Assembly (NCBI GenBank): GCA_025966445.1 | Contig: JAICRP010000005.1 | Span: 1 to 32,143 of the forward strand | Direction: 5' to 3' | Source of the DNA: Nocardioides sp. | GTDB taxonomy: Bacteria; Actinomycetota; Actinomycetes; Propionibacteriales; Nocardioidaceae | DNA: 32,143 nucleotides | Part shown: positions 1 to 32,143 of the stretch, piece after piece | Position numbering within the stretch: the first letter of the stretch is position 1 | How the letters are laid out: every line of letters starts with the position of its first letter | Notes under the pieces: generated by a model | Told to the model about the DNA's origin: nothing | What the model saw: only the letters and a program-made list of their open reading frames with translations | Database searches by the model: none | Made by a program: the position numbers and the translations under genes

Positions 1-1
1 G

Positions 2-736
2 CTCGACCACCTGGACGAGAACGGTCTCGCGGACAACACGATCGTCATGTACTCCACGGACAACGGCCCCCACATGAACAGCTGGCCCGACGCCGGCATG
101 ACGCCCTTCCGCAGCGAGAAGAACTCCAACTGGGAGGGCGGCTACCGCGTGCCGGCCGTGGTGCGCTGGCCCGGTCACATCCCCGCGGGACAGGTGCTCA
201 ACGGCATCGTGAGTCATGCCGACTGGTTCGTCACGCTGCTCGCCGCCGCGGGCGACCCCGACGTGGCCGACCGCCTGAAAGCGGGCGCCGACCTGGACGG
301 GGCTACCTACAAGGTCCACCTGGACGGTCACAACCAGCTCGACTACATCACCGGTGCCGCCGACGAGAGCGCGCGACAGCACTTCTTCTACGTCTCCGAC
401 GACGGCGACCTCACCGCGCTCCGTTACGACAACTGGAAGATCGTCTTCCTCGAGCAACGAGCGCAGGGGACCTTGGCCATCTGGCTCGATCCGTACGTGG
501 AGCTCCGTGCGCCGAAGATCTACAACCTGCGGACCGATCCCTACGAACGGGCCGACATCACCTCGAACACCTACTTCGACTGGATGATCGACCGCATCTG
601 GTTGCTCATCCCCGCCCAGGCATATGTCGCAGAGATGCTCCAGACGCTCCAGGAGTTCCCGGCCCGACAGGAGTCGGCGAGCTTCAACATCGAGAAGCTC
701 TTGGAGAAGCTCAAGGAGGGCGCCGCCAACATATGA
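2..736 (+). CDS. Arylsulfatase / sulfatase family protein, C-terminal part (5' truncated by window edge)
   Basis: Frame is open from base 2 (LDHLDENGLADNTIVMYSTDNGPHMNSWPDAGMTPFRSEKNSNWEGGYRVPAVVRWPGHIPAG...), typical sulfatase STDNGP and EGGxRVP motifs; followed directly by an FGE gene. Active-site CxPSR lies outside the window. Confidence 0.9.
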   Translation, partial: LDHLDENGLADNTIVMYSTDNGPHMNSWPDAGMTPFRSEKNSNWEGGYRVPAVVRWPGHIPAGQVLNGIVSHADWFVTLLAAAGDPDVADRLKAGADLDGATYKVHLDGHNQLDYITGAADESARQHFFYVSDDGDLTALRYDNWKIVFLEQRAQGTLAIWLDPYVELRAPKIYNLRTDPYERADITSNTYFDWMIDRIWLLIPAQAYVAEMLQTLQEFPARQESASFNIEKLLEKLKEGAANI

Positions 737-1704
737 GCCGTCGGCAGATCGCCTCCGCTCCACGGGTGCGGCTCCCGGGTGGCGTGTTCACGATGGGCTC
801 CGCCGACCACTACCCGGAGGAGGCCCCGCCGCACCGGGTGCTTGTGGACGCCTTCGCGATCGACGCCACCCAGGTCACCAACCAGCAGTTCGCCGCGTTC
901 GTGTCGGCGACCGGCTACCGTACGGTGGCCGAGCGGCAGCTCCGTGAGGAGGACTTCCCCGGCGCGCCGCCGGAGAACCTCGTCCCGGGCTCGCTCGTGT
1001 TCACCCCGACCGCCGGGCCCGTCGACCTGCGACACATCAGCCAGTGGTGGACCTGGACCCCGGGTGCCTGCTGGTCCAGCCCCGAGGGACCCGGCAGCTC
1101 GGTGAAGCGCCGGCCGGACCATCCCGTCGTGCATGTGGCCCTCGAGGACGCCGAGGCGTACGCAGCGTGGGTCGGCGCCGAGCTGCCCACCGAGGCCGAG
1201 TGGGAGTACGCCGCGCGTGGAGGCCTCGAGGGGAAGGCGTACACGTGGGGTGACGAGGCCCGACCCGACGGCAGGATCATGGCGAACACGTGGGACGGCC
1301 CGGACTTCCCGTGGCGGAGCACGCGGGAGAGCGGCTACCTCGGGACGGCTCCCGTGGGTAGCTTCCCTGCGAACGGCTTCGGTCTCTACGACATGGCGGG
1401 CAACGTCTGGGAGTGGACCGCGGACTGGTGGACCCAGCGGCACCCCGACGAGGTCGACAAGCCCTGTTGCGTGCCGGCGAACCCCCGCGGCGGCGACCTG
1501 GACCAGAGCTACGACCCGGCCCAGCCGCAGTTCCGGGTCGGCCGCCGGGTGATCAAGGGCGGCTCGCACCTGTGCGCCGACACCTACTGCCTTCGCTACC
1601 GGCCGGCCGCTCGGCGGCCACAGATGATCGACACCGGGACCAGTCACGTCGGGTTCCGCTGCGTCGACCGCACGGCTCCACCCGACGAAGGGAACATCAC
1701 GTGA
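733..1704 (+). CDS. Formylglycine-generating enzyme family (SUMF1/FGE) protein
   Basis: GGVFTMGS, TEAEWEYAARGG, GNVWEWTADWW, KGGSHLCADTYCLRYRPAAR...HVGFRC; two Cys in the position of the FGE catalytic pair; ATGA overlap with the sulfatase stop. Confidence 0.93.
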   Translation: MSRRQIASAPRVRLPGGVFTMGSADHYPEEAPPHRVLVDAFAIDATQVTNQQFAAFVSATGYRTVAERQLREEDFPGAPPENLVPGSLVFTPTAGPVDLRHISQWWTWTPGACWSSPEGPGSSVKRRPDHPVVHVALEDAEAYAAWVGAELPTEAEWEYAARGGLEGKAYTWGDEARPDGRIMANTWDGPDFPWRSTRESGYLGTAPVGSFPANGFGLYDMAGNVWEWTADWWTQRHPDEVDKPCCVPANPRGGDLDQSYDPAQPQFRVGRRVIKGGSHLCADTYCLRYRPAARRPQMIDTGTSHVGFRCVDRTAPPDEGNIT

Positions 1705-2615
1705 CCGGTCTCGACCTCCTCCCGTCCTGGCGACCGGGCGCGACCCGCGACGCCGTGGTCGCCTTCCTCGAGCACGTCGAGGACATCCCCGTGGCCGAGC
1801 GGGTCGCCTGCTTCGACAACGACGGCACGCTGTGGTGCGAGCGCCCGCAGTACGTCCAGTTCGAGTTCTTCGTCCACGCGCTCGGAGCCAGGGTCAAGGC
1901 CGATCCCGAGGCCGCCCACAAGCCGGAGTTCGCTGCCCTGCTCGCCCAGGACCGGGCCGCCATCGGCGAGCTCGGCCTGGAGCGGATCGCGATGGCGCTG
2001 GTCGGTTTGTTCGAAGGGAACTCTCCCGAGGAGTTCACCCACCAGGCCCGTACCTTCATGGCCACCGCGTCGCACCCGACGCTGGCGCGGCCGCTGCGCA
2101 GCTGCGTCTACCAGCCGATGATCGAGCTGATCGAGGAGCTGAGGCGGCGCGACGTGACGGTGACCATCGTCTCCGGCGGTGGGACGGAGTTCCTCCGGGC
2201 CGTCAGCGAGGAGCTGTACGGCGTCCCGCCCGAGGCCGTCGTCGGGACCCTCATCGAGTACGAGCTCTCCCGCGGCGAGGACGGTGCGCCGCGACTGCTC
2301 AGGACGGGTCGGGTCGCGGGCGCGGCCAACGAGGGCGCCGCCAAGGTCAGCAACATCCAGAGCCAGCTCGGCCGCCGGCCGCGCCTGGTCGCGGGGAACT
2401 CGGGGGGTGACCGGGAGATGCTCGAGTGGGCGGCGGCCGGTGAGGGACCGACGCTGGCCCTGCTGGTCGACCACGACGACGCCGAACGGGAGTTCAGCTA
2501 CGTGAGCAAGGCCGAGACGTTCAGCGAGGCGGAGCCGATCACGGACGTCGGCGTCCGGCTCGGCTGGACCGTCGTCAGCATGGCCCGCGACTGGGAGACG
2601 GTGTTCGCAGGCTGA
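1701..2615 (+). CDS. HAD-family hydrolase / phosphoserine phosphatase-like
   Basis: GTG start at 1701 overlapping the FGE stop (GTGA); CFDNDGTLWCERP (HAD motif I), TIVSGGG (motif II-like), GNSGGDREML (motif IV). Confidence 0.85.
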   Translation: MTGLDLLPSWRPGATRDAVVAFLEHVEDIPVAERVACFDNDGTLWCERPQYVQFEFFVHALGARVKADPEAAHKPEFAALLAQDRAAIGELGLERIAMALVGLFEGNSPEEFTHQARTFMATASHPTLARPLRSCVYQPMIELIEELRRRDVTVTIVSGGGTEFLRAVSEELYGVPPEAVVGTLIEYELSRGEDGAPRLLRTGRVAGAANEGAAKVSNIQSQLGRRPRLVAGNSGGDREMLEWAAAGEGPTLALLVDHDDAEREFSYVSKAETFSEAEPITDVGVRLGWTVVSMARDWETVFAG

Positions 2616-2632
2616 GCCTGGCCGAGGCTCAG
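2612..2632. terminator. Hairpin between convergent HAD and aquaporin genes
   Basis: CTGAGCCT (2612-2619) / AGGCTCAG (2625-2632), 8-bp perfect stem, 5-nt loop; both genes' stop codons lie within it. Confidence 0.5.
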
Positions 2633-3399
2633 GCCTCGGTCGCCTCCGACAGCGGCACGGGCGTCTCGTCGTGCCCGAGCAGGAAGGCGTAGACCGCTCC
2701 GGCGATCGCCGCCCCGGCCAGGGGGGCGACCCAGAACACCCACAGCTGCGCCAGCGCGCCGTCGGCGAACAGAGCGGGCCCCGTCGACCGGGCCGGGTTC
2801 ACCGAGGTGTTGCTGACGGGGATGCTGACCAGGTGGATCAGGGTGAGCGAGAGGCCGATCGCGATCGGCGCGAAGCCCTTGGGGGCGCGGGTGTCGGTGC
2901 TCCCCAGGATCACGAAGAGGAAGACCGCCGTCAGCACCACCTCGACGATGACCACGGCCAGCAGCGAGTAGCCCTCCGGTGACAGGTCGCCGTACCCGTT
3001 GCTGGCGAAGCCGGACGAACCGGCGTCGAAGCCGTCCTTGCCGTTGGCCACCGCCAGCAGGGTCACCGCAGCCACCACGGACGCGACCACCTGGGTCACG
3101 ACGTACGGCAGCACGTCGGCCCACCGGAAGCGGCGCGCGAGGGCCACGCCCAACGTGATCGCGGGGTTGAAGTGTCCTCCGCTCACGTGCCCGACGGCGT
3201 ACGCCATCGTGACCACGGTGAGGCCGAAGGCGAGGGACACGCCAAGGAAGCCGATGCCGACGTCGGGGACACCGGCGGCCAGGACCGCCGCGCCACAGCC
3301 GCCGAACACCAGCACGAAGGTCCCGAGGAACTCTGCGGCCAGCCGCTGAAACATCGTGTGCGTCTCCACATTCGGCACTCTGTGGCGGCGAAGCACCAT
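2629..3399 (-). CDS. Aquaporin (MIP family, AqpZ-like); start could be 3399 or the internal ATG at 3354
   Basis: Two NPA boxes: [10 protein letters not shown] and [35 protein letters not shown]-terminus. Confidence 0.93.
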
Positions 3400-3458
3400 T
3401 CCTCCTCACCCGTTGCGGGTGAGCGCGAGGGCTGATCGCGCCCCGCTAGCCTGACGCC

Positions 3459-3836
3459 ATGAGCTTCTGGGACATCATCTGGTTCATCTTCGTGAGCTTC
3501 GCGTTCATCGCGTACCTCATGTTCATGTTCAACATCATCGGAGACCTCTTCCGCGACCACACCGTCTCCGGGTGGGTGAAGGCCCTGTGGATGATCTGCT
3601 TGATCTTCTTCCCCTTCCTCACGGCGATCATCTACCTGGTCGTCCGCGGCAAGGGGATGTACGAGCGCCAGTCCGCCGCGATCAACGCGGCCAGGGCGAG
3701 CCAGGAGGACTACATCCGGAACGTGGCCGCCCCCGCCTCACCGGCCGACCAGATCTCCCAGGCCAAGGGCCTGCTCGACTCCGGGGCGATCAGCCAGGCC
3801 GAGTTCGACGCCCTGAAGGCCAAGGCGCTCTCCTAG
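3459..3836 (+). CDS. Small membrane protein with C-terminal SHOCT domain
   Basis: Two hydrophobic segments plus DQISQAKGLLDSGAISQAEFDALKAKALS, a clear SHOCT motif. Confidence 0.85.
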   Translation: MSFWDIIWFIFVSFAFIAYLMFMFNIIGDLFRDHTVSGWVKALWMICLIFFPFLTAIIYLVVRGKGMYERQSAAINAARASQEDYIRNVAAPASPADQISQAKGLLDSGAISQAEFDALKAKALS

Positions 3837-4612
3837 TCCACCCACCCCGTTCGCCGCGCCACCCAGAGCTCCTCGGCCGGCCAGCGGCTCGCCCACTCGT
3901 GGGTCACGATCTCGTAGAACGGGTGGTCGGCGCCGTCCGCCGGGGCGTAGATCTCGTGCATGGCGTCGACCACGAAGCCCGCACCACGCAGGAGCCGGAC
4001 CCAGTCGCCGTGCGAGGGGTGGAACTCGATGCCGCCTCCGGGCCAATGCACGCGGTAGGTCTCCCGTTGGCCGCGCAGCAGGCGATCGCCGGCGACGCCG
4101 CCCTCGGCCGGGACGCAGAGGCTCGACAGGTTGCTGTTGGTGAGGAAGACCAGCCGCCCTCCGGGCCGGAGCAGACGCGCCGCCTCCGGCAACCAACGGT
4201 CCGGGTCGCACCAGGCGGCCACCCCGTGCTCGCTCACGACGAGGTCGAAGCGCCCATCCGCGAACGGGGCGCGTTCGGCGTCGGCCTGCACGAGCGGAAA
4301 GTCCGGTCCGACCCGCCGTTGCAGCCGCCGCGCGGTTGCGAGCTGCTCTCCGGAGAGGTCGGTCGCGACCACCCGCGCACCGGCCCGGGTGAGCCAGGCC
4401 GAGAAGTACGCCGTGCCGCACGCCGGCTCGAGGACGTCGAGACCGCTGACGTCCCCGAGCACACCGAGGTCTCCGTCCGGCACGCCGAACAGCCCCCACC
4501 GGACGTCGGCCCCGGCCCACATGTCGTCGGCCGCCGCGTCGGTGAAGCGTTCGTTGACCACCGCCCAGAGCGCTCGGTTCAGGGCGATCTCGGAGGATCT
4601 GTCGTCGGTCAC
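3833..4612 (-). CDS. Class I SAM-dependent methyltransferase
   Basis: VLEPACGTAYFSAWLTRAGARVVATDLSGEQLATARR and RFDLVVSEHGVAAWCDPDRWLPEAARLLRPGGRLVFLTNS motifs. Confidence 0.9.
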   Translation of the reverse strand: MTDDRSSEIALNRALWAVVNERFTDAAADDMWAGADVRWGLFGVPDGDLGVLGDVSGLDVLEPACGTAYFSAWLTRAGARVVATDLSGEQLATARRLQRRVGPDFPLVQADAERAPFADGRFDLVVSEHGVAAWCDPDRWLPEAARLLRPGGRLVFLTNSNLSSLCVPAEGGVAGDRLLRGQRETYRVHWPGGGIEFHPSHGDWVRLLRGAGFVVDAMHEIYAPADGADHPFYEIVTHEWASRWPAEELWVARRTGWVD

Positions 4613-4775
4613 GCCGGGGACGACGCCCCACCGGTCTGCAGCCTGCGACGCATCGCCTCGACAACGCCGCCCAGGAAGAAGTCAGCCACCTGGGGAACGT
4701 ACGAGAGACGCACGTGAGGAGGCTCACCCGCCGTGGATGATTGCATCCGGGGGGTGCAGGCAGGATGCTGACGCC

Positions 4776-5096
4776 ATGCTCATCCTGGGGATCATCTTGT
4801 TCGGCATGCTGGTCGGCGCGGGCGCGCAGCTGATCCTCGGAAGGTCCGGCGGAAAGGTCGACTGGACCATGGCGATCGTGGCGGGCCTCGTCGGCTCGTT
4901 CGTCGGTGGCCTGTTGATCAGCCTGCTGGCCGGTGACGGCATCGAGCTGCGCGCCAGCGGGATCATCGGCTCCTTGGTCGGCGCGATCATCGTCACGGCG
5001 CTGTGGCGCTGGTGGGACGGGCGCAGCAAGGCGTCGTCCTCGGCCGCCACGAGTGCCAGGCGCTCCGGAGACCCCCGCAAGTCGAACCCGAAGTAG
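4776..5096 (+). CDS. GlsB/YeaQ/YmgE-type small stress membrane protein
   Basis: MLILGIILFGMLVGAGAQLILGRSGGKVDWTMAIVAGLVGSFVGGLL...GIIGSLVGAIIVTALW; Gly-rich TM pattern of this family; ATG at 4776. Confidence 0.8.
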   Translation: MLILGIILFGMLVGAGAQLILGRSGGKVDWTMAIVAGLVGSFVGGLLISLLAGDGIELRASGIIGSLVGAIIVTALWRWWDGRSKASSSAATSARRSGDPRKSNPK

Positions 5097-5164
5097 CCCG
5101 CCGGGGCCGGTGGCACCCGAACGGGTGATTCAGAGCGGGCGGGACCGGGACTACCGTCGACCCA

Positions 5165-6238
5165 ATGGTGGTCGTGGCGCATGAGGGAGTTGCTGCGGCC
5201 TCGCCGCAACAGTTGGCGCCCCGCGTCCCTCGTCGACGAGGCGCCCTCAGTGACGCGACCCTCCGCCTGCTCGTCGACTCACCGAACGAGGTGTCCGAGC
5301 GTCGGCTCCGCGCGCTGGCGACGCGCGTGTCCGGCCCCGTGCTGGCAGACCGCGACGCGCAGCTGACGTTGTGGTGCCTCTACGAGCTCCAGTACCGCGG
5401 CCTCGCTCATGTCGACGAGCGGTGGGAGTGGTCGCCGGCCGTCCTCACGCTGCGCGGAGCCCTGGAGGCTTCGTTCGAGGCCGAGCTGCGCCGGGCCGTC
5501 GGTGACCTACCCCGGACCTTTGCCGACGTCTCCCGCGAGACCGGCCTCGTCGAGGCCTTCGAGGCCGTCGACCAGGCACTCCCGGGGCCCGGCGCCTCCC
5601 GCTACGTGCGACGGTCGGCGTCCCTGGCGCAGTGGCAGGAGCTGTTGGTCTCGAAGTCGATCTACCAGCTCAAGGAAGCCGACCCGCACTCGTGGGCGAT
5701 CCCTCGCCTCGCCGGCGACGCCAAGACGGCGTTGGTCGAGATCCAGTACGACGAGTACGGCGCCGGTCGTCGGGGCCGGCAGCACAGCCAGCTGTTCGCC
5801 GAGACCATGCGCCTGTGCGGCCTGGACCCCGGCTACGCGGCGTACCTGGACGCGGTACCCGTCTCCGTGCTCGCCCTCAACAACCTGATGACCATGCTGG
5901 GGCTGCACCGCAGGTTGCTGGCCGGAGTCGTGGGTCATCTCGCCTTGTACGAGTCCACCAGCTGCCTGCCCAACAAGCACTACGCCGTCGCGGCCCGGCG
6001 GCTCGGTGTCCCTGCGGACGCGGTCACCTACTTCGACGAGCACGTCGAGGCCGACGCGATCCACGAGCAGGTCGCGGTCGTCAACATGCTGGGTGCCCAT
6101 CTGCGCGACCACCCCGACGATGCCGAGGTCGCCGGCTTCGGAGTAGCGGCGGGCGCGTTGTTGGACAACGAGCTCGCGCGTCAGCAGCTCGCCTGCTGGC
6201 GTGCTGGCAGGCCGTTCCTGCTCGAGCGGGTCGCGTGA
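5165..6238 (+). CDS. Iron-containing redox enzyme (haem-oxygenase-like diiron fold) family protein
   Basis: EIQYDEYGAGRRGRQHSQLFAETMRLCGLD...YFDEHVEADAIHEQVAVVNML: conserved E/H ligands of this family; coupled to a CDGSH gene. Confidence 0.8.
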   Translation: MVVVAHEGVAAASPQQLAPRVPRRRGALSDATLRLLVDSPNEVSERRLRALATRVSGPVLADRDAQLTLWCLYELQYRGLAHVDERWEWSPAVLTLRGALEASFEAELRRAVGDLPRTFADVSRETGLVEAFEAVDQALPGPGASRYVRRSASLAQWQELLVSKSIYQLKEADPHSWAIPRLAGDAKTALVEIQYDEYGAGRRGRQHSQLFAETMRLCGLDPGYAAYLDAVPVSVLALNNLMTMLGLHRRLLAGVVGHLALYESTSCLPNKHYAVAARRLGVPADAVTYFDEHVEADAIHEQVAVVNMLGAHLRDHPDDAEVAGFGVAAGALLDNELARQQLACWRAGRPFLLERVA

Positions 6239-6450
6239 GGGACATCGAGCTCCAGCCGTGCGACGGCGGGCCGCTCCTGGTCCGAGGTGCGAGGGTCTGG
6301 ACCGACGACGACGGCAACCGCCACCCCGTTCTGCGTCCGGTGGTCGCGGTGTGCCGTTGCGGCAAGTCCTCGCTCCGACCGTGGTGCGACGGGACCCACA
6401 AGCTGCTGCGCGTCGCCGTCGCCCTCGACCCGCGTGGATCCGCCTCCTGA
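6235..6450 (+). CDS. CDGSH iron-sulfur domain protein
   Basis: GTG start at 6235 overlapping upstream stop; CRCGKSSLRPWCDGTH matches CxCxx(S/T)x3PxCDG(S/T)H. Confidence 0.9.
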   Translation: MRDIELQPCDGGPLLVRGARVWTDDDGNRHPVLRPVVAVCRCGKSSLRPWCDGTHKLLRVAVALDPRGSAS

Positions 6451-6503
6451 GTGGCCCTGTCGGCGTGCTCGACGGGCCGGAGAAGTCGACACGAGCGGCA
6501 CCG

Positions 6504-6824
6504 CTACGCCGGCGGGTCTGTAGCCACCTGCTCGCGGCGCTCGTGCAGGCGCTGCTGGGCGGCCGGCAGGAAGGCCAGGCACGGGGCGTCCGCCCCGGGG
6601 TGCTTCTCGGTGAGGTGGAAGATCCACCGGTCCATCGCGGCCATGAAGCCGTTGTCCCCACCCGGGCGGTACGCCGACCACGCGGAACGGTTCTTCACCA
6701 CGCACACCGAGCAGCCGATCTTGTAGACCAGCTGCTGCTCGCCGTCGACGTCGATCCTCACCGTCGCCAGCGGACCGGCCTCGGCGACGGCCTTCCGCTG
6801 CCGGGCAGATCGGCTCGCCGTCAT
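6504..6824 (-). CDS. Hypothetical protein, uncharacterised
   Basis: 106-aa ORF with consistent high-GC codon pattern, CSVCVV motif and WIFHLTEKHPG; no family recognised. Confidence 0.6.
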   Translation of the reverse strand: MTASRSARQRKAVAEAGPLATVRIDVDGEQQLVYKIGCSVCVVKNRSAWSAYRPGGDNGFMAAMDRWIFHLTEKHPGADAPCLAFLPAAQQRLHERREQVATDPPA

Positions 6825-6904
6825 CGCGCTCTCCTGTCGGGTGGGTCTGGCGAGGGTACTCCCGCCGTCGCACCGTGGTGGGTACCTCTGGTACCCATGG
6901 GGCG

Positions 6905-8194
6905 ATGACCGCCGACCTCACCTTCCTGGTGGCCGGGCTGGCCCTGCTGCTGGCGGTGGTGCTGCCGGAGCTGGTCAGCAGGTGGGCGCTGTCCGCGCCG
7001 ATCGTGCTGGTGGCCGTCGGCATGCTCATCGGGTTCACCCCGCTGCCCGACGGGATGCCGCTCGACCCCCAGGAGAACCGGGCGGTCATCGAGCACGTCA
7101 CCGAGCTCACCGTGATCGTGGCGTTGATGGGTGTCGGCCTGGCGCTGGACCGCCCCTTGCGACTGCGCGACCGGTCGACCTGGGCGGCCTGGTCGCCCAC
7201 CTGGCGACTGCTCGCGGTGGCCATGCCGCTGTGCATCGCGTCCGTCGCCCTCCTTGGTTGGGCGTTCGGCCTGGCTCCCGCAGCGGCGCTGCTGCTCGGC
7301 GCGGTGCTGGCGCCCACCGACCCGGTGCTGGCCTCCGACGTCCAGGTCGCCGGACCGACCACGGGCGACGAGGACGCCGAGGAGGACGACGACGTCCGCT
7401 TCTCCCTGACCTCCGAGGCGGGTCTCAACGACGGTCTGGCCTTCCCGTTCGTGATGGCGGCGGTACTCCTCGCCACCCAGGGCTCGGTCTCGGGCTGGGC
7501 GCTCGAGTGGGTGGCCTGGTACGCCGTCGGCAAGGTCCTGGTCGGGGTGCTGGTCGGCGTCGGCGTGGGCTGGGCACTCGCTCGGGTCGCCTTCCGCTCC
7601 CGGCGCGAAGCCCTCCGGGTCGCCGAGCGGGGCGAGTCCCTGCTGGCCGTCGCGGCGCTCGTCACCGCGTACGGGCTGGGGGAGCTGGCCGGCGGCTACG
7701 GGTTCCTGTCGGTCTTCGCCTGCGCGATGGCGTTCCGGTCGGCCGAGCGGGCCCACGACTACCACGCCGCGATGCACGAGGTCGTCGAGCGCCTCGAGCG
7801 GCTCCTGACGCTGTTCATCCTGCTGGTGATCGGCATCGCCCTGACTCGCGGGCTGCTCGACGGCCTGGACTGGCGGGGGGTTGCCGTCGGGTTGGCCCTG
7901 ATCTTCGTGATCCGCCCGCTTGCCGGTGCGGTCTCGCTGAAGGCGTGGCGCCGCGACGAGGAACGGCCAGGCGGGCTGTCCCACCGCGAACGCTGGGCGA
8001 CGGCGTTCTTCGGCGTCCGCGGTGTCGGGTCCATCTACTACCTCGCGTTCGCTGCGGGGGAGTCGTCGGTGCTCGCGGAGGACTGGCTGTGGTCGACGGT
8101 GGCCTTCACCGTGGTCGCGTCCGTGCTCGTGCACGGCGTGCTGTCCCGACCGGTGATGCGGGCCGTCGAGGAGGACAACGCGCGTCGCGCCTGA
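6905..8194 (+). CDS. Cation:proton antiporter (NhaP/CPA1-type)
   Basis: Multiple TM segments; LLGAVLAPTDPVLASDVQV, SEAGLNDGLAFPFV, RGVGSIYYLAFA. Confidence 0.9.
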   Translation: MTADLTFLVAGLALLLAVVLPELVSRWALSAPIVLVAVGMLIGFTPLPDGMPLDPQENRAVIEHVTELTVIVALMGVGLALDRPLRLRDRSTWAAWSPTWRLLAVAMPLCIASVALLGWAFGLAPAAALLLGAVLAPTDPVLASDVQVAGPTTGDEDAEEDDDVRFSLTSEAGLNDGLAFPFVMAAVLLATQGSVSGWALEWVAWYAVGKVLVGVLVGVGVGWALARVAFRSRREALRVAERGESLLAVAALVTAYGLGELAGGYGFLSVFACAMAFRSAERAHDYHAAMHEVVERLERLLTLFILLVIGIALTRGLLDGLDWRGVAVGLALIFVIRPLAGAVSLKAWRRDEERPGGLSHRERWATAFFGVRGVGSIYYLAFAAGESSVLAEDWLWSTVAFTVVASVLVHGVLSRPVMRAVEEDNARRA

Positions 8195-8202
8195 CGTCAC
8201 CA

Positions 8203-8226
8203 CAGCCGGACCCAAGGGTCCGGCTG
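8203..8226. terminator. Hairpin between convergent antiporter and small membrane protein genes
   Basis: CAGCCGGACCC (8203-8213) AA GGGTCCGGCTG (8216-8226): 11-bp perfect palindromic stem. Confidence 0.65.
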
Positions 8227-8242
8227 CAGGGGTGAACGGGAG

Positions 8243-8416
8243 TCAGTGGGCGTAACGCCCGCGCAGCACGCGGGCCGCGGGACGGGCGGCACGCGCCGGG
8301 CGGTGGCCGGCGTAGACGTGGCCGAGGCCGATGCCGGCGGCGAGGAGGACGACGAGGACGGCGAACGCGACGACGGCGATCAGCGCGGTGACGGTGGCGG
8401 TGTCGATGATGTTCAT
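8243..8416 (-). CDS. Small single-pass membrane protein
   Basis: MNIIDTATVTALIAVVAFAVLVVLLAAGIGLGHVYAGHRPARAARPAARVLRGRYAH; strong RBS (GGGAGGCACC) upstream of ATG at 8416. Confidence 0.65.
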   Translation of the reverse strand: MNIIDTATVTALIAVVAFAVLVVLLAAGIGLGHVYAGHRPARAARPAARVLRGRYAH

Positions 8417-8541
8417 GATGGTGCCTCCCTGGTTGCGTCCTCGTGGCCTGATGTCCGCAACTGTGCACGCGATCGCGGACCGTCTCCGTTCGCTCGCCGA
8501 CAGATCGCCGAGGTCCGCGGAACGGCTAGCCTGCAACGGTC

Positions 8542-9360
8542 ATGGCGATCACCCGGGTGCACCACCTCAACTGCGGGACGATGCTGCCTCTAGGTCGTCA
8601 GCTGCCCGGCGTGATGCCGCGCGACCTGGTCGCCCACTGCCTGCTCGTCGAGCGGCGCGACGGGCTCACGCTGGTCGACACCGGCATCGGTGTCGCCGAC
8701 GTCCAGCAGCGCGCCGCCCGGCTGGGCAGGGCGTTCATGCTCCTGGTCGGCCCGGTCCTCGACCCCGCCCAGACGGCGTCGGCCCAGGTGTCGGCGCTGG
8801 GGTTCGCGCCCGGTGACGTCACCGACATCGTGCTGACGCACCTCGACCCGGACCACTCCGGCGGCCTGGCCGACTTCCCGCACGCGACGGTGCACGTCGG
8901 GCGCGCCGAGCACGACGCGGCCATGCACCCGGTGCTCCGCGAGCGGCCCCGCTACCTCCCCGCGCACTGGTCCCACGGCCCGCGGTGGCAGACCCACGAC
9001 GTCGCCGGCGAGTCCTGGCAGGGCTTCGAGGCCGTCACGGTGCTGACCGACGACATCCTGCTGGTGCCCCTGGTCGGGCACACGCGCGGCCACTCGGGCG
9101 TGGCGGTCCGCGGACCGGACGGCTGGATCCTGCACGCCGGCGATGCGTACTTCCACGAGGGCGACGTCTCGCCGACCGTCCGTACCCCGCCGGGCCTGGT
9201 GGCCTTCCAGGTGGCTCAGTCGATGGTCGACCGGCTCCGTCGCGACAACCTCGCCCGGCTGCGGGAGCTGCACGCCCGCCGGACCGACATCACCCTGTTC
9301 TGCGCCCACGACCGGACGGAGTTCGACCGGCTGGCGGGTGCGTCGGGTTTCTCCGGCTGA
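8542..9360 (+). CDS. MBL-fold metallo-hydrolase, N-acyl-homoserine-lactonase-like
   Basis: VDTGIG, LTHLDPDHSGG (HxDxDH), GHTRGHSGVAV, LHAGDAYF motifs. Confidence 0.88.
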   Translation: MAITRVHHLNCGTMLPLGRQLPGVMPRDLVAHCLLVERRDGLTLVDTGIGVADVQQRAARLGRAFMLLVGPVLDPAQTASAQVSALGFAPGDVTDIVLTHLDPDHSGGLADFPHATVHVGRAEHDAAMHPVLRERPRYLPAHWSHGPRWQTHDVAGESWQGFEAVTVLTDDILLVPLVGHTRGHSGVAVRGPDGWILHAGDAYFHEGDVSPTVRTPPGLVAFQVAQSMVDRLRRDNLARLRELHARRTDITLFCAHDRTEFDRLAGASGFSG

Positions 9361-9408
9361 CCGGAGAAACCCGAACATGGCGTACGTCCCGCCTCACGCC
9401 ATGTTCGG
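9343..9408. terminator. Two overlapping hairpins between convergent MBL and DyP genes
   Basis: Stem 1: TCGGGTTTCTCCGG (9343-9356)/CCGGAGAAACCCGA (9361-9374), 14 bp, loop CTGA. Stem 2: CCGAACATGGCGT (9371-9383)/ACGCCATGTTCGG (9396-9408), 13 bp. The two share 9371-9374. Confidence 0.7.
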
Positions 9409-9423
9409 TGAACCCACGCCCAG

Positions 9424-10791
9424 TCAGCCGTCGAGGCGGGCCAGGTGGCGCAGCGCCGTCATCGATGGCTGGAACAGGTACGCACCGCCGCGCATCGTCA
9501 CCAGGCGCGGGCGTGACGTGACGAAGTACGGCGGCGTCCCCGGCACCGTCAGCTTGGTGGCTCCCGGGTATGGCTCGCCGACGAGGGGGTCGGTGTCGCG
9601 GCCGAGTCCGAAGCGGTCGCCGTCGTTGATCCACTGCGCCTGGATGGTCTCGAACTGGCGCCAGAGGTTCGACTGGAAGCTGACGAACACCAGACCGCGG
9701 TCGGCCCCGTCGTCGTCCAGCACGCCGGGCGGGAGGGGGTCGCCGTACGCCCGACCGCGGCGGACGATGCGGTGCCGCGCGCTGAGACGTCCGCCGAAGA
9801 AGCTCGGGGCGTCGCGCGGGTTGGCGCGACGGATGTGCGATCCCAACGGACAGCGCAGTCCCTGAGGGTCGTCCGCGTAGCCGAAGTCGTTGATCCGCGC
9901 CGGGTCGCTCGCCAGCGCCTCGTCGGGTCCGTCCGGCGCCAGGGCCAGCGGAGTGCCGTCCGGCCAGCGCCCGACGATCTTGGCGGCCAGCATCTCCGGC
10001 CCGCCGGGGTAGCCCGCGTCCGCGACGAAGCGCCGGAAGGCCGCCGTGTCGACGGCGAGCTTGCGCAGCACGACGTACGTGCCGTTGCGGTCGTACGGTG
10101 CGTGCGGCGCCTTCGGGAGGGTGCGGTCCTCGTCGGGGTAGCCGAGCAGGACCTCGCCGGTCGCGACCTCGCGCCAGCCGTGCTCGCCCTGCCGGATCCC
10201 GTCGCCTGGGCGCGACAGCACGCCCGACCCCTGGATGGCAGGCTGGGAGACGCCGTCGAAGAACCCGAAGTGGTCCTTGCCGCCCGGCAGATCGTGGGCC
10301 CGCTGCACGTGGAGCAGCTCGACCCCGTCCTGCGTGTCGGGCACCAGCACGGACCCCAGGGTCTCCTCGAGGCGCTCGGCGTCGGCAGCGTAGACCGACA
10401 CCAGCACGTGCGGCTCGTCGAACTCCCACTGGTCCGGCGCGCTCGGGCCGACGTCGCCGAGCAGAGTCGCCCGCGCCCTCATGCCCTCGCGGAACGCGGG
10501 TGGGAAGGACGCCAGCGTGTCCGGGTCGAGCCCCAGCCGCTGGAACCCTGCGTAGCTGAACGACAGGTTGATCGCCGCCGCGGGCTGCCGGTCCCAGGTC
10601 TCCGCCGTGCAGACCAGGGGCAGCGAGCGCCGCAGCAGGGTCGTCGCCTGGGCGACGTCGCTGATCCGGAGCATCAGGTACGCCGCGGCGGGCATCGTGT
10701 ACCCGCGCAGCACGTTGCCCTGGATGTCCGAGAGGTCGATGTCGGCAGGAGTGGCGTCGCGCGGCGGCAGCCGGGTCGGGCGGCCCTCCAT
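9424..10791 (-). CDS. DyP-type haem peroxidase
   Basis: DLSDIQGNVLRGY, DHFGFFDGVSQPAIQG (GxxDG motif), CPLGSHIRRANPRD (proximal His region), VFVSFQSNLWRQFETIQAQW; ATG at 10791 overlaps the upstream gene's stop. Confidence 0.93.
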   Translation of the reverse strand: MEGRPTRLPPRDATPADIDLSDIQGNVLRGYTMPAAAYLMLRISDVAQATTLLRRSLPLVCTAETWDRQPAAAINLSFSYAGFQRLGLDPDTLASFPPAFREGMRARATLLGDVGPSAPDQWEFDEPHVLVSVYAADAERLEETLGSVLVPDTQDGVELLHVQRAHDLPGGKDHFGFFDGVSQPAIQGSGVLSRPGDGIRQGEHGWREVATGEVLLGYPDEDRTLPKAPHAPYDRNGTYVVLRKLAVDTAAFRRFVADAGYPGGPEMLAAKIVGRWPDGTPLALAPDGPDEALASDPARINDFGYADDPQGLRCPLGSHIRRANPRDAPSFFGGRLSARHRIVRRGRAYGDPLPPGVLDDDGADRGLVFVSFQSNLWRQFETIQAQWINDGDRFGLGRDTDPLVGEPYPGATKLTVPGTPPYFVTSRPRLVTMRGGAYLFQPSMTALRHLARLDG

Positions 10792-11321
10792 CAGAAGGTC
10801 TCCAGGAAGCGCCGGTGCAGGTCGTCGGCGCTCAGGTGCTGGGTCGCGGCGGCGAAATCGATCACCTGGGCCCGCAGGGCGATCGACTGCCTCACGTCGT
10901 CGACCGTCGCGGTCGGGAACGGCGTGGAGAACAGGCTCGTCCGCCGCTGGATCGACCGGACGTACGCCACGAAGGCGGCCCGGTCCCCGCGACCCGGGTA
11001 GCGGACGCAGTGGCCCCACCACTCGTCGCACTCGGGGACGTGCTCGGCCAACGCCTCCAGGTGCTCGTCGAGCCCGCCGTTGAAGGTCGTGCTCACGACC
11101 AGGTGCGCGTGCCGCAGGGGGTCCGGGCGCTGGTGGGGTCCCTGGTGCACGAGCTTGCGGAACACCTGGACTCGCGCGAGGTGCACGCCGTCGAGGCGGG
11201 CGAACGGACTGTCGGCCCCCGTCGGCAGGGCGGCGAGGTACGCGTCGAGCGCGTCCTCGTGACCGGTCTCGACGCGGGCGTAGGTCGTCAGCGCGTACGC
11301 CGTGCCGTTCTCGTTGCTCAC
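10791..11321 (-). CDS. Uncharacterised protein, DyP-associated (predicted alpha/beta)
   Basis: GTG start at 11321 (VSNENGTAYALTTYARVETGHEDALDAYL...); overlaps neighbours on both sides by a few bases, implying an operon with DyP. Confidence 0.75.
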   Translation of the reverse strand: MSNENGTAYALTTYARVETGHEDALDAYLAALPTGADSPFARLDGVHLARVQVFRKLVHQGPHQRPDPLRHAHLVVSTTFNGGLDEHLEALAEHVPECDEWWGHCVRYPGRGDRAAFVAYVRSIQRRTSLFSTPFPTATVDDVRQSIALRAQVIDFAAATQHLSADDLHRRFLETF

Positions 11322-11908
11322 AGCCGGGTCTGCTCGTGGGTGAGGAACCGCTGCCACGCAGCCTGGAACTCGTCCGGGGTCAGAGACGCCGCGCGCGCCC
11401 GGAGGTCCTGGAAGGCGTCGCGGACGGCGAGCGCGTTCTGCAGGTCGCGCGTGGAGTGCTCGGCGTGGGCGCAGTAGTAGGTGCCGCCGTCCATGCTGTT
11501 GGCCGCGATCCAGTCCTTGAGCGGCTCGGCCGGCGGTGGGTGCGGGAAGTCGGGGCCGCGACCCCAGGTGAGCCGGATGTCCTTCGCGATCACGTAGGCG
11601 AACGCGTCGATGTAGTGCTCCCAGGGGCCGTCGAAGTTGCTCTCGAAGTGGAGGTAGGGGTACTTCAGGTCCTCGCCGTCGAGGCCGTCGACGAGGACCC
11701 AGCGCACGTACTTGATGAAGTTGAACTGGATGATGTGGTCGCGCAGGGGCGAGTACGGCGCGAGCCGGAAGCCCAAGCGCAGGAACCACAGCCACTGCCG
11801 GCGGACCGGCGTCATCAGGGTGAGTGCGGTCATCCGCCCCAGCACGTTGCCTCGCGAGGCGGCGTACTCGGACGCGGGCGGCTGCGGCCCGGCACCCGCA
11901 CTTCCCAT
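11318..11908 (-). CDS. Uncharacterised protein, DyP-associated; probable divergent paralog of the next gene
   Basis: ATG at 11908 preceded by AGGAGG; HIIQFNFIKYVRWVLVDG...LHFESNFDGPWEHYIDAFAYVIAKDIRLTWGRGPDFP...; stop overlaps downstream GTG. Confidence 0.75.
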   Translation of the reverse strand: MGSAGAGPQPPASEYAASRGNVLGRMTALTLMTPVRRQWLWFLRLGFRLAPYSPLRDHIIQFNFIKYVRWVLVDGLDGEDLKYPYLHFESNFDGPWEHYIDAFAYVIAKDIRLTWGRGPDFPHPPPAEPLKDWIAANSMDGGTYYCAHAEHSTRDLQNALAVRDAFQDLRARAASLTPDEFQAAWQRFLTHEQTRL

Positions 11909-12074
11909 CGCCCCTCCTGTGGAGCTCGGCGTGGGAGCAGTATCCCGAAACCTCGGGCTCGCGACAGGTCCAGATGTCTCGGCGCGTTGCTGTCGGCGGT
12001 TCCGCGCGCTCGATACAGTGCGCGCGGGGATACGAGTTCGAGGGCCGTCACCGGCCGACGTGAAATGGGGGGAC

Positions 12075-12383
12075 ATGGCGACCGCAAGCGTTGCCGGACA
12101 GAGGTGGACCGCGGTCCTCATCCTCTTGGTCCTCGGCGTCTTCAGTCTTCCGGTGACGGCCTTCTTCTTCGACGGCGAGGGCAGCGAGAACTGGATCATC
12201 CCCGTCGCCGTCGTCGTGATGGCCGTGCTGGGCGCGGTCGTCGGTTCGCTGCTCCCCGGAATCGCCGGCCCCGATGCGACCCAGCAGCGCGGCGCCCTCA
12301 TCGGTGCGGTCGTCGGGGTGGTCATGCTGGTGCTCGGCCTCGTGGTCTTCTTCCTGCTGCTGAGCGGTTTCGACGGGGCCTGA
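12075..12383 (+). CDS. Small hydrophobic membrane protein
   Basis: Three hydrophobic stretches (AVLILLVLGVFSLPVTAFFF, IIPVAVVVMAVLGAVVGSLL, GALIGAVVGVVMLVLGLVVFFLLL); GGGGGGAC upstream of ATG. Confidence 0.7.
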   Translation: MATASVAGQRWTAVLILLVLGVFSLPVTAFFFDGEGSENWIIPVAVVVMAVLGAVVGSLLPGIAGPDATQQRGALIGAVVGVVMLVLGLVVFFLLLSGFDGA

Positions 12384-12385
12384 CC

Positions 12386-13465
12386 TCAGGAGAGGGCGAC
12401 CGTCACTCCGTCGTCCTCGACGCCGTACGTCGTGGTGTAGCCGAACAGGTCCTGCCACTCGGCCCGTTCCCACCACTGGTTGAACGTGCTGGGCACGTTG
12501 AACACCAGGTGCGGCTCCGGACCGGAGTCACGGACGACCCGCGAGACCGCGATCGCGTCCGGGTGCCGGAACGTCGTGCCGTCGCTCGAGAACACCCACA
12601 ACGGGCAGTCGACGGCCTGGACCAGCTCCCGGGAGACGTTGTTGCGGCTGCCGTGGTGGGGCAGCTTGACCAGGTCGAGCGGCACCCGCTCGCCCGCCCC
12701 GAGCAGGGCGAGCCCGCCCAGCAGCTCCGAGGCGGTGGCGTCGCCGGTGAGCAGGGCGCGCTTGCCGTCGTGCTCGAGGACGAGGGCGATGCTCGCGGCG
12801 TTGGCCTTGCTCCCGTCGACCTTGAACGGGTCCTCGCTGAGGAGCGCGAGGTCGACCGCGCTCTCCAACGTGGGGGCGGTGCTCGGTCCCATCGGCTCCA
12901 GCCCGGGGGAGACCTCGGTGAGCGTCCCCTTCTCGAGGGCGGCCGCGACGGCGAGCTGCCACTCGGGGACGAGGTCGGTCAACCGCTCCTGCACGGGCGC
13001 CAGCACGGTGATGGCGAGTCCGTCGGGCAGCTCCACGCGGGGCAGCGTGGTGTCGGTGCGGATCACCGCGGCGCGGCCGAAGGCGTCGTTCCACGCGTGG
13101 TCGCGCAGCCAGGTGGTGAGCAGCTCGCCCTGGACGCCACCCATCGGCTCGAGCTCGGACCGCTCGTCGGCGGGTACGAGTCCGTTGAGGTGCTCCCAGC
13201 CGTTGAACCACACGTCGGCGAACGTCACGGGGACCGGTTCGTCCGGGTCGACCAGGCCCGTCAGGACGCCGCCGATGTGGTCGGTGTCGACGTGCGTGAC
13301 GACCAGCAGCTCGAACGCGCGCTGGTCCTCCGGCAGCGCCCTGAACCGGTCGGCGAGGGCGCGGCCGGTGCCCGAGGTGCCCATGTCGACGAGCAGCTGG
13401 CGGCCCTGGCCCCACCGCACCCAGATCGCGTCGCCCTGGCGGGCGTCGAGGAAGGTCAGCTCCAC
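12386..13465 (-). CDS. ComEC/Rec2-like MBL-fold hydrolase (stand-alone)
   Basis: GTG at 13465: VELTFLDARQGDAIWVRWGQGRQLLVDMGTSGTG...LLVVTHVDTDHIGGVLTG...ALLTGDATASELLG...DLVKLPHHGSRNNVS; ComEC-type HxDxDHxGG, TGD and PHHGS motifs. Confidence 0.88.
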   Translation of the reverse strand: MELTFLDARQGDAIWVRWGQGRQLLVDMGTSGTGRALADRFRALPEDQRAFELLVVTHVDTDHIGGVLTGLVDPDEPVPVTFADVWFNGWEHLNGLVPADERSELEPMGGVQGELLTTWLRDHAWNDAFGRAAVIRTDTTLPRVELPDGLAITVLAPVQERLTDLVPEWQLAVAAALEKGTLTEVSPGLEPMGPSTAPTLESAVDLALLSEDPFKVDGSKANAASIALVLEHDGKRALLTGDATASELLGGLALLGAGERVPLDLVKLPHHGSRNNVSRELVQAVDCPLWVFSSDGTTFRHPDAIAVSRVVRDSGPEPHLVFNVPSTFNQWWERAEWQDLFGYTTTYGVEDDGVTVALS

Positions 13466-14490
13466 TGGTCCTCCCGTCCGGTCACGAGAGCCACCGAGTC
13501 CCAGTCGGTGACACAGGCGTACCCCGCCAGGCGCTCGAGCCGTTCGGCGCGCTCGTCCTTGCGGTCGGCGTCCGGCCAGCGCCGTAGGAGGTCGGTGGCC
13601 AGGGCCATGCCGTCGGTGTAGAGCGGACGCGCCTCGGTCGCCTCCACCAGCAGCCCCAGGCCGCGGGCCCGCTCGCGGGCGTCGCGGTCGTTCATGAGCA
13701 GGGCGGCCAGCAGGATGCGGCCGTCCGGGATCCAGGCGAAGTCGCGGGCGAGGTTCTCGATCCAGTCCTGGCGTTCGCGGAGCCGGCCGTACCGATGGAG
13801 CGTGAGGCCACCGAGCGCGGCGGCCGCCGGGTCGGAGTACTTGCCCAGCAGCAGGCTCGCCGCCTGGTCCAGCAGCTCGGCGCCGGCCATCACCTCGTGG
13901 TGGCGCAGCATCCCGTCGACGGCGCGGCCGACGCGGCGCTGCTCGGTGAAGCGCACGCCGAGCCGGGGGAGGGATGCGCTGAGGTCGAGCTCGACGCGGC
14001 AGGTGGCCTCGTCCTCCTTGCGGCCCTGGGGGTTGAGCGGGAGCGAGGCCGTCCAGTCCCGCCCGTCGAGCCGGTACGTCGCGGTCGGGACGGCGGTGAG
14101 CACCTGGTCGGGGCCGAACGTCCAGCCTCCCGCGTCCTGGGTCAGGAGCGTGCAGGCCGTCGTACCGGTGAGGGTCGCCTCGACCGCGCCGCGCATGCCG
14201 TCGGCGTCGTCCTGCCCGTCGTCGCGTCCGGCGTTCCGGCCGGAGTCCTCGGTGACGACGACGTCGACCGGCGTGGCGGGATCCACGCGTACGAGCTCCA
14301 GCATGCTCCGCCCGCGCGGGGTGACGGCCTCGACGGAGTAGAGGCCGACGGGCAGCGTCATCGCCGGCCCACCCGTGGTGCCGCGCCCGACGACCGTCAG
14401 GGACGCGTCGCGGACGACGAACGGCAGGTTGTTGGTCAGCCACAGCGAGTTGTCCTCGACGCGGACGCTGAGGAGGCCGGTGTCGGTCAC
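13456..14490 (-). CDS. Uncharacterised protein co-operonic with caspase and MBL hydrolase; N-terminal beta-type domain, C-terminal helical region
   Basis: Overlaps the caspase gene by 4 nt and the MBL gene by 10 nt; coherent coding sequence; no recognised family. Confidence 0.75.
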   Translation of the reverse strand: MTDTGLLSVRVEDNSLWLTNNLPFVVRDASLTVVGRGTTGGPAMTLPVGLYSVEAVTPRGRSMLELVRVDPATPVDVVVTEDSGRNAGRDDGQDDADGMRGAVEATLTGTTACTLLTQDAGGWTFGPDQVLTAVPTATYRLDGRDWTASLPLNPQGRKEDEATCRVELDLSASLPRLGVRFTEQRRVGRAVDGMLRHHEVMAGAELLDQAASLLLGKYSDPAAAALGGLTLHRYGRLRERQDWIENLARDFAWIPDGRILLAALLMNDRDARERARGLGLLVEATEARPLYTDGMALATDLLRRWPDADRKDERAERLERLAGYACVTDWDSVALVTGREDQWS

Positions 14491-15635
14491 GGGAACTGCA
14501 CCTCCTCCTTGCAGGCGGGAGGCTGGGCGTTGAGCAGCTTCTTCTTGCGCTGGGGAGCGGCCCCGCCGACGTCAGCCACCAGCTCGTACAGGCCGGCCGT
14601 GGCGCGCAGCCTGAGGGGCCAGCCCGGTTGGACGGCCACCAGCTCGTTGCCGTCCAGCCGGAGCTCCGCCACCGGCAAGGGGTCGAGGTTCGCCGGGTTC
14701 ACCGCCACCTCGATGTCGACCTGCGGTGGCGCGTCGAACTGCTGCACGACGACGTCCAGCGGCTTGCCGGTGAGGTCGACGGACTGGTCGGCGCCCCCGG
14801 CCTGCGCCAGCGCCTTCACCCGTGTCGGCAGCACCAGGCTGAGCCGGCTCGAGGAGACGTGCCAGACGGGACAGGTCTCGTCCTTGCCGACGGCGGCGGC
14901 GCCGCGCAGGGCCCAGAGCAGGGCCTGGGTGAAGATGGTCAGGCCCTGCGGGTCCGCGAACGCGTTCTCGCGCGTCGAGGAGGACAGGAAGACTGGTGAG
15001 GCGGCCACCTCGGCCAGTCCGATGTTGCCGGGCTTGAAGGCTCCCTCGAGGGCCTCGAAGCGCCGGACGATCTCGGGCCGCTGACGGCAGGCGTCGGAGA
15101 ACCAGGCCTGGTGGTCGGCGCCGCCGAACTTGCGCATCGCGTCGTGGCATCCGATCACGTCCATGGCGCCGAAGAGCAGGTCTGGCTCGGCGTCGGTGGC
15201 GAAGTCCTCGAGCAGCACGATCGCGCTCCGCGGGCTGAGCTGGATGCCGTGGCCGACCACGAAGACGAGGGCGCGGTCCGCCGGGCTCGCGCAGGCCTCC
15301 ATGAACGCGGTGAACTCGGCCTTGACCGCTGCACGGGTGGCCGGTGCCGGCTGGCCGCCCATCCTGGCGAGCACGTCGGCGTTCAGCGCCTCCCCGTCGA
15401 CGGGGGAGAGCAGCAGCCGCACGTCCTTCAGCGGCGCCTCTGGGCAGCGGTACTCGTTCAGCAGCCAGGCGGTGAGCTCGGAGGCCGAGCGGGCGGCACT
15501 GCTGAGGTTCGCCAGCCCGAGCTCACCGCCCTTGTCGGTCATCTGCGGTCCGTCGAGGAACGGGTAGTGGCTGACGCCGACCACGAACGCGTGCGTCACC
15601 GCGGGTGCGGCCACCCCCTCGACCTCGATGAGCAT
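14487..15635 (-). CDS. Caspase-like (C14-type) protease
   Basis: HAFVVGVSHYPFLDG, ALVFVVGHGIQLSPRSAIVLLEDF (catalytic His), HQAWFSDACRQRPE (catalytic Cys), FLSSSTRENAFADPQGLTIFTQALLWALRG; caspase p20-like order. GGGAGG RBS before ATG. Confidence 0.85.
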   Translation of the reverse strand: MLIEVEGVAAPAVTHAFVVGVSHYPFLDGPQMTDKGGELGLANLSSAARSASELTAWLLNEYRCPEAPLKDVRLLLSPVDGEALNADVLARMGGQPAPATRAAVKAEFTAFMEACASPADRALVFVVGHGIQLSPRSAIVLLEDFATDAEPDLLFGAMDVIGCHDAMRKFGGADHQAWFSDACRQRPEIVRRFEALEGAFKPGNIGLAEVAASPVFLSSSTRENAFADPQGLTIFTQALLWALRGAAAVGKDETCPVWHVSSSRLSLVLPTRVKALAQAGGADQSVDLTGKPLDVVVQQFDAPPQVDIEVAVNPANLDPLPVAELRLDGNELVAVQPGWPLRLRATAGLYELVADVGGAAPQRKKKLLNAQPPACKEEVQFP

Positions 15636-15721
15636 CGCGCCTCCCGTGCGCCCCGGCTGCCCCTCGATCGTAGGAAGGTCTCCGCGTCAGCGATATGGCC
15701 CTTCCGGATCATGTGCCCCTC

Positions 15722-15786
15722 GGATAGTCCGTGACGTAACCGTGGTCGATCGGGCCGAGTGACGACAGTTACGTCACGGACTATCC
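15722..15786. repeat. Long inverted repeat between SRPBCC and caspase genes
   Basis: GGATAGTCCGTGACGTAAC (15722-15740) / GTTACGTCACGGACTATCC (15768-15786), 19/19 bp; extends by 4 more pairs with a bulged C at 15787. Confidence 0.85.
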
Positions 15787-16329
15787 CGAGGTGACGCGTT
15801 CCCGGAGGCCGTGGGCGAGACCGAGGAGGGAGAGGAGGTCGAGGGCACCACCGACCCGCTCGGCCAGCCGCTCGTGCTTCACCGGGCCGAGCCGGACCCG
15901 GGACTGCACCCTGGTGCCCGCCCGGCCCTCGCGGGCGAGCACGAGGGCCCAGGTCAACGAGACCGAGCCACGCCGCGAGGCGTGCAGCAGGTAGCGGTGG
16001 CGGTCCTGGGCGACCAGGGTCAGTGTCGCCTCGCGGCCGCCCCAGTCGGGGACGGTGTCGCCCACGGCGAGGTGCTGGAGCTCCGGGACCACGCGGCGTA
16101 CGGCGCGACGTGCGGGCGGCAGGTACCTCTCGACCGAGCGGGGCAGGTACCAGCCACCGCGGTGCTTGCCGAGCTGGACCAACCAGGGCCAGACCTGGTC
16201 GGGCGGCGCAGGCAGGGTGAAGGCGCGGTCCAGCTGGACCGCCTCGGAGACCAGCTCGTCGCCGGGCAACGGACGCGCACGCTCAGCCGAGGTCGGCGCG
16301 ACGACGGCGAACCGGGCACTCACGCGCAC
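15781..16329 (-). CDS. SRPBCC/polyketide-cyclase-like family protein
   Basis: LDRAFTLPAPPDQVWPWLVQLGKHRGGWYLPRSVERYL...: typical SRPBCC start; stop codon lies in the inverted repeat. Confidence 0.75.
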   Translation of the reverse strand: MRVSARFAVVAPTSAERARPLPGDELVSEAVQLDRAFTLPAPPDQVWPWLVQLGKHRGGWYLPRSVERYLPPARRAVRRVVPELQHLAVGDTVPDWGGREATLTLVAQDRHRYLLHASRRGSVSLTWALVLAREGRAGTRVQSRVRLGPVKHERLAERVGGALDLLSLLGLAHGLRERVTSG

Positions 16330-16358
16330 ACTGTCGCACCAGCCGCGCGCGGGGTCGA

Positions 16359-19043
16359 TCAGGTCGCGGTGCCACTCCCGTCGACGGTCGCCGGCATCAG
16401 GGCCGCCCGGCGGCGGGCGTCGAGCGGGGACGTCCGGCGGCTGAGCCGCTGGTCGAGCACCTCGGCGGCGCGCTCACCCTGGCCCGAGCGGGCCAGCGCG
16501 TACACCAGCGTGTCCTCCAGCACCTCGCGCTGAGCGGCGCTGCCGCCGAGCACCCCCGTGCGGGGCAGCAGGGTGGTGAGCCGGTCGGCCGCGTCGGCGA
16601 ACTCACCCTCGACGACCTGCTGGAGCGCCCCGCACAGCGGTGCGACGACGTCGCGGAACGCCGGGTCGTGGTGGGCGTGTGCGATGGTGCGCAGCGCCGC
16701 GAGGCCGACCTCGTCGCCCTCGGTCGCCAGGCCCAGGGCGGAGTGCATGGCGGCGAACGCGGTGGGCGGGTTGAGCAGCCACCCGTCGGGAGCCGAGGCG
16801 CAGACCGCCTCGCTGGGCAGGGGGCCCTCCCACGTGCCGGTCACGTGGCAGCGCCAGAGCAGCGCACCGCTGTCGACCAGGGCCCGGGAGCCGGTGACGA
16901 GCGGCGGGGCCAGCTCGCGCTCGTAGCGTCGGCGCACCGCGTCGACGTCGCACTGCATGAGCTCGTGCAGGGCCGCGTGCCACGAGAAGTGCGAGCGGTG
17001 GTTGGCCTCCGGCCCGCGGCTGCGGATCCAGCCGTCGAGCCAGGCGAGACCCTCGGTGTGCTGTCCTGTCTCGTAGTACACGTGGGCGCGGGCGTGCACG
17101 GCGTGGCCGGACGCGGGCTCGACCGAGAGGGCGTACGACGCCAGCTCCTCGGCCTCGCCCCAGCGCTCCTGGTCCTGGCGGACGAACGCCAGCTGGCCGG
17201 CGTACCACCAGTCGTCGCCGTAGGTGCGCCCCAGACCCTCGACGAGCTGGGCGGTCTGGCGGCCGGACGTGAGCCCGCCGAACGCGACGGTGGGGACGGC
17301 GACGCTGACGGCCAGGGCGTCACGAGGGAACAGGCGGATGTGGCGGAGCAGCGCGGCGGCCCCGGTCTCCTCGTCGCTGCGCAACCGGGTGGTCACGGCG
17401 TCGAGGAAGCTCACCTCGCGGTCGTCGAGGTGACGGTCCGCCGCAGCGGCGTGCGCGGCCTGCAGGGCCTGACGCCACGAGCCGACGGCCCCCCACTCGT
17501 GGCCGAGCAGGGCCAGGGCCGCGTGGGCCTGGGCGAAGCCGGGGTCGGCGGCGACGGCCGCCTCGAGCCCCGACTCGACGCCGTCCTGCAGGCAGAGCAG
17601 CCGGCCGAGTGCGCGGTTGTACGCCGTCGCGGCCTTGCGGTTGGTCGTGAGGGTCAGGCCGTAGAGGTCCCCCGGCCGACGACGGGTCTCGCCGTGCAGG
17701 GCTCGTGCCACCGACCGGGCCACGTCGTACGCCTGCTCGCGGATCTCCGGCATCGCCGTCGTCTCCCACAGGTTGCCGCGGCGCAGCGTGCCGATCGCGT
17801 AGAACGGGATGGTCGGGGGAAGCACCCCGAGGACGCGGCCGTCGTCGGCCGTGTCGATGCCCAGGCCGGACGGGCCGGGGCGGACGAGGCCGGTCTGGTT
17901 CAGCGCGGCCAGCAGCGGGTCCTTGGCCGAGGCACCTGTGGGCCCGGTGCAGTTGACGACGCCGGCGACGGCCAGCTCGGTGCCGTCGCTGAGGGTGACG
18001 GCGACGCCGTCGTCGGTCGGTCTCGCCGCCGCGACCGTGCCCGTGTGGCGGGTCCAGCGCCCCGAGGCGTCGATGGCCTCGAGGCGCTCGGCGGTGATGG
18101 GAGGCATCCGGTGGCGGCGTGCGTCCCAGGCCCGGGCGTCGTCGGCGAGGAAGGTACGGCGGTCGTCGTCGGAGAGGCCCCGCCAGAGCTGGGCGGTGAC
18201 GGGGCGCAGCCCGTCGATGGCGGCCCGCCAGTCACCGGTCTCGGCCACGGTCCGCTCGACGTGCGTGACGACGGCGGACCGGAGGTCGTCGAGGGTGTGC
18301 AGCCGGGTGATGCCGGGCGGCGGTGGCACGGGCGGTGTCGTCGGGAGCACGTGGTGAGCCGGCACCACGTCGTGGCGCGAGACCGTGTGCAGCGTGCGGC
18401 CGGGGCGGTCCGCGGCGATCGCGACGTCGACCATCGTCAGTCCGGTGCCGACGAGGAGCAGGTCGCCTTCGGGGAGCTCGTCGGTCCACGGGTCGAGGAG
18501 CCGGCCCGAGGCGGCCAGCTCCTCGGGCGCCCAGTCGGTCCCGGCCTTGGCACCGGGGGCGAGCCCGGCGGCGCGGGCGACGATCGTGGCGCCGTTGGTG
18601 GTGCCGTCGTCGAGGCGCACCACCAGCCGGTCGCCGCGGCGGTCGACGCCGACGACGGACGCCTGGCGGCGGACGAGGCGCGCGTTGGCGGGGTACTCGG
18701 CCGCCGCGCGGAGCAGGCTCTCGATGTAGTCGCCGTAGACGCGGCGGGGGACGAAGTCCTGCGGCTGCGCCTGAGGGTCGTGGTGCTGGCGGACCCAGCG
18801 GTAGAAGTGCTCCGGGTCGCGGGGGAACGCGCTCATGCCGCTCGCCGGGACGTTGAGCAGGTGGCGGTCGTCGGCGGTGGAGTACGCCGTGCCGCGGCCG
18901 GTGCGGGGGGAGGGGTCGACGAGCTCGACCCGGAAGCGCGAGGAGAGTCCCGTGACCAGGTGCGAGGCGGTCAGCGCACCACCGGCGCCCGCGCCGATCA
19001 CCACCACGCAGCAGTCGCCCTCGCCACCGTGCATCGACCCCAC
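16359..19043 (-). CDS. Fusion of FAD/NAD(P)-binding flavoprotein domain and C-terminal TPR/TTC38-like domain (start GTG 19043 or ATG 19034)
   Basis: CVVVIGAGAGGALTASHL (GxGxxG), GRGTAYSTADDRHLLNVPASGMSAFPRDPEHFYRW, LLVGTGLTMVDVA, VVNCTGPTG; then TAYNRALGRLLCLQDGVESGLEAAVAADPGFAQAHAALALLGHEWG and helical repeats to the end. Single uninterrupted ORF. Confidence 0.85.
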   Translation of the reverse strand: MGSMHGGEGDCCVVVIGAGAGGALTASHLVTGLSSRFRVELVDPSPRTGRGTAYSTADDRHLLNVPASGMSAFPRDPEHFYRWVRQHHDPQAQPQDFVPRRVYGDYIESLLRAAAEYPANARLVRRQASVVGVDRRGDRLVVRLDDGTTNGATIVARAAGLAPGAKAGTDWAPEELAASGRLLDPWTDELPEGDLLLVGTGLTMVDVAIAADRPGRTLHTVSRHDVVPAHHVLPTTPPVPPPPGITRLHTLDDLRSAVVTHVERTVAETGDWRAAIDGLRPVTAQLWRGLSDDDRRTFLADDARAWDARRHRMPPITAERLEAIDASGRWTRHTGTVAAARPTDDGVAVTLSDGTELAVAGVVNCTGPTGASAKDPLLAALNQTGLVRPGPSGLGIDTADDGRVLGVLPPTIPFYAIGTLRRGNLWETTAMPEIREQAYDVARSVARALHGETRRRPGDLYGLTLTTNRKAATAYNRALGRLLCLQDGVESGLEAAVAADPGFAQAHAALALLGHEWGAVGSWRQALQAAHAAAADRHLDDREVSFLDAVTTRLRSDEETGAAALLRHIRLFPRDALAVSVAVPTVAFGGLTSGRQTAQLVEGLGRTYGDDWWYAGQLAFVRQDQERWGEAEELASYALSVEPASGHAVHARAHVYYETGQHTEGLAWLDGWIRSRGPEANHRSHFSWHAALHELMQCDVDAVRRRYERELAPPLVTGSRALVDSGALLWRCHVTGTWEGPLPSEAVCASAPDGWLLNPPTAFAAMHSALGLATEGDEVGLAALRTIAHAHHDPAFRDVVAPLCGALQQVVEGEFADAADRLTTLLPRTGVLGGSAAQREVLEDTLVYALARSGQGERAAEVLDQRLSRRTSPLDARRRAALMPATVDGSGTAT

Positions 19044-19280
19044 CCCTTAAAGTCCACTGATTCAGGTGACTTAAACTATCAAACCCCGGGGGGTCGGGGA
19101 CGAATCCTCGAGGGCGGGTCGGGCGTCGTACGGGGTAACGATGCGGTCGCAGTGTCTCTCCGGGCACTGACGTATCGGCAGGACCAGGGCAGACTCCTGG
19201 TGATCGGGCGGGAAGTGAGAGGTAGCGTGTTGGCCAGCGACTCGGGCGGTCGCGAACGCGGCGACTTCGGGGGGAGACCG

Positions 19281-20795
19281 GTGACACCAACGAGCAGGCG
19301 TCTGGGGCGGGGGCCCGCCCTCCGGCGACTCTGCCTGGTCGCCGTCCTGGCGCCCCTGTCGGTGATCGCCACCGCGGGGCTGGTGCGCCCCGACGCGAGC
19401 ACGCCCGGGCGTTCGGTGCTCTCCTTCCCGGCGGCGTCCGCCGCCGACCCCGTCATCCCCGACGTCCCCGAGCTCTCCGGTGCGGTCGAGGCGCCGGCGT
19501 CGGTGTCCGAGGACCCGCGCCGCGACTCGGCCGGTCTCGGCGTCCTGGCCGACGCCCGGGGGACCGCGTCCGTGGAGCCGGTGCCGAGCCGCGCCCTGAC
19601 GGCCTACCAGCGGGCCGAGACCGTGATGCGCCAGGCCGACCCCTCCTGCCACCTGACCTGGCAGCTGATCGCGGCGATCGGCCAGGTCGAGAGCAACCAC
19701 GGCCGGTTCGGCGGGGCCCTGATGACCGCCGACGGCGTCGTGCACCCGGCGATCCTCGGCCCGCGGCTCACCGGACGCGGCGCCACGTCGCGCATCGGCG
19801 ACACCGACGCCGGCATGCTCGACGGTGACCAGCGCTTCGACCGCGCTGTCGGCCCGATGCAGTTCATCCCGTCGACCTGGACGGTCGTCGGCGTGGACGC
19901 GGACGGTGACGGGCGGCGCGACCCTCAGGACATCGACGACGCGAGCCTCGCCACGGCGGTGTACCTCTGCAGCGGCAGCGACGACCTGGCGACGCGAGCG
20001 GGCCAGCGCGCGTCCGTGTTCCGTTACAACCACAGCAAGGCGTACGTCGACCTGGTGATCGGCATCATGGCGGGTTACCTCCACGCCGACCCGGCCATGT
20101 TCCGGCTGATCGGCGCGTTCGGCACCGGCGTGCTCGACCCGAAGGCCTACCCCTACCCGACCGGTGGAGGCGGTGGCCCGGTCCCCGGCCAGCCGGAGCC
20201 GACCTTCGAGGTGGTCGATCCCACCTCCGGCCCGACGTCCGGCCCGACCTCGGGGCCCACCGGCAAGCCGAGCGACCAGCCCACGACCAAGCCGACGGCG
20301 ACGGTGACCGAGACGGCGACCCCGGCCCCGTCGGCGAAGCCGACACCCTCGGCCACCGCGACGCCGACGGCCGCTGTTCCGACGACCGCCGCACCCACCC
20401 CGTCGGCCGCACCCACCGACGTACCTTCGAGCCCGGCCCCCACGCCGACCGAGACCGCGCCCACGGACTCCGGGACCCCGACCGCGACGGCCGAACCCAC
20501 GGACGGGCCGACCGATGGGCCGACCGATGGGCCGACCGATGGGCCGACCGATGGGCCGACCGATCCGGGCGACGGCGGCACCGAGATCCCGCAGGCCGTC
20601 CTCGATGCGTACGCCGCGTGCGTCACCGCCGGCGTCGACCCTGTCGACCTGGTCGGCATGACCGCCTGCCTGGTGGAGGCGACCGGCCTCGCGGCCGACG
20701 ACCCGATCCTGGTGGCCGTGCTGGCCAACCCACCCGTCACCCCGCCCGCCCCCACCGAGAGCCAGCCGCAGGCGCGTCGTCGTCGCCGACGCTGA
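19281..20795 (+). CDS. Secreted lytic transglycosylase (SLT/MltB-like) with Pro/Thr-rich tail
   Basis: GTG at 19281; signal-like N-terminus; LTWQLIAAIGQVESNHGRFGG, AVGPMQFIPSTWTVVGVDADGDGRRDPQDIDDASLATAVYLCSG; TSGP and PTDG repeats; C-terminal IPQAVLDAYAACV... segment. Confidence 0.9.
   Translation: MTPTSRRLGRGPALRRLCLVAVLAPLSVIATAGLVRPDASTPGRSVLSFPAASAADPVIPDVPELSGAVEAPASVSEDPRRDSAGLGVLADARGTASVEPVPSRALTAYQRAETVMRQADPSCHLTWQLIAAIGQVESNHGRFGGALMTADGVVHPAILGPRLTGRGATSRIGDTDAGMLDGDQRFDRAVGPMQFIPSTWTVVGVDADGDGRRDPQDIDDASLATAVYLCSGSDDLATRAGQRASVFRYNHSKAYVDLVIGIMAGYLHADPAMFRLIGAFGTGVLDPKAYPYPTGGGGGPVPGQPEPTFEVVDPTSGPTSGPTSGPTGKPSDQPTTKPTATVTETATPAPSAKPTPSATATPTAAVPTTAAPTPSAAPTDVPSSPAPTPTETAPTDSGTPTATAEPTDGPTDGPTDGPTDGPTDGPTDPGDGGTEIPQAVLDAYAACVTAGVDPVDLVGMTACLVEATGLAADDPILVAVLANPPVTPPAPTESQPQARRRRRR
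20496..20567 (+). repeat. 12-bp tandem repeat encoding PTDG x5 (+ PTDP)
   Basis: CCGACCGATGGG repeated near-identically in frame with the transglycosylase. Confidence 0.9.
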
Positions 20796-20815
20796 GTGAC
20801 CCGAGCGCGACGGGC

Positions 20816-22066
20816 TCAGCCGCCGAGCATCACTCCGACGGGACTGCGGACGAAGCCGGGGAACACTGCGGCGGGGCTGGCGCCGAACCGGCTGACGACG
20901 ATCTCCGACAGCACGCTGCGGTAGTCCGTGGTCACGAGCAGGTCGCCGTCGAGGGTGTTGGAGAGGCCGGGCCACGTGCCGTAGTACGTGCCGCCCTTGA
21001 CGCCGGCACCGGCGAGGAACATCACGTTGCCGTAGCCGTGGTCAGTGCCGCCGCTGGCGTTCTCCTGCACGCGGCGGCCGAACTCGCTGATGGTGACGAC
21101 GGTGACCCGGTCGGCCCAGGGGCCGAGGTCGGTGAGGAAGGCGGCGAGCGAGCGGGCCAGGTCGCCGGCGTTCTGGACGAGGAGTCCCCACTCGACGGTG
21201 CCGATGTCGGTGTGCATGTCCCAGTCGCCCTGGTCGACGGTGAGCACGGCGACGCCGACGTCGCCCTTGATCACGCGCGCGACCTCACCGAGGGCGCGGC
21301 CGAGGTCGGACCCCGGGTACTCGGCGCCGTTGGCCGGTTCGTCGGGCGTGTCCTTGACGGGCTGGAAGCCGGCGACCGCACCGAACGTCGACTTCATCGC
21401 CCGGCCGAGCCCGGAGGTGTTGCCGTCCCAGAGCGCGTGCAGCGCCCGGACGCGACGATGCTCGGTGTCCCAGTCGTCGTCGCCCGCGATGGCCACGCCG
21501 CCGACGCTGGGGGCCGACATCACCGGCTGGGGACCGTAGAGAGAGGTGGGCGGAACGCCGCCGGCGAGGTTCAGGCCCTGGAGCGGGTTGGCGTCGGCGT
21601 CGGTGCCGACGAGGCGGTTGAGCCAGCCGGAGCGCACCGACGAGCCGGGGGCGGCGTCCTCGACCTCCTCCATCGCGGCGAAGTGCGAACGGTTCGGCGC
21701 CGGCAGGCCGGTCGCGTGCACCGCGGCCATCTTGCCCGCGGTCCAGAACGGCAGCAGCGGCTCGAGCTCCGGGTGCAGCCCGAACATGCCGTCCTTGGCC
21801 AGCAACGTCTCGGAGGGGACGGCGATGTTGGGGCGCGCGGCGTAGTACGCCGGGTCGGCGTGCGGCACGACGAGGCTGAGGCCGTCGCACGCACCGCGCA
21901 GCGACAGCACCACGAGCACCGAGGGCGCGGAGGCGGCCGAGGCCGGCGATGCGGTGACGACGGCGGAGCCGAAGACGGTCGTCGAGGCGCCCACGGCGAG
22001 GGCGCCGCGGAACAGCCCGCGACGGCTCAGCGTCGCGAACTCGGGACAGCAGTCCTGCTGGGTCAT
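20816..22066 (-). CDS. DUF1501 family protein, Tat-type signal
   Basis: SRRGLFRGALAVGAS Tat-like motif; VLVVLSLRGACDGLSLVVPHADPAYYAARPNIAVP; VVTISEFGRRVQENASGGTDHGYGNVMFLAG. Confidence 0.92.
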   Translation of the reverse strand: MTQQDCCPEFATLSRRGLFRGALAVGASTTVFGSAVVTASPASAASAPSVLVVLSLRGACDGLSLVVPHADPAYYAARPNIAVPSETLLAKDGMFGLHPELEPLLPFWTAGKMAAVHATGLPAPNRSHFAAMEEVEDAAPGSSVRSGWLNRLVGTDADANPLQGLNLAGGVPPTSLYGPQPVMSAPSVGGVAIAGDDDWDTEHRRVRALHALWDGNTSGLGRAMKSTFGAVAGFQPVKDTPDEPANGAEYPGSDLGRALGEVARVIKGDVGVAVLTVDQGDWDMHTDIGTVEWGLLVQNAGDLARSLAAFLTDLGPWADRVTVVTISEFGRRVQENASGGTDHGYGNVMFLAGAGVKGGTYYGTWPGLSNTLDGDLLVTTDYRSVLSEIVVSRFGASPAAVFPGFVRSPVGVMLGG

Positions 22067-22073
22067 CGTCTCG

Positions 22074-23621
22074 TCACCTGCTCATGAAGTCGGGGGAGTC
22101 GAGGAAGGTGGTGAGCAGCCGGGGCATGTCCCAGGCCACCACCCCGTGCTTCTCGTCGATCCACTCGCGGGGCTTGGCCCCGACGGCGTTGCAGCACGCC
22201 TTGAGCAGGCGGTCGCCGGCGGGCCGGTGCAGGATCTGGCGCGAGAGGTGGTCGACCAGGTCCTGGAACCTCAGCCGGTCCTCGGGCAGGCGGTCGACGG
22301 GCGCGACGTAGTGCACGCCCTTGGTGGGCCACCAGCCGCCGCACAGCGTGTAGTGCGTCCGCAGCGACGCCATCAGCCGCGCCGGCGAGGACCACGAGTC
22401 GTTGTCGAGGGGCTGCCCGTCGGGTCGCGGCCAGCCCAGCGGCCGGATGCCGAGGTCACCGACCTGCCAGAGCACCGCGTTGACGCCGGCGTCGTAGTCG
22501 CGGGGCTTGTCCATCCGGATGCCGAGCAGCCGGTAGGTCGCCACGATGTCCTCGCCGGGGTCGCGGACCTTCAGCCCCTCCGAGCGCTGGAACTCGCGTG
22601 ACCGCACCAGCGCACGGAGCACGGGGACGATCTCGGTGTCGTTCTTCAGGTAGACCTTGGCCAGCCGCGAGACCAGGCCCGCCGAGGGTCGGTCACGGAC
22701 GAACTTCACGGCGAGCTTCTGCGCGATCCGACGGGCCGTGGCCGGGTGGTGGGCGAGGTACTCGAGGTAGCGACGGGTGAGGTCCTGGCCGTCCTTCTTC
22801 CTGTTGGAGTCCTTGAACCCCAGCACCTTGACGCGACCACGCCAGTGCTCCTCGGGGTTGTAGAGCGCCTGCCACGTCTCCCACATGTCGACGGTGTAGC
22901 CCGTGAGGATCCGCGCCGAGGCCTTGACGTGGTCCTCGGTGAACCTGCCCTCGCCGACGGTGTGGCACTCCAGCAGCTCGCGGCCGAGGTTCTCGTTGGG
23001 GTGACGCTTGGTCGAGGTGGCCTGGTCGAGGTAGATGAGCATCGCCGGGTGGGTGATCGCGCCCACGAGCAGGTCGGAGAACTTCCCCAGCGCGTGCTTG
23101 CGCACGAGGTCGCCGTACGACGCCCGGTAGGTGAACTGCGCGTCGCCGTTCACCGGGACGTTGAGGTGGTTCTCCCAGAACTCGGTCATCATCTCGAGCA
23201 CGGGTCGGTTGGTGCGCATCCGTCGCTGCAGCACCCGCCGCTGGTAGTTGTCCATCACCTCCCAGCCGGCCTGCTGCTGGGTGATCTGCCGTTGCCACAG
23301 CTTGGCGGGCGAGTACGACAGCTCGGGCCACCAGGAGTCGACCTTGCCGACCTCCTTGTCGGAGACGCTGCTCGGCTTGAGCTGGCTCTCGAACCACGCC
23401 AGCCCACCGCCCGCCTGGCGCACGTCGCGCGCGAGCTCGGGCGTCAGGCCGTAGGAGAAGCGGGTCACCAGGTGCCGGTCGGGCTTGCTCAGCAGCGGCG
23501 GTCCGTCGTGCTTCTTGCCACCGGCGGCGAACGCCGGGTCGGCGGTCGCCGTGACGGCGACGGCCGAGGCCGCGAGGGCACCGCCGACGAGGGCGCGGCG
23601 GCTCGGGGGAGGAGTCGTCAT
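22074..23621 (-). CDS. DUF1800 family protein, Tat/Sec-type signal
   Basis: HLVTRFSYGLTPEL, MMTEFWENHLNV, LIYLDQATSTKRHPNENLGRELLECHTVGEGRFTEDHVKASARILTGY. Confidence 0.92.
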   Translation of the reverse strand: MTTPPPSRRALVGGALAASAVAVTATADPAFAAGGKKHDGPPLLSKPDRHLVTRFSYGLTPELARDVRQAGGGLAWFESQLKPSSVSDKEVGKVDSWWPELSYSPAKLWQRQITQQQAGWEVMDNYQRRVLQRRMRTNRPVLEMMTEFWENHLNVPVNGDAQFTYRASYGDLVRKHALGKFSDLLVGAITHPAMLIYLDQATSTKRHPNENLGRELLECHTVGEGRFTEDHVKASARILTGYTVDMWETWQALYNPEEHWRGRVKVLGFKDSNRKKDGQDLTRRYLEYLAHHPATARRIAQKLAVKFVRDRPSAGLVSRLAKVYLKNDTEIVPVLRALVRSREFQRSEGLKVRDPGEDIVATYRLLGIRMDKPRDYDAGVNAVLWQVGDLGIRPLGWPRPDGQPLDNDSWSSPARLMASLRTHYTLCGGWWPTKGVHYVAPVDRLPEDRLRFQDLVDHLSRQILHRPAGDRLLKACCNAVGAKPREWIDEKHGVVAWDMPRLLTTFLDSPDFMSR

Positions 23622-23806
23622 GAGTGTTGCTCCGGGGGGAGGGGTGCCTCATCGTAGGGGGCGATCCCACCCCAGGGGCGCGGTTTCGCCGGGGTGGACG
23701 CGACGCCAGTACAGTGCACGAGTCCCCTTCCCCGTACCCGAAGGACACGCGCGCCGCACATGGACGGCCCTCTTCATCGGCCCCAGCACGCATCCTGGTG
23801 CGACCG

Positions 23807-25168
23807 ATGACCGCCTGGATCCTGCTGGCGGTCTCGCTGGTGCTCATCGTCGCGTGCGGCGTCTTCGTCGCGGCGGAGTTCGCCTTCGTCACCGTCGACC
23901 GCTCCCGTGTCGAGCAGCTCGCGGCCGAGGGTGACTCCGGTGCCATCGGCGTGCTGGCGGCGTTGCGCTCGCTCTCGACGCAGCTCTCCGGCGCCCAGGT
24001 CGGCATCACCGTCACCAACCTGGCCATCGGCTTCCTCGCCGAGCCGGCGATCGCGGAGCTGATCTCTCCACCGCTGGAGGCGGTCGGGATACCCGAGGAC
24101 GTCATCCGTCCCCTCGCCATCGGCCTCGGGCTGGCGCTCGGCGCGACGCTGACCATGATCTTCGGCGAGCTGGTGCCGAAGAACCTCGCCATCGCCAAGC
24201 CGATGGAGACCGCCAGGGCGACGCAGGGGTTCATGCGGCTGTTCACGACCGTGAACACCTGGCCCATCAAGCTGCTCAACGGCTCGGCCAACGCGATCGT
24301 CCGCGCGCTCGGCATGGAGCCCCAGGAGGAGCTGCGCTCCGCGCGCTCGTCGACGGAGCTCGCGTCCCTGATCGCCCGGTCCGCCGACCAGGGCACCCTG
24401 GACGCGGACACGGCCGAGCTGATGGAGAGGTCGGTGGAGTTCGGCCAGCGGACTGCCGGCGAGATCATGACGCCGCGGGTCCGCACGATCAGCCTCGACT
24501 CCAGCGACCGGGCGATCGCCGTGCTCGAGGCCGCCCGTACCTCCGGCCACTCCCGGTTCCCGGTGCTCGACCAGGGCGACAACGTCGTCGGCACTGTGCA
24601 CGTCAAGCACGCGGTGGCGCTGCCCCCGTCCGAGCGGCACACCACGCGTATCAAGCACCTGATGGTCCGGCCGATCGTGGTACCCGACTCGTTGCGCCTC
24701 GACCCGCTCCTGTCGCTGCTGCGCGCGGACGGCTTCCAGATGGCCGTCGTGCTGGACGAGTACGGCGGCCAGGCCGGCATCGTCACCCTCGAGGACGTCG
24801 TGGAGGAGATCGTCGGCGACATCGCCGACGAGCACGACCCACGGGGAGCGCAGGCCCGTCAGCTGCGCGACGGCTCGTGGACGATCTCGGGGCTGTTGCG
24901 GCCCGACGAGGTGGCCGACCTCACCGAGGTCGAGCTGCCCGAGAGCGAGGAGTACGACACCGTCGGCGGCCTCGTGATGAGCGTGCTCGGCAAGGTGCCC
25001 GATGTCGGCGACGTCGCGGAGGTCTTCGTGCCCGACCGCACCGACAGCCCCGACGGACCCGAGGGCCGCCACCAGCTCGCCGTGCTGACCGTCACCCACA
25101 TGGACGGGCTGCGGATCGACCGGTTGGCCCTGCGCCTGCTGACGCGTGAGGCCGGTGCGTCCTCGTGA
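23807..25168 (+). CDS. CNNM/hemolysin-C (CorC) family transporter-like protein, full length
   Basis: CNNM TM domain with AAEFAFVTVDRSRVEQL, CBS pair (GEIMTPRVRTISLDS; VLDEYGGQAGIVTLEDVVEEIVGDI), CorC_HlyC C-terminus (WTISGLLRPDEVADL...YDTVGGLVMSVLGKVP). Confidence 0.93.
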   Translation: MTAWILLAVSLVLIVACGVFVAAEFAFVTVDRSRVEQLAAEGDSGAIGVLAALRSLSTQLSGAQVGITVTNLAIGFLAEPAIAELISPPLEAVGIPEDVIRPLAIGLGLALGATLTMIFGELVPKNLAIAKPMETARATQGFMRLFTTVNTWPIKLLNGSANAIVRALGMEPQEELRSARSSTELASLIARSADQGTLDADTAELMERSVEFGQRTAGEIMTPRVRTISLDSSDRAIAVLEAARTSGHSRFPVLDQGDNVVGTVHVKHAVALPPSERHTTRIKHLMVRPIVVPDSLRLDPLLSLLRADGFQMAVVLDEYGGQAGIVTLEDVVEEIVGDIADEHDPRGAQARQLRDGSWTISGLLRPDEVADLTEVELPESEEYDTVGGLVMSVLGKVPDVGDVAEVFVPDRTDSPDGPEGRHQLAVLTVTHMDGLRIDRLALRLLTREAGASS

Positions 25169-26220
25169 GCAGCTTCACCGCCATCTTCCTGACCGTCGTC
25201 CTGCTGCTGGGCAACGCGTTCTTCGTGGCCGCCGAGTTCGCCCTCGTCTCTGCGCGCCGTACCCAGATCGAGCCCCTCGCCGAGGCCGGCAACCGCTTCG
25301 CCCGGACGACGCTGCGGGCGATGGAGAACATGTCCGAGGTCATCGCCGTCAACCAGCTGGGGATCACGGTCTGCTCGCTGGTCCTCGGTGCCGTGGCCGA
25401 GCCGACGATCGCCCAGCTGATCGAGCCGATCCTGCACGCGCTGCACGTGCCGGAGGCGTTCCTGCATCCGGTCGCCTTCGCGATCGGCCTGTCCATCGTG
25501 GTGTTCCTCCACGTGGTGATGGGCGAGATGATCCCGAAGAACATCGCGCTGGCCGGTCCGGACCGTGCGGCCCTGGTGCTGGGGACGCCCGTCTGGGCTT
25601 TCGTGACCGTGCTCCGACCGGTGATCCGGGTCATCAACGCGGTCGCCCGGGGCCTGCTGAAGCTCGTCGGCGTGCAGCTGATGGACGAGGTCAGCTCGAC
25701 GTACACCCGCGAGGAGGTCGCGGCGCTCGTCGAGGAGTCCCGCGGCGAGGGGCTGCTCCAGCCCGACGAGTACGACCGGCTGGCCGGCGCCCTGGGCTTC
25801 ACCGAGCGCACGGTGGCCGCCGTCCTGATGCGGCCCGAGACCCTCACCACGGTCTCGCGCGACGCGACCGTCGCCGAGGTCGAGGACGTCTGTGCCGCGA
25901 CCGGGTACAGCCGGTTCCCGGTCACGGGCAGCCGAGGCGGTCAAGGATCACCCCCGGTCGGGTACCTGCACATCAAGGACGTCCTCGAGCCCGACGAGGC
26001 GCTCCGCGACCGGGTCATCGAGTCGCGCTGGATCCGTCCGCTCGCGACCGTCCGGGCCAACGACTCCCTGCACGACGCCCTCGAGATCCTCCAGCGCCGC
26101 GGCTCGCACATGGCCACCGTCAGCGACGACGACGGCGGCTTCGTCGGGGTGGCCACGCTCGAGGACGTCATCGAGGAGCTGGTCGGCGAGATCCGCGACG
26201 CCGCCCACCTCGACGAGTAG
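25165..26220 (+). CDS. CNNM/hemolysin-C family protein lacking the CorC_HlyC C-terminus
   Basis: GTG at 25165 overlapping upstream stop; AAEFALVSARRTQIEPLAEAG, CBS pair, ends shortly after GVATLEDVIEELVGEIRDAAHLDE. Confidence 0.92.
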   Translation: MSSFTAIFLTVVLLLGNAFFVAAEFALVSARRTQIEPLAEAGNRFARTTLRAMENMSEVIAVNQLGITVCSLVLGAVAEPTIAQLIEPILHALHVPEAFLHPVAFAIGLSIVVFLHVVMGEMIPKNIALAGPDRAALVLGTPVWAFVTVLRPVIRVINAVARGLLKLVGVQLMDEVSSTYTREEVAALVEESRGEGLLQPDEYDRLAGALGFTERTVAAVLMRPETLTTVSRDATVAEVEDVCAATGYSRFPVTGSRGGQGSPPVGYLHIKDVLEPDEALRDRVIESRWIRPLATVRANDSLHDALEILQRRGSHMATVSDDDGGFVGVATLEDVIEELVGEIRDAAHLDE

Positions 26221-26368
26221 GTGTCGATGGGCCCGTGTCGAATCGGTCGGCGGCGGACCGCCGGATAGGGTGGGGACGGCGGGGAGGCGGCCGTCATGCG
26301 GCCCGCTCGGGCCCGCTCCAGAGTACGACCCGGACGCACCCGAGGACGCAGGCGAGGGACGCAGGCAC

Positions 26369-27037
26369 GTGGAGGACACCCCGACGCGCAGCAGTCGTGT
26401 GTGGACCGTGCCCAACTTGCTCAGCATGGGCCGGCTCGCCGGCGTCCCCGTGTTCCTCTGGCTGGTCCTGGGACCTGAGGCCGACGGCTGGGCGCTCGCC
26501 CTGCTGATGCTCTCGGGCGTCACCGACTGGCTCGACGGCTACCTCGCCCGGCGGCTCAACCAGACCTCGCAGCTCGGCCAGATCCTCGACCCGGTCGCCG
26601 ACCGCCTCTACATCCTGGCCGTCGTCGTCGGCCTCGCGATGCGCGAGATCATCCCGTGGTGGGTCGCGGTGATCCTGCCGCTGCGCGACCTGCTGCTGTG
26701 GGGACTGGTGCCGCTGCTGCGCACCCGGGGCTACAGCGCGCTCCCGGTGCACTTCCTCGGCAAGGCGGCCACGTTCAACCTGCTGTACGCCTTCCCCTTG
26801 CTCCTGCTCGGTGACGGCGAGGGCGTCGTCGCGACGCTGGCCAAGGTGTTCGGGTGGGCGTTCGCCTGGTGGGGCATCGGCCTGTACTGGTGGGCCGGCG
26901 TCCTGTACGCCTACCAGGTCTACAAGCTGCTGCGGACCACCGAGCGCTGGCAACCGCACCCGGCCGACGGACGTCACAGTGATGTGAGAGGCGACGTGAG
27001 CAGGGACGTCTCGGGCGAGGTGGGCGGCGATGCCTAG
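26369..27037 (+). CDS. CDP-alcohol phosphatidyltransferase family protein
   Basis: DWLDGYLARRLNQTSQLGQILDPVADR matches DGx2ARx8Gx3Dx3D; multi-TM. Confidence 0.92.
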   Translation: MEDTPTRSSRVWTVPNLLSMGRLAGVPVFLWLVLGPEADGWALALLMLSGVTDWLDGYLARRLNQTSQLGQILDPVADRLYILAVVVGLAMREIIPWWVAVILPLRDLLLWGLVPLLRTRGYSALPVHFLGKAATFNLLYAFPLLLLGDGEGVVATLAKVFGWAFAWWGIGLYWWAGVLYAYQVYKLLRTTERWQPHPADGRHSDVRGDVSRDVSGEVGGDA

Positions 27038-28007
27038 GACCACCACCCGGCAACCCTCGTCCGGGTCGCCGAGCGACACCCCACCCGACACCCCGCGCCC
27101 CGACGTGCCGGACCAGGTGATGATGCCGCTGCTCGACCGCATCGTCCGGCAGTCCCTCGACGAGGACTACCGCGTCGTGGCCGCGCGCAAGCAGCGCAGC
27201 CGGCGAGGTCGACCTCCGGGACGGCCGCTGAGCCGGCACCGGCCGCCAGCGCCGCCTCCGCGTCCCGGCCGGCCTCGCCAGGTCGCCGCCGTCGTGATGT
27301 CCGTGTTCGGCGTGCTCGTCGCCCTCGCCGCGGTGCAGACGTCCCGCAACGCCCCCGAGGCCAACGCGAGCAGGGACAGCCTGATCGAGCAGGTCCAGGC
27401 ACGCCGGGCCACCGTCGCCGACCTGCAGGAGAGGCTCGACCGACTGCGCGCCTCCACGACCGACCTGCGGTCCACGCTCGCCGCGCAGTCCGCGGACGAG
27501 CAGGCGCTCGCCCTGCGGATCGAGCGGCTGGAGGTCCGTACCGGCTTCTCGGCCGTCACCGGCCCCGGCCTCCGGATCACCGTCGACGACGCCCCCGACG
27601 GCGACGCCACCCAGCAGGTCCGTGACTCCGACCTCGCCACGCTGGTCGACGGCCTGTGGAACGCCGGGGCCGAGGCGATCTCCGTCAACGACAAGCGGCT
27701 CACCAACCTGACCGCGTTCGACAACGTCGGTCCCGCGATCCACATCGGCATCACGCCGCTCGTGCCGCCGTACACGATCCTGGTGATCGGCAACCCGGAC
27801 ACCCTCGCCGCCGACCTGCTCGACAGCACGTTCGGCCAGCGGTGGTACTCGCTCAAGGACAGCCTCGGGTTCGTCTTCGACCTCGAGACGGCCGAGTCGC
27901 TGAGCCTCCCGGCCGCCCGCCCGCGCCGGCTGCGCGCCGTACGACCGCTCACCACCGATCCGGCCGTGACCCGTCCCGAGCAGGAGGACGGGGGAGCGTC
28001 GCCATGA
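27030..28007 (+). CDS. DUF881 family protein (first copy)
   Basis: TGPGLRITVDDAP...LVDGLWNAGAEAISVNDKRLTNLTAF...PPYTILVIGNPDTL. Confidence 0.92.
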   Translation: MPRTTTRQPSSGSPSDTPPDTPRPDVPDQVMMPLLDRIVRQSLDEDYRVVAARKQRSRRGRPPGRPLSRHRPPAPPPRPGRPRQVAAVVMSVFGVLVALAAVQTSRNAPEANASRDSLIEQVQARRATVADLQERLDRLRASTTDLRSTLAAQSADEQALALRIERLEVRTGFSAVTGPGLRITVDDAPDGDATQQVRDSDLATLVDGLWNAGAEAISVNDKRLTNLTAFDNVGPAIHIGITPLVPPYTILVIGNPDTLAADLLDSTFGQRWYSLKDSLGFVFDLETAESLSLPAARPRRLRAVRPLTTDPAVTRPEQEDGGASP

Positions 28008-28336
28008 TCGCCGCCCTCGGCCTGCTCATCGGCATCATCCTCGGGCTGGTCTTCTCGCCGGACGTGCCCGCCGGCCTCGAGCCCTACCTGCCGATCGCCG
28101 TCGTCGCCGCTCTCGACGCGGTCTTCGGCGGCCTGCGGGCCTACCTCGACGGCATCTTCGACGACAAGGTCTTCGTCGTCTCGTTCGTCAGCAACGTGGT
28201 GATCGCGGCTGCCATCGTCTACCTCGGTGACCAGCTGGGCGTCGGCGGCCAGCTGTCGACCGGCGTGATCGTGGTCCTCGGCATCCGGATCTTCTCCAAC
28301 GTCGCCGCGATCAGGAGGCACCTGTTCCATGCCTGA
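28004..28336 (+). CDS. sbp: Small basic protein (DUF1290 family)
   Basis: MIAALGLLIGIILGLVFSPDVPAGLEPYLPIAVVAALDAVFGGLRAYLDGIFDDKVFVVSFVSN; located between two DUF881 genes as in other actinobacteria. Confidence 0.9.
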   Translation: MIAALGLLIGIILGLVFSPDVPAGLEPYLPIAVVAALDAVFGGLRAYLDGIFDDKVFVVSFVSNVVIAAAIVYLGDQLGVGGQLSTGVIVVLGIRIFSNVAAIRRHLFHA

Positions 28337-29129
28337 TCAGAGCCCGCCCACCATGGACGCCCCCGTCCACGAGGACGAGGGGCTGCCCGCGACCCCGGCT
28401 CCGGGCGACGGGCGCGGGGTCACCGGTCGCGACCGGCTCCGCTCCGCGCTGGTGCACCCGCGACGCAACCAGGTCGTGGTCGCCGTGCTGCTCGCCGTGG
28501 TCGGCTTCGCCGCCGTCGTCCAGGTGCGCACCAACGACGTGGACGACAGCTACTCGAGCCTGCGCGAGCAGGACCTCATCGACGTGCTGTCCGGTCTCGC
28601 CGGCACCTCGCAGCGCGCGCGGTCGGAGATCGAGCGGCTCGAGCAGAACAAGCGGGACCTGCAGTCCGACTCGCGCCAGCTCGGGGCGGCGCTGGAGCAG
28701 GCCCAGCAGCAGGTAGACACGCTCAACATCATGGCCGGGCTGGTGCCGGTCACGGGTCCGGGCGTCCGGGTCACGATCACCGAGCAGACGGGCCCCGTCG
28801 ACATCGACTCGATCCTCGACACCGTCGAGGAGCTCCGGTCCGCGGGAGCCGAGGCGATGCAGTTCAACGGCCAGGTCCGCGTCGTCGCGCAGACCTCTTT
28901 CGAAGACGAGGTCGGCGGCTTCTCCGTCGACGGGACGCCGCTCACCTCGCCGTACGTCATCGACGTCATCGGTGACCCGCACACCCTCCAGGGCGCCCTC
29001 GTCTTCAACCAGGGTCCGGCCTCGCAGCTGCGCGACGACGGGGCCGACGTGCAGATCGACGAGCTGGAGAAGGTCGACATCGAGTCGGTCCGCGAAGCGG
29101 TGCGCCCGGAGTTCGCCGAACCCCGATGA
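28329..29129 (+). CDS. DUF881 family protein (second copy)
   Basis: TGPGVRVTITEQTGPVDIDSILDTVEELRSAGAEAMQFNGQVRVVAQTSFEDEVGG. Confidence 0.92.
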   Translation: MPDQSPPTMDAPVHEDEGLPATPAPGDGRGVTGRDRLRSALVHPRRNQVVVAVLLAVVGFAAVVQVRTNDVDDSYSSLREQDLIDVLSGLAGTSQRARSEIERLEQNKRDLQSDSRQLGAALEQAQQQVDTLNIMAGLVPVTGPGVRVTITEQTGPVDIDSILDTVEELRSAGAEAMQFNGQVRVVAQTSFEDEVGGFSVDGTPLTSPYVIDVIGDPHTLQGALVFNQGPASQLRDDGADVQIDELEKVDIESVREAVRPEFAEPR

Positions 29130-29182
29130 GTGGGTAGGTTCGTCCCGACCAGCTGGCCGACCGCGGCACGTGAGGAGTCCCG

Positions 29183-29569
29183 GTGTATCCCGACGACCTG
29201 AAGTACACCCCCATGCACGAGTGGGTCCGCACCCCCGGCGACACCGAGGGCTCGGTGCGCGTGGGGATCACCCACTTCGCCCAGGACGCGCTCGGCGACA
29301 TCGTCTACGTCTCCCTGCCCGAGGTGGGGGAGGAGCTCCAGAGCGGCACGACCTGCGGCGAGCTCGAGTCGACCAAGTCGGTGAGTGACATCTACGCCCC
29401 GGTCTCCGGCACGGTGGTCGCCCGCAACGAGTCCCTGGACGCCACCCCGGAGCTGGTCAACAACGACCCGTACGGCGGCGGCTGGCTCTTCGACGTCACC
29501 GTCAGCGACGCCAGCTCGCTCGACGCGCTGCTGGACTCGGCGGCGTACCAGGCGAGCCTCGAGAGCTGA
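29183..29569 (+). CDS. gcvH: Glycine cleavage system H protein
   Basis: GTG start; LKYTPMHEWVR, ITHFAQDALGDIVYVSLPEVG, ESTKSVSDIYAPVSG (lipoyl-Lys), NDPYGGGWLF. Confidence 0.96.
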   Translation: MYPDDLKYTPMHEWVRTPGDTEGSVRVGITHFAQDALGDIVYVSLPEVGEELQSGTTCGELESTKSVSDIYAPVSGTVVARNESLDATPELVNNDPYGGGWLFDVTVSDASSLDALLDSAAYQASLES

Positions 29570-29593
29570 CCTCGCGAACCGCCCGATCGCCCC

Positions 29594-29621
29594 TTGATCG
29601 GCCCGGACCTGCTGGTAGGTT
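29594..29621 (+). promoter_or_regulatory. Candidate promoter for garA-like gene
   Basis: TTGATC (29594-29599), 16-nt spacer, TAGGTT (29616-29621). Confidence 0.35.
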
Positions 29622-29634
29622 CGGGGAAACCATC

Positions 29635-29657
29635 ACCCTCAACTTTCTCCTGAGGGT
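29635..29657. promoter_or_regulatory. Inverted-repeat operator candidate upstream of garA-like gene
   Basis: ACCCTCA-N9-TGAGGGT. Confidence 0.6.
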
Positions 29658-29694
29658 TGGAGCCGTCGTCCTAGTCGCCGAGGAGTGTTCGCCG

Positions 29695-30249
29695 ATGCCG
29701 TTCTGCACCGCCTGTGGCAAGCAGAACCCTGACGACGCCCGCTTCTGCGCCAACTGCGGCACCCAGCTGGTGGCGGCCGGTGCGAGCCAGCCCGGCGCCG
29801 ACGAGGCGACCGCGACGATCAGCATCGGGACGCCGTCGGAGAAGACCGACACCTCCGACCGGCACCTCAGCCCGGTCGACGCCGCCGCGGTCGACGCGCT
29901 GCCGAGCGGGAGCGCGATGCTCGTCGTGCAGAAGGGCCCCAGCGCCGGCAGCCGGTTCCTGCTCGACCAGGACGAGGTCACCGCCGGCCGGCACAACGAC
30001 AGCGAGATCTTCCTCGACGACGTCACCGTCTCGCGACGCCACGCGGTGTTCACCCGCGAAGGCGCCGAGTTCTCGGTCGCCGACGCCGGCAGCCTCAACG
30101 GCACGTACGTCATCCGGGACCGCATCGACAAGGTGGTCCTGCGGGACTCCGACGTGGGGGAGATCGGCAAGTTCCGCCTCGTGTTGTTCTCCGGACATCC
30201 CACCGGCCAGCCCAGCGGCTCGCCGGCCGGCCCGGGCACCCCCGGCTGA
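29695..30249 (+). CDS. garA: FHA-domain protein with N-terminal zinc ribbon (GarA/OdhI-like)
   Basis: FCTACGKQNPDDARFCANCGTQL zinc ribbon; FHA core TAGRHNDSEIFLDDVTVSRRHAVF...AGSLNGTYV; synteny with gcvH and merR. Confidence 0.88.
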   Translation: MPFCTACGKQNPDDARFCANCGTQLVAAGASQPGADEATATISIGTPSEKTDTSDRHLSPVDAAAVDALPSGSAMLVVQKGPSAGSRFLLDQDEVTAGRHNDSEIFLDDVTVSRRHAVFTREGAEFSVADAGSLNGTYVIRDRIDKVVLRDSDVGEIGKFRLVLFSGHPTGQPSGSPAGPGTPG

Positions 30250-30260
30250 CCGGCCCTCCG

Positions 30261-31013
30261 ATGGCGGAGCGGGGCGACACGTCGGGGCACGCGCAGGCTC
30301 ACCACGGGCCGCGGATGAACATCGGGCAGGTGCTGGACAAGCTGCGCCCGGACTTCCCCGGCGTGACGATCCCCAAGATCCGCTTCCTCGAGGACAAGGG
30401 ACTGATCAAGCCGGAACGTACGCCGTCCGGCTACCGCAAGTTCTCCCACGACGACGTCGACCGCCTGCGTTACGTGCTGCGGATGCAGCGCGACCACTAC
30501 CTCCCGCTGAAGGTCATCGGCGAGCACCTCGACGCCATCGACCGCGGCCTCGAGCCTCCGCCGCTCGAGCCCGTCGTCCCGACGGTGCCCCAGGTCGCGC
30601 TGGCCGCCGACGGGCTGCCCAGCGCCACGTCGTTCACCCGCCGTGACCAGGTACGCCTCTCGCGCAAGGAGCTGCTCAAGATCGCCGAGATCGACGAGGC
30701 CCTCCTCGACCAGCTCGAGCAGTACGGCCTGATCACCTCGCTGCGGGGGACCGGCCACTACGACACCGACGCCCTCGTCATCGCGCGGACCGCCCGCGAG
30801 CTGGCCGACTTCGGCTTCGAGCCCCGCCACCTGCGCGCCTTCAAGACCGCCGCCGACCGTGAGGTCGGCCTGGTCGAGCAGGTCGTCGCCCCCCACAAGC
30901 GCGGCCGCGACGCCGCCGCCAAGGCCCGCGCCGAGGACACCGTCTCCGAGATCGCCGCGCTCTCGGTCCGCCTCCACGCCACCCTCGTGAAGTCCGGCCT
31001 CAACCAGGGCTGA
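30261..31013 (+). CDS. ftsR: MerR-family regulator, FtsR-like
   Basis: MNIGQVLDKLRPDFPGVTIPKIRFLEDKGLIKPERTPSGYRKFSHDDVDRLRYVLRMQRDHYLPLKVI; location after garA-like gene. Confidence 0.85.
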   Translation: MAERGDTSGHAQAHHGPRMNIGQVLDKLRPDFPGVTIPKIRFLEDKGLIKPERTPSGYRKFSHDDVDRLRYVLRMQRDHYLPLKVIGEHLDAIDRGLEPPPLEPVVPTVPQVALAADGLPSATSFTRRDQVRLSRKELLKIAEIDEALLDQLEQYGLITSLRGTGHYDTDALVIARTARELADFGFEPRHLRAFKTAADREVGLVEQVVAPHKRGRDAAAKARAEDTVSEIAALSVRLHATLVKSGLNQG

Positions 31014-31030
31014 GGCGTCCCGCGGATGAG

Positions 31031-31083
31031 TACCCGGATATCCGGGTATCCCTGCAGTTGTCAGGGGTTGCAACGCCTGACAA
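31031..31083. promoter_or_regulatory. 18-bp perfect palindrome followed by an 8-bp inverted repeat, upstream of bifunctional nuclease gene
   Basis: TACCCGGATATCCGGGTA (31031-31048); TTGTCAGG (31058-31065)/CCTGACAA (31076-31083). Confidence 0.6.
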
Positions 31084-31148
31084 GCGCAAGAAGAGCCTGA
31101 ACGGTCGGGGTTCATCGGGCCGTCACAACCTCGGAGTAGGGTTGATTC

Positions 31149-31622
31149 GTGCGCGAGGTCGATGTCATGGGAGTCCGGGTGGAGATGCCCTCCAACCAGC
31201 CGATCGTGCTGCTGCGCGAGGTGACGGGGGAGCGGTACCTGCCGATCTGGATCGGGGCCGTCGAGGCCACCGCGATCGCGTTCGCCCAGCAGGGCGTGGT
31301 GCCGCCGCGGCCGCTGACCCATGACCTGATGAAGGACCTGCTCGATGCGCTGGGCCAGGAGCTCGCCGAGGTCCAGATCACCGACATGAAGGACGGCGTC
31401 TTCTTCGCCACCCTCGTGCTCGGCTCGGGCGTGGAGATCGGCGCCCGCCCGTCGGACTCCATCGCGCTCGCGCTGCGCACCGGCAGCCGCATCGTGTGCG
31501 CCGAGGAGGTCCTCGACGAGGTCGGGCTGGCCGTGCCGGCGGAGCAGGAGGACGAGGTCGAGCGGTTCCGCGAGTTCCTCGACCAGGTGACGCCCGAGGA
31601 CTTCGAACGTACCGAGGGCTGA
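31149..31622 (+). CDS. Bifunctional nuclease family protein (DUF151)
   Basis: VREVDVMGVRVEMPSNQPIVLLREVTGERYLPIWIGAVEATAIAFAQQGVVPPRPLTHDLM. Confidence 0.93.
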   Translation: MREVDVMGVRVEMPSNQPIVLLREVTGERYLPIWIGAVEATAIAFAQQGVVPPRPLTHDLMKDLLDALGQELAEVQITDMKDGVFFATLVLGSGVEIGARPSDSIALALRTGSRIVCAEEVLDEVGLAVPAEQEDEVERFREFLDQVTPEDFERTEG

Positions 31623-31632
31623 GCTCTCCAAT

Positions 31633-31657
31633 AACCCTCAGGCTGAGGTTGAGGGTT
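31633..31657. promoter_or_regulatory. Inverted-repeat operator candidate upstream of terminal merR gene
   Basis: AACCCTCA-N9-TGAGGGTT; same core and spacing as 29635-29657; another ACCCTCA half-site at 31684-31690. Confidence 0.6.
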
Positions 31658-31832
31658 CCGACACGCCGCGTCAGTCTTTGACCACCCTCAGGTGGAGCCG
31701 TACCTTGAAACTGTCTCTGGTGTAACTCCACCGCTGTGGTCCTCCCCGGTCTAGCCTGGGAAAGGCCCGGCTTCCCCGGGAGTGCACGTGCCGTCACGGA
31801 ACAGGGCAAGACTTCCGAGGAGTGATCGCAGG

Positions 31833-32143
31833 GTGAACGAGCACGAGCAGCACCCCCGGCCCGACGCCGAGGCCGACCAGGCCGTCGAGAAGGCGGAGGA
31901 GCAGGGTCTTCTCTTCACCGACGACGTCTCGCCGCTGCCCAGCGACCTCGGCTACCGCGGCCCGACGGCGTGCAACGCCGCCGGCATCACCTACCGCCAG
32001 CTGGACTACTGGGCGCGGACGGGTCTGGTCGAGCCGACGGTCCGCTCCGCGACCGGGTCGGGCTCGCAACGGCTCTACTCCTTCCGCGACATCTTGATCC
32101 TCAAGATCATCAAGCGGCTCCTCGACGCCGGCATCTCGCTGCA
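31833..32143 (+). CDS. MerR-family regulator, N-terminal part (3' truncated by window edge)
   Basis: GTG at 31833; YRGPTACNAAGITYRQLDYWARTGLVEPTVRSATGSGSQRLYSFRDILILKIIKRLLDAGISLQ: MerR winged HTH; same position as Rv1830 in the conserved actinobacterial cluster. Confidence 0.85.
   Translation, partial: MNEHEQHPRPDAEADQAVEKAEEQGLLFTDDVSPLPSDLGYRGPTACNAAGITYRQLDYWARTGLVEPTVRSATGSGSQRLYSFRDILILKIIKRLLDAGISL

Follow-up and report, generated by a model that had tools for sequence, protein, structure and literature searches.

A three-gene operon on the minus strand of a 32,143-nt stretch of Nocardioides sp. DNA (the window, which is the whole of contig C128 in an incomplete assembly of 2.8 Mb, 268 contigs and 58% completeness) most probably encodes a divergent actinobacterial form of the Canu (caspase-nuclease) anti-phage system, in which CanAB would unlock the MBL-fold pro-nuclease CanC at two EPMG sites; we assign this reading a probability of roughly 0.85. 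All activity of the window operon, cleavage and defence included, its trigger and the precise bonds cut are what we infer. The first-pass annotation had proposed a candidate undescribed conflict or defence system, which was incorrect because canu loci were published in November 2025 (Tuck et al., Science 2025; PMC12799240), and the gene order, caspase, middle-protein folds and gated MBL of the window all match them. For its broader view, in which a middle adaptor joins a protease and a nuclease in a defence setting, there is good support from the conserved linkage, the intact catalytic residues and the close relation to Canu, except that the two enzymes are probably not parallel effectors; cuts by the caspase in two gating loops are instead predicted to free the nuclease. 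The operon itself most probably belongs to known Canu, and the new, testable part of this work is a shared cut code together with the exchange of effectors.

The published reference is KaeCanABC of Klebsiella aerogenes, which defends E. coli against T4. KaeCanA resembles MALT1, bears an Ig-like fold at its C terminus and co-elutes with CanB. Two insertions with conserved glycines gate CanC, an MBL pro-nuclease that CanAB converts to a nuclease; the system depends on both active sites as well as on both of the predicted cut sites, and phage escape mutants map to the helicase Dda (PMC12799240).

The open reading frames of the window (Table 1) confirmed the gene overlaps reported earlier, of 4 nt between canA-like and canB-like (14487-14490) and 10 nt between canB-like and canC-like (13456-13465). 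The motifs read from the letters were likewise recovered, VFVVGHGIQL (H129) and FSDACRQ (C183) in the canA-like translation and THVDTDHIGG, LLTGDAT and KLPHHGS in the canC-like translation, the latter matching Pfam Lactamase_B (1.1e-9). Just 5' of the caspase gene lies a perfect 19-bp inverted repeat, GGATAGTCCGTGACGTAAC (window 15722-15740 and 15768-15786, 27-nt spacer), which overlaps the end of the preceding gene, sits within a longer repeat and is an operator or terminator candidate. Further along, the large protein encoded at window positions 16359-19043 has a FAD-NAD(P)-binding domain at its N terminus and a TPR-like region at its C terminus.

Table 1. Genes, domains and predicted functional sites of the window operon (window coordinates).
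Feature	Position	Strand	Basis or remark
canA-like, caspase (C14)	14487-15635	-	ORF, 382 aa, ATG start
canB-like	13456-14490	-	ORF, 344 aa, GTG start
canC-like, MBL-fold predicted pro-nuclease	12386-13465	-	ORF, 359 aa, GTG start
CanA His129 codon, catalytic	15249-15251	-	Invariant in 85 sequences
CanA Cys183 codon, catalytic	15087-15089	-	Invariant in 85 sequences
CanA C-terminal region, ~residues 290-382	14490-14768	-	Conserved P304, G348, P373
CanB N-terminal beta-sandwich, residues 1-80	14251-14490	-	AlphaFold2, pLDDT mostly over 90
CanB C-terminal all-helical TPR-like domain, residues 186-327	13510-13935	-	AlphaFold2, pLDDT mostly over 90
MBL metal motif H58xDxDH63	13277-13294	-	Translation and family alignment
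Predicted CanA site 1, first insertion, E106-P-M-G109	13139-13150	-	E 38/39, [FLM] 39/39, G 37/39
Predicted CanA site 2, second insertion, E190-P-M-G193	12887-12898	-	E 40/41, [FLM] 41/41, G 40/41
MBL HHGS motif, residues 270-273	12647-12658	-	Invariant in 41 sequences

The window CanA scored above the family cut-off of Pfam Peptidase_C14 (3.7e-7) and matched the PADLOC caspase profile (1.8e-7), and comparison of the CanA family profile with the PDB returned a single match, the MALT1 paracaspase, at a modest E=0.0049. The window protein reads VFVVGHG where the family consensus is FYFCGHG, and forms a long branch of uncertain place in the CanA tree, its nearest relative being 27% identical. By position and suitable length, its C-terminal region is a candidate counterpart of the Ig-like domain reported for KaeCanA (PMC12799240).

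The canB-like protein had no match in Pfam or NCBIfam. Its AlphaFold2 model comprises a predicted N-terminal beta-sandwich and a TPR-like domain of eight helices, with an unsure middle part; fold matches in the PDB were weak, none falling under E 0.001, with TPR proteins among the best and with Ig/CNA-B-like and CNA-B/carboxypeptidase-type beta-sandwiches as weak matches to the N-terminal domain. Several homologues are fused to further domains. In Streptomyces sp. WAC05374 (L077:8235-10247) CanB is joined to a complete ribosomal protein S2 (3.5e-96), another S2 gene is present in that genome, and the fusion is possibly an integrated decoy of a phage target; in Mycolicibacterium peregrinum (L088:8122-11214) it is joined to a full Hsp70, a candidate sensor or decoy domain. 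Other CanB fusions carry pentapeptide repeats or two trypsins plus PLD, and some CanA-like caspases carry long TPR arrays or a KAP NTPase (examples of both kinds are among L079:8146-10685, L080:8145-13544, L095, L097 and L107:5232-8072).

Comparison of the window MBL with a separate ComEC-like protein encoded in the same genome (G000:C82) located the putative gate, as the same two aligned segments are separated by 140 residues in the former versus ~60 in the latter, and both EPMG motifs fall inside the extra stretch. Across the alignment of 39-41 CanCs, both insertions carry the motif E-x-[F/L/M]-G (ExPhiG), the density of which was 6.2 per 1000 aa in CanCs versus 1.1 in shuffles. The conserved glycines are already described in the main text of PMC12799240; the four-residue motif and its duplication are new here. 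Two actinobacterial relatives of the MBL stand in other contexts. One (L045:5462-6565, 40% to the window) has LDLLG and LDFLG as its two sites and adjoins a 1008-aa ORF that matches no Pfam family and may be a further protease with a code of its own; the frame of the other (L046:6393-9641) continues, as judged by eye, into a CHAT-type (caspase-clan) protein, another MBL-protease pairing.

To determine the distribution of the family, CanB was compared with plasmids by tblastn, which placed it beside a caspase in rhizobia, Streptomyces and Deinococcus, and genomes were scanned for CanA loci using a four-row caspase alignment. The scan yielded at least 80 loci in Actinomycetota, Pseudomonadota, Cyanobacteriota, Bacteroidota, Myxococcota, Acidobacteriota, Planctomycetota, Chloroflexota and others, a lower bound from loci chosen by caspase patterns ([LAG][VI]FYFCGH; TH[AV]...) and biased to those motifs. 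CanB, as detected with our own profiles, lies beside or is fused to the caspase at nearly all loci listed, and at 53 of 71 homologous loci the caspase and CanB genes overlap, in 42 cases by exactly 4 nt. CanA-CanB fusions (L039, L042, L099, L103 and L115) and a CanB-MBL fusion (L117) indicate that the three proteins belong together. The linkage and catalytic residues suggested for checking in the first-pass annotation were both found conserved, the caspase/CanB/MBL set recurring in dozens of loci across phyla; with these invariant residues and recurring overlaps, the three-gene arrangement goes far beyond what chance would give. Within the family the window copy is sporadic and divergent: a single-sequence CanB search recovered the window alone, with a detectable CanB in 0 of 58 other relatives and 0 of 396 other genomes of the phylum.

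The proposed proximity to defence genes was seen only in part, as some relatives lie near Qat, TrlF or restriction genes, and PADLOC found no defence gene among the tested neighbours of the window, which are ordinary metabolic genes. Such neighbours, together with the common ancestry of the MBL with ComEC, would suit an MBL-protease pair that serves housekeeping or competence rather than immunity. We regard this as very improbable, given that the operon is missing from almost all relatives, that the genome has the separate ComEC-like protein mentioned above, that effectors swap between loci and that the Qat and restriction genes lie near some relatives.

The exchange of effectors was evident among the 81 CanA loci listed, 39 of which have the MBL and 35 a lipase-like alpha/beta-hydrolase, with none having both (Fisher P=5e-16, a value that overstates the evidence because the loci are related). 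The two effectors occupy different slots, the hydrolase gene lying 5' of the caspase in 35 of 35 cases and the MBL 3' of it in 37 of 39. Mapping four effector states on the CanA tree required 11 changes, indicating repeated switching; L112, for example, has its MBL in the upstream slot and its CanA within a hydrolase clade (99/93), and the CanA of the hydrolase locus L088 groups with that of the MBL locus L101 (100/98). The hydrolase is similar to B. subtilis lipase A (E=3e-4), has a Ser, a His and several Asp residues that never vary, and had no match in NCBIfam. It is rare (0 of 228 other genomes of the same class), and distant copies lie beside caspases in three genomes (L144-L146).

The hydrolase also has two ExPhiG sites (EAFG 72-75 and ESFG 173-176 in L105 of Rubrivivax). 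In the structural model, site 2 falls in a segment with pLDDT below 50 (170-178), and the low-confidence stretch that holds site 1 averages 58 and adjoins another segment below 50 (79-96). Hydrolases with non-ExPhiG variants change alike at both sites (VALG/VALG of the L125 type, LGMG/IGMG and TPFG/RPYG; TLALS/TLALG in the distant L145). Shuffling of the site pairing gave P<=5e-5 among hydrolases under 70% identity (n=26) and P=6.5e-4 among CanCs (n=21; 0.02 at 50%, n=12), values that are supportive of co-variation in these sequences and not decisive, because identity thinning controls shared ancestry only partly. Furthermore, at a few loci an astacin/M12 metallopeptidase takes the place of the MBL or hydrolase, just 5' of the caspase, and tentatively represents a third effector class. 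The Bradyrhizobium enzymes (L080 and L081) have VEAFGAV and FEAFGAV in the presumed propeptide. In Methylocystis (L110:6175-6984), the astacin gene just 5' of a CanA-like caspase encodes FEAFGVG at 75-78, ahead of an astacin domain from 87 (4.8e-48), a motif that may have another origin because L110 scores above the NCBIfam LegP cut-off.

These observations are consistent with a sequential mechanism. The caspase/paracaspase-like CanA would be kept inactive in complex with CanB, which, with its predicted beta-sandwich and TPR-like domain, is probably a sensor or an oligomerisation scaffold. An infection cue would switch CanAB on, and the active complex would cut the locked CanC at E106PMG109 and E190PMG193, in the insertions over the active site; the freed CanC would then degrade DNA, and the infected cell would die or stop growing. 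Some caspases of bacterial immunity cleave many host proteins, and the catalytic residues of both enzymes are intact here, so the caspase might instead cut host proteins while the MBL cuts nucleic acid, with CanB switching on each. We consider such parallel action improbable, as the effector carries two conserved, co-varying and near-identical short motifs and CanAB activates CanC biochemically in the K. aerogenes system (PMC12799240).

Extending the sequential mechanism beyond the nuclease, it is moderately probable that CanA-CanB is a general caspase switch, with E-x-[F/L/M]-G, or a locally co-evolved variant of it, placed twice in disordered gating segments, marking unrelated pro-enzymes for cleavage. 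The targets would be the MBL nuclease in Canu and, at loci that lack it, the lipase-like alpha/beta-hydrolase or, more rarely and less certainly, the astacin-type metallopeptidase. If this holds, the substrates of the caspase and new effectors would be predictable from sequence alone, hydrolase-caspase pairs described earlier with no mechanism would be caspase-activated pro-lipases, and the arrangement would parallel the activation of different executioners by eukaryotic initiator caspases.

Among known systems, AVAST type I, Hachiman HamMAB and Lamassu have an MBL pro-nuclease with two protease-cut gating insertions, as is predicted for the window operon, and the MBL profiles cross-match: the window MBL scored well with PADLOC LmuA (1.7e-55), Avs1a (3.9e-39) and DRT-MBL and with NCBIfam Avs1a, in addition to ComEC_Rec2 (2.3e-11). 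It is conceivable on these scores that the operon is an AVAST type I or Lamassu variant that lost its NTPase or SMC sensor and took a caspase in place of trypsin. Several points make this descent improbable, since the NCBIfam Avs1a score of 169 bits is far under the cut-off of 420, caspase-CanB-MBL forms a self-contained unit that has radiated separately, and the gating sites are ExPhiG rather than the single conserved Ile of HamM/Avs1a (PMC12799240). Membership of AVAST type I was rejected on that score, with neither trypsin nor STAND NTPase among the nearby genes tested, and that of Lamassu with no SMC-type protein such as LmuB among them. Those systems use a trypsin, fused to a further defence protein, as the activating protease, and their sensor is an NTPase, helicase or SMC protein. 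The two-gene EACC1-caspase system (NCBIfam NF047832; Kaur et al. 2020) shares a weak caspase match (0.00014 for the window, 3.5e-14 for L049); the window reached 21 bits, far under the cut-off of 140, and no EACC1 membrane gene was identified in the operon.

The pairing of caspase and hydrolase as such is already known from Kaur et al. 2020 (PMC7159879), who noted that an alpha/beta-hydrolase gene always adjoins the caspases of VMAP (vWA-MoxR) ternary systems and proposed that the two work jointly. The caspase adjoins such a gene at nearly half of the CanAB loci listed as well. In contrast, the caspase there is usually part of the VMAP protein with MoxR/vWA, the sections of the paper covered here describe no CanB, MBL alternative or cleavage motif, and the window itself has no hydrolase. 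A search of the literature, covering main texts and, for PMC7159879, the same sections, returned no earlier description of the CanB link, the exchange with MBL or the shared two-site motif, and on operons of caspase with hydrolase or astacin only Tuck 2025 (PMC12799240) was directly relevant.

The closest likeness is to Canu itself. NCBIfam has no Canu-named model, and a search among plasmids for the Klebsiella KaeCanABC sequence returned none; because that sequence was not found in the collections searched, homology rests on architecture and shared features, not direct alignment. These comprise the order caspase-CanB-MBL in one operon, a MALT1-like caspase with intact His/Cys, a CanB-type partner with beta-sandwich (Ig-like) and TPR-like folds in the window model, as Ig/TPR folds are reported for canu loci in general (PMC12799240), two MBL insertions each with a conserved Gly, and the lack of an NTPase sensor. 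The window differs in its divergent CanA, in a CanB shorter than in most family members and in a four-residue ExPhiG site that reads identically, EPMG, in both loops. It thereby adds to Canu a divergent actinobacterial form for which two substrate sites are clearly predicted.
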